A DNA stretch of 64,000 bases from Salinirubellus salinus (GTDB lineage: Archaea > Halobacteriota > Halobacteria > Halobacteriales > Haloarculaceae). Below are positions 1-64,000 of this stretch, one piece after another. Each line of letters opens with the position of its first letter. Position 1 is the first letter of the stretch. The stretch covers positions 310,001-374,000 of the forward strand of contig NZ_CP104003.1 in the NCBI RefSeq assembly GCF_025231485.1, given 5' to 3'. Both the position numbers and the translations under genes were made by a program. The notes under the pieces were generated by a model. The model ran no database searches, had not been told where the DNA came from, and saw only the letters and a program-made list of their open reading frames with translations.

Positions 1-110
1 TCACGCGGTTCCGGGGCGGGGCCGCGTCGGTCGCGTACGCGCTCGGCGCCGGCGTCGCGAGCGCCTTCCTGCCGGACGACGGGGCGGAGGGCGGCCGGTT
101 CCGGTTCTGA
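1..110 (+). CDS. C-terminal fragment of an unidentified protein
   Basis: An open frame enters from the left edge and stops at TGA 108-110. The last 35 residues contain a small-residue hydrophobic stretch (AASVAYALGAGVASAFL) followed by an acidic and basic tail, so this is probably the end of a membrane protein. The start and most of the gene lie outside the window and the family cannot be named. It runs in the same direction as the next gene, 48 bases away, which has its own TATA-like box. Confidence 0.45.
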   Translation, partial: TRFRGGAASVAYALGAGVASAFLPDDGAEGGRFRF

Positions 111-158
111 CCGGACCGACTGGCGGCTTTTTTATCCGGGGGCACCTTCTCCCCGCAC

Positions 159-1286
159 GTGAGTACGCTCGTCCTCTGCATCGACCGGGGTCAGCTGGCC
201 GCCGACGGCCCCGTGGTGGGGACCGACGCGGTCGAGGCTCTCGTCTCGGAGGTGGGCGTCGAGGACCCGGAGGACTCCCGGGTGAACTGCCTGCTGGAGA
301 CGCTCCGCGTGGCTCGTGACCTCGAGGCGGAGGGAGACGACCCCGTCGTCGCCGTCGTCTCGGGGCACGGCGACGCCGTGAGCGCGGACCGGGCCGTCGC
401 ACGGCACACCGACGACCTGGTGCGGCAGTACTCGCCCGACTCCGCGGTGGTCGTCGTCGACAGCGCCGAGGACGAGCGCCTCGTCCCCATCGTCGAGTCG
501 CGGGTCCGGGTCGACGCCGTCGACCGGGTGGTCGTCCGGCAGGCCCACGACATCGAGTCCACCTACTACCTGCTGAAGCAGTTCCTCGCCGACGAGGAGT
601 TGCGCGCCACCATCCTCGTCCCGGTTGGTGCGGCGCTCCTCGCGTTCCCCGTCCTCCTCCTGCTGGCCGACAGCCTCACGATCGCGCTGTCGGCCATCGC
701 CGCCGTCATCGGCGTGTTCCTGCTCTACAAGGGACTCGGTATCGACGACTGGCTGGCCGCGCTCCCCGGACTGGTCCGGGACGCGTTCTACTCGGGGCAG
801 GTGTCGCTCGTCACCTACGTCGTCGGCGGGGGGCTCGCGCTCGTCGGGGTGTTCGCCGGTGCCATCGGCGTCCGGGGGATGGCCCCGGAGACGGCCGAAC
901 TCATCGTCGGGATGCGGTTCGTCTTCGACGCCGTGCCGTGGCTGGCACTCGCGGCACTGACCGCCTCCACCGGGCGACTGCTGGACGAGTTCCTCGCCGA
1001 CGAGGACGTGCGCAACTCCTTCCTCAACCTGCCGTTCGGCGTCGTCGCCGTCGGCCTCGTCGTCCGCGGGTTCGCGGGGTACTTCCTCGAACGAGCGGGC
1101 GTCATCGACCCACTCCGGTTCCCCGCGCTCTCGTTCGGCCCCGTCAGCGTCGAGGGCGTCGGGTTCTCGGTGTGGACACGCCTCGCCATCTTCGTGTTCG
1201 CGGGCATCCTCATCTCGCTGTTCGGGGTGCGCTTCGCCAGCTACGTCTCCGGTGCGAGCGTCGAGGAGGAGTTGACCGAGCCCTGA
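159..1286 (+). CDS. DUF373-family membrane protein
   Basis: This 375-residue protein starts at GTG 159, with a TATA-like run (TTTTTTAT, 128-135) about 25 bases upstream, which fits a leaderless transcript. The first ~150 residues form a soluble, acidic alpha/beta region beginning LVLCIDRG and containing VAVVSGHGD. The rest carries about six hydrophobic segments starting near residue 152. The order, a soluble N-terminal domain plus a multi-spanning C-terminal half, matches the archaeal DUF373 family, whose function is unknown. It ends 69 bases before the thioredoxin-domain gene on the same strand. The family call comes from overall resemblance, not a search. Confidence 0.75.
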   Translation: MSTLVLCIDRGQLAADGPVVGTDAVEALVSEVGVEDPEDSRVNCLLETLRVARDLEAEGDDPVVAVVSGHGDAVSADRAVARHTDDLVRQYSPDSAVVVVDSAEDERLVPIVESRVRVDAVDRVVVRQAHDIESTYYLLKQFLADEELRATILVPVGAALLAFPVLLLLADSLTIALSAIAAVIGVFLLYKGLGIDDWLAALPGLVRDAFYSGQVSLVTYVVGGGLALVGVFAGAIGVRGMAPETAELIVGMRFVFDAVPWLALAALTASTGRLLDEFLADEDVRNSFLNLPFGVVAVGLVVRGFAGYFLERAGVIDPLRFPALSFGPVSVEGVGFSVWTRLAIFVFAGILISLFGVRFASYVSGASVEEELTEP

Positions 1287-1355
1287 CCGGGCCTCGGCCC
1301 CGACTGGCACCGACGGATAGACACCCTTTCCCGGCCGCCCGGCCAACGCCCGTCG

Positions 1356-3035
1356 ATGACTGACGACGCCGAGACCGACGGTTCGGACGGTGCGGAGTCG
1401 ACCGGCCGTACCCGGCGCCACGGCACCCTCGTCGACTGGTTCGACTGGGGCGAGACGCCCTTCGACCGGGCGCGTGCCCGCACCGAACCGGTCCTGCTCT
1501 CGTTGTCGGCGCCGTGGTGTGTCGCCTGCGAGGAGATGGACGAGGAGGTCTTCTCGGACCCGATGCTCGCCGCGCACGTCGGCGAGGGGTTCGTCCCGAT
1601 ACGGGTCGACGCGGACCGACACCCCCGTGTGCGCGAGCGGTACAACATGGGCGGGTTCCCCTCCACCGTGTTCACCACCCCGGACGGCGAGGTGATGACC
1701 GGTGCGACCTACCTCGGGGCCGACGGCTTCCGTGGCATCCTCGACTCCGTACGCGAGACGTGGGCCGCGAAGGGCGTCGAGGCGGGCCGGATCCCCCGTG
1801 CGCTGCAGGACCCAGACCCGCCGGTTGGCCGGGTCGACGCCGGCATCGAGGCGCACATGGTCGAGCAGGTGGCCGAAGCGTTCGACGAGGAGTTCGGCGG
1901 GTGGGGTGAGCGCGCCAAGTTCCCGCTCGCCCGCACGGTCGAGTTCGCGCTGAAGCGCGACCGCGACCGCGCGACCCGGACGCTGGAGGCGATACAGACC
2001 CACCTGCAGGACACCTACGACGGCGGGTTCTACCGCTTCGCGGAGAACCGCGACTGGGCGCGACCGCACCGCGAGAAACTGCTGGACGAGAACGCCGCGC
2101 TCCTGCGTGCGTTCGCCTCGGGCTACCTCTACACCGGGACGGACTCCTACCGCGAGACGGCCGAGCGGACGGTGGACTACCTCACGACCACGCTCTGGAA
2201 CGGCGACGCCTTCGCCGGCAGTCAGGCCGGCGGCGACTACTACACGCTCGAGGCCACCGAGCGCGAGGACGCCGACGCGCCACACGTCGACGCGACGGCC
2301 TTCGCCGACCGGAACGGCCTCGCCGCGGAGGCGCTGTTGCGCGTCGGTGCGCTCACCGACGCCGAGGCGCCGCGGCGGTACGCCGAGCGCGCGCTCGACC
2401 ACGTCCTCGAGACGCTCGTCGAGGACGGGGTCGTCTCGCACTTCGACGCGCCCGAGAGCGAGTCCGGACTCCTGCTCGACCACGCCCGCCTGCTCGCCGG
2501 CCTGACCACCGCGGTGCAGGTGACCGGCGAGGCGCGCTACCTCGACAGCGCCGTCGCCGTCGCCGACGAACTCGCGTCGCTCCGCGCGCCAGAGGGGGCG
2601 TTCTACGACGGGCCGCTGGAGGGCGAGGGCCTGCTCACCCGGCCGCTCCGGCCGCTGGAGTCGAACGTCGAGGCCGCGGACGCACTGCTGGACCTCGCGT
2701 ACCTCACGGGCGAGGGTGACGGCCAGTACCGCGAGTGGGCGGCCGACGCGCTCTCGGCGTTCGCGGGCGCGGCCGACCGGATGGGTGCGGAGGTGGCCGG
2801 CTACGCGGCGGCCTGCGCGCGCCACCACTACGACCCGCTCGTCGTGGAGACCCCGCCGGCCGGGTCGGACCTCCACCGCGCGGCGCTCCGGGTGGCCGAC
2901 CACGAGAAGGTGGTGGTGCCGGGCGACCGGGAGACGGCTGTCGTGGTCCGGGGTGGCGAGCGCTCCGCCCCGGCCGAGACGCCCGCGGAACTGGGCGAGC
3001 GGGTGGCGAGCGCCGACCAGCCCTCGCTCACCTAA
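1356..3035 (+). CDS. Thioredoxin-domain protein of the YyaL/DUF255 type
   Basis: The 559-residue protein has an N-terminal thioredoxin-like domain (about residues 35-150). Its redox pair is C55-V-A-C58, in SAPWCVACEEM, and a cis-proline-type region follows (GGFPSTVFTTPDG). The remaining ~400 residues resemble the alpha/alpha-toroid part of the YyaL/SPATA20 family, with repeats rich in W, Y and R such as YDGGFYRFAENRDWARPHREK. Known family members carry this same pairing; the substrate is unknown. It is somewhat shorter than many bacterial YyaL proteins (around 650-700 residues). No transmembrane segment or signal peptide is evident, so it is probably cytoplasmic. Confidence 0.8.
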   Translation: MTDDAETDGSDGAESTGRTRRHGTLVDWFDWGETPFDRARARTEPVLLSLSAPWCVACEEMDEEVFSDPMLAAHVGEGFVPIRVDADRHPRVRERYNMGGFPSTVFTTPDGEVMTGATYLGADGFRGILDSVRETWAAKGVEAGRIPRALQDPDPPVGRVDAGIEAHMVEQVAEAFDEEFGGWGERAKFPLARTVEFALKRDRDRATRTLEAIQTHLQDTYDGGFYRFAENRDWARPHREKLLDENAALLRAFASGYLYTGTDSYRETAERTVDYLTTTLWNGDAFAGSQAGGDYYTLEATEREDADAPHVDATAFADRNGLAAEALLRVGALTDAEAPRRYAERALDHVLETLVEDGVVSHFDAPESESGLLLDHARLLAGLTTAVQVTGEARYLDSAVAVADELASLRAPEGAFYDGPLEGEGLLTRPLRPLESNVEAADALLDLAYLTGEGDGQYREWAADALSAFAGAADRMGAEVAGYAAACARHHYDPLVVETPPAGSDLHRAALRVADHEKVVVPGDRETAVVVRGGERSAPAETPAELGERVASADQPSLT

Positions 3036-3096
3036 GCGACCCGTCCCACGCCGGTCTCCGAGTAAACAACGGCACGGTGAGTCAACAGACAGAGCG

Positions 3097-3104
3097 TTTA
3101 TAAT
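3097..3104 (+). promoter_or_regulatory. TATA box for the TrmB-type regulator gene
   Basis: TTTATAAT lies 22-29 bases before the ATG at 3127. It stands out in GC-rich DNA at the distance expected for a near-leaderless haloarchaeal transcript. Confidence 0.6.
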
Positions 3105-3126
3105 CAGCGCCCGAGACGGGTGGGTA

Positions 3127-3933
3127 ATGGCGAGTCTCCGCGACCTCGGCCTCTCCGAGTACGAAGCACGGGCCTACCGGGCGCTGCTCGAGACCGGCCC
3201 GACAACCGCGAAGGAGTTGTCGCGCGCGAGCGACGTGCCGATGGGCCGCATCTACGACGTCCTCAACAGCATCGAACAGTACAACCTCGTCCGGTCGCAG
3301 TCGGCGAGCCGGCCGAAGAAGTACGTCGCCGTCGAGCCGTCGACCGCCCTGGAGCGGCTGCTCGACGACAAGAAGCGCGAACTCGCGGAGAAGGCCGAGC
3401 AGTACGAGGGTATCGTCGACGAGCTGGAGGGGGAGCTGGAGACCTCCGAGCCGGTCGAGGAGACGTTCTGGACGGCCGCCGTCGGCCCGGAGGAGACCCT
3501 CGACCTCCTCGTCGAGCGGCTGGCCGCGGCCGACGAGCGCATCGCGCTGGTGCTCTCGACGTACACCCAGTCGTTCTTCGACGTGGACACGGTCGGGAAC
3601 CTCATCCTCGACGGCCTGCAGGAGGCGCTCGACCGCGGCGTCGAGGTGAACCTCCTGATGCGGCCCGACCTCGTCCCGATGCTGCCCGAGAGCATCGGCG
3701 AGCGCTACCGCGAGTCGTTCTCGTCGTACGAGTCCTTCGAGGTCCGGACCAGCGAGAACGTCTCGGGGACGTTCAACCTCATCGACGACACCGAGACGGT
3801 CATCGAGGTTCCCCACCCGCTCGAGTCCCAGCAGGTGTTCGCGATGATCGACCTGAAGGACCGTGAGTTCGCCCAGTCGGTCCGCGCGGAGTTCGAACCG
3901 CGCTGGGAGCAGGCCGAGCCGCTCGACTTCTGA
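3127..3933 (+). CDS. TrmB-family transcriptional regulator
   Basis: This is a 268-residue DNA-binding regulator. Residues 1-65 form the TrmB winged helix (LGLSEYEARAYRALLETGP, then VPMGRIYDVLNSIEQ), followed by a helical linker at residues 75-105 that is probably a dimerising coiled coil. The C-terminal ~150 residues resemble the TrmB effector domain, which is related to phospholipase D; the ligand is unknown. ATG 3127 was chosen because it sits 22 bases after a clear TATA box; longer open frames to the left lack conserved residues. It stands alone between unrelated genes, so its target cannot be read from context. Confidence 0.88.
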   Translation: MASLRDLGLSEYEARAYRALLETGPTTAKELSRASDVPMGRIYDVLNSIEQYNLVRSQSASRPKKYVAVEPSTALERLLDDKKRELAEKAEQYEGIVDELEGELETSEPVEETFWTAAVGPEETLDLLVERLAAADERIALVLSTYTQSFFDVDTVGNLILDGLQEALDRGVEVNLLMRPDLVPMLPESIGERYRESFSSYESFEVRTSENVSGTFNLIDDTETVIEVPHPLESQQVFAMIDLKDREFAQSVRAEFEPRWEQAEPLDF

Positions 3934-4026
3934 CCCGCAGACCGGCTCGAACGTGCCGGAGCGGGCGTCGCTCGTCCGACGAACGTCTGACGTAGCCTTT
4001 TGTGCGAGGATGGGTAATTCGACGCT

Positions 4027-4890
4027 ATGACTAGCCTCTCGGAGGTGTACGAGGGCGGCCGGGGAGGCGCCGACCTCCGTCGGCTGTACCTCGGTGTCGT
4101 CCTGTTCTCCGTCGGTGCTGTCCTGACCGTGTTCGGCATCGCCGTCGGCACCTCGACGGCGGTGGCCGAGAGCCTCTCGCTGGGCGTCTTCGAGGCGCGC
4201 GAACTCGCCGGTATCGCCGCCGGGCTCGGCCTGCCGGCGACGTTCCTCGGCGTCGTCACCGTCCTGCCGCAGGCCGGCCGCCGGGTCCGTATCGCGGCCG
4301 TCGTCGGGTCGGCCATCGCACTGCTCGCCGTCGTCGTGTTCCAGTCGGTCTACCCGAGTCAGTGGTACGGCCAGCCCGTCGACTACACGCTGCCGGTCAC
4401 GGCCGTCTACTTCGTCGGCGCCATCACGACGCTCTGGGCGCTGTTCTCCGCGGTGGCGAACTTCAAGACCCGCAACGACCCCGGCGGCACCGTCAAGCTC
4501 CGCATCACGAAACAGGGTGAGACGAAGGTCGTCGAGGTGTCGAACGACGACCTGCGCTCGCGGCTCTCCGGTATCGGCTTCTTCGGTTCGACCCCGGACG
4601 GCAACGTCGAGACCCAGACCGCCGGCCAGTCGGCGACGCCGACCCGGAACCGTCCCAGCACGGCGACGACCGACGGGGGTGCGACCACCGACGACGCCGT
4701 CTTCCTCGACGAACCCGACCCCAAGCCGCGTGGCGACGTCTACTGCGGCAACTGTTCGCACTTCAAGTACGTCCGCACCGGCAGCGGGCTGAAGCCCTAC
4801 TGCGGCCTCCACACCGAGACGATGGACGACATGGAGCCGTGTCAGCAGTGGGAGGAGAACACCGCCGGCGGCATCGACCGGGTTCAGTAA
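4027..4890 (+). CDS. Membrane protein with a C-terminal cysteine cluster (DUF7139-like)
   Basis: The 287-residue protein begins MTSLSEVYEG and has four hydrophobic helices between about residues 22 and 145. A cytoplasmic linker rich in S, T and P follows. The last 50 residues hold five cysteines (YCGNCSHFKYV, PYCGLH, MEPCQQW), a likely zinc-ribbon-like site. The pattern matches a conserved haloarchaeal membrane family I recall as DUF7139; its role is unknown. The start is an ATG with a short AT-rich element (CCTTTTGTG, near 3995) upstream. It is monocistronic and converges with the RNase gene across about 210 bases in which I see nothing coding. Confidence 0.7.
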   Translation: MTSLSEVYEGGRGGADLRRLYLGVVLFSVGAVLTVFGIAVGTSTAVAESLSLGVFEARELAGIAAGLGLPATFLGVVTVLPQAGRRVRIAAVVGSAIALLAVVVFQSVYPSQWYGQPVDYTLPVTAVYFVGAITTLWALFSAVANFKTRNDPGGTVKLRITKQGETKVVEVSNDDLRSRLSGIGFFGSTPDGNVETQTAGQSATPTRNRPSTATTDGGATTDDAVFLDEPDPKPRGDVYCGNCSHFKYVRTGSGLKPYCGLHTETMDDMEPCQQWEENTAGGIDRVQ

Positions 4891-5099
4891 GTACCCGTTC
4901 TGTCTGTCGGGTCTGGCCGCTTTGCTTCTCTCGTCACAGCGAGCGACGGTGCTAGCGCGGTACGACTGAACCGCACCGCCGAGGGGCCGTTCGGCACTGT
5001 CGCGCCGAAACGGCACACCTGCCCTTCCCCGTGACTCGGGCAGGCTCTCGCTTCGCACACGTCCATCGTCGGCCGATGCTCCCCTCGGTGGTCGCTCCG

Positions 5100-5570
5100 C
5101 TACGACTCTCGGACCTCGCGCAGCGTCTCGCGCATCCGGTCCCAGTGTGACCCCTTCCAGAACACCTGCCCGCACGCCGTACAGCGCCACTGGGCCGTGT
5201 CGGTGGGGTCGGGCGCGTACTTGGGCGTCACCTCGTCGCCGCCGACGGCCACCATCTCCCCGTTGCACCGCCCACACCGGACCGGTTCGTCGGTCGGTTC
5301 GAGCCGGAGGCCGGCCGCCGCGAGTTCCGCCAGCTGGTCGAGTGGGTCGCGTTCGGTCAGCAGGAACCCCCGCTCGGCACGGTTCGACAGGTGGACGTCT
5401 CGGGTGAGCACGGTTCGCCCTTCGCGCTCGGCGAGTTCGAGGACGGCGTCGTCGGCCTCCACGTCACGGTCCAGCGCGTAGACGGTGTCGTAGCCACAGA
5501 GCCGCAGGTAGACGGCGAGCTTGCCGAGCATCACGTCCAGCAGGAACGGCGGCTCGGGTCGGTCACTCAC
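5100..5570 (-). CDS. Mut7-C RNase-domain protein
   Basis: A 156-residue protein with the layout of the Mut7-C (PIN-like) RNase family. The N-terminal half carries acidic positions typical of PIN folds (LLDVMLGKLAVYLRLCGYD, DRDVEADD, TRDVHLS). The C-terminal half has a four-cysteine zinc ribbon (CGRC and CTACGQVFWKGSHW). Such proteins are predicted metal-dependent RNases; the RNA target is unknown. The start is GTG at 5570, which overlaps the end of the upstream lipoprotein gene by 8 bases and suggests co-transcription. A shorter start would cut into the conserved first strand. Confidence 0.82.
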   Translation of the reverse strand: MSDRPEPPFLLDVMLGKLAVYLRLCGYDTVYALDRDVEADDAVLELAEREGRTVLTRDVHLSNRAERGFLLTERDPLDQLAELAAAGLRLEPTDEPVRCGRCNGEMVAVGGDEVTPKYAPDPTDTAQWRCTACGQVFWKGSHWDRMRETLREVRES

Positions 5571-6225
5571 GGCGGTCCTCGCCGTAGACGAGACTCGCCG
5601 ACAGTTCCCGTTCGTCGCTGCCGAACGGCCACTTCCGAGTCCGGACCTGCAGGCGGGCGCTTGCCAGCGGGTCCCCGTCCGAGAACGCGCCGTCGACCGG
5701 GAGCTGCGTGCGGAACTCCGGCCCCCACGTCGAACCGTTCCGGTCGTACTGGACCCGCCAGCGACTCGTCTTCGTCAGGGGCTCTCTGTGGTGGTCGCGT
5801 GCCAGCCGTATCTTCGAGTCGCCGGCGTCCGCGCCCGCCGGCACGTAACTCCCTTCGCGGCCGACGTGACCGGCCGGGTCCAGCGCTCCGTAGTCGTGCT
5901 CGAGCGTGAACCCGGCCATCGTCCAGTCGTTGCTGGACTGGTTCCGGCCCGGAATCAGCCGGAGTCCGGTGTCGGCGAGGAGTTCGTCCGGAGCGTCCGC
6001 TCGCTCCCGCTCGAACGCCGTGGCCAGGGTGGCGAACGTCCCGTTCGGGTGGGCTTCGAGCCACGTCTCGTCGGCGGCGACCAGCCTCGCGTCGTCGGGG
6101 AAACGCGGGTCGTCACCGTGCTCGGCCTGCCGGAGCGAGTCGCCACCGTCGAGCGCCGAACAGCCCGCGAGCACGCTCGCGCCCGTCGCGGCCGCGCCGG
6201 TCAACAGCGTCCGTCTGGAGGGCAT
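5563..6225 (-). CDS. Tat-exported lipoprotein of unknown function
   Basis: The 220-residue protein has a twin-arginine signal (MPSRRTLLTGAAATG) that ends in a lipobox (VLAGC, cysteine 22), so it is probably exported folded and anchored as a lipoprotein, as is common in haloarchaea. The mature part is soluble and contains W-rich strands (TWLEAHPNGTF, SRWRVQYDRNGSTWGPEF). I do not recognise a catalytic motif. It is the first gene of a two-gene unit with the Mut7-C RNase, with an 8-base overlap. The pairing of an exported protein with an RNase looks like economy of space, not a functional link. Confidence 0.7.
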   Translation of the reverse strand: MPSRRTLLTGAAATGASVLAGCSALDGGDSLRQAEHGDDPRFPDDARLVAADETWLEAHPNGTFATLATAFERERADAPDELLADTGLRLIPGRNQSSNDWTMAGFTLEHDYGALDPAGHVGREGSYVPAGADAGDSKIRLARDHHREPLTKTSRWRVQYDRNGSTWGPEFRTQLPVDGAFSDGDPLASARLQVRTRKWPFGSDERELSASLVYGEDRRE

Positions 6226-6265
6226 CGGCGATACTCCGGCGCAGCCGAGGAAGAGTCTTGTCGTG

Positions 6266-8011
6266 TCACTCCAGCCCGAGGAAGGCCCGGACCTCCTCGA
6301 CGGGCCACGTGTTCAGCACGTCGGCGGCCTCGGCCCAGCCCCGGCGTGCCGTGTGGACCCCGTAGCGGAGGTACTCGAGGTCGGGCGGCGAGTGGCCGTC
6401 CGTGTTCACGACGATGGTGGCGCCGGCCTCGACCGCCGTCTTCACGGCCGCGCCGCGGAGGTCCAGCCGAGCGGGGTTGCTGTTGATCTCCAGTGCGACC
6501 CCGTTCGCCGCGGCCGCCTCGGCGAGTCTGTCGTAGTCGACCTCCAGCCCCGGCCGCTGGTTCAGCATCCGACCGGTCGGGTGGCCGAGGACGTTCACCG
6601 CCGGGTGTTCCATCGCCGTGACGAGGCGGTCAGTCCCGTCGCCGTCGAGGGCGGCGTGGGGCGAGGCGACGACGACGTCGAGCGCCTCGAGTGCCTCGTC
6701 GCCCACGTTCAGGTCGCCGTCGACGCCGACGTTCGCCTCGACGCCCGTGAAAACCTCCATCTCGACGGCCTCGGCCGCCTCGCGCACGTCCTCCACCTGC
6801 GCGAGCAGTTCCTCGTCGTCGAGGCCGACACCGCCGACCATCCCCGGCCCGGTGGCGTGGTCGGTGACGGCGTAGTACGCGTGGCCGAGCGCTTCGGCCG
6901 CTTCGAGCATCCCCGCCAGCGTCTCCCGGCCGTCGGAGTAGTCGGTGTGGGTGTGCAGGTCACCGCGCACGTCGCCCTCGTGGACGAGGTCGGGGAGGTC
7001 GCCCGCGGCCGCCGCCTCCACCTCGCCGCGGTCCTCGCGCATCTCCGGGGGGATCCACGGCAGGTCGATGGCCTCGTACATCTCGGCCTCCGTCTCGCCG
7101 GCGACGCGCTGGCCGACACGCTGACCCGCGTCGGGGTCGTCCACGTCACGCACGTCGAAGACGCCGTACTCGTTCATCTTCAGGCCCATCTCGATGGCGC
7201 GGTTCCGGACCGAGACGTTGTGGTCGCGCGACCCGGTGAAGTACTGGAGCGCCGAGCCGTACTCGGCGGGGACGACGACCCGACAGTCCACGCGCAGGCC
7301 GTTCGAACGGACGCTCGCCTTCTGTTCGCCCGCCTCGATGACGTCGTCCGCCTCCTCCCACCCGACGAACCGCTCGACGACGGCCTCGCCGGTCTCGCTG
7401 GCGACGAGGACGTCCACGTCGCCCACCGTGGGCCGCCAGCGTCGGAGAGACCCCGCCGTGTCGACCCGCTCGACGGCCTCGCCCTCACGGAGGTACGCGA
7501 GCAGGCGGTCGGCGACGGGGCGGGCGTCGCCGAGGAGTGCTCGCTCGCGCGACTCCCGAGCGAACGGGATGGCGTTCAGGATGTTCTGCTCGGTCTTCGC
7601 CCCGTACCCCTTCACGTCCTGTATCTCGCCGGCCTCGGCAGCGGCCTCGAGGTCGTCGAGGTCCCGCACCCCGAGCGCCTCGTAGAGGTCACCGACCGTC
7701 TTGGGCCCGACCCCCTCGACGGCGAGGAGCGCTCGCATGTCCACGGGGAGTTCCTCCCGGAGGTCCTCCAGCTCGGCTATCTCCCCCGTCTCGAAGTACT
7801 CCAGCACCTTCGTGGAGATGGCGTCGCCGACACCCTGTATCTCCTCGACAGCGTCCTGTCCCTCCTCGGCCAGCACCTCGATGTCGGTCGCGTTCGCCCG
7901 GATGTTCTCCGCGGCCCGGCGGTAGGCCTGCGGCTTGTACTCCACGTCCATCGCCTCCAGGCGGTCCGCGAACTCCTCGAACAGCGCGGCCACCTCGGCG
8001 TTCCGGGTCAC
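6266..8011 (-). CDS. polX: Family X DNA polymerase with PHP domain
   Basis: The 581-residue enzyme starts at GTG 8011. It has the order seen in bacterial and archaeal PolX: helix-hairpin-helix repeats (IQGVGDAISTKV near 60, VEGVGPKTVGDLY near 100), a polymerase palm near residues 186-245 (AGSLRRWRPTVGDVDVLV with aspartates 198 and 200, and a third in LRVDCRV), and a C-terminal PHP phosphoesterase domain from about 350 (HTHTDYSDG, DHATGPGM, NTDGHS). It is expected to fill gaps in base excision repair, with 3'-5' exonuclease or phosphatase activity from the PHP domain. The start overlaps the upstream DUF5788-like gene by one base (TAGTG). The length is normal. Confidence 0.93.
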   Translation of the reverse strand: MTRNAEVAALFEEFADRLEAMDVEYKPQAYRRAAENIRANATDIEVLAEEGQDAVEEIQGVGDAISTKVLEYFETGEIAELEDLREELPVDMRALLAVEGVGPKTVGDLYEALGVRDLDDLEAAAEAGEIQDVKGYGAKTEQNILNAIPFARESRERALLGDARPVADRLLAYLREGEAVERVDTAGSLRRWRPTVGDVDVLVASETGEAVVERFVGWEEADDVIEAGEQKASVRSNGLRVDCRVVVPAEYGSALQYFTGSRDHNVSVRNRAIEMGLKMNEYGVFDVRDVDDPDAGQRVGQRVAGETEAEMYEAIDLPWIPPEMREDRGEVEAAAAGDLPDLVHEGDVRGDLHTHTDYSDGRETLAGMLEAAEALGHAYYAVTDHATGPGMVGGVGLDDEELLAQVEDVREAAEAVEMEVFTGVEANVGVDGDLNVGDEALEALDVVVASPHAALDGDGTDRLVTAMEHPAVNVLGHPTGRMLNQRPGLEVDYDRLAEAAAANGVALEINSNPARLDLRGAAVKTAVEAGATIVVNTDGHSPPDLEYLRYGVHTARRGWAEAADVLNTWPVEEVRAFLGLE

Positions 8012-8454
8012 TACCGGCCTCCGAGTCGCGGGCCACCGTCCTTCCCGAGCACCTTCTTCAGGAAGCCCATCCAGCGCTTCTGGTCGGCCGCCTCCTTCGC
8101 CTTCATCTCGCCCTCGATGTTCGCGGGACCGAGACTCTGGAGGGCCTCGAGCGCCCGGTCGATGCCGACGATGGACTCGACGAGTTCCTCGCCCTCCTCG
8201 AACGTGACCTCGTCGTTCTCTATCAGCTGTCGACGCTGGAGCTTCTCGCGCCGGAGGTTCTTCTTCGCCTGGTCGACCTTCTCGCGCTCGCCCGGCGGCA
8301 CCGTGTCCCGCCGCTTGATCTCGAAGACGAACTCGCGCAGGTCCACCGCCGTCCCCTGCACCTCGATACGGTCTGGGATGGACGCGCCGACCGTGGCTCC
8401 CTCCCGGTCGATACGCTCGAGCAGGAGTTTCCGCTCGTACTCTTCCATTGCCAC
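8011..8454 (-). CDS. DUF5788-like conserved haloarchaeal protein
   Basis: A 147-residue charged helical protein. The N-terminus (YERKLLLERIDREG) leads into a basic and acidic helical middle (KVDQAKKNLRREKLQRRQL), and it ends with an amphipathic region (KRWMGFLKKVLGKDG). This matches a conserved haloarchaeal family I recall as DUF5788; no function is known. A TATA-like TTATTTG lies about 25 bases upstream. A second in-frame ATG two codons in gives MEEYERK and is an equally good start. It is translationally coupled to polX by a one-base stop/start overlap, so a DNA-repair role is possible but inferred only from position. Confidence 0.72.
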   Translation of the reverse strand: MAMEEYERKLLLERIDREGATVGASIPDRIEVQGTAVDLREFVFEIKRRDTVPPGEREKVDQAKKNLRREKLQRRQLIENDEVTFEEGEELVESIVGIDRALEALQSLGPANIEGEMKAKEAADQKRWMGFLKKVLGKDGGPRLGGR

Positions 8455-8542
8455 CGAGTAGGGTCGCGTCGGTCAAATAACGCGTGGCTCGGGCGTCGTC
8501 CGGACCCGGTACGGCCGGGCGTGGTCCGCGGTCGGCGCCATC

Positions 8543-8755
8543 GTGGGGTACCGGCTCGCCGTCGCCGTGGGGAGCCTCGCGCTGGTCGCCGCCGGCGCGA
8601 CGGGCGACTACGGGCTCCGCGTCTCGTTCGCCTTCCTCGTGGTCTTCTCGCCCGTCGTGGCCGTGGTCGCGCTCGCCGGTGGGCTGGTCCCCCCACCGAC
8701 CCTGACCGAGCGCAGGGCCTTTGGCCCGCCGCCGCCCACTCACGGGCAGTGCTGA
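8543..8755 (+). CDS. Possible small membrane protein upstream of Bax1
   Basis: A 70-residue frame from GTG 8543 encodes two hydrophobic helices (VAVGSLALVAAGATG and VSFAFLVVFSPVVAVVALAGG) and a proline-rich tail. The frame stays open further left to about 8471, but no ATG or GTG is available there. The end overlaps the next gene by 7 bases. Codons end mostly in G or C, as in real genes here, but the weak start and small size keep this uncertain. Confidence 0.35.
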   Translation: MGYRLAVAVGSLALVAAGATGDYGLRVSFAFLVVFSPVVAVVALAGGLVPPPTLTERRAFGPPPPTHGQC

Positions 8756-10269
8756 CGAAGGACCTCCTCCGGGTGACCCGCCGCGGGGGCGGCTACCGGC
8801 CGCTGTTCGTGGGTGACGACGAGGACGCTCGGCGCCTCGCCGCTCGTGTCACGGGAGTCTTCCAGGGTCACGTCGGGCACCCGCGCGAGGAACTGGAGGA
8901 CGCCCTCACGGACCTCGAAGGCGAGGCACCGGACTTCAAACTCGTCCGGGGGTTCGCGTCGCTGCTGGAGCGGGACGCCACGTTCGAGACCCGTGCGGAG
9001 GTCGACCCGGTCCGGGCGCGGGCGGCGGCGTTCGAGGCCGCCGAGGCGGTCGGCGTCGTGACGGAGAGCGAGCGTGCCGAGGCGCTCGAACGAGCGGCCG
9101 AGGCGGTCGGCACGAGCGCCGCCGCCGTCGAGTCCTCGCTCTACGCCGACCTCGACGCCCGGCAGGTGCTGGCCGAGTTCTCGCCGCGCTGGACCCCAGA
9201 GACCCTCCCGGCGCGCTACGACCTCTCGCTCGCCCAGACCGCACTGTTCGACGCCACCGAGGTCCGGGTCCGCTCGGGCGACCCGAAGGCGCTCGTCTCG
9301 ACCGTCAAGCGACTGGGGCTGATGTACGAGATACACGCCCCCACCGAGGCGACCAGCCCCGAGGCTCGCGAGGTGGTCGTCACCGGCCCGGACGCCCTGT
9401 TCGGCCGCTCGCGGCGCTACGGGGTCCGGTTCGCCCGCCTCCTCCGGACCGTGGCGACGGGTGACGACTGGGAACTCGAGGCGACCATCGACGACCGGGG
9501 GACCGAGCGCACCCTCCACCTCTCGCCCGAGGACGTGGCCGTCCCCGGCGTCGACCCGGTCGCCGACCCCACCTACGACTCCGGCGTAGAACGCGAGTTC
9601 GCGGCCCGTTTCTCGTCGCTGGACCTCGACTGGGACCTCGTACGCGAACCGGACCTGCTGGCGGCGGGCGAACACGCCGTCGTTCCGGACTTCGCGTTCG
9701 ACTACCGGCACGCACCCTTCCGTGTCTTCTTCGAGGTGATGGGCTTCTGGACGCCCGAGTACGTCGAGAAGAAGCTCGCCCGCTTCGCGGAACTGGAGGA
9801 CGTGGCGTTCCTCGTGGCCGTCGACGAGTCGCTCGGGGTGGGCGAGGACGTCGAGGAACTCACCGACGGGGCCATCCCCTACCGCGGCCACATCCGGGTG
9901 AAGGACGTCCGGGACGCCCTGCGGCGCTACGAGGCCGAACTGGTCGAGCGAAGCGCCGCGGCGCTGCCCGACGAACTCGTCCCCGACGCCGACGTCACGA
10001 CCATCGAGCGACTCGCGGCCGAGTACGGCGTGAGCGAGTCGGCCGTCGAGGGTGAGCGGTTCCCCGAACACGAACGGGTGGGCCGGACGCTCGTCCGGCC
10101 GGCGGTCCTCGCGTCACTCGCGGACGAACTCCACGCGGGGATGGCGTACGTCGACGCGGAGTCGCTCCTCGCCGACCGGGGGTTCGAGGACGCGAGCGCG
10201 GTGCTCGCCGAACTCGGCTACCGGGTGGAGTGGGAGGGGCTGAGTGGGGGGACGCTGCGCGAGCGGTAG
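8749..10269 (+). CDS. Bax1-type XPB-associated nuclease (DUF790)
   Basis: The 506-residue protein starts at GTG 8749 (LTKDLLRVTRRGGGYRP), a typical beginning for DUF790 proteins. The N-terminal ~300 residues are charged and helical. The C-terminal part has a PD-(D/E)XK-type core (VVPDFAFDYRH, FFEVMGFW, then EKKLARF). In other archaea DUF790 is Bax1, which binds the XPB helicase and cuts bubble DNA in a nucleotide-excision-like pathway. Elsewhere the two genes are often neighbours; here the XPB gene lies about 6 kb away in the opposite orientation. The stop codon directly abuts the converging next gene with no spacer. Confidence 0.85.
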   Translation: MLTKDLLRVTRRGGGYRPLFVGDDEDARRLAARVTGVFQGHVGHPREELEDALTDLEGEAPDFKLVRGFASLLERDATFETRAEVDPVRARAAAFEAAEAVGVVTESERAEALERAAEAVGTSAAAVESSLYADLDARQVLAEFSPRWTPETLPARYDLSLAQTALFDATEVRVRSGDPKALVSTVKRLGLMYEIHAPTEATSPEAREVVVTGPDALFGRSRRYGVRFARLLRTVATGDDWELEATIDDRGTERTLHLSPEDVAVPGVDPVADPTYDSGVEREFAARFSSLDLDWDLVREPDLLAAGEHAVVPDFAFDYRHAPFRVFFEVMGFWTPEYVEKKLARFAELEDVAFLVAVDESLGVGEDVEELTDGAIPYRGHIRVKDVRDALRRYEAELVERSAAALPDELVPDADVTTIERLAAEYGVSESAVEGERFPEHERVGRTLVRPAVLASLADELHAGMAYVDAESLLADRGFEDASAVLAELGYRVEWEGLSGGTLRER

Positions 10270-10785
10270 TCAGAGGTCGCGCTGGCGGCCCTTCGGAATC
10301 TGCGAGCGGAGTTCGCCCCGGAGATAGAGCCCCACGCCGATAGGTTCGACGTCGCCAGCGATCTCGTGAGCGACGATCACGTACCCCCAGTCACCCTCCC
10401 AGCGCGGCAGGTCCTGCGTCTCCCCGTCGAGGAACCGTTCGGCCTCTTCGCGGTCGAGCACGAGGACGTTCCGCTCGGCGTGCCGGCCGAACCGCTGGAC
10501 GGCGTCGGTCGTCGGTTTCCAGTGTTCCTGTCGGGTCCGGAGGAACGTCATCCCGACGGCCTCCACGTCGACTGGCGAGGGAAGGTCGGCGGCGAACACC
10601 CACACCTTCCCGGCACCCTTCTCCCAGAACGTGTGGCCGTCGAACACCGTCGGGTCGACCCCGTAGTTCTCCGACCAGAACTCGAGCACCTCGGCGCGGG
10701 TGGCGCGGCCTTCGACCTCGCGGTCGGCCTCGGTCGCCGGCAGCTGCTCGAAAACGTGCGGGTCGTTCGCGCTGTCGTCGGCCAT
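10270..10785 (-). CDS. PUA-like partner of the NSUN methyltransferase (DUF7122-like)
   Basis: A 171-residue protein with a conserved middle (FWEKGAGKVWVFA, GMTFLRTRQEHWKPTTDAVQRFG) and a basic end (LRGELRSQIPKGRQRD). The end resembles the small RNA-binding PUA-like domain fused to RNA cytosine methyltransferases in other organisms. Here it is encoded separately, directly behind the NSUN gene with a one-base stop/start overlap (TGATG). I infer that it helps the methyltransferase bind its RNA. The family is haloarchaeal; I recall the name DUF7122 but cannot verify it. ATG 10785 is fixed by the overlap. Confidence 0.75.
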   Translation of the reverse strand: MADDSANDPHVFEQLPATEADREVEGRATRAEVLEFWSENYGVDPTVFDGHTFWEKGAGKVWVFAADLPSPVDVEAVGMTFLRTRQEHWKPTTDAVQRFGRHAERNVLVLDREEAERFLDGETQDLPRWEGDWGYVIVAHEIAGDVEPIGVGLYLRGELRSQIPKGRQRDL

Positions 10786-11714
10786 CAGGCGGTCACCTCC
10801 AGTTTCGCACAGAAGAACCCGCCCGTGTCGTTCAGGTGTGGGTAGATGCGCTTCGCCCGCTCGACGCGCGGGTCGTACGTCTCGTCCTCCCACTCGGTGA
10901 CGCCCGGTGCCGAGACGAGCGGCAGGTCGAACTCGACGAGTTCGCACGAGACACGGTCGGAATCGAGGACGTGGTCCAGCACGGCCTCGTTCTCCTCCGG
11001 CGCGAACGTGCAGGTGGAGTAGACGATGGTACCGCCGGGCTCCGTCGCTTCGATGGCCCGCGTGAGGATGCCCTTCTGCACGCCAGCGATACCCTGCACG
11101 TGCGAGTACTCCCACTTCTCGAGGGCGGTCGGGTTCTTCCTGATGGTCCCCTCGCACGAGCAGGGGACGTCGACCAGCGCCCGGTCGAAGAAGGGCTGCT
11201 GGTGGTCACCGTCGCCCACGAACGGTCTGAGCGAGAAGTTCCGCGCGTCCGAGTTCGTCACGACAACCGAGGTGACCCCGCAGCGTTCGGCGTTCGAGCG
11301 CAGGGCCGAGAGCCGCCCGAGGTTGTTGTCGTTCGCCACGAGCAGGCCACGGTCGTCCATCAGCGCGGCGAGCTGGGTGGTCTTCGACCCGGGGGCGGCA
11401 CAGGGGTCGAACACCCGCTCGCCGGGTTCGGGTGCGAGCACCTCGGCGGGGACGGCACTGACCTCCTCCTGGCCGTACACCCAGCCGTGGACGTATGGCC
11501 ACGAGTTGCCGGGCTGGTCGTCGAGCTTCAGGAGTCCGTCGTGCCAGTCGACCGGTTCGTACTCGACTCCCTGCTCGTCGAACGCCCGGCGCACCCGCTC
11601 GGGGGTCGTCTTGATGCCGTTGACGCGGACGACCGAGGGGAGGGGCCGCTCGCAGGCGGTCCGGAACGCCTCGTAGTCGTCCACCAGCGGTTCGTACCGG
11701 GCGAGGACGTCCAT
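10785..11714 (-). CDS. NOL1/NOP2/Sun-family RNA cytosine-C5 methyltransferase
   Basis: The 309-residue enzyme uses S-adenosylmethionine to methylate cytosine-C5 in tRNA or rRNA. Visible motifs are motif I (FDPCAAPGSKTTQLA), motif IV with the product-release cysteine (VDVPCSCEGTIRKNP), and motif VI with the catalytic cysteine (IVYSTCTFAPEENE). ATG 11714 gives MDVLARYEPLVDDY, the usual N-terminus; the open frame continues upstream, but that extension is proline/arginine-rich and unlike coding sequence. The gene downstream supplies a separate PUA-like domain. The exact target base is not evident. Confidence 0.92.
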   Translation of the reverse strand: MDVLARYEPLVDDYEAFRTACERPLPSVVRVNGIKTTPERVRRAFDEQGVEYEPVDWHDGLLKLDDQPGNSWPYVHGWVYGQEEVSAVPAEVLAPEPGERVFDPCAAPGSKTTQLAALMDDRGLLVANDNNLGRLSALRSNAERCGVTSVVVTNSDARNFSLRPFVGDGDHQQPFFDRALVDVPCSCEGTIRKNPTALEKWEYSHVQGIAGVQKGILTRAIEATEPGGTIVYSTCTFAPEENEAVLDHVLDSDRVSCELVEFDLPLVSAPGVTEWEDETYDPRVERAKRIYPHLNDTGGFFCAKLEVTA

Positions 11715-11775
11715 GCCCGGAGTGGGCGGCGGGGTCGTTTGTGGGTTTCGAGTCCCGACCGGCCGTGCGGCCCGG

Positions 11776-12528
11776 TCAGTCGGCGGCCGGCGCCGACCCA
11801 CCACCACGCCCCACGTCGTAGAGCGCGTCCCCCTCCAGCCGCGGGAGGACCGCCCGGCTGTTGAGGTTCATCGCGTACTCCAGCACGTCCCGGCGGCGGA
11901 TCTCGTGGCGCTCGACGTACTCCCACCCCTTCGCCCGTCGGAGTTCGCGCCGGAACAGGTCGAGTTCCGTCTCCGCGGGCGGCAGGCCGTCGAGGTAGCG
12001 GCTGACGAGCGTCGCGCCGACGTGGTCCTCGGGGGCCACCTCACCTCTCGACCCGGAACTCACGAGGTGGACCGGTCGGTCCCGTTCGCGCAGGTGTCGC
12101 CCGAGCGCCGCCGCGTTCATCGGCGACCCGACGTAGACGGTGACGCCGTCGCCGCCAGCCGCGCGGAGGCGGGCGACCGCACGCCCGCCGTTGGAGGAGG
12201 TCATGCTCACCGGTCGGCCGGCCACGTCCAGTCGCTGGACGAAACTGGGTGAGTTGAAGAAGTCGTACCCCTCGGCCGGCCGGTAGTCGTCGGTGCTCGA
12301 CCCCCCGATGACCGCGCGGGGGTTCGCCTCCCGGTAGGCGAACTCCTCGCCACGCTCGTCCGTGACGTGGACGTGGGTGGCACCCTGCTGGAGCAGTTCG
12401 ATGACCGTGTTCGAGAAGTGGAGCGTGTCGACGACGACGTAGTCGCCCGGCGGCGGGGAGGCGGGGATGTCCTCGCACCGTTCGATGAGTCGGTCGTCGA
12501 GCCGGTTCGACGACGGCTGCGCTGGCAT
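11776..12528 (-). CDS. ComB-like 2-phosphosulfolactate phosphatase family protein
   Basis: A 250-residue member of the ComB family. Family landmarks include VVVDTLHFSNTVIELL near the N-terminus, a glycine-rich region (VIGGSSTDDYRPAEGYDFFNSP), SMTSSNGGRAV and VSSGSRGEVAPEDHVGA. In methanogens ComB acts in coenzyme M synthesis. Haloarchaea do not make methane, so the substrate here is probably a different phosphate ester. ATG 12528 is preferred; a GTG one codon upstream is also possible. A TATA-like TATTTA lies about 25 bases upstream. It is divergent from the ATP-grasp gene. Confidence 0.78.
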   Translation of the reverse strand: MPAQPSSNRLDDRLIERCEDIPASPPPGDYVVVDTLHFSNTVIELLQQGATHVHVTDERGEEFAYREANPRAVIGGSSTDDYRPAEGYDFFNSPSFVQRLDVAGRPVSMTSSNGGRAVARLRAAGGDGVTVYVGSPMNAAALGRHLRERDRPVHLVSSGSRGEVAPEDHVGATLVSRYLDGLPPAETELDLFRRELRRAKGWEYVERHEIRRRDVLEYAMNLNSRAVLPRLEGDALYDVGRGGGSAPAAD

Positions 12529-12687
12529 CACCCTATCCGGGGGGCCGGCCGGGTAAATAGCTGCGCTCGACCTCCCCGTCCGACCGTCTCGTCGACCGTT
12601 CAGTCGTCCGCTCGTGAGGCTCTCGACCGCCGTACCGTCCGCTCTCCCGTGCTAGAGCGTTATCGCCCCCCGTGGCTACGTCCGACC

Positions 12688-13470
12688 ATGTCCGACACCG
12701 TGGGGGGCCAGGCCGGCGCGACACCGAGGGTGGGGTTCCTCTGTCGCGCCGACCACGAGGTGTTCCGGGAGGTGGCCCGTCGAGTGGCGGCGGCCGGCGC
12801 GACGACCACCTTCCTCCCGCCGGGGGAACCGGTGGCCCCGGAGACGCTCGCGGACCTCTCGCTGCTGATGAACAAGACCGTCCACCCGGAGTCGTTCCGG
12901 GCACTCGCGTGGGCGGTACGGAACGACCTGGCGACGTGGAACGGGTACGAGGCACTGTTGCTCGCGTTCAGGCTCGTCGGCTACCACGCGCTCGAGCGCG
13001 TCGGGTTCGACGTGCCGGCCGTCTCGACCACACCGCCCGAGGGGCCGTCTCTCACGAAACGCATCGTCCACTGGGACGCCGACACCGACACCCCGGTACC
13101 GACGTTCTACCAGCGACTCCTCGACGCCCGGCCGGTGGACTACAAGTACTACGTCGTCGATACCGGCACGGGTATCGAGACGCGGACGCTGCTGACCACC
13201 TCGAAGCGCCTCGGGCCGAAGCGGACGCTCGGGCTGGTCACGCCCCACCCGTTCCTCGCGGCGAAACTCAGACTCCTCCTCCGGACGACGGGTGCACAGG
13301 CGCTCGGCGTCGACTTCGTCGAGGCCGAGGGCCGGTTCTGGGCCGTCGACGTCAACCCCGCGCCGAGCTTCGCCGACGTGGGGATGGTTGAGGCGCTCAC
13401 CGAGTCGGTGCTCGCCCGCCTCGAGACGGGTACGTCGGTCAGCGAGGGCGTCGAGGGGCTCCCCGAGTAG
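12688..13470 (+). CDS. ATP-grasp family protein
   Basis: A 260-residue protein with the pattern of small ATP-grasp ligases or kinases: an N-terminal alpha/beta region (VGFLCRADHEVFREVARRVAA), LLMNKTVHPESFRALAW, and a metal-binding end (GVDFVEAEGRFWAVDVNPAPSF) where the D and N residues normally bind magnesium. It most resembles RimK and inositol-polyphosphate-kinase-like ATP-grasp proteins. The substrate cannot be read. ATG 12688 was chosen because the first block follows it directly. It is transcribed alone, divergent from the ComB-like gene across about 160 bases. Confidence 0.7.
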   Translation: MSDTVGGQAGATPRVGFLCRADHEVFREVARRVAAAGATTTFLPPGEPVAPETLADLSLLMNKTVHPESFRALAWAVRNDLATWNGYEALLLAFRLVGYHALERVGFDVPAVSTTPPEGPSLTKRIVHWDADTDTPVPTFYQRLLDARPVDYKYYVVDTGTGIETRTLLTTSKRLGPKRTLGLVTPHPFLAAKLRLLLRTTGAQALGVDFVEAEGRFWAVDVNPAPSFADVGMVEALTESVLARLETGTSVSEGVEGLPE

Positions 13471-13478
13471 CCGCCGCG

Positions 13479-14363
13479 TCAGGCGCTGGTGAGTCGGTCA
13501 CGGCGCTCGGTCCGGGGACGGGACCGGCCGGTGTCGTAGTCGAACGCCGTCACGGTCCCGCGCCAGTATGGTACGTCACCCTCGGGGAGCCGCCACGCCA
13601 CCTCGCCCTCGGTCGGGACGAGGAGGCCGTCGTGTCGCTCGTAGGCGTCGAACCGGCCCACCCACGCCGCCTCGTCGCCCGTCTCCTCTCGATAGCGCCG
13701 CCCGGCCACCTCCCTGACGAGGTCGTCCTCGCCGAACCGGAACGTGAGCGTGGCGCGGACGTCCCCGTCGGTCAGGGTCGCGCGGGCTGCGTCCGCACCG
13801 ACGGCGTCCCACTCGACACCCGCGGTCGGGAGCAGTGCGGTCGGGACCCACGCCGCCTCGGCGAGGTAGCGGAGGAGTTCCCCCTCGTCCAGTTCGGGGC
13901 CGGGGTCGGCAGACATCACGGGGAGTCCGAACACCGTCGCGCGGAGCGTCCCCGCCCCGTCGTGGTAGGCGTCGACGACCCGCGCGCCGACGAACGGCGC
14001 CATCTCGACGGTGGCGTCCCAGACGAACCCCGGCGGGTCGACGGTGACGTGTTGCGTCGCGGTGAACGGCTTCCAGCCGTCGTCGCCCTCCCCCATCTGT
14101 ATCGTGCCCTCCTGTTCGAGCCGTGCGGTTCGGACGGGGCGGTGGTCGTCCGGGAGCACGGTCTCGAAGTACCGGCGGGCGGGGTCCGGGAGGTCGCGCA
14201 GTTCGTCGTCGGTGGCGGGTTCGGCGGCGGTGGTGTCGGCCGCCGCGCGGAGGTCACGGACGAGTCGCTCGGTCGCTCGCTCGGCCCGGTAGCTCGCGAC
14301 GGCGACCGCCCCGACGAGGGCGGTCACCAGCCCGAGGAGCCACTGTCTCCGTGTGAGTTCCAT
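13479..14363 (-). CDS. Membrane-anchored DUF6920/DUF6544-like protein
   Basis: The 294-residue protein starts MELTRRQWLLGLVTALVG, with one N-terminal hydrophobic segment that may be a Tat-like signal or an anchor. The conserved part is LPDPARRYFETVLPDDH, then QEGTIQMGEGDDGWKPFTATQ and DGAGTLRATVFGLPVM. That order matches a widespread family I recall as DUF6544, now DUF6920, of unknown function and predicted to fold as a lipocalin-like barrel outside the membrane. It probably sits on the outer face of the membrane. It converges with the ATP-grasp gene (8-base gap). Confidence 0.7.
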   Translation of the reverse strand: MELTRRQWLLGLVTALVGAVAVASYRAERATERLVRDLRAAADTTAAEPATDDELRDLPDPARRYFETVLPDDHRPVRTARLEQEGTIQMGEGDDGWKPFTATQHVTVDPPGFVWDATVEMAPFVGARVVDAYHDGAGTLRATVFGLPVMSADPGPELDEGELLRYLAEAAWVPTALLPTAGVEWDAVGADAARATLTDGDVRATLTFRFGEDDLVREVAGRRYREETGDEAAWVGRFDAYERHDGLLVPTEGEVAWRLPEGDVPYWRGTVTAFDYDTGRSRPRTERRDRLTSA

Positions 14364-14521
14364 ATGGGGGCTCCGTGACCCGCACCGGTACCGCTGTCGC
14401 TCGTTCTCGACGGCCGGGAATGTAGCGAGGCCGTCACTCGGGTGGGGCGTGCCGTCCCGCTCGTCGGGACCCCGCCCGCGACCGTGGACGCTCCTGCAGC
14501 CGTGGCCCTCCACCGGGTGCG

Positions 14522-15259
14522 TCAGACGAGCAGGAGCACGACGGTGTAGAGGAAGACACCGACCACGAACGCGAGGAACCGGTTCTGGTCGACCTGGGGC
14601 AGTTCCTCCTTGATGACGTTCAGGACGATGGCGCCGGCGACGAACCCGTAGAGTAACGTCAGGCCGAGTCGGGCGCCGTCGACCGTGACCCCGAGGACGC
14701 CACCGACCAGGGTCCCAGCCGCGAGCACCCACCGAGCCCGTCGGTGGAACGCCTCCCCGTGGTGACGGCTGAGCCCGTAGTCGGTCACCAGGAAGTGGAG
14801 GACCATCGCCAGCGCGTACAGGACGAGGTTCGCGAGGGTCTCGACCTCCTGGTGGAAGAGCAGATAGCCGATGAGGGCGCTGTAGAGCGTGAACACGACC
14901 ACGTGGAACCAGAATACCCCCGGCGTGTCCTCCGCCGCTGTCTTCCGGCGCTGCGTGACGAACACCTCGACGCCGTAGAACACGACGAAGCCGAGGAGTG
15001 CGGCCACGTAGAGGAGCTGTTCGGCGAGGAACGCCTCCCCGCGGAGCGTCCCGGTGATGGCTGCGGCCTCGCTCACCTCCGGGAGGAGGAGGATGAAGAC
15101 GTACGCGACCGACACGCCACCGGCGGCCGACAGCCACCACCGTTGCCACCGGCCCGGGAACTGCAGTCGGTCTGCCAGCAGGTGGACCGACGAGAGCACG
15201 AGGGTGAACAGGCCAGCGGCGACGGTCAGACTCGTCGGGTCCACCTGCACGAGCCACAT
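14522..15259 (-). CDS. Polytopic membrane protein, possibly ZIP-related
   Basis: A 245-residue membrane protein with about eight hydrophobic segments, starting MWLVQVDPTSLTVAAGLF. One segment contains AYVFILLLPEVSEAAAITG; the LLPE motif and the overall layout recall ZIP-type metal permeases, but the histidine-rich loop expected of a true ZIP transporter is missing (only HHGEAFH is seen). A GTG four codons upstream is an alternative start. About 160 bases separate it from the start of the next leftward gene. Transport function is inference. Confidence 0.6.
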   Translation of the reverse strand: MWLVQVDPTSLTVAAGLFTLVLSSVHLLADRLQFPGRWQRWWLSAAGGVSVAYVFILLLPEVSEAAAITGTLRGEAFLAEQLLYVAALLGFVVFYGVEVFVTQRRKTAAEDTPGVFWFHVVVFTLYSALIGYLLFHQEVETLANLVLYALAMVLHFLVTDYGLSRHHGEAFHRRARWVLAAGTLVGGVLGVTVDGARLGLTLLYGFVAGAIVLNVIKEELPQVDQNRFLAFVVGVFLYTVVLLLV

Positions 15260-15343
15260 CGTGTCGATCACATCGGGTTCACCCGTGACATGCGGCGCGC
15301 TCGAGGACCGAGACGCACCCACCCCCGGCCGCCTGCCTGCCCA

Positions 15344-16315
15344 TCACTCCTCACTCCGTACGATACACCGAAAGCCGACGTGGTTCGTCGTCGTGTCGAC
15401 TGGCTCGGGATACCGGGCCGCCGGCCGGTATCGGAAGCAGTAGTTCGGCGCGCAGAGGTGTGACCCGCCCTTGAGCACCTTGCGGGGAATCCTCGACGGG
15501 TCGCGCGGGTCGACGCTCTGGTCTTCGGTGACACCCCTCGGGTTCGTCGGCGTACAGCACGAGGGCGACGTGCTCGTCCCGGCCGTCGGGTCCGCGCTGA
15601 ACCAGTCGCTCGTCCACTCCCAGACGTTCCCTGTGACGTCGTACAGGTCGAAACCGTTCGCGGGGAACGCACCGACCGGCGAGGTGCGCTCGTATCCGTC
15701 GACCAGCGTGTTCTCGTGGGGGAACTGCCCCTGCCACGTGTTCGCCAGCACCTGCCCGTCGGGTCGGTGTTCGTCCCCCCAGACGAACCGCTTGCCCTCC
15801 AGCCCACCGCGGGCGGCACGCTCCCACTCGGCCTCGGTCGGGAGCGTCTTCCCCGCCCAGTCCGCGTACGCGACGGCGTCCTCGTACGCCACGTGGACCA
15901 CCGGGTGGTCCATGCGGTCCTCGATGGTGCTCTCCGGCCCGAACGGGTGACGCCAGTCGGCGGCCGGGACGTACGCCCACCACTGGTTCGGTTCCCGGAG
16001 GTCGACGGGACCGTCCGGGGAGGTGAACACCGCCGACCCGGGGACGAGCGCGTCCGGGTCCGCTCCGGGGTAGTCGTCGGGGTCGGGGTCACGCTCGGCG
16101 AACGTCGTGTAGTCGGTGTCCGCGACGAAGCGCTCGAACTCGGCGTTCGTCACCGGCGTCTCGTCCATCCAGAAGCCGTCGACCGCCACCTCGCGGGTCG
16201 GCGCTTCCTCCGGGTAGAACTCGTCCGAACCCATCCGGAACGTCCCGCTGGGGATCCATACCATCCCGTCGTCCGGTGCACGCCCTGTCTCGCCGTCGGT
16301 TCGTGATGCTGTCAT
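15344..16315 (-). CDS. Formylglycine-generating enzyme (SUMF1/FGE family)
   Basis: The 323-residue protein covers the whole FGE-sulfatase fold: WIPSGTFRMGSDEFYPEE, FWMDETPVTNAEFERFV, HPVVHVAYEDAVAYADWAGK, LPTEAEWERAARGG, GNVWEWTSDWF and KVLKGGSHL. The two copper-binding catalytic cysteines are present as C288-x4-C293 (CAPNYC), with the spacing of the human enzyme. Many relatives lack these, so this copy should oxidise a sulfatase cysteine to formylglycine. It has no signal peptide, so it acts in the cytoplasm. No sulfatase is present in the window. The gene stands alone on the minus strand. Confidence 0.9.
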   Translation of the reverse strand: MTASRTDGETGRAPDDGMVWIPSGTFRMGSDEFYPEEAPTREVAVDGFWMDETPVTNAEFERFVADTDYTTFAERDPDPDDYPGADPDALVPGSAVFTSPDGPVDLREPNQWWAYVPAADWRHPFGPESTIEDRMDHPVVHVAYEDAVAYADWAGKTLPTEAEWERAARGGLEGKRFVWGDEHRPDGQVLANTWQGQFPHENTLVDGYERTSPVGAFPANGFDLYDVTGNVWEWTSDWFSADPTAGTSTSPSCCTPTNPRGVTEDQSVDPRDPSRIPRKVLKGGSHLCAPNYCFRYRPAARYPEPVDTTTNHVGFRCIVRSEE

Positions 16316-16468
16316 GGGTCGTGCGCTGTCACGGGGGACATCACGACCACCGGACTTCGTTATGCGTCACCAACACCTGACACCGGACGGCTTGGAATAT
16401 CGATCGTGGACGAGGAAGGAAACCGACGGGGCGGTCACGACCTCTGCCTCCGCGCCCACCCGGAGCCC

Positions 16469-17839
16469 TCACCCACGCCGTCGCGCGGCGACCCGTTCCT
16501 CTGCCGTCTCCGCCGTGACGAGTTCGTAGAGCAGCGCCCTGCCCCCGTCCGCTTTCGGGCGGAGGATACGGCCGAGTCGCTGGGTGAACTCCCGCTCGGA
16601 TCCCGACCCGGAGAGGACGACGGCGACGTTCGCGTCCGGCACGTCCACTCCCTCGTCGAGGACGTTCGCCGCCACGACGCGGGAGTAGCGGCCGTCGCGG
16701 AACCGCCCGAGTATCTCGCGGCGCTCCTCGGCGCCCGTCTCGTGGGTGATGGCGGGGAGCAGGAACCGCTCGGAGAGCCGGTAGACGAGGTCGGTGTAGG
16801 CCGTGAACACGATGACGCGGTCCTCGCGGTGCCGGTCGAGGATGGCGGCCAGTTCCTCGACCTTGCGCTCGGCGTTCATCATCACCTCTCGCGCGCGCTG
16901 CTTGGCCAGCAGGGCTTCCCGAGCGCGGGGGTCGGTCCCCGAGCGCTTGACCAGTTCCCGGTAGTCGCTCCCGGAGCGCATGTTGATACCCGAACTGGCG
17001 AGGTAGTCGGTGAACGTCCCCTGTAACGCGTCGTAGCGCTCGCGTTCCGCGGGCGTGAGCGACACCTCGACGCGCTTGATGTCGAACGCGGCGAGGTGGT
17101 CGCCGGCGAGGTCCTCGGGGTCTCGGCGGTAGACGACGGGCCCGACCAGTTCTTCGATGGTCTCGTGGGCGCCGTCGGGCCGCTCGAAGGTGGCGGTGAG
17201 GCCGAGCCGGGCGGGCGCCGCCAGCAACCGGGCGATCTCGCGGTAGCCCTCGCCCCCGAGGTGGTGGACCTCGTCGAAGACGACGAGGCCGAACCGGTCG
17301 CCGAGGTCGTCCGCCCGGAGGTAGGCCGAGTCGTAGGTGGAGACGGTGACGGGTTCGACGCGCTGTTCACCGCCGCCGAGGCACCCGACCGGGTCACCGA
17401 ACTCCGTGCGGAGTTCGCGCTCCCACTGCTCCAGCAGGTCGATCGTCGGGACGACGACGAGGGTGGGCACGCCGAGGGCGGCCATCGCGGCGACGGCCAC
17501 CACCGTCTTGCCGGACCCGGTGGGGAGTTCGAGGACCCCCCGCTCGCCGGCCTCGCGCCACGCCGCCAGCGCCTCGCGCTGGTACTCGCGGAGTTCGTAG
17601 TCCGTCGAGAGCGAGCGCGGGGCCGTCGCGAGCACGCGGTCGTCGACGGCGACGTCCCGGGCGGCGAGGGTCGCCCGGAGGTCGGCGTAGCAGAACGCGG
17701 GCGCGCGGCCGGTGAGCGACCGCGGGTCGGCCTCGACGCCCGGGAGCGAGGCGAGGAGGCCGTCGGCGGCGTCGTCGCACTCGACGCGGACGGTCCCCGC
17801 CTCGAACCTGAGCGTGACGTGTGGGGACGCGTCGGACAC
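16469..17839 (-). CDS. XPB/Rad25-type DNA helicase
   Basis: The 456-residue superfamily 2 helicase starts at GTG 17839, 25-32 bases after a TATA box. A damage-recognition-like N-terminal part (residues 1-75) precedes the motor domains: Walker A LPTGSGKT (about 105-112), DEVHH (about 189-193), GLTATF, a thumb-like insert, and motif VI (FTQRLGRILRP). Archaeal XPB unwinds DNA in repair together with the Bax1 nuclease, which is encoded at about 8.7-10.3 kb here. Longer open frames to the left run through the promoter and grpE and are not credible. It is divergent from grpE. Confidence 0.92.
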   Translation of the reverse strand: MSDASPHVTLRFEAGTVRVECDDAADGLLASLPGVEADPRSLTGRAPAFCYADLRATLAARDVAVDDRVLATAPRSLSTDYELREYQREALAAWREAGERGVLELPTGSGKTVVAVAAMAALGVPTLVVVPTIDLLEQWERELRTEFGDPVGCLGGGEQRVEPVTVSTYDSAYLRADDLGDRFGLVVFDEVHHLGGEGYREIARLLAAPARLGLTATFERPDGAHETIEELVGPVVYRRDPEDLAGDHLAAFDIKRVEVSLTPAERERYDALQGTFTDYLASSGINMRSGSDYRELVKRSGTDPRAREALLAKQRAREVMMNAERKVEELAAILDRHREDRVIVFTAYTDLVYRLSERFLLPAITHETGAEERREILGRFRDGRYSRVVAANVLDEGVDVPDANVAVVLSGSGSEREFTQRLGRILRPKADGGRALLYELVTAETAEERVAARRRG

Positions 17840-17863
17840 GGTGGGTCGTGGGCGGCGCGGCGG

Positions 17864-17871
17864 GTTATAAC
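17864..17871 (-). promoter_or_regulatory. TATA box for the XPB helicase gene
   Basis: GTTATAAC on the minus strand lies 25-32 bases before the GTG start at 17839. It stands out as AT-rich in a GC-rich divergent intergenic region shared with grpE. Confidence 0.55.
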
Positions 17872-17953
17872 GCTCGCCTCCGAGGTGACGGGCGCGGGAC
17901 GGCCCCGGCCCCCTGGGCCATCGGTCGGCGGTGCCCTCGGCCCGTTTCTCAAC

Positions 17954-17960
17954 CCTTATG
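17954..17960 (+). promoter_or_regulatory. Likely TATA element for grpE
   Basis: CCTTATG lies 25-31 bases before ATG 17985. Because this element overlaps the upstream in-frame ATG at 17958, it argues for the downstream ATG as the real grpE start. Confidence 0.45.
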
Positions 17961-17984
17961 CACGCCGCGAGCCTCTTCGGTGAC

Positions 17985-18617
17985 ATGAGCGAGAACGAGG
18001 GCGAAGCCGCCGACGAGACGCCTTCCGAGGAGGTCGACCCGGCCGAGAACGGCGCGTCGACCGCCGAAGCGGCCGTGGAGCCGGACCCGGAACTCGTCGA
18101 GCGAATCGCCGAGGCCGACCCCGGGGAGGTGGCCCGCGAGGTGGTCTCGCTCCGCCAGCGTGCCGACGCTGCCGAGGACGCGCTGGCGGCCGAGGAGACG
18201 CGTGCGGAGGAACTGGAGTCGAAGCTCAAGCGCAAGACGGCCGACTTCCAGAACTACAAGAAGCGCATGGAGAAGCGCCGGGAACAGGAGAAGGCGCGCG
18301 CCACGGAGGACCTCGTCGAACGGCTCGTCGAGGTCCGGGACAACCTCGTCCGCGCGCTCGAACAGGACGACGGGACGGACATCCGCGGCGGTATCGAGAA
18401 GACGCTGGAGACGTTCGACCGCGTCCTCGACGCCGAGAACGTCGTCACCATCGAACCCGGCCCCGGCGAGGACGTCGACCCGCAGCGCCACGAGGTGCTC
18501 CTCCGGGTCGACAGCGATCACCCCGAGGGGACCGTCGACTCGCTCCAGCGACCGGGCTACGAGATGGCCGGGAAGGTCATCCGCCCCGCACAGGTCACCG
18601 TCAGCGACGGGGCCTGA
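17985..18617 (+). CDS. grpE: Nucleotide exchange factor GrpE
   Basis: The 210-residue cochaperone releases ADP from DnaK. A disordered acidic N-terminus (residues 1-45) is followed by a long coiled coil (about 55-110, with KLKRKTADFQNYKKRMEKRR) and the C-terminal beta domain (DPQRHEVLLRVDSDHPEGTV, GKVIRPAQVTVS), the classic GrpE layout. ATG 17985 is preferred to the in-frame ATG at 17958 because of the TATA element. It lies 177 bases upstream of dnaK, which has its own promoter, so the two may be separately controlled under heat or salt stress. Confidence 0.95.
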   Translation: MSENEGEAADETPSEEVDPAENGASTAEAAVEPDPELVERIAEADPGEVAREVVSLRQRADAAEDALAAEETRAEELESKLKRKTADFQNYKKRMEKRREQEKARATEDLVERLVEVRDNLVRALEQDDGTDIRGGIEKTLETFDRVLDAENVVTIEPGPGEDVDPQRHEVLLRVDSDHPEGTVDSLQRPGYEMAGKVIRPAQVTVSDGA

Positions 18618-18760
18618 GCGCCCCCCGTGAGTTCCCGACCGGCGCGGGTCGGTGGCCGAGCGGTTCGACTTGTGTCTGGTGGTCGCCCGAGGTCGGTCTC
18701 CCCACGAATCGCCGGAAGGCGCGGGGGTCCTGACCTTCCGTGAACGACCGATTCAGCAAG

Positions 18761-18767
18761 GTTTAAC
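18761..18767 (+). promoter_or_regulatory. TATA element for dnaK
   Basis: GTTTAAC lies 28-34 bases before the dnaK ATG at 18795, giving an almost leaderless transcript. It is the most AT-rich spot in the 177-base grpE-dnaK spacer. Confidence 0.5.
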
Positions 18768-18794
18768 GGCGCGAGACCAGTACGTGCGTGTAAG

Positions 18795-20717
18795 ATGGCG
18801 AGCAACAAGATTCTCGGTATCGACCTCGGTACCACCAACTCCGCGTTCGCGGTGATGGAGGGTGGCGACCCCGAGATCATCCCGAACGCCGAGGGTGACC
18901 GGACCACACCCTCCGTGGTCGCGTTCACCGACGACGCCGAACGACTCGTCGGCAAACCCGCCAAGAACCAGGCCGTCCAGAACCCGGAGCGCACCATCCA
19001 GTCCATCAAGCGCCACATGGGTGAGGCCGGCTACACCGTGGAGATCGAGGGTGAGGACTACACACCCGAGGAGATCTCCGCGATGATCCTCCAGAAGATC
19101 AAGCGCGACGCCGAGGACTACCTCGGCGACGAGATCGAGAAGGCGGTCATCACCGTGCCGGCGTACTTCTCGGACAAGCAGCGACAGGCGACGAAGGACG
19201 CCGGCGAGATCGCCGGCTTCGAGGTCGAGCGCATCATCAACGAGCCGACCGCCGCGTCGATGGCCTACGGGCTGGACGACGACTCCGACCAGACCGTCCT
19301 CGTCTACGACCTCGGGGGCGGGACGTTCGACGTCTCCATCCTTGACCTCGGTGGGGGCGTCTACGAGGTCGTCGCCACGAACGGGGACAACGACCTCGGT
19401 GGCGACGACTGGGACCAGGCCATCATCGACTGGCTCGCGGACGACTTCCAGTCCGAGTACGGTGTCGACCTCCGCGACGACCGACAGGCCCTCCAGCGGC
19501 TGAAGGACGCCGCCGAGGAGGCCAAGATAGAGCTCTCGAACCGGAAGGAAGCCTCCATCACGCTCCCGTTCATCGCGGCCGACGACGACGGCCCGAAGGA
19601 CCTCGACGCGACGCTCTCGCGGGCGAAGTTCGAGGCGCTCACGGAGGACCTCATCGAGCGCACCGTCGGGCCGACGGAGCAGGCGCTCTCGGACGCGGGC
19701 TACTCCAAGTCCGACATCGACGAGGTGCTCCTCGTCGGTGGCTCGACGCGGATGCCGCAGGTCCGCGAGCAGGTCGAGGAGCTCACCGGGCAGGAGCCGC
19801 GGAAGTCCGTCAACCCGGACGAGGCCGTCGCGCTAGGCGCCGCCATCCAGGGTGGCGTCCTCTCGGGCGACGTCGACGACATCGTCCTGCTGGACGTGAC
19901 ACCGCTCAGTCTCGGTATCGAGGTGAAGGGTGGGCTGTTCGAGCGTCTCATCGAGAAGAACACGACCATCCCGACCGAGGAGTCGAAGGTGTTCACCACC
20001 GCGGCCGACTCCCAGACGCAGGTGCAGGTCCGCGTCTTCCAGGGTGAGCGCGAGATGGCCGACCAGAACGAACTGCTCGGGGAGTTCCAGCTCGCCGGCA
20101 TCCCGCCGGCCCCCGCCGGGACCCCGCAGATCGAGGTCACGTTCAACATCGACGAGAACGGCATCGTCAACGTCGAGGCCGAGGACAAGGGGAGCGGCAA
20201 CGCCGAGTCCATCACCATCGAGGGGGGCGCCGGCCTCTCGGACGATCAGATCGAGCAGATGAAAGAGGAGGCCGAGGCACACGCCGAGGAGGACAAGCAG
20301 CGCCGCGAGTTCGTCGAGGCCCGCAACGACGCCGAGGGCGCCGTGCGCCGCGCGGAGACGTTGCTCGAGGAGAACGAGGAGAGCATCTCCGACGACCTCC
20401 AGAGCGACATCGAGTCGGCCGTCGAGAACGTCGAGGACGTGCTCGAGGAGTACAGCGAGGACGTCGACCCGAGCGAGTTCGAGGAGGCGACCGACGCCTT
20501 CGAGCAGGCGACCGAGACGCTCTCGAAGGAACTCCAGGAGATCGGCAAGCAGATGTACGACCAGCAGGCCCAGCAGGCCGCAGCGGGCGGCGCGGGGCCG
20601 GGCGGTGCCGCGGGTGGTCCGGGTGGCGCCGGTGCGGGTCCGGGTGGCGAGGGCGCCGCGGCAGACGGCGAGGAGTACGTCGACGCGGAGTACGAGGACG
20701 TCGACGAGGACGAGTAG
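18795..20717 (+). CDS. dnaK: Hsp70 chaperone DnaK
   Basis: The 640-residue ATP-driven chaperone is full length. The ATPase domain (1-~370) shows [35 protein letters not shown] and [13 protein letters not shown]. The substrate-binding domain begins near residue 375 ([14 protein letters not shown]) and the helical lid follows. The C-terminal 50 residues are rich in G, A and P, then acidic, ending in [14 protein letters not shown], a haloarchaeal form of the EEVD-like tail. It works with GrpE just upstream and DnaJ 2.9 kb downstream, all on the same strand. Confidence 0.98.
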
Positions 20718-20777
20718 CGAGTCTTCGGCGGCCAGTGGGGCCGTAGGCCTCACGCCCACGTCTCGCGGTTCACGTCT

Positions 20778-20855
20778 TCAGAACGGACTCGGTTCCAGCA
20801 GTAGCGACCCGTGGAGCCAGCCGAGCACGCAGACCACGAGCACCGCGTACAGCAC
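20778..20855 (-). CDS. Possible 25-residue hydrophobic peptide
   Basis: A minus-strand frame from GTG 20855 encodes a short hydrophobic helix (LYAVLVVCVLGWLHG) and ends at TGA 20778-20780. The frame is open for about 27 more codons upstream, up to a TAG, but without an ATG or GTG start there. It looks like a single-span membrane peptide or the relic of one. The 236-base gap between dnaK and the next gene holds nothing else I can name. Confidence 0.25.
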   Translation of the reverse strand: MLYAVLVVCVLGWLHGSLLLEPSPF

Positions 20856-20953
20856 GAGTCGTCGGTGGGGCGGTACGGGGACGAGGACAAGAGGGTGCGA
20901 GGAGAGGGTTCCGGCAGGCTACCCGCAGGGTCGAGCGACGTTCTCGGGGTCGT

Positions 20954-21226
20954 TCAGGTCTCGCCGATGGTGGATCCGATGTCGAACGGGTCCTCCGTCC
21001 GCTCGAGTTCGGCGGGGTCGAACGTCCGTGTCGCCCGCTGACTGAAGGTGAGGACGGCGGCGCCGACGCTCTCGACGGCTCGCCGGATGGGGGTGGTGTC
21101 GGCGCCGTCGAAGTGGACGGTGAGGGTGGTACCGTCGACGGCGATGCTCCGGACGCCCGCGACGTCGTCGATGGCGTCGAGGAGGGTCCCGGTGATGTCG
21201 TCGACGGTGAGTTCTACGGTCAGCAC
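20954..21226 (-). CDS. Small HMA-like fold protein
   Basis: A 90-residue acidic protein from GTG 21226. The strand and helix pattern (LTVELTVDDITG, LLDAIDDVAGVRSIAVDG, LTVHFDGAD, RRAVESVGAAVLTF) resembles the ferredoxin-like fold of heavy-metal-associated domains, but the metal-binding CxxC is absent, so metal binding is not expected. A TATA-like CCCTTATCG lies about 30 bases upstream, which supports this start over a longer frame beginning at 21331. The function is unknown. It is separated by 132 bases from the Rieske gene on the same strand. Confidence 0.6.
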   Translation of the reverse strand: MLTVELTVDDITGTLLDAIDDVAGVRSIAVDGTTLTVHFDGADTTPIRRAVESVGAAVLTFSQRATRTFDPAELERTEDPFDIGSTIGET

Positions 21227-21358
21227 GATAGCCTGACTCAGGAGAGCACAGTCGATAAGGGATGGTTTGGCGGACACTAACATCCACCGGGAGCGGGGAC
21301 GGAGGTAGTTCCGGTCGCCGGCCGGCTGCATTAAGCGCGTAATAACGCGGGCCGGCGG

Positions 21359-23128
21359 CTACTCCCCCTCGTGGAGGCGCTCGCCTCGGTGGAGACGAGT
21401 CGCGATGCCGAACGTCTGCTCGGCCTCGCGCCGGGTGGGGGTGTGCGCGGCGAGGTACCGGGCGGGAGCCACGAGCGCGAGCCGGCGGTCTCGTTCGTCG
21501 TCGTCGTCACCGTCGGCCGCGTTCACCGCGTCGAACCGCTGGAACCCCGCCTCCACGTTCTGGATGGTGTGGAAGTCGGCGTCCTCCCGGAGGAGGCCGC
21601 GGCCGAGCGTGCGTTTCAGGTCGGCAGGGTCGCCGCCGGCGTCGAAGTGCTCGTTCACGAGGCGGCCCGCCCGGTCCACCTCGCCCTGTTCGTCGAAACA
21701 GGCGAGCAGGTCCTCGCGCACGTCGGCCGGGTCACGCGAGGTGTCCCCATCGCCCGGTGCGGGGACGGGTGCGGGCGGCGTGTTCAGGAAGCGGTCGAGG
21801 TAGACCGACATCGCCCCGTCGAAACACGCCCGATAGAGCTCGATGGCGTCGGTCTTCGTCGTCGCGCGGTGGACGGCGTTCGCGTAGGTGAGCGTGTGGT
21901 GGGCGGTGTCCCAGTCGGAGAACTCGTTGCTGGTGGCGAAGTAGGCGATACGACGGGTGGCGGCCCGCGCCACGGCGTCGGCCAGCTGGGTCTGTGTGGC
22001 GCCCTCGCGGATGGCGTCGGTCAGCGCGTCGACGATGGCTTCGGGGTCGTCGTCGAGCAGTGTCCCGACGAAGCCCTCGGGGCGGGTCCACGCCTCCCCG
22101 TCGCCGGCGGCGACGAGGTCGGGGAGGAGATCCGCGGCGTCGAAGCACAGCTCGGCCACGTCGATGGGGTTGCGCCACGAGGAGCGCTCCTCCGAGCGGG
22201 TGCCACCGGTGATCTGCGGGATGACCGAGGCGAGCACCGCGTCGGCGTGTTCCTCCCATCCGACGTGCTCGAGCGTCTCGAACGCCTTGTTGACGAAGTC
22301 GAGGGTGTGGCTGGCGTTCATGTAGAGGTGGTCGGTGGCGGCGGCGAACAGCAGTTCGGCGACGTCCTCGCGCGGGAGGTTGGCGAGCGCCGTCAGGAGG
22401 ACGCGTTCGGCGCCGTTCTCGTCGCGGACCTCGCAGTTCTCGCGGAACCACGACTTCAGCCGCGCCTTCGAGACGTTCCGTGAGTCGAACGCGTACTGGC
22501 CGAACCGGGGCGCTTCGCCGGCCGTCTCGTCGGCCACCTCCCGGGCGCCGAGGAACATCGCGCGGCGCTTGTCCCGGCCGCCCACCTCGTCGTAGAGGTT
22601 GGCCGTACAGCCGAGGGTGGTTAGTCCGCGTCCCCACCCCACGTCCCGGTACTTCGTCCCGAAGTTGACGGCTGTCTCGACGGGGGTTGCGAAGCCTTCA
22701 CCTTCCTCGTCGAGCCCGATGACCGCCTTCGCCATCACCAGCGAGAGGTTCTCCTGTAGGCCGTCGGCGAGGCGGTTGCGCCAGTGCGTGGCCGGCGGGA
22801 CGTCCGGTTCCGGGTCGGGGTGGACGAACACCTGTCCGTCGCGTACCTCGACGGGGTAGGTCTGGACGTCGTCCGCCCAGATGTCGAACGTGTCGCCCTG
22901 TTCCAGTTCGAACCGGGCGTGGTGCCAGTGACAGGTGAGGATGCCGTCCTCCACGGAGCCCTCGCTCAACGGGAACCCCATGTGCGGACAGCGGTTGTCG
23001 ACGGCGTACACCTCGCCCTCGTGGGCGAACAGTGCGATGGCGTGGGTGCCCGCGCGCGTGACCACCGGGTCGCCGGGTGCGAGATCGGCGGCGTCGGCGA
23101 CGGGGACCATCTCGTCTGACTGTGCCAT
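21359..23128 (-). CDS. Rieske [2Fe-2S] protein with a large helical C-terminal domain
   Basis: The 589-residue protein has a ferredoxin-type Rieske domain in the first ~110 residues: C47-P-H49 and C66-x-x-H69 (CPHMGFPLSEG, CHWHHARFEL) bind the cluster. The remaining ~470 residues are helical, with conserved-looking histidines (TDHLYMNASHTLDFVNKAF, WDTAHHTLTYANAVHRA). I recognise no known oxygenase catalytic domain there. There is no signal peptide, so it is cytoplasmic. ATG 23128 gives MAQSDEMVPVADAADL, a normal Rieske N-terminus. It may be an oxidoreductase whose catalytic half is uncharacterised. It sits between dnaK and dnaJ on the opposite strand. Confidence 0.8.
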   Translation of the reverse strand: MAQSDEMVPVADAADLAPGDPVVTRAGTHAIALFAHEGEVYAVDNRCPHMGFPLSEGSVEDGILTCHWHHARFELEQGDTFDIWADDVQTYPVEVRDGQVFVHPDPEPDVPPATHWRNRLADGLQENLSLVMAKAVIGLDEEGEGFATPVETAVNFGTKYRDVGWGRGLTTLGCTANLYDEVGGRDKRRAMFLGAREVADETAGEAPRFGQYAFDSRNVSKARLKSWFRENCEVRDENGAERVLLTALANLPREDVAELLFAAATDHLYMNASHTLDFVNKAFETLEHVGWEEHADAVLASVIPQITGGTRSEERSSWRNPIDVAELCFDAADLLPDLVAAGDGEAWTRPEGFVGTLLDDDPEAIVDALTDAIREGATQTQLADAVARAATRRIAYFATSNEFSDWDTAHHTLTYANAVHRATTKTDAIELYRACFDGAMSVYLDRFLNTPPAPVPAPGDGDTSRDPADVREDLLACFDEQGEVDRAGRLVNEHFDAGGDPADLKRTLGRGLLREDADFHTIQNVEAGFQRFDAVNAADGDDDDERDRRLALVAPARYLAAHTPTRREAEQTFGIATRLHRGERLHEGE

Positions 23129-23230
23129 ACTGTGTCGTGGGGCGTGGGGACACAAGAGGGTTCGCTGAAACGGATTTGTGTATCCTCTCCGATAGCAACC
23201 GTCTTTCGTCGTGCGAGGCGACCGAGGGGT

Positions 23231-23593
23231 ATGGAGACGTTCCTGACCCGACAGCCCATCACCGAGGGTGAGACCTAGCGCGCCCGCGAGCTGCTGGCGG
23301 ACCTGCGAGGCGTCGACGACGAGACGGCGGCGATGGACATCGTGGACCGCGAAGGGGTCCACGTGGAGACCGCGTTCCTCTGGGCGTTCGAGGGGACCGA
23401 CTACATCCTGACCTACTTCGAGGCCGAGGAGGCGGCGCGAGTGCGGGAGGTGTACGACGCGGAGATGGACGCCGCCGAACACGAGTTCGTCGAGGCGTTC
23501 GCCGAGGTGGTCGCCGGGGCGCCCGAACCGCTGGACGCCGAACCGCTCTACCGCATCGCCCGGCCGGGGCGGCCGACCGACGAGGCAAACTGA
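23231..23593 (+). pseudogene. DUF6176-like gene interrupted by an in-frame TAG
   Basis: From ATG 23231 the frame reads METFLTRQPITEGET, then TAG (23276-23278), and continues in the same frame without another stop as RARELLADLRGVDDETAAM to the end (GRPTDEAN). The joined product of about 120 residues looks like a haloarchaeal DUF6176-type protein, in which residues on both sides of the stop belong to one domain. A single GAG-to-TAG change would explain it. Alternatives are a sequencing error, readthrough, or translation of only the last 86 residues from ATG 23333. Codon usage after the stop is still normal, so the damage, if real, is recent. Confidence 0.65.
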
Positions 23594-23650
23594 CCTCGCG
23601 GGCGCGACCCGTTCTATTCAAGGGACTCCACGGCATAGCCCCGCTAACGA

Positions 23651-24820
23651 ATGAGCGAGGACTTCTACGAGGTGCTGGGGGTCTCGCGGGACGCCTCAGA
23701 GGACGAGATCAAGCAGGCGTACCGGAAGAAGGCAGCCGAGTACCACCCGGACGTCAGCGACCACGAGGACGCCGAGGAGAAGTTCAAGCAGGTCAAGAAG
23801 GCCAAGGAGGTCCTCAGCGACGAGGAGAAGCGCCGGGCCTACGACCAGATGGGCCACGAGCGGTTCGAACAGGCCGAGAAGCGCGGGGGCTTCGACGGCG
23901 GCGCCGGCGGGTTCGGCGGTGCCAACGGCAACCCGTTCGGCGGCGGTGGCGGCATGGGCGGGATGGGCGACCTGAACGACATCTTCGAGCAGTTCTTCGG
24001 CGGCGGCGGTGGCGGACGCGGGCGCGACCCCAACCGCCCGCAGCGTGGGGCCGACCTCCGCACGTCGCTCACCATCACGCTCGAGGAGGCCTACGAGGGC
24101 GTCACGAAGCAACTCACCGTCACGCGTCCGGAGCGCTGTCCGGAGTGCGACGGCGAGGGTCACCCGGCCGACGCCGAGGCCGAGACCTGCCCCGACTGCG
24201 ACGGGCAGGGACAGCGGACCACCGTCCGAGACACGCCGCTCGGTCGGGTCCAGCAGACCCAGACCTGTCGCCGCTGCGGTGGGCAGGGGACGCTCTACTC
24301 AGAGACCTGCTCCCGCTGTCGCGGCGAGGGGAAGGTCCGCGAGGAGGCCACGTTGAACGTCGACATCCCGGCCGGCATCCGGACCGGCCAGACCATCCCG
24401 CTGGAGGGCGAGGGTGCCCCCGGCGAGAACCGCGGGCCGAACGGCCGCCTGCTCATCGACGTGGAGGTCGAGGACCACGAGGCGTTCGACCGCGAGGGCG
24501 ACGACCTCTACTACCGCCTGCCCGTCTCGTTCCCGCAGGCGACGTTCGGCGCGACGGTGGAGGTGCCGACGCTCGACGGTGCGGTCACGACGGACATCGA
24601 GGCCGGCACGCAGTCCGGCGAGGTGCTCCGCCTGAAGAGCAAGGGGATGCCGCGCGTCCAGCGCCGGGGCCAGGGCGACCTCTACGTGCAGGTGCAGGTC
24701 GTCACACCGACGGACATGAACGAGGAGCAGCGGGAGGCCCTCGAGCAGTTCGCCGAGGCCGGCGGCGAGGAGATAGAGGTGGAGAAGGGGTTCTTCGAGC
24801 GGCTGAAGAGTTCGTTCTGA
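23651..24820 (+). CDS. dnaJ: Hsp40 cochaperone DnaJ
   Basis: The 389-residue DnaJ has an N-terminal J domain with the HPD motif at residues 32-34, a G/F-rich region (about 75-125), four zinc-binding CxxCxGxG repeats between about 155 and 220 ([32 protein letters not shown]), and the C-terminal substrate-binding domain. It delivers unfolded proteins to DnaK and stimulates its ATPase. A TATA-like TCTATTCA (23613-23620) precedes it, so it has its own promoter despite lying downstream of grpE and dnaK. It converges with the hydrolase gene with a 2-base gap. Confidence 0.97.
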
Positions 24821-24822
24821 AC

Positions 24823-25767
24823 TCAGGCCTCGGCCGCCGACGCCCGTCCCAGCACCGTCTCGACGAACTCGTCGGGGAACTCCGCGTGCGGCAGGAGGTC
24901 CGCGTCCTCGAAGACGACGAGCGTAGCGTCCGCCTGCTCGGCGAGGTCGCGGCCAGCGTCGACCGGCGGGAGGTGCGCCGCACCGCCCCAGTAGACGGTG
25001 ACCGGGACGTCCAGTTCCCCGAGGACCGCCCCGAGGTCCACGGTCGAGTTGAGGAAGCCGCTGACGAACGAGGCGGGCGCGTAGCGAGCGTTCGGCTGGT
25101 GGGCGGTCAGCCAGTCGTACTCGACCCACTCGTCGGTGATGTTGGCCTCGTCAGCGAACCCGTGGTCCGTCAGGAAGTAGCGGATGGAGGGCCGCGAGGT
25201 GAGGAGGTTGAACAGCCCCTCGCCGACGAGTGGTGCGCGGAGGAGCGACCGGATCGCCGTCCGCTGGCCGGGCATCGCGGTCGCGGTGGGACAGATCAGC
25301 CACAGTTCGCGGACCCGCGGTGGCTTCGGCGTGTCCAGCGCCGCCGCGAGGTACGCCGCGGTGAGCGAGGACGCCAGCACGGTTGGCTCCTCGCTCAGGT
25401 CGCGCAGGAAGTCAGCGACGAACGTCTCGTAGAGCGACGCCGAGTACATGAGCGGCGGCCGGTCGGAGTGGCCGAAGCCGGGCAGGTCCGGCGCGAGGAC
25501 GTGGTACTCCTCGGCCAGTTCGTCGACGACGTAGCGGAACTCGTGTGAGGAGCCAGCGGCGTTGACGCCGTGGAACAGGACGAGGTCCGGGTCGTCCGGG
25601 TCGCCGGCCTCGCTGTAGGCGACGTCGAAGCCGCGCCAGCGGTACGTCTGCAGGTCACGACCGAACGGTGTCGGGAGGTCGTCGGGGTCCTGTCGGAGCG
25701 ACAGGTTCGTCGCGGCGACGGCACCCATCCCGAGCGCCGCCCCGCCGAGGAGGTTCCGGAGTCGCAT
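24823..25767 (-). CDS. Alpha/beta hydrolase with an unusual nucleophile elbow
   Basis: The 314-residue protein starts with a hydrophobic segment ([16 protein letters not shown]), a probable anchor. The alpha/beta hydrolase fold follows: oxyanion-type [31 protein letters not shown], a nucleophile elbow, and a catalytic histidine region ([11 protein letters not shown]). The elbow reads A-S-S-L-T where most members have G-x-S-x-G, so both glycines are replaced. The serine is still in the expected place. The substrate is unknown. It is a single gene, converging with dnaJ. Confidence 0.8.
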
Positions 25768-25830
25768 GCGTAGAACGAGGGGCGTCCGGCGCTTAACCGT
25801 GGTGGGACGCTGCGGTGGGGTCGCGGGCGC

Positions 25831-26907
25831 TCACTCCCCGCGGCGCTCCTCGACGCACTCGGCCAGCGGCTCGAGCAGGTCGTCGGCGACGGCGTACGGG
25901 TCGGTCTCCTTGGCGAGGACGCTGTCGACGTACGACTCGATACCGCCGCGGTTGCGGAGTTCCGTGCCGACGAGACGGTTCACGTCCTCGCGGAGGAGCG
26001 CGCGGATCTCCTCGGCGTAGCGCTCGCGGGCCAGTTCCTCGAGCTTCCCGGTCGCCTCGAGCCACTCGTGGTGGGTGTCGAGCGTGTCGAGGAACTCGTC
26101 GACTCCCTCGCCGGTCTTGGCGACAGCCTCGAGGACGGGCGGTTCCCAGTCGTCCTCGCTCTCGCCGCCGTCCTCGCCGTTGCTCGCGGCGTCGGGGACC
26201 GCCTCGGCGCCGTGGTGGCCGGGGTCGAACCGCGGGGAGTCCTCGCGCATCCGGACCATCTCCTGCAGCTCCATCACGGTCCGGTTCGCGCCGTCGAGGT
26301 CGGCCTTGTTCACGAGGAACACGTCGCCGATCTCGAGGATGCCGGCCTTCAGCATCTGCACGTCGTCGCCCGAGGAGGGCGGGACCAGCACCGCGACGGT
26401 GTCGGCCGTGCGGACGATGTCCACCTCGTTCTGGCCGGCGCCGACCGTCTCGACGATGATGCGGTCCTTGCCGAACGCGTCGAGTGCCTTCACGGCGTCC
26501 GTCGTCGCCGTCGAGAGTCCGCCGAGCGACCCGCGGGCGGACATCGACCGGAAGAACACGTCCATGTCGCCGACGTTCGAGGCCATCCGGATGCGGTCGC
26601 CGAGGACGGCCCCGCCGGTGAACGGCGAGGAGGGGTCGATGGCGATGACACCGACGGTGAGTCCCTGCTCGCGGTAGGCGTTGGCCATCTTGTCCACGAG
26701 CGTGGACTTGCCGGCGCCCGGTGACCCGGTGATGCCGACCACCTGCGCGTCGCCGGTGTGCTCGTGCAGCCGCGAGACGAGTTCCCGGTAGCCCGGGGAG
26801 CGGTTCTCTATCTTCGTGATGACCCGGGCCAGCGCGCGGTGCTTGCCCGCCAGCAGTTCGTCGATGAGGTCCGGTTCCGTGGCCGACTGCTCGCTCGCGT
26901 CGGTCAT
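25831..26907 (-). CDS. meaB: Methylmalonyl-CoA mutase-associated GTPase MeaB
   Basis: The 358-residue G3E-family GTPase protects and loads methylmalonyl-CoA mutase with adenosylcobalamin. It shows Walker A (GSPGAGKST, residues 61-69), AIDPSSPFTGGAVLGDRIRM, switch-like ETVGAGQNEVDI and the base-recognition NKAD. An acidic insert rich in G, E and D (around residues 240-265) is a halophilic feature. The start overlaps the upstream B12-binding subunit gene by 4 bases (ATGA), so the two are translated together. The large catalytic mutase subunit is not in this window. MeaB was formerly named ArgK. Confidence 0.93.
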   Translation of the reverse strand: MTDASEQSATEPDLIDELLAGKHRALARVITKIENRSPGYRELVSRLHEHTGDAQVVGITGSPGAGKSTLVDKMANAYREQGLTVGVIAIDPSSPFTGGAVLGDRIRMASNVGDMDVFFRSMSARGSLGGLSTATTDAVKALDAFGKDRIIVETVGAGQNEVDIVRTADTVAVLVPPSSGDDVQMLKAGILEIGDVFLVNKADLDGANRTVMELQEMVRMREDSPRFDPGHHGAEAVPDAASNGEDGGESEDDWEPPVLEAVAKTGEGVDEFLDTLDTHHEWLEATGKLEELARERYAEEIRALLREDVNRLVGTELRNRGGIESYVDSVLAKETDPYAVADDLLEPLAECVEERRGE

Positions 26908-27329
26908 TCCCGTTCGTGGACGTTCTCCCGGACGAACTCGATGGTCTCGTCCATCGTCGCCCCGGGGCCGAATATCTCGGCCACGCCGGCCTCCTTCAGG
27001 CCCTCGCGGTCGTCCTCGGGGACGATGCCGCCGACGATGACGAGGGTGTCCTCGTCGGCCTCGTACTCTCGCAGGCCGTCCATGATCTTCGGGACGAGCG
27101 TGTTGTGCGCGCCCGAGAGGATGCTGATACCGAGGACGTCGACGTCCTCCTGCACCGCCGCCTGGACGATCTCGTCGGGGGACTTGTGCAGCCCCGAGTA
27201 GATGACCTCGAACCCCGCGTCGCGGAACGCCCGGGCGATGACGTGTGCACCCCGGTCGTGTCCGTCGAGTCCGACCTTCGCCACGAGACACCGGATGGTC
27301 CGCTGTTCCTGTTCGCCGTCTGCGCTCAT
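26904..27329 (-). CDS. Methylmalonyl-CoA mutase small subunit, B12-binding
   Basis: The 141-residue protein consists only of the cobalamin-binding domain. The cobalt-ligating motif D-x-H-x-x-G is present (GLDGHDRGAHVIARAF), with the SIL..G segment (LGISILSGAHN) and GG motif (VIVGGIVPEDD) that complete the B12 site. It pairs with a separately encoded catalytic subunit to form the mutase that interconverts methylmalonyl-CoA and succinyl-CoA, used in propionate metabolism and in haloarchaeal carbon assimilation. ATG 27329 is the preferred start. It forms an operon with meaB. Confidence 0.92.
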   Translation of the reverse strand: MSADGEQEQRTIRCLVAKVGLDGHDRGAHVIARAFRDAGFEVIYSGLHKSPDEIVQAAVQEDVDVLGISILSGAHNTLVPKIMDGLREYEADEDTLVIVGGIVPEDDREGLKEAGVAEIFGPGATMDETIEFVRENVHERE

Positions 27330-27439
27330 GTCACACCCTGCGTGGGGCGTGCGTTTCACTCTAACGGAGGTTCCGGGCCGCTCAGGCAGGTTTGGGCTAC
27401 TACAAGCTCGGTTGAACTCCTTCCCCGTTCACCGCCGTA

Positions 27440-28111
27440 TCACTCCCCCCGTTGGAGTCGGTCGGCGGTCCGGTCCGGGAGCCCCGCCGCCCGGACGCCG
27501 GCCTGCACGCGCTCGACGTCGTACTCGACGCGGTGCAGGTCGGCGGTCGGTGGGTCGCCGTCGGTGTCGACGACGGCGTAGGCCGCCCGCGGGTCGCCGT
27601 CACGTGGTTGGCCGACGCTCCCCGGGTTCAGGACGAGGCGGTCGTCGACGGTCGACTGGTGCTGGACGTGCGTGTGACCCAGCAGGAGGCCATCGTACTC
27701 GTCGAGGTAGGGCCGCATCCGCGTGAAGTCCGGGGGGCGCACGTACCGGTCGACGTGCTCCGGGTGGTCGTGGACCACCAGGAGACGGCCGTCGTCCACG
27801 TCCACGGACCGGGGGAGCGAGCGGACCCACTCCTTCTGGTCGGTCGAGAGCCGTTCGGAGGCGAGTTCGAGCCCCGCGTGGGCCATCCGGTTCGCCCGGT
27901 AGCGTGCCGGCGAGTCCACGTTCCGGTCGTGGTTCCCCCGGACGACCGCCGAGCAGACGTCGCGGACTCGCTCGACACACTCGGCCGGCCACGGATTGTA
28001 CCCGACGACGTCGCCGACACAGACCAGTTCGTCGACGGACGGCATGTCCGTCAGGACCGCTTCGAGCGCCACGCGGTTGGCGTGGACGTCGGAGATGACG
28101 CCGAGTTGCAC
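27440..28111 (-). CDS. Metallophosphoesterase of the YfcE/MJ0936 type
   Basis: The 223-residue calcineurin-like phosphoesterase starts at GTG 28111 (VQLGVISDVHANRVALEAV). All five metal-binding motifs are visible in order: SDVHAN, VGDVVGYN, RGNHDRN, VHDHPE and LGHTHVQ. It probably hydrolyses phosphodiesters or phosphomonoesters with two divalent metals in the cytoplasm. The substrate is unknown. A longer open frame runs upstream, but its extra residues are arginine-rich and unlike the conserved start of the family. It is monocistronic. Confidence 0.88.
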   Translation of the reverse strand: MQLGVISDVHANRVALEAVLTDMPSVDELVCVGDVVGYNPWPAECVERVRDVCSAVVRGNHDRNVDSPARYRANRMAHAGLELASERLSTDQKEWVRSLPRSVDVDDGRLLVVHDHPEHVDRYVRPPDFTRMRPYLDEYDGLLLGHTHVQHQSTVDDRLVLNPGSVGQPRDGDPRAAYAVVDTDGDPPTADLHRVEYDVERVQAGVRAAGLPDRTADRLQRGE

Positions 28112-28290
28112 GGCCCGCCGTAGCGGACGGCGAGGGGTACGTCTTGCGGTGGGCGTGATCTCCGAACGGGGAGACTTATCGGCACGGCTCGCTCCGCGTC
28201 GGGAGACACGCGGAATCATCCGCCCCGTGATAAATAGATTATACCGTTAAGCTACAGACCGTTGGGGTCACGGGTCCTCTGTCTACGTGT

Positions 28291-28428
28291 ATGTCACACC
28301 GCAACCACGGCGAGGTCAACGACAGCGCGACTGAATCGAAGTTCTACCTTCCCGTCGGCGTCAGCCCGTCGTCCGAACCCAGCCTGCTGGAGCGTGTCCG
28401 GGCGACGCTGTTCTCCCATCGCATCTGA
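28291..28428 (+). CDS. Possible 45-residue small protein
   Basis: A 45-codon frame from ATG 28291 to TGA 28428 encodes MSHRNHGEVNDS, then a middle with SKFYLPVGVSPS and an end with LLERVRATLF. Upstream (about 28230-28255) is the most AT-rich stretch nearby (ATAAATAGATTATACC), a good promoter. The frame uses mostly G/C-ending codons. The family is unknown. Confidence 0.42.
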   Translation: MSHRNHGEVNDSATESKFYLPVGVSPSSEPSLLERVRATLFSHRI

Positions 28429-28711
28429 GACGTCGACCCGACTGCGAACGGCGGCGTCGGAACGGTCGACACGGGAGTGATGTCCCGCCCCCTCCCGATG
28501 GACCGGGTCGACCGGGTCGACGCCCGTGGGGTGTACGGGGTCGAGTGGTCCCTTCGAACTCGGACCTCCGGCCCGACCGTCTCGATTAAGCCATCCCCCG
28601 GCCAAGGTGCAACCCCCGGTAGCGAGCACTCCGATGGAGCGCGCTATCACGCGTCTCGAAGCCGCTCGGTCGGACGCCCCGGGACACGAAACCCACTGGA
28701 CCCACAGAACA

Positions 28712-29377
28712 ATGACTGACATCAAGGCGGTCGTCCGGGTCGAACATCCCGATATCGTACTCACCGAGACCGTCGCTCACGACCGAAGTTCGACGGTCAA
28801 ATCGGTGTCGGAGGCCGGAACCGACCCGATGTCGGGGAAGTTCTTCTACCACATCGACTCGGCCGATTTTCGCCAGTTCGAGGAGGGACTCCGGAGGGAC
28901 AGTACGGTCGGCGAGTTCGAACGCGTCATCGAGACCAGAGACGAGAAGGCGATCTACAGTTTCGAGTACACGAACGAGGCGAAGCTCCTCTCACCGGTCG
29001 TCTCGGCCGCGAACGGTGTCATCCTCGACATGGAGAACGACGGGCGGGCCTGGATCCTGACCCTCTGGATGTCCGAGCGAGCGGACCTGGTCCACCTCTG
29101 GGACTACGCACGACAGAACGACATCGACATCGACTTGCTGCGTGTGAACGAGTACGCCAGTCTGGGCGAGACCGACGCCGGGTTGACCGATAGCCAACGA
29201 GAGGCGCTCCTCCTCGCGTTCGAGACGGGCTACTTCGAGGAACCACGGGATGCGACTCTCAGCGAGGTCGCCGCCGACCTGGACATCTCGCAACCGGCAG
29301 CCAGCGGTCTCCTTCGACGTGGGATCAAGCGACTCATCGTCTCGTCCCTGGTGGACGACGACGACCAACCGGACTGA
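28712..29377 (+). CDS. Bat-type HTH-10 transcriptional regulator
   Basis: The 221-residue regulator has the bacterio-opsin-activator layout: an N-terminal ligand or protein-interaction region (residues 1-150) and a C-terminal HTH-10 domain (about 160-215) with LTDSQREALLLAFETGYFEEPR, then LSEVAADLDISQPAASGLLRRG. Such proteins control light, redox or stress genes in haloarchaea. The target is unknown. ATG 28712 (MTDIKAVVRVEHPD) fits the family; the open frame upstream is not conserved in character. The 283 bases before it contain two copies of GACCGGGTC side by side and no gene I can support. Confidence 0.88.
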   Translation: MTDIKAVVRVEHPDIVLTETVAHDRSSTVKSVSEAGTDPMSGKFFYHIDSADFRQFEEGLRRDSTVGEFERVIETRDEKAIYSFEYTNEAKLLSPVVSAANGVILDMENDGRAWILTLWMSERADLVHLWDYARQNDIDIDLLRVNEYASLGETDAGLTDSQREALLLAFETGYFEEPRDATLSEVAADLDISQPAASGLLRRGIKRLIVSSLVDDDDQPD

Positions 29378-29568
29378 CCGGCGGCCACGACGCTGACGAC
29401 CGCGCTCCGCCCCCCGTTCGGTATCGTGGTTCCTCCCGCTGGTCGGAACCTCGCACGGCTCGCGTGTCGCTCCCGGGGTCGCTCCCGCTCGCAAAGAGGA
29501 GACGACTCGCTTCACTCGTCGTCTCCCACTCCGACAACCTAAAGCGCACACCACCACACCCCGGCACC

Positions 29569-32055
29569 ATGGAGTATCACGAGGCGGCGAACTACCTTTT
29601 CGACCTCCGACGGTACTCCCCGAAGACGGGTGTGGAGTCGACCCGCGAACTCCTCGCCGCCCTCGGGGACCCGCACGAGGCCTTGACGGTCGTCCAGGTC
29701 GCCGGCTCGAACGGGAAGGGGAGCACCGCCCGCATGGTCGAGCGCGTGCTCCGCGAGGCCGGCCTCGACGTCGGCCTCTACACCTCGCCCCACCTCGACG
29801 ACATCCGCGAACGGGTCCGGGTCGACGGGCGGAAGGTCACGAAACGGGCCGTCGCCGAGTTCGTCGAGGCCGCCCGCGACCACGTCGACGCCCGCGCGGC
29901 CGAGAACGCCTCTCCCACCTTCTTCGAGACCGTCACCGCGCTCGCGCTCTGGGAGTTCGCCCGACAGGACGTGGACGTCGCCGTCCTCGAGGTCGGCATC
30001 GGCGGGAGACACGACGCCACCTCGGTCTGCGACCCGGTCGCCGCCAGCGCCGTCACGAGCGTCACGCTCGAACACGCGGACGTGCTCGGCGACACCGTCG
30101 AGGCCATCGCCCACGACAAGGCCCATGTCTACGGCGAGCGCCCGCTCGTCACCGCCACGGAGGGCTCCGTGCTCGACGTGGTCCGGGCCGTCGCCGCCGA
30201 CGTGGTGACCGTGGGCGACGCGGACGCCGACCCGGACGTGACCGTCAGCTACGAGGGCCGGGCGGGACTGGAGGGGGCGGTCACCATCGACGGCCCGGCG
30301 TTCCGCGTCGAGACGCACCTCCCCCTGCTGGGGACGCACCAGGCGACGAACGCGGGTGTCGCGGCCGTCCTCGCTCGACAGGCCGGGGAGGCCGTCGGCG
30401 TCGACGTGACCGAGGCTGCCCTCGCCCGCGGTCTGCGCAACGCCCACTGGCCCGGCCGGTTCGAGGTGATGGACCGGGACCCGCTCACGATCCTGGACGG
30501 GGCACACAACCCCGGTGGCCTCGAACGGGTCGCGGAGACGCTCGCTGAGTTCGACTACGACGAGTTGCACCTCGTCTTCGGCGCGATGGCCGACAAGGAC
30601 CACCCCGGCATGGTCGCGGCGCTCCCGACGCCCGACCACGTCTACACCTGCCGGGCGGACACCGGACGCGCGGAGTCGCCCGAGGCGCTCGCCGAGGCGT
30701 TCGAGGTCGGCGGTGCGGGCGCGGTCCCGGACGGCCGCGAGGGCGACGCCCAGCCCGAGGTCCACGCCGGCGGCAACGTCACCGCGGCCCTCGACGACGC
30801 GCTGGCGGCGGCCGGTCCCGACGACGCCGTCCTCGTCACGGGGTCGCTCTACGTCGTCGCCGAGGCACGCCGCCGCTGGTCGCGGGTGCAGGTGCCCAAA
30901 CGGGCGCCGGACGTCGAGACGGCCCGGGAGGTCCTCGAGTCGGCCGACGTCTCGGCGCCAGGCGTCCACCGGATGCGCGCGAAGGGCGTCCACCGCACGC
31001 TCCACGTCCGGGTCCAGCCACGGCAGGCCGAGTACCTGAAACAGGAGTTGCTCTCGCTCGGCGGCGAGTGTGCGACGAGCGCCGTCACCGACCGCGAGGA
31101 ACTCCGCGACGCCGTGCTGATGGGGACGCTCGCGCAGTTCAAGCGTCTCGTCGGGAAACTGGAGGGCCAACCCTACGGCCTCGAACGACTGGGCGAGGAG
31201 ATACGCCGCTCGCTCGGTATCCAGTACCGACCCGAGCGGGCGGGCTACCCGTGGGACGGCGACCGGACCGCCGTGATGGGTATCCTCAACGTCACGCCGG
31301 ACTCCTTCCACGACGGGGGCGAGTACAACACGACGGATCTGGCGCGCGAGCGTGCCGAACGGATGGTCGAGGCGGGCGTCGACATCCTCGACGTGGGCGG
31401 TGAGTCGACACGCCCCGGTGCCGAGGTGGTGCCCGTCGAGGAGGAGATCGCCCGCGTCGTCCCCGTCGTCGAGGCCATCGCGGACCTCGACGCCCTCGTC
31501 TCGGTCGACACCCGGAAGGCCGCCGTCGCGGCGGCGGCGCTCGACGCTGGGGCGGACATCCTGAACGACGTCTCCGGGCTGGAGGACCCCGAGATGCGAC
31601 TGCTCGCGGCCGACCGCGACGTGCCGGTCGTCGTGATGCACTCCATCGACGCGCCCGTCGATCCGAGCGTCGAGGTGGACTACGACGACGTGGTAGCCGA
31701 CACCATCGACGCGCTCGTGGAGCGCGTCCTGCTCGCGGAGAAGGCGGGGCTGGACCGCTCGCAGATTCTGGTCGACCCCGGTCTGGGTTTCGGCAAGCGC
31801 GCCGCCGAGAGCTTCGAGCTGCTGGACCGACTCGACGAGTTCGCCGCCCTCGGCTGCCCGGTGCTGGTGGGCCACTCCCACAAGTCGATGTTCGACCTCG
31901 TGGGTGCCGACCCGGAGGACCGACTGTCGGCCACGGTCGCGGCGACGGCACTCGCCGCCGAACGCGGGGCCGACGTGGTCCGGGTCCACGACGTGCCCGA
32001 GAACGTCTCTGCCGTGCGCGTGGTGCAGGCGGCCCGAGACCCGGACTCGGTCTGA
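29569..32055 (+). CDS. folCP: FolC-FolP fusion: folylpolyglutamate/dihydrofolate synthase plus dihydropteroate synthase
   Basis: The 828-residue fusion joins two folate enzymes. Residues 1-~440 are FolC: ATP loop AGSNGKGST (46-53), YTSPHLDDIRERVRV and LDGAHNPGG. Residues ~475-560 are a helical extension found ahead of some dihydropteroate synthases (EYLKQELLSLGGE, LMGTLAQFKRLVGKL). Residues ~570-828 are FolP: MGILNVTPDSFHDGG, DVGGESTRPGAE, NDVSG and LVDPGLGFGK. Fused FolC-FolP proteins are known in haloarchaea. Joining both steps may channel dihydropteroate to the ligase. ATG 29569 follows a TATA-like AACCTAAAG. Confidence 0.95.
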   Translation: MEYHEAANYLFDLRRYSPKTGVESTRELLAALGDPHEALTVVQVAGSNGKGSTARMVERVLREAGLDVGLYTSPHLDDIRERVRVDGRKVTKRAVAEFVEAARDHVDARAAENASPTFFETVTALALWEFARQDVDVAVLEVGIGGRHDATSVCDPVAASAVTSVTLEHADVLGDTVEAIAHDKAHVYGERPLVTATEGSVLDVVRAVAADVVTVGDADADPDVTVSYEGRAGLEGAVTIDGPAFRVETHLPLLGTHQATNAGVAAVLARQAGEAVGVDVTEAALARGLRNAHWPGRFEVMDRDPLTILDGAHNPGGLERVAETLAEFDYDELHLVFGAMADKDHPGMVAALPTPDHVYTCRADTGRAESPEALAEAFEVGGAGAVPDGREGDAQPEVHAGGNVTAALDDALAAAGPDDAVLVTGSLYVVAEARRRWSRVQVPKRAPDVETAREVLESADVSAPGVHRMRAKGVHRTLHVRVQPRQAEYLKQELLSLGGECATSAVTDREELRDAVLMGTLAQFKRLVGKLEGQPYGLERLGEEIRRSLGIQYRPERAGYPWDGDRTAVMGILNVTPDSFHDGGEYNTTDLARERAERMVEAGVDILDVGGESTRPGAEVVPVEEEIARVVPVVEAIADLDALVSVDTRKAAVAAAALDAGADILNDVSGLEDPEMRLLAADRDVPVVVMHSIDAPVDPSVEVDYDDVVADTIDALVERVLLAEKAGLDRSQILVDPGLGFGKRAAESFELLDRLDEFAALGCPVLVGHSHKSMFDLVGADPEDRLSATVAATALAAERGADVVRVHDVPENVSAVRVVQAARDPDSV

Positions 32056-32118
32056 CCGCTCACGGCCCGAACTGGGGCCGCCAGAAGGCACTTACTCGCC
32101 CCCTGCCTCCCCCCGACA

Positions 32119-33276
32119 ATGAGCGACGTCCCCGAGACCCTGTCCGTCACCGAGGACGACTCGTTCGCGTTCCCGGTGACGGACGTGCTGACGGGACGGG
32201 GGTTCGTCACGGGGAAGTCCGGGTCGGGGAAGTCGAACACCGCGAGCGTCCTTGCGGAGGAACTGCTGGCGGCCGGCCTCCCGCTGCTCGTGGTAGACGT
32301 CGACGGCGAGTACTACGGGCTGAAAGCGCAGTACGAACTGCTCCACGTGGGGGCGGACGAGCGGTGTGACATCCGAGTCGGGCCGGAACACGCCGACCGA
32401 CTCGCCGCGCTCGCCCTCGAGGAGCACGTCCCCGTCGTCCTCGACGTATCAGGCTTCGTAGAGGAGTCCGCGGGCCGCGAGGTGGTCGCCAGCGTCGTCC
32501 GGTCGCTGTTCGCCCGGGCGCAGACCGCTCGGACGCCCTTCCTCCTCCTCGTGGAGGAGATACACGAGTTCGTCCCCGAGGGGCGGGGGCTGGACCCGGC
32601 GGGCCAGATACTGGTTCGGGTCGCCAAGCGCGGGCGCAAGCGTGGTCTCGGTCTCGTCGGCCTCTCCCAGCGCCCCGCCGCCGTCGACAAGGAGTTCATC
32701 ACGCAGTGTGACTGGCTCTGCTTCCACCGGTTGACGTGGCAGAACGACACGAAGGTGGTCGGCTCGGTCCTCGGGAGCGAGTACGCGAAGGAGGTGGAGA
32801 CGCTGGCCGACGGCGAGGCGCTGGTCCGGGCGGACTGGGCCGACGCAGTCCAGCGGGTCCAGTTCCGCCGCAAGCGCACGTTCGACGCGGGCGCGACGCC
32901 GGACCTCGGCGAGGTCTCGCGTCCCGAGTTCCGGTCGGTGGACGAGGCGCTGGTGGCGGAACTCCGCGGTGTCGACGGCGAGACGAGCGACGCGGCCGAC
33001 ACGGACTCCGCGGAGGTCGAACGCCTCCGCGAGCAGGTGGCCGAGCGCGACGCCCGCATCGAGGAACTGGAGCGTCGCCTCCGGGAACTCGACGGGGACG
33101 CGACCCCGCGCGACCGAGGTCCGGCACGGCAGGAGGACGACCCGGTGTGGGAGGCCGGCCAGCTCGTGAGTCACGCGGTGGGCTCGGCGTGGCGCGGCCT
33201 CACGCGACCGTTCAGACGTCGTGGAGAAGAACAGGCGGCCGACCCACCGGAGGACCCTGACGCCTCAGCCGAGTAG
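32119..33276 (+). CDS. HerA-like ATPase (DUF87)
   Basis: The 385-residue AAA-type ATPase belongs to the HerA/FtsK superfamily. Walker A is GKSGSGKS (residues 32-39), Walker B is LLLVEEIHEFVPEG, and an arginine-finger region (RVAKRGRKRGLGLVGLSQRP) follows. A C-terminal coiled coil (EVERLREQVAERDARIEELERRL, split here: EVERLREQVAERD and ARIEELERRLREL) ends in a basic patch. Classical HerA works with the NurA nuclease in end resection; no NurA is adjacent, so the DNA or membrane role is unclear. The end overlaps dapE, which converges on it, by 12 bases. Confidence 0.85.
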   Translation: MSDVPETLSVTEDDSFAFPVTDVLTGRGFVTGKSGSGKSNTASVLAEELLAAGLPLLVVDVDGEYYGLKAQYELLHVGADERCDIRVGPEHADRLAALALEEHVPVVLDVSGFVEESAGREVVASVVRSLFARAQTARTPFLLLVEEIHEFVPEGRGLDPAGQILVRVAKRGRKRGLGLVGLSQRPAAVDKEFITQCDWLCFHRLTWQNDTKVVGSVLGSEYAKEVETLADGEALVRADWADAVQRVQFRRKRTFDAGATPDLGEVSRPEFRSVDEALVAELRGVDGETSDAADTDSAEVERLREQVAERDARIEELERRLRELDGDATPRDRGPARQEDDPVWEAGQLVSHAVGSAWRGLTRPFRRRGEEQAADPPEDPDASAE

Positions 33277-34380
33277 CGCGTCCAGCGCCTCCCGGACCGC
33301 CTCGGCCGCCGCTCGGACCGCCGGGAGGTGGACGTACTCCCGCTCGGCGTGCGCGACCGCCCCCTCGTCGTCCGCGAGGACGCCCGGTCCGAAGACGACG
33401 GTCGGCGCGTCGGCCGCGAAGTAGGAGGCCTCCGTCGCGGCAGAGAACGGGCGTGTCGGCGCGTCGGCCGCCTCGCAGAGTGTCCGGACGAGCGGTGCGT
33501 CCGCGTCGGTCGCGAACGCTTCGAGGAACGGCGTCGGCCGGTCGGTCAGCCCGAAGGAGACGGTCACGTCCTCCGGGACCGCCGAGCGCAGGTGGTCGGT
33601 CAGCGCCTCGCGGAAGCCGGCTGCCGTCTCGGGTGGCACCGAGCGCCGGTCGAGCGTGAGTCGGCACGCCGCCGGGACCTGATTCGTGGCTTCGCCTCCC
33701 TCCACGAGCGTCGGGGTGAGCGTCGGGCCGCCGAGCGACTCGTGGACGCCGGGTCCGTGTTCCTCGTCGAACGTCCGGACCGCGCCGAGGACGGCTTCGA
33801 GCGCGGCCACCGCGTTCGTCCCGGAGTCCGGTTCGGCCGCGTGGGCGGCGACGCCACCGAGCGTCACGGTCCCCTGGAAGCGGCCCTTCGCGGCCGTGCA
33901 GACGTCGGACCCGGTCGGCTCGCCCACGACGTAGCCGTCGGCGCGGAGGGGTTCGTCGTCGCTCCCCTCACTCCCGAACGCGAGGTGGGCTGCCCCCGTC
34001 GACAGCACCTCCTCGTCGGGCGTCACCGCGAGCGTCACCCGGCCGTCACCGGGGTCGCAGGCGAGGAACGCCGCCACCAGCGCGGCGAGCGGCCCCTTCG
34101 CGTCGCACGCGCCACGCCCGCGGACCGTCTCGCCGTCGCGTTCGTAGGGGACGTGCGGCGGCACGGTGTCGATGTGCGTGTTCAGGACGAGATGCGTGTC
34201 CGGGTCGCTCGAGCCCCGTGCGGCGCGGACGTTGCCGGCGTCGTCGACTCGCGGGTCGACGCCGTGCTCGCGCAGGGTGTCGCACAACAGGTCGCGCATC
34301 TCGCTCACGTCCTCGTGCGAGGCGGTGCGAACCGCCCGCTCGTGGAACGCTTCGAGGTCGAATCCGGCGCTGGCGGCCAT
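33265..34380 (-). CDS. dapE: Succinyl-diaminopimelate desuccinylase DapE (M20 family)
   Basis: The 371-residue zinc peptidase-like enzyme removes succinate from N-succinyl-LL-diaminopimelate. M20 metal motifs are visible: LNTHIDTVPP, GRGACDAKG, TPDEEVLSTGA and VVGEPTG, with the lid-domain region GVAAHAAEPDSGTNAV. The product feeds DapF. It is the last gene of the leftward lysine operon, joined to dapF by a one-base TGATG overlap. Its 3' end overlaps the converging HerA-like gene. M20 substrates are hard to tell apart by sequence, but the operon fixes the role. Confidence 0.92.
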   Translation of the reverse strand: MAASAGFDLEAFHERAVRTASHEDVSEMRDLLCDTLREHGVDPRVDDAGNVRAARGSSDPDTHLVLNTHIDTVPPHVPYERDGETVRGRGACDAKGPLAALVAAFLACDPGDGRVTLAVTPDEEVLSTGAAHLAFGSEGSDDEPLRADGYVVGEPTGSDVCTAAKGRFQGTVTLGGVAAHAAEPDSGTNAVAALEAVLGAVRTFDEEHGPGVHESLGGPTLTPTLVEGGEATNQVPAACRLTLDRRSVPPETAAGFREALTDHLRSAVPEDVTVSFGLTDRPTPFLEAFATDADAPLVRTLCEAADAPTRPFSAATEASYFAADAPTVVFGPGVLADDEGAVAHAEREYVHLPAVRAAAEAVREALDALLG

Positions 34381-35252
34381 CAGTCGCCGGAGGCGTCGAC
34401 GGGTTCGGGGTCGGTCTCGACGGTCGGTACCTCGGCCGCGAACTCGAAGACGACCGGCCCCTCGAGGTAGCTGTTCCCCTCCTCGACGGTGACGCGCAGG
34501 TCGCCGCCGGGCGGCGAGACGGTCACCGTCGCCCCGGCCTCGATGCGGCCGAGCCGGTGCGCCACGGCCGCCACCGCGACGGCGCCGGTCCCACAGGAGC
34601 GCGTCTCGCCCTCGACGCCACGTTCGAAGGTGCGCTGTCGGAACCCCCCCTCGGGCGTGGGCGACGCGAGCGTGACGTTCGCGCCGTCGGGGAACACGTC
34701 GGCGTGGCGGACCGGCGGCGCGACCGACTCGAGGTCGACCGCGTCCACTTCCTCCACGAACGCGACGGCGTGCGGGACCCCGGTGTTCACGGCGGTGACG
34801 GTCAGCCCCTCGACCGTCTCCTCGACGAGTGGCTCGTCGCGGTCGACCGGGACGCCCTCCGGGTCGAAGACCGGCGCACCCATCTCGATCGTGACGTCGT
34901 CGCCGTCGACGTCCGCGTGTCGCGTCCCGGACGGGGTGTCTATCATCACCTCGTCGGCCCCGGTGCGTTCGGCGGCCCACTTGGCCGCACAGCGCGCGCC
35001 GTTCCCGCACATCCCCGCGACGGAGCCGTCCGGCTGGACGAGCGTCATCACGATGCGGGGTGGGTTGTACGCCGGCTCGAGCGCGAGGAAGAGGACGCCG
35101 TCGGCGCCCCGTCGCTCGCTGGCCGGGTGGTCGATGCCGTGTTCGCGGTCACAGAGTTCGACGGCGAACGCCCGTCGGTTCGGGACGTCCTCGTCGGCGT
35201 CTACGACCACGAAGTCGTTGCCGGTGCCGTGGTACTTCTCTACGTCTACCAT
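34380..35252 (-). CDS. dapF: Diaminopimelate epimerase DapF
   Basis: The 290-residue cofactor-independent epimerase converts LL- to meso-diaminopimelate. The two active-site cysteines are present: C82 in GMCGNGARC and C220 in RSCGTGAVAV. The N-terminus (VEKYHGTGNDFVVVDA) is characteristic. The length is slightly above bacterial DapF (about 275). It overlaps lysA by 7 bases upstream and dapE by one base downstream, so translation is coupled. Confidence 0.96.
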   Translation of the reverse strand: MVDVEKYHGTGNDFVVVDADEDVPNRRAFAVELCDREHGIDHPASERRGADGVLFLALEPAYNPPRIVMTLVQPDGSVAGMCGNGARCAAKWAAERTGADEVMIDTPSGTRHADVDGDDVTIEMGAPVFDPEGVPVDRDEPLVEETVEGLTVTAVNTGVPHAVAFVEEVDAVDLESVAPPVRHADVFPDGANVTLASPTPEGGFRQRTFERGVEGETRSCGTGAVAVAAVAHRLGRIEAGATVTVSPPGGDLRVTVEEGNSYLEGPVVFEFAAEVPTVETDPEPVDASGD

Positions 35253-36550
35253 TGGTTCGTTCCCCCGTCCGCGTCACGCTCACCGTCGACGGCGCTCCCG
35301 TCGGAGTCGCCCGCCGAGCGCTCGAGCGCAGTCAGGTTGGACAGCCGTTCACGCTCCACGGATAAAGACACGAGGGTCCCGTCAAGAGATACTACGGCGG
35401 GTCGCGGCCGGGAGTTGTACGTGCTCGCCATCTCGTAGCCGTACGCACCGGCGTTGCCGATGGCAAGCAGGTCGCCGCGTGTCGGGTCCGGGAGCGTCCG
35501 GTCGCGTCCGAGCACGTCCGCCGTCTCACAGACCGGCCCCGATAGCTCGCAGGAGACGGGGTCCTTCCGAGGCAGGTCGGGTTCCAGCGACCGCACCGCG
35601 TGGTACGCGTCGTACATCGCCGGGCGGAGCAGGGTGGTCATCCCGGCGTCGATGCCGACGACGGTCGTCTCGGGCGTCGGCTTCACCGTATTCACCGTCG
35701 TGAGCAGGACACCCGCGTCGGCGACGAAGTAGCGTCCCGGTTCGATGGCGAGGCGGGCGTCCGTCTCGCCGATGGCCTCCCGGGTGGCCGCCGCGACCCG
35801 AGTGAGGTCCAGCGGTTCCTCTGACTCGCGGTACGGGACACCGAACCCGCCACCGACGGCGACGAACTCGGGGTCGAGGTCGGCTATCTCGCGGGTCAAC
35901 TCCCCCATCCGGGCGACCAGTTCCCGGTGCGCGGAGAGGTCCTCGCCGGAGATACCGGACCCGGCGTGCGCGTGGACCCCGACGAGGTCGAACCCCCGGT
36001 CGGCGGCCTTCCGGCAGAGGTCCGCGGCGCGGTCGTACGGTACCCCGAACTTCGGTTCCGCCCCGGTCGACACCTTCGCGTGGTGGCCCGCGCCGACGCC
36101 CGGGTTCACCCGGACACAGAGTGGCCCGTCGAACCCCCGCTCGGCCACCCGGTCCAGCGTGTCGCGCGCGCCGACCGTGATGGTCAGCTCGTCCACGCCG
36201 TCGAGCGCGCAGACGTGGTCGAGGTCCACGTCGGGCGGGTTCACGGCGGTGTACCGGATTCGCTCCGGCGGGAACCCCGCGTCCAGCGAGCGCTGGACCT
36301 CGCCCGCCGAGGCACACTCGGCGGCGATACCGGCGCGCTCGAGCGCCGAGAGCACCGCGTGGGTGGTGTTCGCCTTCACCGCGTACGCGATGTCGGCGTC
36401 GGGGAACGCCTCGCGGAGCCGGACGGCGTTCTCGCGGACCCGTCCTACGTCCTGCACGTACAGCGGGGTGCCGTACTCGTCCGCTATGTCGCGGAGCGGC
36501 TCGGGTTCCCAGTCGGACAGTCGCCGGACGGCGGGGTTCTCGTCGGCCAT
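35246..36550 (-). CDS. lysA: Diaminopimelate decarboxylase LysA
   Basis: The 434-residue pyridoxal-phosphate enzyme makes lysine from meso-diaminopimelate. The fold-III barrel carries the PLP lysine (AYAVKAN, K59), the phosphate-binding glycines (VHAHAGSGIS) and the second-domain active-site motif (SGPVCETADVLGRDR). It is the final pathway step but lies in the middle of the operon, 6 bases after dapD. Because haloarchaea have no murein, diaminopimelate made here is expected to go only to lysine. Confidence 0.96.
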   Translation of the reverse strand: MADENPAVRRLSDWEPEPLRDIADEYGTPLYVQDVGRVRENAVRLREAFPDADIAYAVKANTTHAVLSALERAGIAAECASAGEVQRSLDAGFPPERIRYTAVNPPDVDLDHVCALDGVDELTITVGARDTLDRVAERGFDGPLCVRVNPGVGAGHHAKVSTGAEPKFGVPYDRAADLCRKAADRGFDLVGVHAHAGSGISGEDLSAHRELVARMGELTREIADLDPEFVAVGGGFGVPYRESEEPLDLTRVAAATREAIGETDARLAIEPGRYFVADAGVLLTTVNTVKPTPETTVVGIDAGMTTLLRPAMYDAYHAVRSLEPDLPRKDPVSCELSGPVCETADVLGRDRTLPDPTRGDLLAIGNAGAYGYEMASTYNSRPRPAVVSLDGTLVSLSVERERLSNLTALERSAGDSDGSAVDGERDADGGTNQW

Positions 36551-36556
36551 CTGGAC

Positions 36557-37390
36557 TCAGTTCGAGCGCAGCGCGTCCTCGCGCTCGGTGGCTTCGAGCG
36601 TCGTCTCCTCGATGTCCGTGGCGACGACGGCGGGCTTATACGCGCCCCCCTCGAACAGCTCGTGGTCGCTGACGCTCGACTCCACGTAGCGGACGAACGC
36701 GCGGCGCTCGGGCGGCAGGTGGCCGTAGACGACCTCCTCCTCCACGAGGTCGTACACCGGGATCCGCGGGGTGAGCAGCGTGTTCTCGCCGACGACCGAG
36801 TTCTCGCCGACGACGAACCCCGAGGTGACGCGACAGCCGGCGCCGAGCGAGACGCCGTCCTCGACGACGACGGGCGCGCCCTCGACCGGCTCCAGGACGC
36901 CACCGATGAGCGTGTTCGCGCCGAGCTTCACGTCCTCACCGATCTGTGCACAGGAGCCGACGGTGTCACACGAGTCGACGAGCGTGCCGTCGCCGACGTA
37001 GGCACCGACGTTGACGAACGCGGGCGACATCATGATGGCGTCGCCGCCGACGTACGCGCCCCGGCGGATGACCGTGCCGTCGGGCGTGTTGCGACTGCCG
37101 CGCCCGGGCAGGTCGCTCGTGTCGCGAAGCGGCAGGACGTCGTGGTAGTCGACGCCGCCGTAGGTGTGCGTCTCGATGTCGCGCAGGCCGAAGTTGAGCA
37201 GGATGCCCTGCTTGACCCACGCGTTGGCCTCCCACGACCCGTCGCGCTTCTCGGCCGCCCGGACCTCGCCGGCCTCGAGCGCGGTCAGGAACGCCTCCAG
37301 CGTGTCGTAGTCGTCGGCCGTCGCGTCGGCCGCCGTCAGCCCGTCGTCGTAGCGGTTCCACAGGTCCTCGATGTCGGATTGCAGTGTCAT
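36557..37390 (-). CDS. dapD: Tetrahydrodipicolinate N-succinyltransferase DapD
   Basis: The 277-residue enzyme transfers succinate from succinyl-CoA to the ring-opened tetrahydrodipicolinate. The N-terminal helical domain precedes a left-handed beta helix of hexapeptide repeats (VIRRGAYVGGDAIMM, NVGAYVGDGTLVDSC, AQIGEDVKLGANT). The full-length DapD form, and not the shorter acetyltransferase type, shows that the succinylase branch is used, consistent with DapE downstream. It lies 4 bases after dapB. Confidence 0.95.
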   Translation of the reverse strand: MTLQSDIEDLWNRYDDGLTAADATADDYDTLEAFLTALEAGEVRAAEKRDGSWEANAWVKQGILLNFGLRDIETHTYGGVDYHDVLPLRDTSDLPGRGSRNTPDGTVIRRGAYVGGDAIMMSPAFVNVGAYVGDGTLVDSCDTVGSCAQIGEDVKLGANTLIGGVLEPVEGAPVVVEDGVSLGAGCRVTSGFVVGENSVVGENTLLTPRIPVYDLVEEEVVYGHLPPERRAFVRYVESSVSDHELFEGGAYKPAVVATDIEETTLEATEREDALRSN

Positions 37391-37394
37391 TGTC

Positions 37395-38144
37395 TCAGAT
37401 CAGGTCCTCGAACGCGTACAGTCCCGCCTCCCGCCCGGCCAGCCACTCGGCGGCGTCGAGCGCCCCCGCGGCGAAGACGCCACGCGACTCGGCCCGGTGG
37501 GTCAGCGTCAGTACCTCCTCGTTGCCCGCGAGCAGCACCTCGTGTTCGCCCTTGATGCCGCCGGCCCGGCGGACGTGGACGCCCACCTCGCCGTCCTCGC
37601 GTGGGTCGACCCCCTCGCGGCCGTACTTCCGGTCCAGTTCGTCGCCACGGGCGTCGTCTATCCCGTCGAGGATGGAGAGCGCGGTGCCACTCGGCGCGTC
37701 GCGCTTGCCGTTGTGGTGGGTCTCGGTCACCTCCACGTCGTAGCCCGGCAGGGCGGCGACGGCCTCGCGGACCGCACCGAGCAGGGCCTGGATGCCGCGG
37801 GCGAAGTTCGACGCCCGGAGGACCGGCACCTGCTCGGCCGCCTCCTCGATGGACGCCTCGCCGGCCCCGTCGTAGCCCGTCGTGCCGATGACGACTGGGA
37901 CGCCGGCGTCGGCGGCCGTCTCGACGTAGCCGAGACTCGCCTCCGGGAGGGTGAAGTCCACGAGCACGTCGCCCGGTTCGAGGTGGTCCGCGAGGTCCGC
38001 ACCGGAGATGGCGTCGTCGTCGCTCTCGCTCACCGCCAGCACGTCGTGTCCGCGCTCCTCGCACGCCGCGAGCAGTTCCTCGCCCATCCGGCCGGTGGCG
38101 CCGGTGACGACCACGCGGTCCGGTCCGAGTTCGGCCCCGGGCAT
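37395..38144 (-). CDS. dapB: Dihydrodipicolinate reductase DapB
   Basis: The 249-residue NAD(P)H-dependent reductase has a Rossmann start (VVVTGATGRMGEELLAAC), LVDFTLPEASLGYV, GTTGYDG, SNFARGIQALL and the substrate motif ETHHNGKRDAPSGTAL. ATG 38144 follows one base after the dapA stop codon. The open frame continues further left inside dapA, but that part is a shadow. Confidence 0.96.
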   Translation of the reverse strand: MPGAELGPDRVVVTGATGRMGEELLAACEERGHDVLAVSESDDDAISGADLADHLEPGDVLVDFTLPEASLGYVETAADAGVPVVIGTTGYDGAGEASIEEAAEQVPVLRASNFARGIQALLGAVREAVAALPGYDVEVTETHHNGKRDAPSGTALSILDGIDDARGDELDRKYGREGVDPREDGEVGVHVRRAGGIKGEHEVLLAGNEEVLTLTHRAESRGVFAAGALDAAEWLAGREAGLYAFEDLI

Positions 38145-38145
38145 C

Positions 38146-39057
38146 TCAGGCTTCGGCCTCGGGCGCCTCGAGGTCCGCGAGGACGCCACGCAGGTACGCG
38201 AGGTCCTCCTCGCCGAGTCGGTTCAGCGGCGAGCGCATCCGGCCGTTGTGGTAAGCGCGGATCTCGCAGGCCTCCTTGACCGGGATGGGGTTGGTCCTGA
38301 CGAACAGCGCGCGGAACAGCTCACCCAGTTCGTAGTGGAGTTCGCGAGCGCGGTCCATCTCGTCGTTCAGCAGGGCGTTCACCATCACGCTGGTGCGCGA
38401 GGGCTCGACGTTGGCCGCGACGGAGATGGTGCCGACGCCGCCCGTCGCCATCACTGGCAGGGTCATCGCGTCGTCACCGGAGAGGACGCCGAAGTTCTCG
38501 TGGCGGGTCCGCTCGATGACCTCGCAGATGCGGTTCATGTCGCCCGAGGCGGCCTTGTAGCCGACCACGTTCTCGTGGCTGGCGAGGTTCACGGCCGTCT
38601 CGACGGCGATGTTGCGCCCGGTCCGGCCGGGGACGTTGTAGATGATCTGTGGGAGGTCGACGGCGTCCGCGATGGCGCGGAAGTGGGCCTCCATCCCCTC
38701 GGGTTCGGGGATGTTGTAGTACGGCGAGATGAGGAGCAGGCCGTCGGCGCCGGCGTCGGCCGCCCGCTGGGCGAGGTCGAGCGCCTCGCGGGTGTTGTTC
38801 GACCCCGCGCCCGCCACGACGGGGGCGTCGTAGTCCGAGAGCGCGTCGACCGTGGCCTCGATGACCTCGACGTGCTCGTCGTGGGTCATCGTCGCGCTCT
38901 CGCCGGTGGTGCCGACGGGGACGACCCCGTCGACGCCCCCCTCGACCAGTCGTCGGGCGTTCTCGCGGAGTGTCTCGAAGTCGATGCTCAGGTGTTCGTC
39001 GTCGTGGAACGGCGTGGTCATCGCCGGGTAGGTTCCACGGAATACGTCGTGTGTCAT
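38146..39057 (-). CDS. dapA: 4-Hydroxy-tetrahydrodipicolinate synthase DapA
   Basis: The 303-residue class I aldolase condenses pyruvate with aspartate semialdehyde, the committed step to lysine. The Schiff-base lysine is K168 (VVGYKAASGD) and the relay tyrosine is Y140 (IIYNVPGRTG); the pyruvate pocket motif GTTGESATM is also present. It is the first gene of the leftward dapABD-lysA-dapFE operon and is preceded by a CA-rich leader. Feedback regulation by lysine is known for many DapA enzymes but is not evident from this sequence. Confidence 0.96.
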   Translation of the reverse strand: MTHDVFRGTYPAMTTPFHDDEHLSIDFETLRENARRLVEGGVDGVVPVGTTGESATMTHDEHVEVIEATVDALSDYDAPVVAGAGSNNTREALDLAQRAADAGADGLLLISPYYNIPEPEGMEAHFRAIADAVDLPQIIYNVPGRTGRNIAVETAVNLASHENVVGYKAASGDMNRICEVIERTRHENFGVLSGDDAMTLPVMATGGVGTISVAANVEPSRTSVMVNALLNDEMDRARELHYELGELFRALFVRTNPIPVKEACEIRAYHNGRMRSPLNRLGEEDLAYLRGVLADLEAPEAEA

Positions 39058-39403
39058 TGTCGGGTGTGGGTGTGGTGTGGTGTTGGGCCGTGTGTTGGTG
39101 TCCGTATCTGCCGCTACTCGGGTGGTCCAGTGGTAGCCCGTGACGGGTGCGCTACGCCCGCCGCGAACCGGTGGCTACCGTTTCGGTTTGGGTTTCGAGA
39201 AGGCGCGACCACACCCGTCGCTGCCGACGGCTGCCGACGAGCGACGGGGTGTGGCGTCCCGCATACCCGACCCGTCGAACCTGCAGGATTTATTCGTTTC
39301 GTCATCGACGCGGGCGGGTTCGCCCGCGCCGAGACCCCCCTCGACCCGCCGACGGCGTGGCCGGAAGCGAACGCTACATACCTCCGTCGGCCGAAAGAGC
39401 GGT
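39058..39403 (-). promoter_or_regulatory. Leader and promoter region between the dap operon and the DUF420-like gene
   Basis: This 346-base divergent gap has no gene I can support. On the minus strand, GAATAAATC (about 39290-39298) is a TATA candidate that would give the dap operon a leader of roughly 200 bases. The last ~50 bases before dapA are CA-rich and nearly G-free on that strand. A perfect 7-base-pair hairpin with a 4-base loop lies at 39310-39327. On the plus strand, CTACATACC (about 39374-39382) is a TATA candidate for the rightward gene at 39404. No known riboswitch was recognised. Confidence 0.4.
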
Positions 39404-40006
39404 ATGGCAACTGCTGACGCCGGCCCCGGCGCGTTCGCGAGGGCGTATCCGCGGGCAGTCGTCGCGCTCCTGACCGTCGTCGGCTACACGCTCGTCATCG
39501 GGACGCTCTACGTCGGCCTCCCCATCTACCCCACCATCTCGCTGGGGACGGTGAACCTGCTGGCCGACGCCATCGCCGTCGTGAACACCGTCACCGTCGG
39601 CTGCCTGCTCGCAGGCTACTACTACATCCGCCAGGGCGACGTGCGGCGCCACCGGGCGTTCATGCTGACCGCGTTCGGGCTCATCCTCGTCTTCCTCGTC
39701 ATGTACCTGCTGAAGACGGGCGGTGGCGGCCGCAAGGAGTTCGTCGGCCCGGAGACGGCGGCGCTGTTCTACTTCGTGATGCTCGCCATCCACATCGTGC
39801 TCTCGGCGCTCTCCGTGCCGCTCGTGCTCTACAACGTGGTCGTGGGGGTGACCCACTCCACCGAAGAGATCCGCCAGACGGCCCACGCGAAGGTTGGGCG
39901 CGTCTCCGTCGCGGTCTGGAGCGTCTCGCTCACGCTCGGCGTGTTGGCGTACCTCCTGCTCAACCACGTCTACACGTACGAGTTCGTCCGCGTGACCGGA
40001 TTCTGA
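39404..40006 (+). CDS. DUF420-family membrane protein
   Basis: The 200-residue protein has about five to six hydrophobic segments. Typical features are NLLADAIAVVNTVTVGCLLAG, the basic loop YYIRQGDVRRHRAFML, and histidines placed at membrane edges (MLAIHIVLSALSVP, HSTEEIRQTAHAKVGR). DUF420 proteins are linked to haem-copper oxidase assembly and cytochrome biogenesis in other genomes. The oxidase operon of this window is 17 kb away, so a link is possible but not local. ATG 39404 is supported by a TATA-like element about 25 bases upstream. Confidence 0.8.
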   Translation: MATADAGPGAFARAYPRAVVALLTVVGYTLVIGTLYVGLPIYPTISLGTVNLLADAIAVVNTVTVGCLLAGYYYIRQGDVRRHRAFMLTAFGLILVFLVMYLLKTGGGGRKEFVGPETAALFYFVMLAIHIVLSALSVPLVLYNVVVGVTHSTEEIRQTAHAKVGRVSVAVWSVSLTLGVLAYLLLNHVYTYEFVRVTGF

Positions 40007-40053
40007 GCCCCGCGACCGCCCGACTGTCGCGTGTCGACACGGGGCGCTCGACT

Positions 40054-40061
40054 CATATACT
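40054..40061 (+). promoter_or_regulatory. TATA box for the HtrA-like protease gene
   Basis: CATATACT lies 28-35 bases before a GTG at 40089 and 82-89 bases before ATG 40143. It either supports the GTG as a leaderless start or implies an untranslated leader of about 60 bases. Confidence 0.45.
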
Positions 40062-40142
40062 CGTCCTCGCTTACCTCCGGTAAGTCCGGTGGGTGCTGGC
40101 GGCGTCGACGGTGTCGAACCCCCGGCGACGCCGGACGACTCC

Positions 40143-41237
40143 ATGAGTACGGAACACCCCTACGAACGGCTGTACCGCGAGACCATCCCCTCCGTGGTCT
40201 CCGTCTACGTCACGCCCGACGACCGGAGCCAGTGGGGTGGCTCCGGGTCGGGGTTCGTCTACGACGAGACCCACCTGGTGACGAACGAACACGTGGTCGG
40301 CGACGCCGACGAGGTCGACCTGCGTTTCAGCGAGGGCGACTGGCGCGTCGGGCGCGTCGTCGGCACCGACCCCTACACCGACCTCGCCGTCCTCGCCGTC
40401 GAGGGGCTGCCCGACTACGCGAGGCCCCTCCCGCTCGCGGACGCGAACCCCGCACCCGGCGTCCCCGTGGCGGCGCTCGGGAACCCGATGGGGCTGGATG
40501 GCTCCATCTCGGCCGGCATCGTCAGCGGTGCCTCCCGCTCGATGCCGACGGGCAACGGGTTCACGATGCCCGACACCGTCCAGACCGACGCTCCCATCAA
40601 CCCCGGGAACTCCGGCGGCCCCCTCGTGACCACCGACGGCGCGGTGGTCGGCGTCAACCGTGCGAAGACCGGTGACAACATCGGGTTCGCCGTCTCCGCC
40701 GAGGTGGTCCGTCGGGTCGTCCCCGACCTGATCGCCGAGGGGCGCGTGGCCCACTCCTACCTCCGGGTGCGCACCCTCGACGTCTCGCCCACCGTCGCCG
40801 AGGCGAACGGCCTCGGGGAGACGGGTGGCGTCCTCGTCGTCGAGGTGTCGCGCGGCCCCGCGAGCGGCCTCCTCCGTGGCTGTCGGGACACGCGTCGGGT
40901 CCGGGGCCGGGACGTGCCCGTCGGTGGTGACGTCATCACCGCCATCGACGGCGCACCGGTGGACTCGCACGAGGCGCTGATGCGCCACCTGCTCGTCGAG
41001 ACCCGCCCCGGCGAGTCGGTGACGGTCGACCTCGTCCGGAACGGGCGCGAGCGGACCGAGACGGTGACGCTGGCCGAACGGCCGGCCGCCCCGAAGCGGC
41101 GCGAGCGGCGGCGCTGGGGCCGCCGACAGGCTCCGGGTCCACGTCCCCCGCGGCCACCCCGTGACGGACGAGAGCGCCACGAGCGAGAGCGGGAAGGTCA
41201 CGACGGTGATGGGGGCCACGACATCCCGGTGAACTGA
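40143..41237 (+). CDS. HtrA/DegP-type serine protease with one PDZ domain
   Basis: Counted from ATG 40143, the 364-residue protease has a complete triad: H50 (TNEHVVG), D80 (YTDLAVL) and S157 (GNSGGPL). A PDZ domain follows (about 230-310, with VPVGGDVITAIDGAPVDSH). It has no signal peptide, so it is cytoplasmic or uses an unusual route. An in-frame GTG at 40089 adds 18 acidic residues and fits the TATA box better. The last ~48 residues are extremely arginine-rich and use A/T-ending codons unusually often, which suggests a frameshift near 41090; the true C-terminus is therefore uncertain. Confidence 0.85.
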   Translation: MSTEHPYERLYRETIPSVVSVYVTPDDRSQWGGSGSGFVYDETHLVTNEHVVGDADEVDLRFSEGDWRVGRVVGTDPYTDLAVLAVEGLPDYARPLPLADANPAPGVPVAALGNPMGLDGSISAGIVSGASRSMPTGNGFTMPDTVQTDAPINPGNSGGPLVTTDGAVVGVNRAKTGDNIGFAVSAEVVRRVVPDLIAEGRVAHSYLRVRTLDVSPTVAEANGLGETGGVLVVEVSRGPASGLLRGCRDTRRVRGRDVPVGGDVITAIDGAPVDSHEALMRHLLVETRPGESVTVDLVRNGRERTETVTLAERPAAPKRRERRRWGRRQAPGPRPPRPPRDGRERHEREREGHDGDGGHDIPVN

Positions 41238-41314
41238 GTCACGCCGGGGTCGTCGGCTCCCGTCCACTTCCGGCCGGATGAGGGGTTACCTGTATTTTCG
41301 TGTAACGTACCAGT

Positions 41315-41683
41315 ATGCGACACCACCTCCGTCCCGCGGGCGTCGCCATCGGCCTCGCCGCACTCACGGTCGTCGTACTCCGCGTCGCGGCACCCGCCCT
41401 CCCCACGAGCGGGTCGGCCACGCTGCTCGGTGGTGCGGGCGTGGCGGCACTGCTGACGCTCCTCCTGCTCGGCGCCTGGACTCGCGTGGCGGACGCTCAC
41501 TCCGCCTGCGACCGTTCGCGAACGTGGTCGACGAGCGCCGTCGCGCCGTCGGGTTCGGCCCATCGCTGCCCCGTCTCCTCAGTCCACACCCGGAGTCGTT
41601 CGCCGGCCGCCTCGACCTGGTCGCGAACCGCGTCACCGACCGCCTCGCTGGTCACGCGGTTCCACCCCGTCTCGAAGTCGTAG
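41315..41683 (+). CDS. Small two-helix membrane protein with doubtful tail
   Basis: The first ~60 residues from ATG 41315 form two hydrophobic helices (VAIGLAALTVVVLRVAAPAL and LLGGAGVAALLTLLLLGAW) after a basic start. TGTATTTT lies about 20 bases upstream, so a promoter is likely. Beyond residue ~62 the frame runs antisense to the next gene for 187 bases and looks like a shadow (rich in S, R and T). Either the two genes truly overlap tail to tail, or the original stop near 41500 was lost. Function unknown. Confidence 0.45.
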   Translation: MRHHLRPAGVAIGLAALTVVVLRVAAPALPTSGSATLLGGAGVAALLTLLLLGAWTRVADAHSACDRSRTWSTSAVAPSGSAHRCPVSSVHTRSRSPAASTWSRTASPTASLVTRFHPVSKS

Positions 41684-41868
41684 CCGACGCCGACGACGCG
41701 GCCGTCCTCGCCCGGTGTCACCAGCACCGCGACGGGGACCAGTTTCCGGTCGCTCCCCTCGAGGTCGAAGACGGCACCGGGGAGCACCGCACGGAACCGA
41801 CCGCTCTCGTTCAGTTCCTGCAGTTCGGCGAGTTCGAACGGACGCTTCGGGAGCGACGACAGTTCCAT
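41497..41868 (-). CDS. Conserved-looking haloarchaeal protein of unknown function
   Basis: A 123-residue acidic soluble protein starting MELSSLPKRPFELAELQEL. It has beta-rich stretches (FRAVLPGAVFDLEGSDRKLVP, split as FRAVLPGAVF and DLEGSDRKLV; VGVGYDFETGWNRVTSEAV) and an amphipathic C-terminus. Codon usage is typical of real genes. No family was recognised. It converges with, and overlaps, the small membrane ORF at 41315. Confidence 0.65.
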   Translation of the reverse strand: MELSSLPKRPFELAELQELNESGRFRAVLPGAVFDLEGSDRKLVPVAVLVTPGEDGRVVGVGYDFETGWNRVTSEAVGDAVRDQVEAAGERLRVWTEETGQRWAEPDGATALVDHVRERSQAE

Positions 41869-41927
41869 ACGGGCGCTCGCTGCCGACGGGACAAACCCCT
41901 GCCGGTCACGCGGCCGACCGCCCCACC

Positions 41928-42698
41928 TCAGTCCGTCCGCGGGAGCGCCACCGACCCCACGGCGAAGAACGCCACCGCGAGCACCCCCAGCGCCGCGAGG
42001 TTCCCGACCGGACCGAGCCCGAACGGGTCCGGCGGCGCCCCCGCGTAGGTCACCGCTCGCACGCCACGGGCGAAGTAGGTGAGCGGCGAGAGCCAGAGCG
42101 GGAGCCACTCCGGCAGGAGCCCCGGCGAGACGAACGTCTCCGAGAGGAACAACAGCGGCAGCGCGATACCGTTGGACGCGGCGATGACGCCGTCCTGCGA
42201 GTCCGCGAGGCTGCCGATGACGGCGCCGAACCCACAGAACAGCGCCACGCCGAGCAGGACGAAGGGGACGACGAGCACCGTCGCGGCGGACACCGCGATG
42301 TCGGCCCCCGTCACGCCCACGACCAGCCCGAAGATGAGCACCGCGGCGAGACCGATGATGCCGACGTTCACGAGCGTCTGGGCGAACAGCCACTCGGCCC
42401 GCGAGAGCGGCGTGGTCGCCAGTTTCTCGAAACGCGCACCCTCTCGGTGGCGCGCCACCTCGCTCCCCACGCGCGAGAGCGGGGTGAACAGCACCACGAC
42501 GGCGAGGTAGCCGGGGACGTAGTACGCCGCGGGTTCGGCGAACACGCCCCCGCCGGTCGGCTGGGTCTGGACCAGCGCGCCGAAGATGAGGATGATGATG
42601 ACCGGGAAGAAGAACGTGAAGAACACCGCCGTCCGGCGGCGGAGGAAGGCCCTCGACGCCGCGACGGTCTCCGAGCGGATGCGCCCTGCGCGGCTCAT
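41928..42698 (-). CDS. ABC-2 type exporter permease
   Basis: The 256-residue permease has six transmembrane helices in the ABC-2 arrangement: a basic N-terminus (RAFLRRRTAVFFTFFFPVII), a long external loop, the cytoplasmic EARHREGARFEKLATTPLSR-like segment (RHREGARFEKLATTPL), and LPLLFLSETFVSPGLLPEW near the end. It forms the membrane part of an efflux pump with the ATPase encoded just upstream; the genes overlap by 4 bases. The substrate is unknown (drug, lipid or polysaccharide are the usual options). Confidence 0.9.
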   Translation of the reverse strand: MSRAGRIRSETVAASRAFLRRRTAVFFTFFFPVIIILIFGALVQTQPTGGGVFAEPAAYYVPGYLAVVVLFTPLSRVGSEVARHREGARFEKLATTPLSRAEWLFAQTLVNVGIIGLAAVLIFGLVVGVTGADIAVSAATVLVVPFVLLGVALFCGFGAVIGSLADSQDGVIAASNGIALPLLFLSETFVSPGLLPEWLPLWLSPLTYFARGVRAVTYAGAPPDPFGLGPVGNLAALGVLAVAFFAVGSVALPRTD

Positions 42699-43657
42699 CG
42701 GGCACCTCCGTCGGCGACGGCACGCTCCTCGACCTCGTCGCCGCCACGCTCGACGGCGGTCCCGCCCGCGCCCACGGCCCGTCCGGTCAGCGAGAGGTAG
42801 ACGTCCTCGAGGTCCGGCTGGCGCCACGCGAGCGCGCCGTACTCGACACCGGCCGCGTCCAGCGTCTCGGCGACGGCACTCACCTCGCGGGCCTCGATCC
42901 CCTCGACGGCGAGGTCACGCTCGGGTGCGAGCCGGTAGCCGGCGTCCTCGAGCGCCGCGGTGGCGGTGGGGTCGCTCGACTCCACGTCGAGGAACGAGTC
43001 GCCGCCGTACTCGGCGACGAGTTCGGCAGGGGTCCCCTCGGCGACGAGGCGGCCGTCGGCCAGCAGGCCGACCCGGTCGCAGAGGTGCTCGGCCTCGGCC
43101 ATGTAGTGCGTGGTGAGGAGGACGGTCGTCCCCTCGCTGGCGAGTCGCTCGACGAGCGCCCAGAGCGACCGGCGACCGGTCGGGTCGATACCGGTCGTGG
43201 GCTCGTCCAGCAACAGGAGGTCCGGGTCGTTCACGAGTGCCGTCGCCACACAGGTCCGGCGCTTCTGCCCGCCCGAGAGGTTCTCGTACCACGTGTCGTC
43301 GTCGTCGACGAGCCCCACGTCCGCGAGGACGGCGTCGGTCTCACGGGCGTGGTCGTAGAGACCGCCGTAGTAGTCGACGAGTTCGCGCGCGGTGAGTCGC
43401 TCGGCGGGCGAGAACTCCTGTGGGAGCAGGCCGATCCGCTCGGGGTCGACCTCGCGCGGGGCCGTGCCGAAGACGGAGACGCGCCCCTCGGCGTCGGTGG
43501 TCCCGGTCAGCGCCCGGACGAGCGTGGTCTTTCCCGCCCCGTTCGGGCCGATGAGGCCGTACACCGCCCCCTCGGCGACCGTCAGCGAGACGCCGTCGAG
43601 TGCCACGGTGTCGCCGTAGACCCGGCGGACGTCCTCGGCGACGATGGCGTCGGTCAT
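42695..43657 (-). CDS. ABC transporter ATP-binding protein
   Basis: The 320-residue ATPase shows Walker A (GPNGAGKTT, about residues 38-46), the signature NLSGGQKRR, Walker B (LLLLDEPTTGIDP) and the switch histidine (LLTTHYMAEAEHL). The C-terminal ~90 residues are the extra domain seen in DrrA/CcmA-like exporters. It energises the permease encoded by the overlapping downstream gene. Start ATG 43657. Confidence 0.94.
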   Translation of the reverse strand: MTDAIVAEDVRRVYGDTVALDGVSLTVAEGAVYGLIGPNGAGKTTLVRALTGTTDAEGRVSVFGTAPREVDPERIGLLPQEFSPAERLTARELVDYYGGLYDHARETDAVLADVGLVDDDDTWYENLSGGQKRRTCVATALVNDPDLLLLDEPTTGIDPTGRRSLWALVERLASEGTTVLLTTHYMAEAEHLCDRVGLLADGRLVAEGTPAELVAEYGGDSFLDVESSDPTATAALEDAGYRLAPERDLAVEGIEAREVSAVAETLDAAGVEYGALAWRQPDLEDVYLSLTGRAVGAGGTAVERGGDEVEERAVADGGAR

Positions 43658-43703
43658 GTCGTGGAGTGCGTGGGTGGCCAGTAAGGTGGTTGTGATTCGC
43701 CGG

Positions 43704-44747
43704 TCACTCGCGCCGGCGCTGCCGCTGCCTGTCGAGCAACGCCTTCACCCCCTTCCCCGGCCCGCCCTCGATGGGCCAGCCCCGCGTCCGCCACGCCGGC
43801 GGTTCCGGCGAGAAGTCGGGACACGACCCCGAACACTCCCGGTCGGTCGGGTGACAGCCCTTCGCCGCACACCACGGGAGCGGGCCGACAGGGTCGCGCA
43901 ACTCGAAGTGCCGACAGTCAGGGCGCATCGTGTCGACGTACGAGCGCCAGCCACGCTCGTAAGCCCGCTCGGCGATACCGAGGCGCTTCTCGCGTTTCCA
44001 CTCGGGGTCGGCGTACTCGAACCGAGCCGCCGACTGGTCGTGCGCTCCGCCGTCGGGGCGTTCGAGGATGCGGGTGCCGGGGGCCGCGCTGTCGAGGGAG
44101 TTCGGGTGCCACGCCACCTCGGGTGCCCGGCCCTCGTCGGGACCGGGGAACGCGAGGATGCCAACCTCGACCGGGAGGCGTTCGAGGAGTGCGGGCTCGA
44201 CGGAACGCCCGGTCGTCCGCGCCGCGACCCACACCTCGTCGGCGAGCGAGAGCGCCACGTCCCGTTCGAGCTGGTCGCCGAGGACCCGTGCCGCCGAGGC
44301 GTCGAGGTCCGGCTTGTTCTCGATGGCGACCACGCGACGGACCCACTCGGGGTAGCGCCACTTCCGCCGGAGTTCGATGCGCCGGCCGTCCTTCCGCTCC
44401 TCCACGACACCACGCGCGGCGGCGTCGTGGACCGCCTCGCGGACGTAGCGCCACGGGTAGCCGGGGTCCGGGAGCGCGTCGCGGTAGTACGTCCACTCGC
44501 GCGGGGCGTGCTGGACGACGTGCCTGAGGTCCGAGTTCAGGCGCTCGGTGCCGAACAGGGACCGGCGCTCGAGGCCGGCGGGGTCACACTCGAGGACGAT
44601 GGTGTCCCAGCGTCGGCGCTTGACGCCCAGCTGACGGGCGACGAGGACCCGGCTGTCGGGGCGCCGGGGCTCCCAGTGCTGCTCGGCCCAGCGACACACC
44701 CGGAGCTCGAAGGTGAACTCCGGTTCGGGGTCGGGCGCGCCGCTCAC
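43704..44747 (-). CDS. DUF5787-like haloarchaeal protein
   Basis: The 347-residue soluble protein starts at GTG 44747 (SGAPDPEPEFTFELRVCRW). It combines a nuclease-like region (VVAIENKPDLDASAARVLGDQLERD, where E, K and D follow a hydrophobic strand; written in parts: VVAIENKPDLDAS) with a cysteine cluster (WCAAKGCHPTDRECSGSC). I recall this family as DUF5787; its function is unproven. The E-x-K after a strand suggests a restriction-endonuclease-like core, which is inference. It stands alone between ABC and Nudix genes. Confidence 0.68.
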   Translation of the reverse strand: MSGAPDPEPEFTFELRVCRWAEQHWEPRRPDSRVLVARQLGVKRRRWDTIVLECDPAGLERRSLFGTERLNSDLRHVVQHAPREWTYYRDALPDPGYPWRYVREAVHDAAARGVVEERKDGRRIELRRKWRYPEWVRRVVAIENKPDLDASAARVLGDQLERDVALSLADEVWVAARTTGRSVEPALLERLPVEVGILAFPGPDEGRAPEVAWHPNSLDSAAPGTRILERPDGGAHDQSAARFEYADPEWKREKRLGIAERAYERGWRSYVDTMRPDCRHFELRDPVGPLPWCAAKGCHPTDRECSGSCPDFSPEPPAWRTRGWPIEGGPGKGVKALLDRQRQRRRE

Positions 44748-44903
44748 GGGTGAGCGTGGCGCTCGTGGGTGGTGAACCCTCGGGTTGGCGGACAGGCAGG
44801 GCCACCACCCGGGTCGGACCCCTGCGCTACCGCTCACCCCGACCCGGCGACCGTTCAGGGCACGGGGTGGCTGGTGCGCTCTCCGGGATGAACCTTCGCC
44901 GGC

Positions 44904-45389
44904 TCACTCCTCGTCGTCGACCGTCTCGGCCTCGGGTTCGTCGTCCTCGTCGTCCTCGTCGTCCTCCTCGGCCAGCACCTCGTCGAGGAAGACGTGCGCG
45001 TCGCGCAGGATGTCGCGGGGACCGTCCTGTGTGATGGTGTTGATGGCCTGCTCGTAGTCGCGCCACTGCAGGTCGCGGTGCTCCTTGGAGAGTTCGGCGC
45101 TCGCCTCGAACGATTTGGCGATGAACAGGTGGACCGTCTTGTGGATGGTCTTCCCGTTCGCCTCGAACACGTAGTCGTAGTCCTCGCGGAAGCCGTCGAT
45201 GAGCCGGAAGTCGTTGATCCCGGCCTCCTCTTTCACCTCGCGTATGGCGGTCTGTTGGAGTTCCTCCTCGCCCTCGATGCCGCCCTTCGGGAACTCCCAG
45301 TCCCCGGGGCGACTCTTGAGCAGCAGGTACTCCCGCCGGCCACGCGTGTCGCGAAAGAGGATGGCTCCCGCGCTCGTGGCCTCTATCAT
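44904..45389 (-). CDS. Nudix hydrolase, Ap4A-hydrolase type
   Basis: The 161-residue enzyme has a perfect Nudix box at residues 36-58 (GGIEGEEELQQ, then TAIREVKEEAGI). The N-terminus (SAGAILFRDTRGRREYLLLK) and spacing resemble bis(5'-nucleosyl)-tetraphosphatases, which clear dinucleoside polyphosphates. A 25-residue acidic tail rich in D and E is likely a halophilic adaptation. TATA box TTTAAA lies 24-29 bases upstream of ATG 45389. It is monocistronic. Confidence 0.88.
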   Translation of the reverse strand: MIEATSAGAILFRDTRGRREYLLLKSRPGDWEFPKGGIEGEEELQQTAIREVKEEAGINDFRLIDGFREDYDYVFEANGKTIHKTVHLFIAKSFEASAELSKEHRDLQWRDYEQAINTITQDGPRDILRDAHVFLDEVLAEEDDEDDEDDEPEAETVDDEE

Positions 45390-45412
45390 GTCTTGCCGAT
45401 ACCCAACCGTGG

Positions 45413-45418
45413 TTTAAA
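45413..45418 (-). promoter_or_regulatory. TATA box for the Nudix hydrolase gene
   Basis: TTTAAA lies 24-29 bases upstream of ATG 45389 on the minus strand. It is the only AT-only hexamer nearby. Confidence 0.55.
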
Positions 45419-45480
45419 TGGGTGTCGGAGAAGCGAGACACAGAGCGACCGTCCGGCGAGTGGACCGTCTCTCGGTTCGG

Positions 45481-46791
45481 TCAGTCCTGCGGCGCCGGGT
45501 CGCTGGCCGGGGCCGCTCCGGTGTCGATGGTCTCCTCCACCTGCGTGAACACCAGCACGAGCGCCACGACGCCGAGCCCCGCCCCGAACGCGAACGGGGT
45601 GACGAAGCCGAACGAGACGAGGAACCCGGACGCCAGCGGGCCGAGGGCCACGCCCAGCCCGAACGCCATCGTCAGCACCGACAGCTGGGTGCCAGACTGG
45701 CCCTTCCCGGCGAGGTCGCCCGCGAGGGCGAGTGCGGGCGCGAACACGCACGCCACGCCGACCCCCTGGAGGAAGCGCGCCCCGAGCATCAGCCACGGGT
45801 CGAGGACGATGCCCTGGAGGAACACCGACGGCACGAGTATCACGAACCCCGCGAGGAGGAACGGCCGGCGGCCGTACTCGTCGGAGAGCCGACCGATGGG
45901 GACCTGGAAGAACACGTTGGCGATGACGACCGCGGAGAACTGGAGGCCGAACAGCGTCGAGCCCTGACCGAGCCGGCTGTTGATGTCCGCCTGCAGGGTG
46001 GCGTAGAGCGCGATGGTGAGCGCCATGAACAGCGTCGCGACGCCGAGGACGAACACAGGGTCGAGACCGGAGCCGTCGCGGCTCCGGACGGCGATAGCGA
46101 GGTCGTCGCCCGCCTCGGCCTCCAGGTCCTCGGGGTCGGTCACGAGCAGGCTCACCAGCCCGAAACTCACGACGGCGCCGAGGACGGCGATGGAGAACGC
46201 CGCGTCGAACCCCGAGACCATCGTCCCGAGCACGTCGTAGGTGACGACCCGCTCGTTGCCGAACCCACCGGTGACGACGGCGCCGGCGACGATGGGTCCG
46301 AAGCCGAAGCCGATGAGCCGGAACGTGTTGAACACGCCGAAGTTGCCCCCGCGCTCCTGATTGGAGGTGGCGTAGTCGTTGACCAGCGCGACCGTGACTG
46401 GGACGGTCAGCGCCGCGCCGATGCCCTGGAACGCCCGGACGAGCAGTATGGCCCAGTACGAGGAGACGAACGGGTAGGCGGCGCTGGCGACGCCGAAGAC
46501 GACCAGCCCGCTCAGGATGTACACCTTGCGCTTGCTGGTGCGGTCGGAGAGTCGGCCGGTGAACGGCTGGCCGAAGGAGTTGAGGAAGCCGAACAGCGAG
46601 AGGACGAGTCCGATGAGGAACTCCTCGGTCAGCACGAACCCGAGCAGTTCCCCGCCGACGATCCCCTCCAGCGTGATCTGCCCGCTCGCGATGTAGAGCG
46701 GCAGGACGATGATGAGGAAGGAGTTGCCCAGCGCGTCGGCCATCCGCGCCGTCGCCAACGCGAGGACACGGTTGTCTACGCCCAGAACCAT
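45481..46791 (-). CDS. Major facilitator superfamily transporter
   Basis: The 436-residue membrane protein has 12 predicted helices. MFS loop motifs are visible in both halves: GRLSDRTSKRKVYILSG after helix 2 and GRLSDEYGRRPFLLAG after helix 8, with VRAFQGIGAALTVPVTVAL in helix 4. It resembles multidrug efflux members, but the substrate is unknown. ATG 46791 starts the protein just before helix 1 (ATARMADALGNSFLI); the longer open frame upstream overlaps the next promoter and is not credible. Confidence 0.9.
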   Translation of the reverse strand: MVLGVDNRVLALATARMADALGNSFLIIVLPLYIASGQITLEGIVGGELLGFVLTEEFLIGLVLSLFGFLNSFGQPFTGRLSDRTSKRKVYILSGLVVFGVASAAYPFVSSYWAILLVRAFQGIGAALTVPVTVALVNDYATSNQERGGNFGVFNTFRLIGFGFGPIVAGAVVTGGFGNERVVTYDVLGTMVSGFDAAFSIAVLGAVVSFGLVSLLVTDPEDLEAEAGDDLAIAVRSRDGSGLDPVFVLGVATLFMALTIALYATLQADINSRLGQGSTLFGLQFSAVVIANVFFQVPIGRLSDEYGRRPFLLAGFVILVPSVFLQGIVLDPWLMLGARFLQGVGVACVFAPALALAGDLAGKGQSGTQLSVLTMAFGLGVALGPLASGFLVSFGFVTPFAFGAGLGVVALVLVFTQVEETIDTGAAPASDPAPQD

Positions 46792-46915
46792 CTGTCTCGA
46801 ACGACGTGCGGCCGCCTGAAAGCCGTTTCCGTCCGACAGGCCGGAGCGCTCACCGACGGCGTTCACGGCGAGCGCGACACGAAATTGGTATGCGTCGGCC
46901 CACCCGACGACGGCC

Positions 46916-47431
46916 ATGAGCACGGACGACGTCGACCGGCTGCGGACCGTCGCCGACTACCAGTTCGGCGTCGGTGCCGGCCGGGCACTGTTCGCCCCGC
47001 CGGTCACGGTCCGACACACCTCCTCCGGGCGCCCCGAACAGGTCCTCGTCGACGACGACGGCGTGGACGGCGAGCGACTCGTCTCCTACGGCGTCGACGG
47101 CCGGTTCACGCTGGGCGCCGAGGGGGGCCGCCGCCTCCACGCCGCGCTCCCCCGCGCCCCGCCCGCCTATCGCGTCTTCGTCGGCGACGACTCCGAGCCG
47201 TTCGTCCGCGAGGGGCGCAACGCCTTCGCCAAGTTCGTCGTCGAGGCCGACCCCGCGATACGGCCGGGCGACGAGGTGCTGGTGGTCCACGAGCGCGCCC
47301 GCGAGCGCGAGGGGACCGACGACGGGGACCTGCTTGCCGTCGGGCGGGCGGAACTGCCCGCGAGCGCGATGCTTGAGTTCGAGACGGGGATGGCGGTGAA
47401 GGTGCGCGAGGGTATCGACCGGTCCGACTGA
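46916..47431 (+). CDS. PUA-domain protein
   Basis: The 171-residue protein has an N-terminal domain (LRTVADYQFGVGAGRALF) of the type found ahead of archaeal PUA domains and a C-terminal PUA domain (about 90-165) with NAFAKFVVEADPAIRPGDEV and LAVGRAELPASAMLEFETG. PUA domains bind structured RNA, typically tRNA or rRNA. It may help an RNA-modifying enzyme encoded elsewhere. It is divergent from the MFS gene over about 124 bases. Confidence 0.82.
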   Translation: MSTDDVDRLRTVADYQFGVGAGRALFAPPVTVRHTSSGRPEQVLVDDDGVDGERLVSYGVDGRFTLGAEGGRRLHAALPRAPPAYRVFVGDDSEPFVREGRNAFAKFVVEADPAIRPGDEVLVVHERAREREGTDDGDLLAVGRAELPASAMLEFETGMAVKVREGIDRSD

Positions 47432-47707
47432 CACTCGTGACCGCGGTACTTTCACGTTTTGAAAATACTCTGGTGGGTCTATACGTCGCCGGCATCTAGG
47501 GTCTGATGGGGAGGGCGGGTCCGGGCGTGCCAGCCGGGACCGTCCGGGGGTGGGATGCACCCACGAGTCGCGGTCCGACGACGGCCCTTGGGGGGGCTGG
47601 ACGGACACCACGCGGCTCGGCTTCACGTTCCCTGGCCCGAGTGACACGGCCCAGCGGCCTGTCCGAACCCCGCAGGGTTTTATTGGTCGGACACCGTCGT
47701 CTCGGGT

Positions 47708-48115
47708 ATGTTCGGAGGAGGCGGCGGGCTCAACCCGCGCAAGATGAAGCAGATGATGCAGCAGATGGGTATCGACCTCGACGACATCGACGCGGAGGAG
47801 GTCATCATCCGCACGGCCGACGAGGAGCTCTATTTCGACGACGCGCAGGTCCAGCGGATGGACGCGCAGGGCCAGCAGACCTACCAGGTCGTCGGGTCCC
47901 CCGAGACTCGGCCCCGCTCGGACACCGGTGGCGCGGACGCCGCTGCGGACGCCGACGCGGCCGACGCAGCCGACGAGGAGGCGACCGGCGCGGACATCCC
48001 GCAGTCGGACGTCGAGATCGTCGCGGGCCGGACGGGCGCGAGCGAGGCCGAGGCTCGCGAGGCGCTCGTCGAGACGGACGGCGACCTCGCGGCCGCCGTC
48101 GAGCGACTGGAGTGA
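47708..48115 (+). CDS. nac: Nascent polypeptide-associated complex protein (alpha-NAC)
   Basis: The 135-residue protein starts [19 protein letters not shown], the archaeal NAC signature, followed by the NAC barrel ([18 protein letters not shown]), a linker rich in A and D, and a C-terminal UBA domain ([21 protein letters not shown]). Archaeal NAC is a homodimer that binds nascent chains at the ribosome exit. TATA-like TTTATTGG lies 23-30 bases upstream. The stop overlaps the trmI start by 4 bases. The 276 bases upstream hold no gene, only a second AT-rich spot near 47456-47470 and a GGGTG/CACCC hairpin near 47554-47568. Confidence 0.95.
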
Positions 48116-48897
48116 GCGACAGCGAGGGGCCGTCCGACGACCCCACGGAGCGACCGCGCCCCCTGCTGGCCGTCCACGAGGACCGCGAGTTCCTGCTCTC
48201 GCCCGGCGAGGAGAAGGGGACGGACCTCGGCGTGCTCGAGGTACCTGCGGACGCCGAACCGGGCGACGTCGTCGAGACCCACCTCGGCGAACCGTTCACC
48301 CTGCGCGCGCTCCGTGGCCCCGACCTGTTCGACCACATGGACCGCACGGGCGCGCCGATGATGCCACGGGACATCGGCCTCGTGATGGGGCACACGGGCG
48401 TCTCTCGGGACGACCGCGTCCTCGACGCCGGCACCGGGACGGGCGTCCTCTCGGTATACATGGGCCGTGCGGGCGCGTCGGTCACGACCTACGAGACGGA
48501 CCCCGAGTTCGCGGAGGTGGCGCGCGAGAACGTGTCGATGGCCGGGGTGGCCGACCGCGTGGCGGTCCGGACCGGCGACCTGACCGAGCACCTCGACGAA
48601 CTCGCGGCCGGCGAGGGATTCGACGTGCTCACGCTCGACACGCGCGACGCCCCCGAGGTGGTCGCGCGCGCACGGGACCTGCTGGTGCCGGGCGGCTACG
48701 TCGCCGTCTACACCCCGTTCGTCGAGGGGACGCGTGAGGCCGCCCTCGCCGCCCACGAGGCCGGCCTGCGGGAGGTCGAGACGCTGGAGACCATCCAGCG
48801 CCGGATGGACTTCGACGACCGCGGCTCCCGCCCGTCGACGGCCGGCGTCGGGCACACGGGGTACCTGACGTTCGCCCGGCGCGGGCCGCACGCGTAG
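48112..48897 (+). CDS. trmI: tRNA (adenine-58-N1)-methyltransferase TrmI
   Basis: The 261-residue enzyme starts at GTG 48112, overlapping the nac stop (GTGA). An N-terminal beta domain ([21 protein letters not shown], in parts: [12 protein letters not shown]) is followed by the S-adenosylmethionine fold: [32 protein letters not shown] (motif I) and LDTRDAPEV (motif IV). It methylates N1 of adenine in the tRNA T-loop, stabilising tRNA. Coupling to NAC is common in archaea and joins two translation-related functions. Confidence 0.92.
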
Positions 48898-48966
48898 CCG
48901 CGTGCCGACGGGGCTTCAGCCTCCTCTAACCGCGCCTATAAGTCCGTCCCACTCCACTTTTGACAT

Positions 48967-49188
48967 ATGAGCGAGTCCGAGTTCGACGACGAACCGGGTG
49001 AGGCGTTGACGTGGCCGGACCTGATGATGAGTCTCTACGACCGCCTGACCGGCCGCGGGGCGGAGATCACCTACGACTTCGACGACCTCTCCGTGGACGT
49101 CCCGGACCGCGCGGGCGCGGACCCGGAGCACGCCCACTGGCGCGTCGACGGCCGCGTCCGCATCACGACGCGCAAGCGCGACGAGTAA
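48967..49188 (+). CDS. Small acidic haloarchaeal protein
   Basis: A 73-residue protein starting MSESEFDDEPGEALTWPDL, with a conserved-looking middle (LMMSLYDRLTGRGAEITYDF) and a basic end (RVRITTRKRDE). It lies 5 bases before the next small gene, and the two look like an operon. The family was not recognised, but codon usage and an upstream CTATAAG (about 48936-48942) support a real gene. Confidence 0.65.
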   Translation: MSESEFDDEPGEALTWPDLMMSLYDRLTGRGAEITYDFDDLSVDVPDRAGADPEHAHWRVDGRVRITTRKRDE

Positions 49189-49193
49189 CCACC

Positions 49194-49559
49194 GTGGCCG
49201 ACCTCCTGCGGACGCTGACCGAGCGACTGGCCGAGGGCCGCGACCTCGACGTGGCTGCCGACCTCGACGTCGAACTCGACGGCGTCCCCCTCCACGTCGA
49301 GGCGTACACCGACCTCGTCGTGGTCACGCTCCCGTCGCTCTCGCTCGGCCGTCGACTCGTCGGCCACCACGGCGACCGGAGCGCCGACGTGGCCGCCCTC
49401 CTCGACGCCGCCGACCTGACAGCCGAGGTACGCGTCGGTCCCCGCCCCGTCGCCCGGCTCGGCGCCGACGTGACGCCGGGGCCGCTCGAACGTCGACTCG
49501 GGCTGGGGTCGATACGGCTCGTCCCCCGTGGACTCCTCCTCGCGGCGTTGCTCGACTAG
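49194..49559 (+). CDS. Small haloarchaeal protein, likely partner of the preceding gene
   Basis: A 121-residue protein from GTG 49194 (ADLLRTLTERLAEGRDLDV). Strand-rich segments (VELDGVPLHVEAYTDLVVVT) and a hydrophobic end (IRLVPRGLLLAALLD) are present. I do not recognise a family. It follows the 73-residue gene by 5 bases and overlaps the converging gene by 4 bases. Confidence 0.58.
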   Translation: MADLLRTLTERLAEGRDLDVAADLDVELDGVPLHVEAYTDLVVVTLPSLSLGRRLVGHHGDRSADVAALLDAADLTAEVRVGPRPVARLGADVTPGPLERRLGLGSIRLVPRGLLLAALLD

Positions 49560-50137
49560 CCGACCGACCGGATGAGTGCGAGCAACTCGTCGCGGTACGC
49601 CTCGGCCCCTGCCGGCGTCTCGCCGAGGACCGCTTCCAGCCCCGAGTCGGGGTAGGCCCCGCCCGCGAGGCGGAACCCGCCGTCTCGCCAGACCGCGAGG
49701 TAGCCACGGATACCGATCTCGCCTCCCTCGACCGGGTAGCGCGCACCGAACGGGGTGATGCGCGCCCGGCTGCCGTCGACGCGGTAGGACTGCGTGCTCC
49801 CCTTCTTCACGTCCTCGAACCCCCGGTCGCGCAGGTCGTCGGCGAACCGCCGTTTCGCCTCGCTCGTGACGCTCGGCTGTATCATCGGCCCGACGCCGGG
49901 CCCCAGCGGTGGCTCGAACGTCACGTCTGTCGCGAAGAAGAACCGCCAGACGTGGTCCGGCCCGCCCGCCTCGCGGATGGCCTCGCGCAACTCGGGGTCC
50001 TCGTACAGCCGGGTGTGTCCCTCGACGCGGGCCGTCGGGAGGCTGAACAGGGTCTCCGTCGTGTCCTCGGAGAGGGTCCAGCCACCCCGCTCCAATCGGT
50101 CGCGGGGTTCGCCCGCGCGACCGGCGTCGTCGCTCAT
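49556..50137 (-). CDS. Haloarchaeal protein of unknown function
   Basis: A 193-residue acidic soluble protein starting MSDDAGRAGEPRDRLERGG. It is beta-rich and aromatic-rich in the middle (DHVWRFFFATDVTFEPPLG, VKKGSTQSYRVDGSRARITPF), with no signal peptide. The layout suggests a single compact domain. No family recognised. ATG 50137 is preferred because the open frame beyond it is rich in R and P. It is the last gene before the response regulator on the same strand (49-base gap). Confidence 0.6.
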   Translation of the reverse strand: MSDDAGRAGEPRDRLERGGWTLSEDTTETLFSLPTARVEGHTRLYEDPELREAIREAGGPDHVWRFFFATDVTFEPPLGPGVGPMIQPSVTSEAKRRFADDLRDRGFEDVKKGSTQSYRVDGSRARITPFGARYPVEGGEIGIRGYLAVWRDGGFRLAGGAYPDSGLEAVLGETPAGAEAYRDELLALIRSVG

Positions 50138-50186
50138 ACGTGCGGTAGGGCTGCCGGCTGTAAAGTAGTGTCCGCTGGCGGCCCGC

Positions 50187-50636
50187 TCACCGCTCGGCGC
50201 CGGCGACCGTCGGACCGGCGACGGACACCTCGACGGCCTCGCCCACGGCGTCTGCGAGTCGCTCGAACCCACGCTGCCCCCGCTTGCGGACGAACCACGT
50301 CCGGCCGGCCGACTCGAACGCCGTCGGCATCGCGTCCCGGTCGCGGCCCGTGAACATGACGAACGGGAGCGTCGGCGCGATCTGGCGGACCTGCTCGAAC
50401 AGTGCGTCACCGTCCATCTCGGGCATCTCGTAGTCGGAGACGACGGCGTCGACCCCGCCCGCGTCGACGCGGGCTGGCACCGAGTCCGGGTTCGACACCG
50501 AGGCCACCACGAACCCCGCCTGCTGGAGCAGTTCGACGGTCAGGTCGCGCACCACCGGGTCGTCGTCGACGTGTAACACCGTCGGGCGCGCGGTCGGTCC
50601 CCCCTCGGCATCCCCTTGCGAGACACCCCCTACCAT
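50187..50636 (-). CDS. Single-domain response regulator
   Basis: The 149-residue protein is a lone receiver domain: acidic pocket VDDDP (residues 23-27), phospho-acceptor D68 (VVSDYEMPEMDG), switch T96 (VMFTGR) and K118 (FVRKRG). It has no DNA-binding or output domain, as is common in haloarchaea, where such proteins act in phosphorelays or chemotaxis-like signalling. No histidine kinase is adjacent. A 16-residue flexible N-terminus precedes the domain. Confidence 0.9.
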   Translation of the reverse strand: MVGGVSQGDAEGGPTARPTVLHVDDDPVVRDLTVELLQQAGFVVASVSNPDSVPARVDAGGVDAVVSDYEMPEMDGDALFEQVRQIAPTLPFVMFTGRDRDAMPTAFESAGRTWFVRKRGQRGFERLADAVGEAVEVSVAGPTVAGAER

Positions 50637-50805
50637 ACTTGCCGCTTGACACGGGTGGTAATAAAAACTTCGTCAGACGCACGGCCGACAATAACTCGGC
50701 ACCGGGCGCGACTGGCTCCGAAATCGCCGTTCGCGTGTTCGGGACTCCGGCCGGGGAGCGGCGAGCCTCCGTCGCCCGCTCGCCCGACGAGCGCCGGCCC
50801 TCCGC

Positions 50806-52380
50806 TCAGTCGTGCCGGAAGGCACGCTGCCCGGTGAACGCCATCGCCATCCCGTGCTCGTTCGCGGCCTCCACGACGTCCTCGTCGTTCACCGAGCCAC
50901 CGGGCTGGACCACCGCGGTGATGCCGGCCTTCGCGGCCTCCTCGATGCCGTCCGGGAACGGGAAGAACGCGTCCGAGGCCATCACGGCCCCCTCGCTATC
51001 CTTGCCCTCGGCGTGCTCCTCGGCCTTCATCGCCGCGAGGCGGACCGCGTCGACGCGCGAGACCTGTCCCATCCCGACCCCGACCGTCTCGGTGCCGTCG
51101 GTGAACAGGATGGCGTTGGACTTCACGTGCTTGATCACCTTCCACGCGAACAGCATCGACTCGACCTCCTCGTCGGTGGGCTCGCGGTCGGTCACGAACT
51201 CGAGGTCGTCTGCCGTGACCGGCTGGAGGTCGCGCTCCTGTACGAGTCGCCCGCCGGTCAGCGGCTTCTCGACGAGGGGTTCGGAGCGCTCGGAGAGGTC
51301 GCCGACCCGGAGCACACGGAGGTTCTCCTTCTCGAACAGGACGTCGAGCGCGCTGTCGGTGTAGCCGGGCGCGACGACGACCTCCTTGAACGAGTCGGTG
51401 ATCCGCTCGGCGGTGGCGGCGTCGCACTCGCGGTTGAGCGCGACGATGCCGCCGAACGCGCTCATCGGGTCCGTCGAGAGTGCGTGGTCGTACGCCTCGG
51501 CCAGCGAGTCGGCGGTGGCACAGCCGGCCGGGTTGGTGTGCTTGATGACCGCCGCGGCCGGATCGTCGAACTCCTTGATGAGGTCGAGCGCCCCGTCGGC
51601 GTCGTTGTAGTTGTTGTACGAGAGCCCCTTGGCACCCTCGTTCAGCTGGTCGGCGTGGACCACGCTCGCCTCGGTGCACGACGCGTCGGTGTAGAGCGCC
51701 GCGTCCTGGTGGGGGTTCTCGCCGTACCGCAGGGTCGCGCCGTGGTCGTTCGAGACGACGCGCCGGGCTGGGAACTCCCCGTCCGTGTCCCCCTCGACGT
51801 GGACCTCGCCGTCCTCGACGGTGACCCGGTCCTCCGCGAACCAGCGTACCGCCCGCGGGTACGCGGTGAACTCCCCCTCGTAGAGTACGCGCTCCTTGAG
51901 CGAGTCGGCGTCGTCACCCTCGAAGACCGGGATGGGTTCCTGCGTCACGATGGGGCCGCCGTCGACGGTCTCGTCGACGACGTGGACCGTACACCCGGAG
52001 AGGCGCACGCCCGACGCCAGCACCTGCTCGTGGGCGTCGTGCCCCGGGAAGGAGGGGAGCAGCGACGGGTGGACGTTGAGGATGGTGGGCATCGCGTCGA
52101 GGAACCCCTCGGTGAGGATGCGCATGTAGCCGTCCATCGTCACGAGGTCGAAGTCGTACTCGGCGAGGCGCGCTCGCACCCGCTCCTCGTGGTCCTCGCG
52201 GGACTCGTCGTCGCCGCGGACGACGACTTCGGTGGGGATGCCGCGCTCGGAGGCGGCTTCGAGGACGGGCGCGCCCTCCGTGTTCGAGAGCACCACCGAG
52301 AACTCCACGCCACCCGGCGCGCGGTCCGCGATGTGCATCAGGTTCCGGCCGCGGTTCGAGGCCATACCGGCGAGTTGCAT
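50806..52380 (-). CDS. purH: Fused PurN-PurH: GAR formyltransferase plus AICAR formyltransferase
   Basis: The 524-residue fusion joins two formyl-transfer steps of purine synthesis. Residues 1-~190 are PurN-like, with the catalytic N and H in LNVHPSLLPSFPG and D in VDETVDGGPIV. Residues ~205-524 are the AICAR formyltransferase half of PurH (LRYGENPHQDAALY, KHTNPAGCATADSL, FPFPDGIEEAAKAG, FTGQRAFRH). The usual IMP cyclohydrolase (MGS-like) domain of PurH is absent, so ring closure must be done elsewhere, for example by PurO. ATG 52380 begins directly at MQLAGMASNRGRNL. It is divergent from purB. Confidence 0.93.
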   Translation of the reverse strand: MQLAGMASNRGRNLMHIADRAPGGVEFSVVLSNTEGAPVLEAASERGIPTEVVVRGDDESREDHEERVRARLAEYDFDLVTMDGYMRILTEGFLDAMPTILNVHPSLLPSFPGHDAHEQVLASGVRLSGCTVHVVDETVDGGPIVTQEPIPVFEGDDADSLKERVLYEGEFTAYPRAVRWFAEDRVTVEDGEVHVEGDTDGEFPARRVVSNDHGATLRYGENPHQDAALYTDASCTEASVVHADQLNEGAKGLSYNNYNDADGALDLIKEFDDPAAAVIKHTNPAGCATADSLAEAYDHALSTDPMSAFGGIVALNRECDAATAERITDSFKEVVVAPGYTDSALDVLFEKENLRVLRVGDLSERSEPLVEKPLTGGRLVQERDLQPVTADDLEFVTDREPTDEEVESMLFAWKVIKHVKSNAILFTDGTETVGVGMGQVSRVDAVRLAAMKAEEHAEGKDSEGAVMASDAFFPFPDGIEEAAKAGITAVVQPGGSVNDEDVVEAANEHGMAMAFTGQRAFRHD

Positions 52381-52526
52381 GAGTGAGGGCGGGAACGGTC
52401 GGCGCAAAGTGGTTGCGATTGGCCGAGGTGGGCTGGGCCTGCCACCCCGGCAGGCGCCGGCGAACGTCCCCGCCGGCGTCGACCGGCTTCGACACCGATA
52501 TGGGACGCCTCCGCCCACCGTCGCGC

Positions 52527-53912
52527 ATGACCGACCGCGACGCCCTGCACGCCGTCTCGCCGCTGGACGGGCGCTACGCCCGCTACACCGAACCGCTCGT
52601 CCCCTACGCCAGCGAGGCGGGGCTGATGCGCGAGCGGGTCCACGTCGAGGTCGAGTACCTGCTGGCGCTCGCCGACCTGAAGGCCACCCCGTTCGAGTTC
52701 GACCGCGAGGAACGCGCGGCACTCCGCACGCTCTACGAGGCGTTCGACGCCGACGACGCGGCCGTCGTTAAGGCCTACGAGACGGAGGGGCACGCAGGCC
52801 GCGCGGCCACGAACCACGACGTGAAGGCCGTCGAGTACTTCCTCCGCGACGCGATGATGGGTGACCTCGAAGCGGACCGCCCGTGGGTCCACTTCGGGCT
52901 GACCAGTGAGGACGTGAACAACCTCGCCCAGCGCCTCCTGCTGAAGCCCGCCGTCACGGAGGTGCTGGTCCCGCGCGTCCGTCACGTCCGGGACGAACTC
53001 TCGAAGATGGCCCACGAGCACGCGGCGCTGCCGATGCTAGCGCACACGCACGGCCAGCCGGCCACCCCGACGACGTTCGGGAAGGAGATGGCCGTCTACG
53101 CCGCCCGCCTCGGCGACACGCTCGGTGAGGTCGAGCGTGCGGCCGAGCGCCTCTCGGGCAAGCTCGCCGGCGCCTCCGGGACGTTCGCCGCCCACCACGC
53201 CGCCTACCCGGCGGTGGACTGGCGGGCGTTCTCACGCTCGTTCGTCGCGTCGCTCGGGCTGGAGCACACGGCGCTGGCGACGCAGGTCAACCCGTGTGAC
53301 GACCTCGCGGCTCTGTTCCGGGCGCTCCAGGGCGTCAACGGCGTGTTGCTCGACCTCGACCGGGATTGCTGGAGTTACGTCTCGATGGGCTACCTCGGGC
53401 AGGAGGCCGCGGCGAGCGAGACGGGGAGCTCGACCATGCCGCACAAGGTCAACCCCATCGACTTCGAGAACTCGGAGGGGAACTGCTCGAAGGCCAACGC
53501 CGACCTCGGGTTCCTCGCCGACTACGTCACCACCTCGCGCCTGCAGCGTGACCTCTCGGACTCGACAGTCAAGCGGAACGTCGGGAGCGCGCTCGCGCAC
53601 TGTCTCGTCGCCTACCAGAAGACCACGAACGGGCTGGAGAAGGTCGTCCCCAGGCCGTCCGTGATGGCCGAGGACCTCGAGGCGAACCCGGAGGTCATCG
53701 GCGAGGCGGTCCAGACCATCCTCCGGCGCGAGGGCCACGCCGACGCCTACGAGCGGGTGAAGGCGCTCTCTCGCGGCCAGCGCGTCTCGCTCGCCGACTT
53801 CCGCGACCTGTTCGACGACCTCGACGTGGACGAGTCGACCCGCGAGGAGCTCCACGCGCTCACCCCGGCTGGCTACACCGGTATCGCCGCCGAACTGGTC
53901 GAGGAGCTCTAG
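52527..53912 (+). CDS. purB: Adenylosuccinate lyase PurB
   Basis: The 461-residue lyase releases fumarate from SAICAR and adenylosuccinate. It contains the fumarase/aspartase signature SSTMPHKVNPIDFEN, the substrate motifs FGLTSEDVNN and HTHGQPATPTTFGKE, and a typical start (LHAVSPLDGRYARYTEPL). ATG 52527 fits. It is divergent from purNH across about 146 bases, so the two may share regulation. Length is normal. Confidence 0.96.
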   Translation: MTDRDALHAVSPLDGRYARYTEPLVPYASEAGLMRERVHVEVEYLLALADLKATPFEFDREERAALRTLYEAFDADDAAVVKAYETEGHAGRAATNHDVKAVEYFLRDAMMGDLEADRPWVHFGLTSEDVNNLAQRLLLKPAVTEVLVPRVRHVRDELSKMAHEHAALPMLAHTHGQPATPTTFGKEMAVYAARLGDTLGEVERAAERLSGKLAGASGTFAAHHAAYPAVDWRAFSRSFVASLGLEHTALATQVNPCDDLAALFRALQGVNGVLLDLDRDCWSYVSMGYLGQEAAASETGSSTMPHKVNPIDFENSEGNCSKANADLGFLADYVTTSRLQRDLSDSTVKRNVGSALAHCLVAYQKTTNGLEKVVPRPSVMAEDLEANPEVIGEAVQTILRREGHADAYERVKALSRGQRVSLADFRDLFDDLDVDESTREELHALTPAGYTGIAAELVEEL

Positions 53913-54022
53913 CGCAGGCCGTCGAGTGCCGGCTGGGGCGACGCTGCACCCGATTCGGCGGAACGCACCGTTGGAGGGCGGGACGTCTGCGAACCGGTCC
54001 ACGCCGAGAAAACCGCCTCGGG

Positions 54023-54565
54023 TTACACCTCGTACCTGAACAGGACGACCGAACTCTCGCCGACGACGCTGCTCGGTGCCTCGCCACCCTGGTCGTCCTT
54101 GTCGACCTCCCGGGGGTTCCAGACGAGTCGGAGCGTCACCCCGTCCAGTTCGTCCGGGTCACTCCCGTAGTCCCCTGCAAGTACCTCGATGGTCTCGCCT
54201 GCTTCCCACGTCTCGCCGATTCCGACCTGGCCGTTCCCCTCGTCCAGTTTCTCTCCCGTCGTCGCGAAGTCCTGGTTGGGGTCGTTGTTGGACCCCCCGA
54301 GGTCGACCGGCCGGTCGGCGACGAGCAACAACTTATCGAGCGCGATCGGCTCTCCCGCGCTGTGCGTCACCAACAGGAGGTCGTTCCCCTCGTCGTTCTC
54401 GACGAGGTCGAACTCGAATGTCGCGGTCGGCCCGGGCGACTGGAGTCCGCGCTGTTGTGTGAAGACGAATCCTGCCACCGCCGCCGAGAGGACGACGGTC
54501 ACCCCCACGATTATCACGACACCGATGACCGGCGACACTGCCCGGTCCCCACCTCGCGTACCCAT
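54023..54565 (-). CDS. Type IV pilin
   Basis: The 180-residue protein has a class III signal peptide: a short basic leader (MGTRGGDRA) followed by VSPVIGVVIIVGVTVVLSAA. The SPVIGV block at the start of the hydrophobic helix is the hallmark of haloarchaeal pilins (Pilin_N/DUF1628). Prepilin peptidase should cut near the A-V/SPVIG boundary. The mature part is acidic and beta-rich, with a C-terminal strand. It likely forms adhesion pili on the cell surface. The gene stands alone on the minus strand. Confidence 0.87.
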   Translation of the reverse strand: MGTRGGDRAVSPVIGVVIIVGVTVVLSAAVAGFVFTQQRGLQSPGPTATFEFDLVENDEGNDLLLVTHSAGEPIALDKLLLVADRPVDLGGSNNDPNQDFATTGEKLDEGNGQVGIGETWEAGETIEVLAGDYGSDPDELDGVTLRLVWNPREVDKDDQGGEAPSSVVGESSVVLFRYEV

Positions 54566-54617
54566 AGCACAACCGTTACGAGTACGACCACAACGCTCTT
54601 TCGCTCGTGACTGTCGT

Positions 54618-55061
54618 TCAGAGCCGTCCCGCCGCCGTCGAGCGGGCGAACTCCCGCCAGTGGCGCAGGCCCCAGTAGCCGAGACCGGTCCCGATGAGGC
54701 CGGCGGCGACGAAGTAGAGGAACAGCTCGGAGAGCACCACCTCGCTGGGGTTGTCGCTGGCGAACACCATCCCCTCGCCGGCCAGCGAGACGAGGACGAA
54801 CACCACGAGGGCGACGCCGCTCGCGGTGGCGAGGATGGACCGCCCGTCCGCTCGCTCGCCGTAGCGCTGTTCGCTCAGGACCACCACGCCGACGAACCCC
54901 ACCGCCATCGCCAGCACGTAGAACGGGAGTCGTGTCCCCACCTCGGCGTTGCCCCCCGAGAGCAGTGCCACCACGCCGATGAACGTCGCGGTCAGGACGA
55001 GCGTCGAGACGGCGACGACCCCCACCAGCCGGGCGATACGCTCCCGGTTCGAACCGTTCAT
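54618..55061 (-). CDS. Four-helix membrane protein of unknown function
   Basis: A 147-residue protein starting MNGSNRERIARLVGVVAVS, with four hydrophobic helices and short polar loops. The loop after helix 2 is basic (SEQRYGERADGRS). The open frame extends far upstream, but that part overlaps the methyltransferase gene and is a shadow. No family recognised; the size and layout suggest a small structural or regulatory membrane protein. It is divergent from the methyltransferase. Confidence 0.62.
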   Translation of the reverse strand: MNGSNRERIARLVGVVAVSTLVLTATFIGVVALLSGGNAEVGTRLPFYVLAMAVGFVGVVVLSEQRYGERADGRSILATASGVALVVFVLVSLAGEGMVFASDNPSEVVLSELFLYFVAAGLIGTGLGYWGLRHWREFARSTAAGRL

Positions 55062-55172
55062 GATTGGACTGTCCTCGCCCGGAGAATAGCGCTTTCGGGT
55101 CGTCGGACGCAGGTCCGACGACGGCTCACGCCCGACCCGAAGACCCTTGCCGGGTCGTCCAGTCGCCCCGGC

Positions 55173-55802
55173 ATGGACGACGGAGCCCGCGAGGGTCACC
55201 GGACGACGGTCCAGCGTGGCTACGACGCGCTGGCTGGCCGCTACGACGAGCAGCGCTCGGGGGCTGGCCGGGGCGGCGAACTGGTCCGCGAACTCGGGGC
55301 GACCCTGCCCCCGGACTCGCGTATCCTCGACGCCGGCTGTGGTGCGGGCGTCCCCGTCGCGGCGACGCTGAGCGAGCGCCACCGCGTCGTCGGCCTCGAC
55401 CTCTCGCGGGGGATGCTCGACCGGGCCGCGGCGAACGTCCCGGCCGCGCGCCTCGTCCAGGGTGACCTGACGCGGCTCCCGTTCGCCGACGGGGCGTTCG
55501 ACGCACTCGTCTCGTACTACGCCGTCATCCACGTCCCGCGCGAGGAACACGACACGGTGTTCGCGGAGTTCGCCCGCGTCCTCCGGCCGGGTGGGCGGGC
55601 GCTGCTCGTCCTCGGGTCGGCCGACTGGGAGGGCGAGAACGACGACTGGCAGGAGTGGGGCGAGCCGATGCGCTGGTCGTTCTGGGGGCCCGAGCGGAAC
55701 CGCGAACTGCTCGCGGCGGCGGGGTTCGACCTCGTCGACGCGGAGACCGTCGACGACGAGCTCGGCGGCACGTTCGAACACGTCACGGTGCGACGCCCGT
55801 GA
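55173..55802 (+). CDS. Class I SAM-dependent methyltransferase
   Basis: The 209-residue methyltransferase of the UbiE/type 11 kind shows motif I (ILDAGCGAGVPVAATL), the acidic end of strand 2 (VVGLDLSRGML), and post-II segments RLPFADGAFDALVS and LRPGGRALLVLGS. The substrate is unknown. ATG 55173 is preferred because the preceding frame is not conserved in character. It is followed 55 bases later by the HAD gene on the same strand. Confidence 0.87.
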   Translation: MDDGAREGHRTTVQRGYDALAGRYDEQRSGAGRGGELVRELGATLPPDSRILDAGCGAGVPVAATLSERHRVVGLDLSRGMLDRAAANVPAARLVQGDLTRLPFADGAFDALVSYYAVIHVPREEHDTVFAEFARVLRPGGRALLVLGSADWEGENDDWQEWGEPMRWSFWGPERNRELLAAAGFDLVDAETVDDELGGTFEHVTVRRP

Positions 55803-55857
55803 GGCGCGCGCACGGCGTCGGGAAACGCTCTTGACCGGTGGTCCCCTCCCTACGGGT

Positions 55858-56550
55858 GTGAACGGTCCCTCCACCCCCGTCGAGACCGTGCTGTTCGACC
55901 TCGACGGGACGCTGTTGACCTACGACCAGGACCCGCAGACGCTCATCGCCGAGACGTACGACCTCGCGGGCGTCGACCCATTCTGTGGCCCGAGCGACCT
56001 GTGGTCGCTGGCGGACCGCGTCGGCGACGTCGAGAGCGACCACGAGTTCCTCACCGAGCTGTGGGGCGTCGCGGCCGCCGAACACGGCGGACCGGCCGAC
56101 CGGGCGGCGCACGAGGCGCTCGCCCGTGGCCACGAGACGGCGGTCGACCACACCGCCGTCTCGCTGCGGCCGGGGGCCGAGACGGCGCTCGAGGTCGTCA
56201 CCGACGGCGGCCACGACGTCGGCGTCGTCACCAACGGGTCTCGCCGGACCCAGATCCAGAAACTCGACGCGCTCTCGCTCGCCGACCGCTTCGAGACGGT
56301 CGTCTACGCCGGCGAGGACACCGCGCCGAAACCGAACCGCGAGCCGTTCGACCTCGCGCTCTCGCGACTCGACGCCCGGCACGAGACGAGTCTCTACGTC
56401 GGGAACTCGCTCGAACACGACGTGGTCGGAGCCCAGCGTGCGGGCCTCGCGGCGGCGTGGTACCCCGGTCCCTACGACCCGACCGACCCCGGCCACCACA
56501 CCCCCGACCACCACCTCGGGACGCTCGCCGACCTCCGAGACCTCCTGTAG
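55858..56550 (+). CDS. HAD-superfamily phosphatase
   Basis: The 230-residue protein starts at GTG 55858. HAD motifs: motif I ETVLFDLDGTLLTYD (nucleophile and acid aspartates), motif II VVTNGS, motif III lysine in APKPNREPF, and motif IV YVGNSLEHDVVGA. The helical cap between motifs I and II marks it as a C1-cap phosphatase like phosphoglycolate phosphatases. The precise substrate is unknown. It precedes the oxidase operon by about 90 bases with a separate promoter, so it is probably unrelated. Confidence 0.87.
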   Translation: MNGPSTPVETVLFDLDGTLLTYDQDPQTLIAETYDLAGVDPFCGPSDLWSLADRVGDVESDHEFLTELWGVAAAEHGGPADRAAHEALARGHETAVDHTAVSLRPGAETALEVVTDGGHDVGVVTNGSRRTQIQKLDALSLADRFETVVYAGEDTAPKPNREPFDLALSRLDARHETSLYVGNSLEHDVVGAQRAGLAAAWYPGPYDPTDPGHHTPDHHLGTLADLRDLL

Positions 56551-56602
56551 CGGCCCTGCCGCGCTCGTTCTTCCTGCCGAACTCCCGTCGCCAGCGGGGC
56601 AA

Positions 56603-56610
56603 CAGTTATC
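56603..56610 (+). promoter_or_regulatory. TATA-like element for the cytochrome oxidase operon
   Basis: CAGTTATC lies 31-38 bases upstream of the coxB ATG at 56641, at a distance suited to a near-leaderless mRNA. Confidence 0.4.
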
Positions 56611-56640
56611 TGGGAGTGTGCAGAAAGCGGCAAGCGAGAC

Positions 56641-57408
56641 ATGACCGACGTTGACACGGCGCACGCAGTCCTGCAGTCGGGACTGGTGCCACGTGGGACG
56701 CGCGTGGAGGTGTTCGACACCATCTTCACCGTCTTCCTGGTACTGGGGACGGCGGTCGGCGTCGTCGTCATCGGGTACATGCTCTACAACGGGTACAAGT
56801 ACCGCGACGGGGTCGAACGCGAGGAGGTGAAGAAGGCCGACGCGGACCGCCCGACCCTCGGCGAACTCCCGACGGGTGGCGGCGGTGGCCGGAAACTGTT
56901 CCTCTCGTTCGCCCTCAGCACCATCGTCGTCGTCTCGCTCGTCCTGTGGACCTACGCGACGCTACTGTACGTCGAGGGCGGCGCACAGGCCCAGCCGCAG
57001 GACCCCATCGACGTGGAGGTGGTCGGCATCCAGTTCGCCTGGAGGTTCACCTACGAGAACGGCCACCAGGAGCTGGGCACCCTGCGCGTCCCCGAGGACC
57101 GCGCGATACGGTTGAACGTCACGAGCGACGACGTGTTCCACAACTTCGGAGCGCCCGCCTTGCGCGTGAAGACCGACGCCATCCCGGGCCAGCGGACGAC
57201 GACGTGGTTCATCGGTGAGGACCCCGGGACCTACCAGGCGAAGTGTTACGAACTCTGTGGGGTCGGCCACTCCTCCATGAACGCCGACATCGTCGTGATG
57301 GAACCCGCGGAGTACGAGGAGTGGTACGCGAGCACGGGCGGTGAGACCAACGACACGGCGAACGAGAGTGCCAGTCTCGTCGGCGCCCGGGGGGTGAGTC
57401 CGGTATGA
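56641..57408 (+). CDS. coxB: Cytochrome c oxidase subunit II
   Basis: The 255-residue subunit carries the Cu-A centre that receives electrons. Two transmembrane helices (about 22-45 and 80-105) precede the cupredoxin domain, whose copper ligands are visible as C202, C206, H210 and M213 (CYELCGVGHSSM), with the upstream histidine in VFHNFGAPALRVK. It resides on the membrane with the copper domain outside. The stop overlaps coxAC by 4 bases (ATGA), giving tight coupling in the operon coxB-coxAC-subunit IV. Confidence 0.95.
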   Translation: MTDVDTAHAVLQSGLVPRGTRVEVFDTIFTVFLVLGTAVGVVVIGYMLYNGYKYRDGVEREEVKKADADRPTLGELPTGGGGGRKLFLSFALSTIVVVSLVLWTYATLLYVEGGAQAQPQDPIDVEVVGIQFAWRFTYENGHQELGTLRVPEDRAIRLNVTSDDVFHNFGAPALRVKTDAIPGQRTTTWFIGEDPGTYQAKCYELCGVGHSSMNADIVVMEPAEYEEWYASTGGETNDTANESASLVGARGVSPV

Positions 57409-59966
57409 GCGACGACCCGGGGACGGACTCGGAGGCCGACCTCCGTTCCGACGGGGGGACGGCACACCACGAGGACGACCACCACTTCCCGCCGCGGACC
57501 TCCGTCCGCCGGTGGCTGGTCACGACGAACCACAAGGACATCGGCATCCTCTACGTCGTCACGAGCCTGTTCTTCCTCGTCTTCGGTGGGCTCCTCGCCC
57601 TGCTCATCCGCACCCAGATGTGGTCGCCCGGTGGGACCGTCCTGTCCGGGTTGGCGTACAACCAGACCGTCTCGACCCACGGGCTCATCATGGTGTTCTG
57701 GTTCCTCTCGCCGTTCGCGTTCGGCTTCGCGAACTACATCGTCCCGCTCCAGATCGGGGCGAAGGACCTCGCGTTCCCGCGGCTGAACGCCCTGTCGTAC
57801 TGGCTCTACCTCGCCAGCGGCATCCTGCTGGGCGTCTCGTTCTTCCAGGGCGCCTCGTTCGCGGGCGGGTGGACGATGTACGCGCCGCTGAACGTGCCGA
57901 CGTTCACCCCACAGGTGGGCGCGAGCACGGCCGTCCTCGCGCTGCTCCTGTTCGTCGTCTCGGTCACCGTCTCCTCGGTCAACTTCCTGACGACGATGCA
58001 CCGGATGCGCGCGGAGGGGCTCACCCTGCGGAACCTCCCGCTGTTCACGTGGTCCATCCTCCTGACCGTGTGGATGATGCTGTTCGCGTTCGCGGCGCTG
58101 CTGGCGGCGCTGATGGTCCTCTCGGCGGACCGCCTGCTCGGGACGCTCTACTTCGCCACGGAGTCGCCCGGCGGGTCGATGCTCTGGACGCACCTGTTCT
58201 GGTTCTTCGGTCACCCGGAGGTGTACATCGTCTTCTTCCCCGCGCTCGGGGCGATGGCCGAGATGTTCCAGACGTTCACCGGCCGGCGCATCGTCGGGCG
58301 CAAGTGGTTCATCGCGGCGATGGTGCTCGTCGCCCTGCAGTCGTTCATCGTCTGGATGCACCACATGTTCCTGACGAGCATCAACCTCGAGGTGAAGACG
58401 CTGTTCATGGCGACGACCATCGGCATCTCGCTCCCGTTCGACCTGATGGTGTTCGCGCTCATCTACACCACGTTGAAGGGGCGCATCCGGTGGAACACGC
58501 CGTTCCTCTTCGCGTTCGGCGCGCTCCTGGTGTTCATCATCGGCGGCATCACCGGGGTGTTCCTCGGGGCGGTCGTGCTGGACTACGAGTTCCGCGGCAC
58601 CTACTGGGTCGTCGCGCACTTCCACTACGTGATGGTCGGCGGCGTCACCGGCCTCGTCGGGGCGCTCTACTACTGGTTCCCGAAGATGACCGGGAAGATG
58701 TACGACGAGTTCCTCGGCCGGGTCCACTTCGCCCTGTACATCGTCGGGTTCAATCTGCTCTACTTCCCGATGTTCCTCGCGTGGGAGACGCCCCGCCGGG
58801 TGTTCGACTACGCGCCGGACCTGCTGCCGTGGCACCGCCTCGCCACCGTCGGTGGGTTCCTGCTTGGCCTCTCGTTCCTCGTGATGTTCTACAACCTCTA
58901 CCGGAGTCTGTACGAGGGTGAGGACGCCGCCGGCAACCCGTGGGAGTACTCGACGACGGCCGAGTGGGCGGTCGACTCACCCCCGCCACTGGAGAACTTC
59001 CCCGGGCTGCCGACGTACCGCGACGGCTCGCTCTCGTACCGTGACGAGTCGAACGTGGCCGCCTCCGCTGCGACCGACGGGGGTACTGCAGAGGCCAGCA
59101 CGGTCGACTCGGGCGGCATCGTCACCAGGGGTGACCTGCTGCCGGAGCCCGAGACGTCCTCCGCGACACTCGTGGACCCCGGGGACGAGGAGGCGAGTCA
59201 CGCGAGTCTCTGGCCGTTCCTCGTGAGTGTCGGGGCGATGGTGACCATCCTCGGGCTGTCGGGGCTCCAGAGCGGGTCCTTCCCGGACGGGATGGCCGGC
59301 GGGGCCTACGCCGGCACCGCGCTCGCCGGTGGCCTCATCACGCTCGGGTCGCTCGTCGGGATGGGTGCCGAGCAGTTCCACGCCCCGGAGATGGCGCTCG
59401 CCGAGCGCTGGCCGTTCGCCGGCGTCGAGAACACGAAACTGGGGATGTGGATCTTCCTCGCCTCCGACGTGGTGCTGTTCGGGGCGTTCATCGGCTCGTA
59501 CATCTTCGTCCGGTTCGCGTTCGGCTGGACCGACTGGCACCCCATCCCACACAACTCCCTGCCGGGGCTCGTCAACACCTACCTCCTCCTGACGAGTTCG
59601 TTCACCGTCATCCTCGCGCTGGTGGCGGCCCGTCGCGAGAGCCGGAAGGGCGTGCTGGCGAGTCTCCTCGCCACGTTCCTGCTCGGCGTCGGCTTCCTCA
59701 TCAACAAGGGCATCGAGTGGCAGGAACTGCTCCACGAGGGCGTCTGGATCGACTCGAACGTCCGGGCCTCGACGTTCTTCCTGACCACGGGCCTGCACGC
59801 GGGCCACGTCGTCGCGGGACTGATCGTCACGCTCTACCTCGTCTGGCGGGCGTACAACGGGGCGTACGTCGACGGGAACGAGGGGTCGATCGAGTACTTC
59901 GGGCTCTACTGGCACTTCGTCGACATCGTCTGGCTGTTCCTGTTCCCGCTGTTCTACATCCTGTAG
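57405..59966 (+). CDS. coxAC: Fused cytochrome c oxidase subunits I and III
   Basis: The 853-residue fusion contains the catalytic subunit I (about 30-510) and subunit III (about 600-853). Haem and copper ligands are present: H in STHGLIMVFW, H and Y in GHPEVYI, two histidines in WMHHMFLTS, and two in VVAHFHYVM. The E of GHPEV marks a type A1-like proton path. The linker is acidic and soluble. Subunit III landmarks are GMWIFLASDVVLFGAFIGS and LHAGHVVAGL. Such I-III fusions are known in haloarchaea and some bacteria. The enzyme reduces oxygen to water and pumps protons. Confidence 0.95.
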   Translation: MSDDPGTDSEADLRSDGGTAHHEDDHHFPPRTSVRRWLVTTNHKDIGILYVVTSLFFLVFGGLLALLIRTQMWSPGGTVLSGLAYNQTVSTHGLIMVFWFLSPFAFGFANYIVPLQIGAKDLAFPRLNALSYWLYLASGILLGVSFFQGASFAGGWTMYAPLNVPTFTPQVGASTAVLALLLFVVSVTVSSVNFLTTMHRMRAEGLTLRNLPLFTWSILLTVWMMLFAFAALLAALMVLSADRLLGTLYFATESPGGSMLWTHLFWFFGHPEVYIVFFPALGAMAEMFQTFTGRRIVGRKWFIAAMVLVALQSFIVWMHHMFLTSINLEVKTLFMATTIGISLPFDLMVFALIYTTLKGRIRWNTPFLFAFGALLVFIIGGITGVFLGAVVLDYEFRGTYWVVAHFHYVMVGGVTGLVGALYYWFPKMTGKMYDEFLGRVHFALYIVGFNLLYFPMFLAWETPRRVFDYAPDLLPWHRLATVGGFLLGLSFLVMFYNLYRSLYEGEDAAGNPWEYSTTAEWAVDSPPPLENFPGLPTYRDGSLSYRDESNVAASAATDGGTAEASTVDSGGIVTRGDLLPEPETSSATLVDPGDEEASHASLWPFLVSVGAMVTILGLSGLQSGSFPDGMAGGAYAGTALAGGLITLGSLVGMGAEQFHAPEMALAERWPFAGVENTKLGMWIFLASDVVLFGAFIGSYIFVRFAFGWTDWHPIPHNSLPGLVNTYLLLTSSFTVILALVAARRESRKGVLASLLATFLLGVGFLINKGIEWQELLHEGVWIDSNVRASTFFLTTGLHAGHVVAGLIVTLYLVWRAYNGAYVDGNEGSIEYFGLYWHFVDIVWLFLFPLFYIL

Positions 59967-60016
59967 TCCACGACCACCGAATCCGACCAACCAAACCCAA
60001 ACACCGACACAAACCG
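59967..60016 (+). promoter_or_regulatory. CA-rich leader before the oxidase subunit IV-like gene
   Basis: The 50 bases between coxAC and the next gene are nearly free of G and T near the start codon (CCAACCAAACCCAAACACCG is part of it). Such an unstructured CA-rich stretch may ease ribosome access within the operon. A similar tract precedes dapA on the other strand. Confidence 0.3.
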
Positions 60017-60283
60017 ATGGCATCCACCAAACTGTACGCGATAATCTACGTCGTGTTGTTCGTGATGGCGACCGTCCAGGTGCTCGTCGAGTTCGCGTTC
60101 ATCGACCAGTACTACTGGGCCGCGTTCTGGGCCATCATCGTCCTGTCGGCCGTGAAGGCCGTCGTCGTCGCGGGCTACTACCAGCACCTGTTCTACGAGC
60201 CACGCTCGCTGAGCTATCTCGTCGGCATCGGGTTGCTGGCGGCGCTCGCGCTGACCATCGCCGCGAGCTACTCGATAACGTAG
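60017..60283 (+). CDS. Cytochrome c oxidase subunit IV-like membrane protein
   Basis: The 88-residue protein has three transmembrane helices (YAIIYVVLFVMATVQVLVEF, WAAFWAIIVLSAVKAVVVAG and LVGIGLLAALALTIAAS). This layout is that of prokaryotic subunit IV (COX4_pro), a small stabilising subunit. It follows coxAC by 50 bases on the same strand and completes the oxidase operon. ATG 60017 is preceded by the CA-rich tract. Confidence 0.85.
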   Translation: MASTKLYAIIYVVLFVMATVQVLVEFAFIDQYYWAAFWAIIVLSAVKAVVVAGYYQHLFYEPRSLSYLVGIGLLAALALTIAASYSIT

Positions 60284-61138
60284 TCGGCGGTCGAACGCGA
60301 CTCCGACGTCACGGTGCAGTGGCTGAAGGTAACGACCCGAGCAGTCGCGCTCGCCTCCGGACGAGCGCCCGCACGCGAGGGGTGGTGTCCTGCTGTGAGC
60401 GCGGGCCGAGCACAGCGAGGCCGGCGCGTCTGTGGTGCGGTTCACTCCGTCCTGCACTTGCGTCCCCGCTCGCTGTCACCATCGAGGACGAAACTCCCCT
60501 CACCCGACGAACACAGCGACCTTACGGAGAATCGAGGAGAAAGCCCCGTGTTTTAGTGTGGCGATGAATCCGACAATTCCTCAGCAACCGAGCTGAACAA
60601 GTATCTTGGCGTCGTACCGTGTGGTAAGACAACTCGCGTAAACTCTCAATCGGAAGAACAGGGGTCACTTCCCGCTGATGCGGACGGTTCCACGCCCACC
60701 ACCGGCACCCCCGGTGGGGAGTACGTGGTTCGGACTCGTTCGCCGTCTTCACACTACCCCTCCCCGTCACTGGAGACGGTCGGCAACGACCGCGCACACG
60801 AGGGGGCGACAGCACACCAAAATACACCCCGTTCGCGGTTGCACTCCGCCCTCGTCGGTGGATTACGGTCGATGGCACGGCCCGTGTCCACCCACGTTCC
60901 AACCGTGGGTGGTTGCCCGGTATTCAGACGCTTCGCGGTGAAGCGGTATCGGGTACGGCACAAGCGGATACCGCGTCCGTCTCGGACGCTGAATACGCCG
61001 CACCCTCGTTTCGAGGGCCAACGTGTAGCGCACGATTCCGGTACTCATCCACCGTGGATGGGGAAGTTGCCCTCGGGGGAGCGTTGGACGGCCCGACGCC
61101 CCACGAAGGAATCCTCGCGCTTCAGTGCGGGGTGGATG
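60284..61138 (+). mobile_element. Region with the degenerate right end of an IS200/IS605-type (TnpB) element
   Basis: This 855-base stretch has lower GC than its neighbours, no gene with normal haloarchaeal codon use, and arginine/serine/histidine-rich frames only. The end closely resembles haloarchaeal TnpB-element right ends: an imperfect hairpin (CCTCGCGC, loop TTCA, GTGCGGGG; 61113-61132) followed by TGGATGTCA. A frame near 60955-61000 reads GTAQADTASVSD, reminiscent of TnpB C-termini. No TnpA or intact TnpB is present. I infer a decayed element with its omega-RNA-like end; the left border (around 60550-60600) is uncertain. Confidence 0.45.
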
Positions 61139-61141
61139 TCA
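61105..61141 (+). ncRNA. Possible omega-RNA-type 3' end hairpin
   Basis: In IS200/IS605 elements the terminal hairpin and following bases form the 3' scaffold of the RNA that guides TnpB. Here an 8-base-pair stem with two G-T pairs and a 4-base loop (61113-61132) precedes TGGATGTCA. Whether any RNA is made is unknown. Confidence 0.3.
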
Positions 61142-61432
61142 AACCCCGAAAACCATGTACCCCAGCACGAACACCGCCCACGTCGTCGACAGCGCCGCGA
61201 CCACCTTCAGGTGGTAGACGAACAGTTCCTCGCTCTCGGCTTCGTCGGCCGCCTCGTAGGCCTCGCGCTCCGTGGCGTCCAGGTCTTCCCCGTGTTCTAC
61301 CCCGAGGTGCAGGTGGTAGTAGCGCGTCCGCCTGAACGGCCGGCTGCAGTAGACACAGACCGCCACCGGCGGCTCCTCGGCGGTCACGTCGGCCGTCTCG
61401 CCCGCCCACTCGGACTCCGGCTCCGCGGCCAT
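61139..61432 (-). CDS. C2H2 zinc-finger protein with a C-terminal membrane anchor
   Basis: The 97-residue protein has a classical C2H2 pattern, C26-x2-C29-x12-H42-x4-H47 (VCVYCSRPF, HLHLGVEHG), an acidic helix, and one transmembrane helix near the end (ALSTTWAVFVLGYMVFGV). It is thus a membrane-tethered zinc finger facing the cytoplasm. Similar haloarchaeal proteins (I recall DUF7410) lie near respiratory genes. It overlaps the upstream gene by one base (TGATG). Its TGA stop lies inside the motif that ends the neighbouring mobile-element remnant, so the native C-terminus may have been altered by insertion. Confidence 0.75.
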   Translation of the reverse strand: MAAEPESEWAGETADVTAEEPPVAVCVYCSRPFRRTRYYHLHLGVEHGEDLDATEREAYEAADEAESEELFVYHLKVVAALSTTWAVFVLGYMVFGV

Positions 61433-62106
61433 CACCCACCTCCCGGCCGCCACGAGAGGGCGACCACGGCGAGGAGGAATGCGGCCGTCGAGACGTCGAG
61501 GGGGTACGCGGTCGCCGTCGCGGCGACACCCGCCAACAGCCCCCCGCCGCTCGCGAGCGAGGCGAGGAGCGGGAACGCACACCCGACGCAGGTCACGACG
61601 CCGAGCGCGCCCGAGACGGCACGCAGGCTCCCCACCGAGGCGTCACGGATGGCGGCCGACAGCAGGTACGCGAGCGCGGCGTACCCCACGACGCGGTAGG
61701 GGACGACGTAGACGTGGAACCACGACCCGACGTAGCCGACGCGCGGGCCGTAGCCCGGCGAGGCCATCGTCACCTGCCAGCCGTGGATGTGGGTGTGGGC
61801 GTGGTCCGGCCCGAAGACGGCGAGCAGCCCGCCCAGGAACGCCAGCGCGAGGAAGTAGCCCACGCCGGCGAAGTCGGCGAGGTGGCGCGCCCAGTCCAGT
61901 GGGTCGGCGGGCGAGACGCGCCAGACGGCGTAGAGCGCGACGTTCATCCAGAGGAACGGGTAGAGGACGTACCGTGGATGGGTAACGGACGACGGGGTGA
62001 GGCCGAAGTACGCCAGCAGGACGAGCGCCTCGACGGCGAGCACGAGCGCGGCGCTCCGGGTGGGGAACTCGGCCGCGGGGAGCGAGCGGGCCGGCTCGGT
62101 CGCCAT
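61432..62106 (-). CDS. Polytopic membrane protein with a CxxC pair
   Basis: The 224-residue protein has about six hydrophobic helices, histidines in a loop (PDHAHTHIHGWQVTM) and a cysteine pair in a late helix (VTCVGCAFPLLASLASGGG). Histidine and cysteine placement suggests metal or haem handling, possibly copper delivery to the oxidase; this is inference from position near cox genes. I recall a similar haloarchaeal family (DUF7546) without known function. One-base TGATG overlaps join it to both flanking genes. Confidence 0.7.
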   Translation of the reverse strand: MATEPARSLPAAEFPTRSAALVLAVEALVLLAYFGLTPSSVTHPRYVLYPFLWMNVALYAVWRVSPADPLDWARHLADFAGVGYFLALAFLGGLLAVFGPDHAHTHIHGWQVTMASPGYGPRVGYVGSWFHVYVVPYRVVGYAALAYLLSAAIRDASVGSLRAVSGALGVVTCVGCAFPLLASLASGGGLLAGVAATATAYPLDVSTAAFLLAVVALSWRPGGG

Positions 62107-62540
62107 CAGGCGAGGAAGACGAGTTTCACGACCAGCGCCACGAGGAACAGCGTCCCGAGCGCCGTGGCTCCCTGCGCGGCGGCCATCGAACTCGGCCGGC
62201 CGCGGGACCGGGCGGCGAGGTACGTCCCGTAGAACACGTAGCCGACGACGACGAGGAGCGTCCCCCCGGCGAGCGCGGCGCCTGCCATCGTGACGGCGCT
62301 GCTCGGGAGCGCGAACCCGCCGACGAAGACGACGGCCCCACCGCCGAAGACGCCGACGAGCGTGAGGAAGCCGAGTATCCAGACCCGGGGGTCGTCGGCC
62401 AGTCGGCGGCCGAGCGACGGCCGCTCGGGGCCGTCCTCGAACCGGAAGCCGGAGCCCATCGCCCGGCCGACGGCCACGGCGACCCCCAGCAGGAGGCCGC
62501 CGGTCACCAGCGTGCTCAGGAGGTACGCGGCTTGTGCCAT
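62106..62540 (-). CDS. Four-helix membrane protein, first gene of the three-gene set
   Basis: The 144-residue protein starts MAQAAYLLSTLVTGGLLLG and has four hydrophobic helices with a basic cytoplasmic loop (ERPSLGRRLADDPRVW). ATG 62540 is preferred over the longer open frame, which runs into the spacer before the aldolase gene. It heads a leftward operon with the membrane protein and the zinc-finger protein. Family not recognised; respiratory-chain assembly is a guess from location. Confidence 0.65.
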   Translation of the reverse strand: MAQAAYLLSTLVTGGLLLGVAVAVGRAMGSGFRFEDGPERPSLGRRLADDPRVWILGFLTLVGVFGGGAVVFVGGFALPSSAVTMAGAALAGGTLLVVVGYVFYGTYLAARSRGRPSSMAAAQGATALGTLFLVALVVKLVFLA

Positions 62541-62640
62541 GTCAACACCTGTCGGTACCGATACTCGGCCGAACACAAGAATGTTCCGGCAGGAATGGCC
62601 GAGACCTGTGGCAACCCGACGCTGCCGGGGCCCCCTCAGC

Positions 62641-63435
62641 TCACAGTTCGACGGCGAGCCCCGCCTCGCGGAGGGCACTCTCGGCGTCGGCGTCGTCGTG
62701 GACCACCGCACTCACGGCGCGGGTGATGGCCTCGGGGTCCTCGTGCTGGAAGATGGTGCGACCCATCGAGACGCCGGCGCCGCCGCCGTCCATCGCGCCC
62801 CGTACGGCACGGAGCGACTCGAGGTCCGAATCCGGCTCCCCGCCAGCGATGACGACCGGCAGGCGGGTCGACTCGGTGACGCGCTCGAAAGAGTCCGGGT
62901 CGCCGGAGTAGGCCGTCTTGATGATGTCCGCGCCGAGCTCCTCGCCGAAGCGGGCGGCGTGGCCCAGCGCCTCGGCGTCGTGTTCGTCCACGCCCGGCCC
63001 GCGGGCGTACGTCATGGCGAGGACGGGCAGGCCGTAGTCGGCCGCCTCGCTCGTGAGTTCGGCGAGGTCCTCCATCTGCTTCGGTTCGTGGTTCGAGCCG
63101 ACGTTGATGTGCAGGGAGACGGCGTCGGCCCCGGCACGGATGGCATCTTTCACGGTGCCGGTCACTCGTTTGTCGTTGGTGTCCGGCCCGACGACGGTGG
63201 AGGCGTTCAGGTGGACGATGTAGCCCGCGCCGTTGAGGTTCCCGTGGACGCGGGGGGCGATACCCTTCTGCGTCAGGACGCTGTCGGCCCCCCCCCGCGT
63301 GACGGCGTCGATGGTGGCTTCGATGTCGACGAGGCCCTTCACGGCCCCGAGTGTGATTCCGTGGTCCATCGGGACGACGACGTACCGGTCGTCTGTCCCG
63401 ACGCGCGAGAGACGTGCAGCGAGTCCGGCGGTCAT
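62641..63435 (-). CDS. Class I aldolase of the archaeal aromatic pathway (ADTH synthase family)
   Basis: The 264-residue DhnA-type class I aldolase shows VVVPMDHGITLGAVKG, the Schiff-base lysine region ADIIKTAYSGD, and the phosphate-binding end GVSMGRTIFQHEDPEAI. The family includes archaeal fructose-bisphosphate aldolase and 2-amino-3,7-dideoxy-threo-hept-6-ulosonate synthase, which starts aromatic amino acid synthesis in archaea. Its location beside trpA favours the second role. ATG 63435 gives MTAGLAARLSRVG; a TTG seven codons earlier is less likely. It follows trpA by 27 bases on the same strand. Confidence 0.85.
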   Translation of the reverse strand: MTAGLAARLSRVGTDDRYVVVPMDHGITLGAVKGLVDIEATIDAVTRGGADSVLTQKGIAPRVHGNLNGAGYIVHLNASTVVGPDTNDKRVTGTVKDAIRAGADAVSLHINVGSNHEPKQMEDLAELTSEAADYGLPVLAMTYARGPGVDEHDAEALGHAARFGEELGADIIKTAYSGDPDSFERVTESTRLPVVIAGGEPDSDLESLRAVRGAMDGGGAGVSMGRTIFQHEDPEAITRAVSAVVHDDADAESALREAGLAVEL

Positions 63436-63462
63436 GGATGTGTCATAGTGTGGCAAGTGTGG

Positions 63463-64000
63463 TCATTTTCCTTCCGGTCGCGGCCGGGCTTGCGCGCCCT
63501 CGGCGGCGCCCGTCATCGCGCCTTCCTTGAGTTCTCGCGCGAGGTCGCGCAGGCGGTCCGCGACCCGTTCGGTCGAGTGATTCTCCTCGACGCCCTCGGC
63601 GACGATGTCGACGAGCGCCGAGCCGACGATGATGCCGTCGGCGCCCGCTGCGACCACGCGCTGGGCCTGTTCGCCCGACGAGATGCCGAAACCGACGGCC
63701 TTCGGGAGGTCGTAGTCGGCGAGGCGGCCGAGCGAGGACTCGGTCTGGTCCGAGACGTCGGCCCGCGCGCCGGTCACGCCCAGTCGCGCCTGGACGTAGA
63801 GGTAGCCAGAGGAGAGGTCGACCAGCCGCTGGAGTCGGTCCTCGCCGGTCGTCGGCGCGACGATGGAGACGAGGTCGAGACCGAACTCGTCGCAGGCCGC
63901 CCGGAGGTCACCGGCCTCCTCCGCGGGGAGGTCCGGGACGACGAACCCGTCGACACCGGCCTCGGCCGCCCGCTCCACGAACGCGCGCGGTCCCGGTTCG
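63463..64000 (-). CDS. trpA: Tryptophan synthase alpha chain, N-terminus beyond the window
   Basis: The last ~179 residues of TrpA enter from the right edge. The catalytic region before this is missing, but [50 protein letters not shown] (loop 6 with T and R), [14 protein letters not shown] and [13 protein letters not shown] are all present. The enzyme splits indole-glycerol phosphate to indole and glyceraldehyde 3-phosphate, passing indole to TrpB. A ~25-residue basic, alanine-rich tail follows the usual end. It is upstream of the aldolase gene in the same direction; trpB and trpC should lie just outside. Confidence 0.95.

Follow-up and report, generated by a model that had tools for sequence, protein, structure and literature searches.

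Stop-codon readthrough in archaea has been demonstrated for selenocysteine and pyrrolysine, the cases named in passages of a review (PMC8211752). In the pyrrolysine type, an in-frame UAG is located inside a coding region, and the same arrangement is found in a gene of Salinirubellus salinus lying in the 64,000-nucleotide stretch analyzed here (hereafter the window; contig NZ_CP104003.1, positions 310,001 to 374,000). Unlike pyrrolysine-type decoding, however, this gene is accompanied neither by a pyrrolysyl-tRNA synthetase (PylS) above the profile cut-off nor, in an incomplete tRNA list, by any tRNA found to carry a CTA anticodon. The gene belongs to DUF6176 (PF19673), described by Pfam as a family of unknown function, and a literature library search with the term DUF6176 found no paper. 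Its closest intact counterparts are the orthologues of two Halorarius species, which share the start position, the reading frame and the gene order with the window copy and have similar lengths (116 and 117 vs. 120 residues), but lack the single TAG that the window copy carries at codon 16. As detailed below, the available evidence indicates, with a probability of roughly 0.86, that a recent nonsense mutation has switched off this accessory gene. The coordinates of the locus are collected in table 1.

Table 1. Features of the interrupted DUF6176 locus (positions in the window) and the nearest intact relatives
Feature	Position	Strand	Remarks
DUF6176 (PF19673) gene	23231..23593	+	120 codons, single interruption; called a young pseudogene here (probable)
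In-frame TAG	23276..23278	+	Codon 16; GAG (Glu) and GAC (Asp) in the two nearest intact orthologues
Downstream ORF	23333..23593	+	86 residues; both Halorarius orthologues have a conserved internal Met at this ATG
Rieske-domain gene	21359..23128	-	Divergent neighbour, 589 aa, N-terminal Rieske [2Fe-2S] domain
dnaJ	23651..24820	+	57 bp downstream of the DUF6176 gene
dnaK	18795..20717	+	Identified by visual inspection of the sequence and by syntenic genes of 83-85% identity in both Halorarius genomes
Nearest intact relatives			Halorarius litoreus NZ_CP101454.1 (G008); Halorarius halobius NZ_CP101161.1 (G027)

The layout of the interrupted gene agrees with what the earlier note had described, namely a frame that opens with the ATG at 23231, resumes after the TAG, and ends at a normal stop (TGA, 23591-23593), with an 86-residue frame in its downstream part. 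The assignment to DUF6176 was likewise borne out by a profile search, in which the read-through protein matched PF19673 over residues 1-92 with 47.9 bits and the portion after the ATG at 23333 alone scored 29.3 bits, both exceeding the curated 27-bit cut-off. The match therefore extends to both sides of the TAG, which places the stop inside one gene, and the same match was returned by a whole-genome search, flagged there as containing one TAG. The coding character was said to be unchanged across the stop, and the GC content by codon position is indeed coding-like in all three parts of the gene, with values of 0.53/0.47/0.87 over just 15 codons ahead of the TAG, 0.89/0.47/0.95 over the 19 codons from there to the ATG at 23333, and 0.77/0.42/0.92 thereafter. 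The break at 23276 was also flagged by two codon-score scans of sampled stretches of the genome. Across the S. salinus genome (4,376,714 bases, two contigs), the interrupted gene was the single DUF6176 match, and no paralogue able to replace it was found by the whole-genome search.

Alignment with DUF6176 relatives, one of the checks proposed in the earlier note, revealed that both Halorarius orthologues start at the position of the ATG at 23231 and are intact through the TAG site, where the Glu codon belongs to H. litoreus and the Asp codon to H. halobius (the G027 protein being 100% identical to the Halorarius halobius protein). The window copy thus bears a premature stop opposite sense codons of its orthologues, as in a nonsense pseudogene. 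Glu likewise occupies this site in L014 and L015, which are more distantly related, so that the anticipated glutamate was recovered in three of the four relatives, with Asp in H. halobius, and the TAG is one base away from the H. litoreus codon. The Met encoded at 23333 lies internally in both Halorarius orthologues (within AAMDI), so relatives whose gene begins at that position, which would have spoken against a split gene, were not what the alignment returned. The window protein is identical to that of H. halobius at 85 of 116 positions and to that of H. litoreus at 73 of 117, whereas the two Halorarius proteins share 89 of 116. The surrounding order is also common to the three loci, with the Rieske-domain gene on the opposite strand followed by the DUF6176 gene and dnaJ, and with dnaK beyond the Rieske-domain gene. 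The latter has a 70-71% identical counterpart in the corresponding position of each Halorarius genome, and the spacing between the DUF6176 gene and dnaJ ranges from 57 to 68 bp across the three loci. Searches against plasmids gave no match to the DUF6176 gene by tblastn, and the DNA of the locus matched plasmids over the Rieske-domain gene and dnaJ with none over the DUF6176 gene among the best 20 of 35 records.

We next consider how long the gene may have been broken. In a codon model with the TAG entered as missing, five sequences (117 columns) yielded an omega of 0.112 along the window branch, compared with 0.045 elsewhere; an omega of 1 on the window branch was rejected (2dL 9.30, p 0.002), and the window branch did not differ significantly from the rest (2dL 2.20, p 0.14). 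This model contains a long internal branch (3.9-4.4) that is probably saturated. A model free of that branch, limited to the window gene and the two Halorarius genes (116 columns), agreed with it, with an omega of 0.087 on the window branch and 0.066 on the rest, rejection of an omega of 1 (2dL 17.74, p 2.5e-5), and equality of the window branch and the rest retained (p 0.64). The gene is hence constrained over most of the window branch, which means that the lesion is young or that the gene still works; purifying selection of this strength (omega 0.09-0.11, p 0.002 or less) argues for a young break. The C-terminus of the window protein reads YR and PGR, in contrast to the other four aligned proteins, which largely have YH and PDR or PER, and these changes of conserved residues (YH to YR, PDR to PGR) may hint at relaxed constraint.

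DUF6176 is patchily distributed: it was found in 18 of 146 genomes belonging to the taxonomic family and in 80 of 392 sampled from the order, with S. salinus itself counted in both cases. Within these 392 genomes, an internal stop was observed in 5 of 101 DUF6176 matches, which represent four independent cases including the window. Besides the TAG of the window, these comprise a TAG in G092, a TAG in G310, whose match is below the PF19673 cut-off, and two TGA copies in G313, which score equally, belong to a stretch duplicated within that genome, and of which one was read. Similarly to the window copy, the copies of G092, G310 and G313 have one internal stop in a gene that is otherwise open, but their stops (TAG, TAG and TGA, respectively) fall elsewhere and were taken as independent events; by eye, the stop is near codon 42 in G092, four residues before the window site in G310, and further in for G313. 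The G092 copy (L003, G092:C1:2311380-2311688), a DUF6176 gene with a single TAG, is otherwise high-scoring (102.9 bits), and 11 of 21 other alignment rows have Tyr in its TAG column. A readthrough conserved across the family was discarded, as the stop is absent in both close orthologues and located elsewhere in the three other broken copies.

For comparison, the DnaJ central domain (PF00684), searched in 99 genomes of the order, showed no internal stop among the matches listed, which is a weak control because this domain is shorter and its gene probably more strongly constrained. A search of 57 genomes with a DUF7537 protein of S. salinus (L068) gave one internal stop in 6 of the 51 matches listed, of which two were TAG, two TGA and two TAA (own copy included), although some of these matches may join neighbouring genes. 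With all three stops represented, breaks of this kind are confined neither to DUF6176 nor to TAG.

The genome of S. salinus itself was also scanned for similar breaks. A first scan of 464 kb produced 16 split-gene candidates, half of which have a start codon within two codons of the stop and may therefore represent neighbouring genes; six of the other eight were discarded by eye as antisense or shadow frames, leaving the window gene and L068, and L070 was missed although present in the sample. A second scan, with competition between frames over 864 kb (the window plus 40 stretches of the genome), produced four candidates; one of them (L076:12677, TGA, margin 2.2) was dropped as unconvincing, and the three convincing single-stop breaks were the window gene, L068:10809 (TAA) and L070:842 (TAG). 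Both scans are blind to frameshifts, and the second also omits stops closely followed by a start codon. The DUF7537 gene (L068:9840-11000; C1:1389839-1390999) is interrupted by a single in-frame TAA located 63 codons before the end of the frame, a homologue on C2 of the same genome aligns beyond that point, and its protein gave no match to plasmids by tblastn. A TnpB-like gene situated just past the right edge of the window (L070:560-1750; C1:374560-375750; PF07282, 83.5 bits) carries a single in-frame TAG, which corresponds to Tyr in the two haloarchaeal plasmid copies examined.

Whether TAG could be decoded in this organism was addressed through stop usage and through the searches for PylS and for a TAG-decoding tRNA that had been proposed earlier. 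Of 232 long coding-like frames in the 864-kb sample, 157 end with TGA, 61 with TAG and 14 with TAA, and this use of TAG as a terminator rules out its genome-wide reassignment. The best PylS match in the genome reached 20.9 bits, below the cut-off of 178.15, in a search at E <= 0.1 in which all 14 control genomes also matched, one of them above the cut-off; pyrrolysine decoding was rejected on this basis, with pylB, pylC, pylD and tRNA-Pyl outside the by-name search. None of the 44 Rfam tRNA matches of the genome has a CTA anticodon, in a list that is incomplete, as it is without a tRNA-Pro found by ARAGORN in L067 and has no visible tRNA-Trp. All 44 were named by ARAGORN, some only with introns permitted, and the name of one (C1:1480265) is doubtful, being Pro according to ARAGORN and Glu by our own reading. 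A genome-wide pattern combining a CTA anticodon with a T-loop gave 13 matches vs. 7 for the reversed control; five of the 13 lie within listed tRNAs, while at the remaining eight sites ARAGORN detected none. No suppressor tRNA thus emerged from the Rfam matches, ARAGORN or the CTA pattern, the tRNA list being incomplete. A local RNA structure acting as a stimulator was likewise dismissed, the folding of 23231-23380 being unremarkable (z 0.99). ARAGORN also reported a tRNA-Arg (acg) at 32815-32900 of the window, which is absent from the Rfam tRNA matches and is probably a false positive.

The earlier note had named a recent nonsense mutation, an assembly error and readthrough without choosing among them, and the orthologues, the selection analysis and the use of TAG as a terminator now favour the nonsense mutation. 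The main alternative is that the TAG is a consensus error of the assembly, or arose by mutation during laboratory cultivation, and that the wild gene is intact. The single-base distance to the H. litoreus Glu codon, together with a remainder of the gene that is open and constrained, fits this alternative, but the two-contig assembly has completeness and contamination ratings of 100% and 2.27%, respectively, and finished assemblies generally contain few isolated substitution errors. Furthermore, the scan for in-frame stops yielded three convincing single-stop breaks in 864 kb, including that of the TnpB-like transposon gene, which gives no sign of a widely error-ridden sequence, and we regard an error or a culture mutation as unlikely. 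A further possibility concerns the protein of 86 residues starting at 23333, which the earlier note thought could still be made and which, as a real functional product, would be compatible with a real nonsense mutation, so that the odds of the two are not exclusive. Its PF19673 score exceeds the cut-off, but its initial Met is internal in both Halorarius orthologues, its profile match starts at position 37 of 109, leaving out the conserved N-terminal part, and no clear ribosome-binding site is seen by eye just upstream of 23333. With an internal Met and the first third of the profile missing, the suggestion is weak and such a product very improbable.

Readthrough of the TAG, by a suppressor or pyrrolysine-type tRNA or through its context, with the full-length protein still made, would account for a frame that is open and constrained on both sides without a second lesion, and TAG interrupts three of the four DUF6176 genes of the order that broke independently, the window copy among them. 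Against it stand the PylS result, the lack of a CTA anticodon in the incomplete tRNA list, the common use of TAG as a terminator in the sampled genome, the unremarkable local RNA and the differing stop positions in the broken copies of relatives. The second TAG of the genome, in L070, lies opposite Tyr in two plasmid copies and not Glu or Asp, and a single dedicated suppressor is ill-suited to two TAGs that replace different residues. Readthrough here, if true, would also be outside the archaeal cases, selenocysteine and pyrrolysine, named in those passages of PMC8211752. We consider it extremely unlikely and without positive support in these data, and a partial readthrough by an unrecognised near-cognate or suppressor tRNA, giving DUF6176 protein at a low level, deserves no more credence. 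A point against the nonsense mutation is that the disruption is single and the frame otherwise coding-like and constrained, a pattern likewise expected from readthrough or from an error in base calling. Taken together, the intact syntenic orthologues, the constrained branch, the unshared stop, the role of TAG as a terminator and the lack of a PylS above cut-off favour a nonsense mutation, probably an ordinary and recent one.

According to this preferred reading of a nonsense mutation, the change at codon 16 would inactivate the accessory DUF6176 gene, as translation would stop after 15 residues and presumably leave no functional product, a loss that may be tolerated given the patchy distribution and presumed dispensability of the family. 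The main consequence is for annotation, where the ORF starting at 23333 ought not to appear as an intact protein. The locus would represent a further case of accessory gene loss in haloarchaea, with one nonsense mutation as its most likely cause and with additional decay yet to set in.
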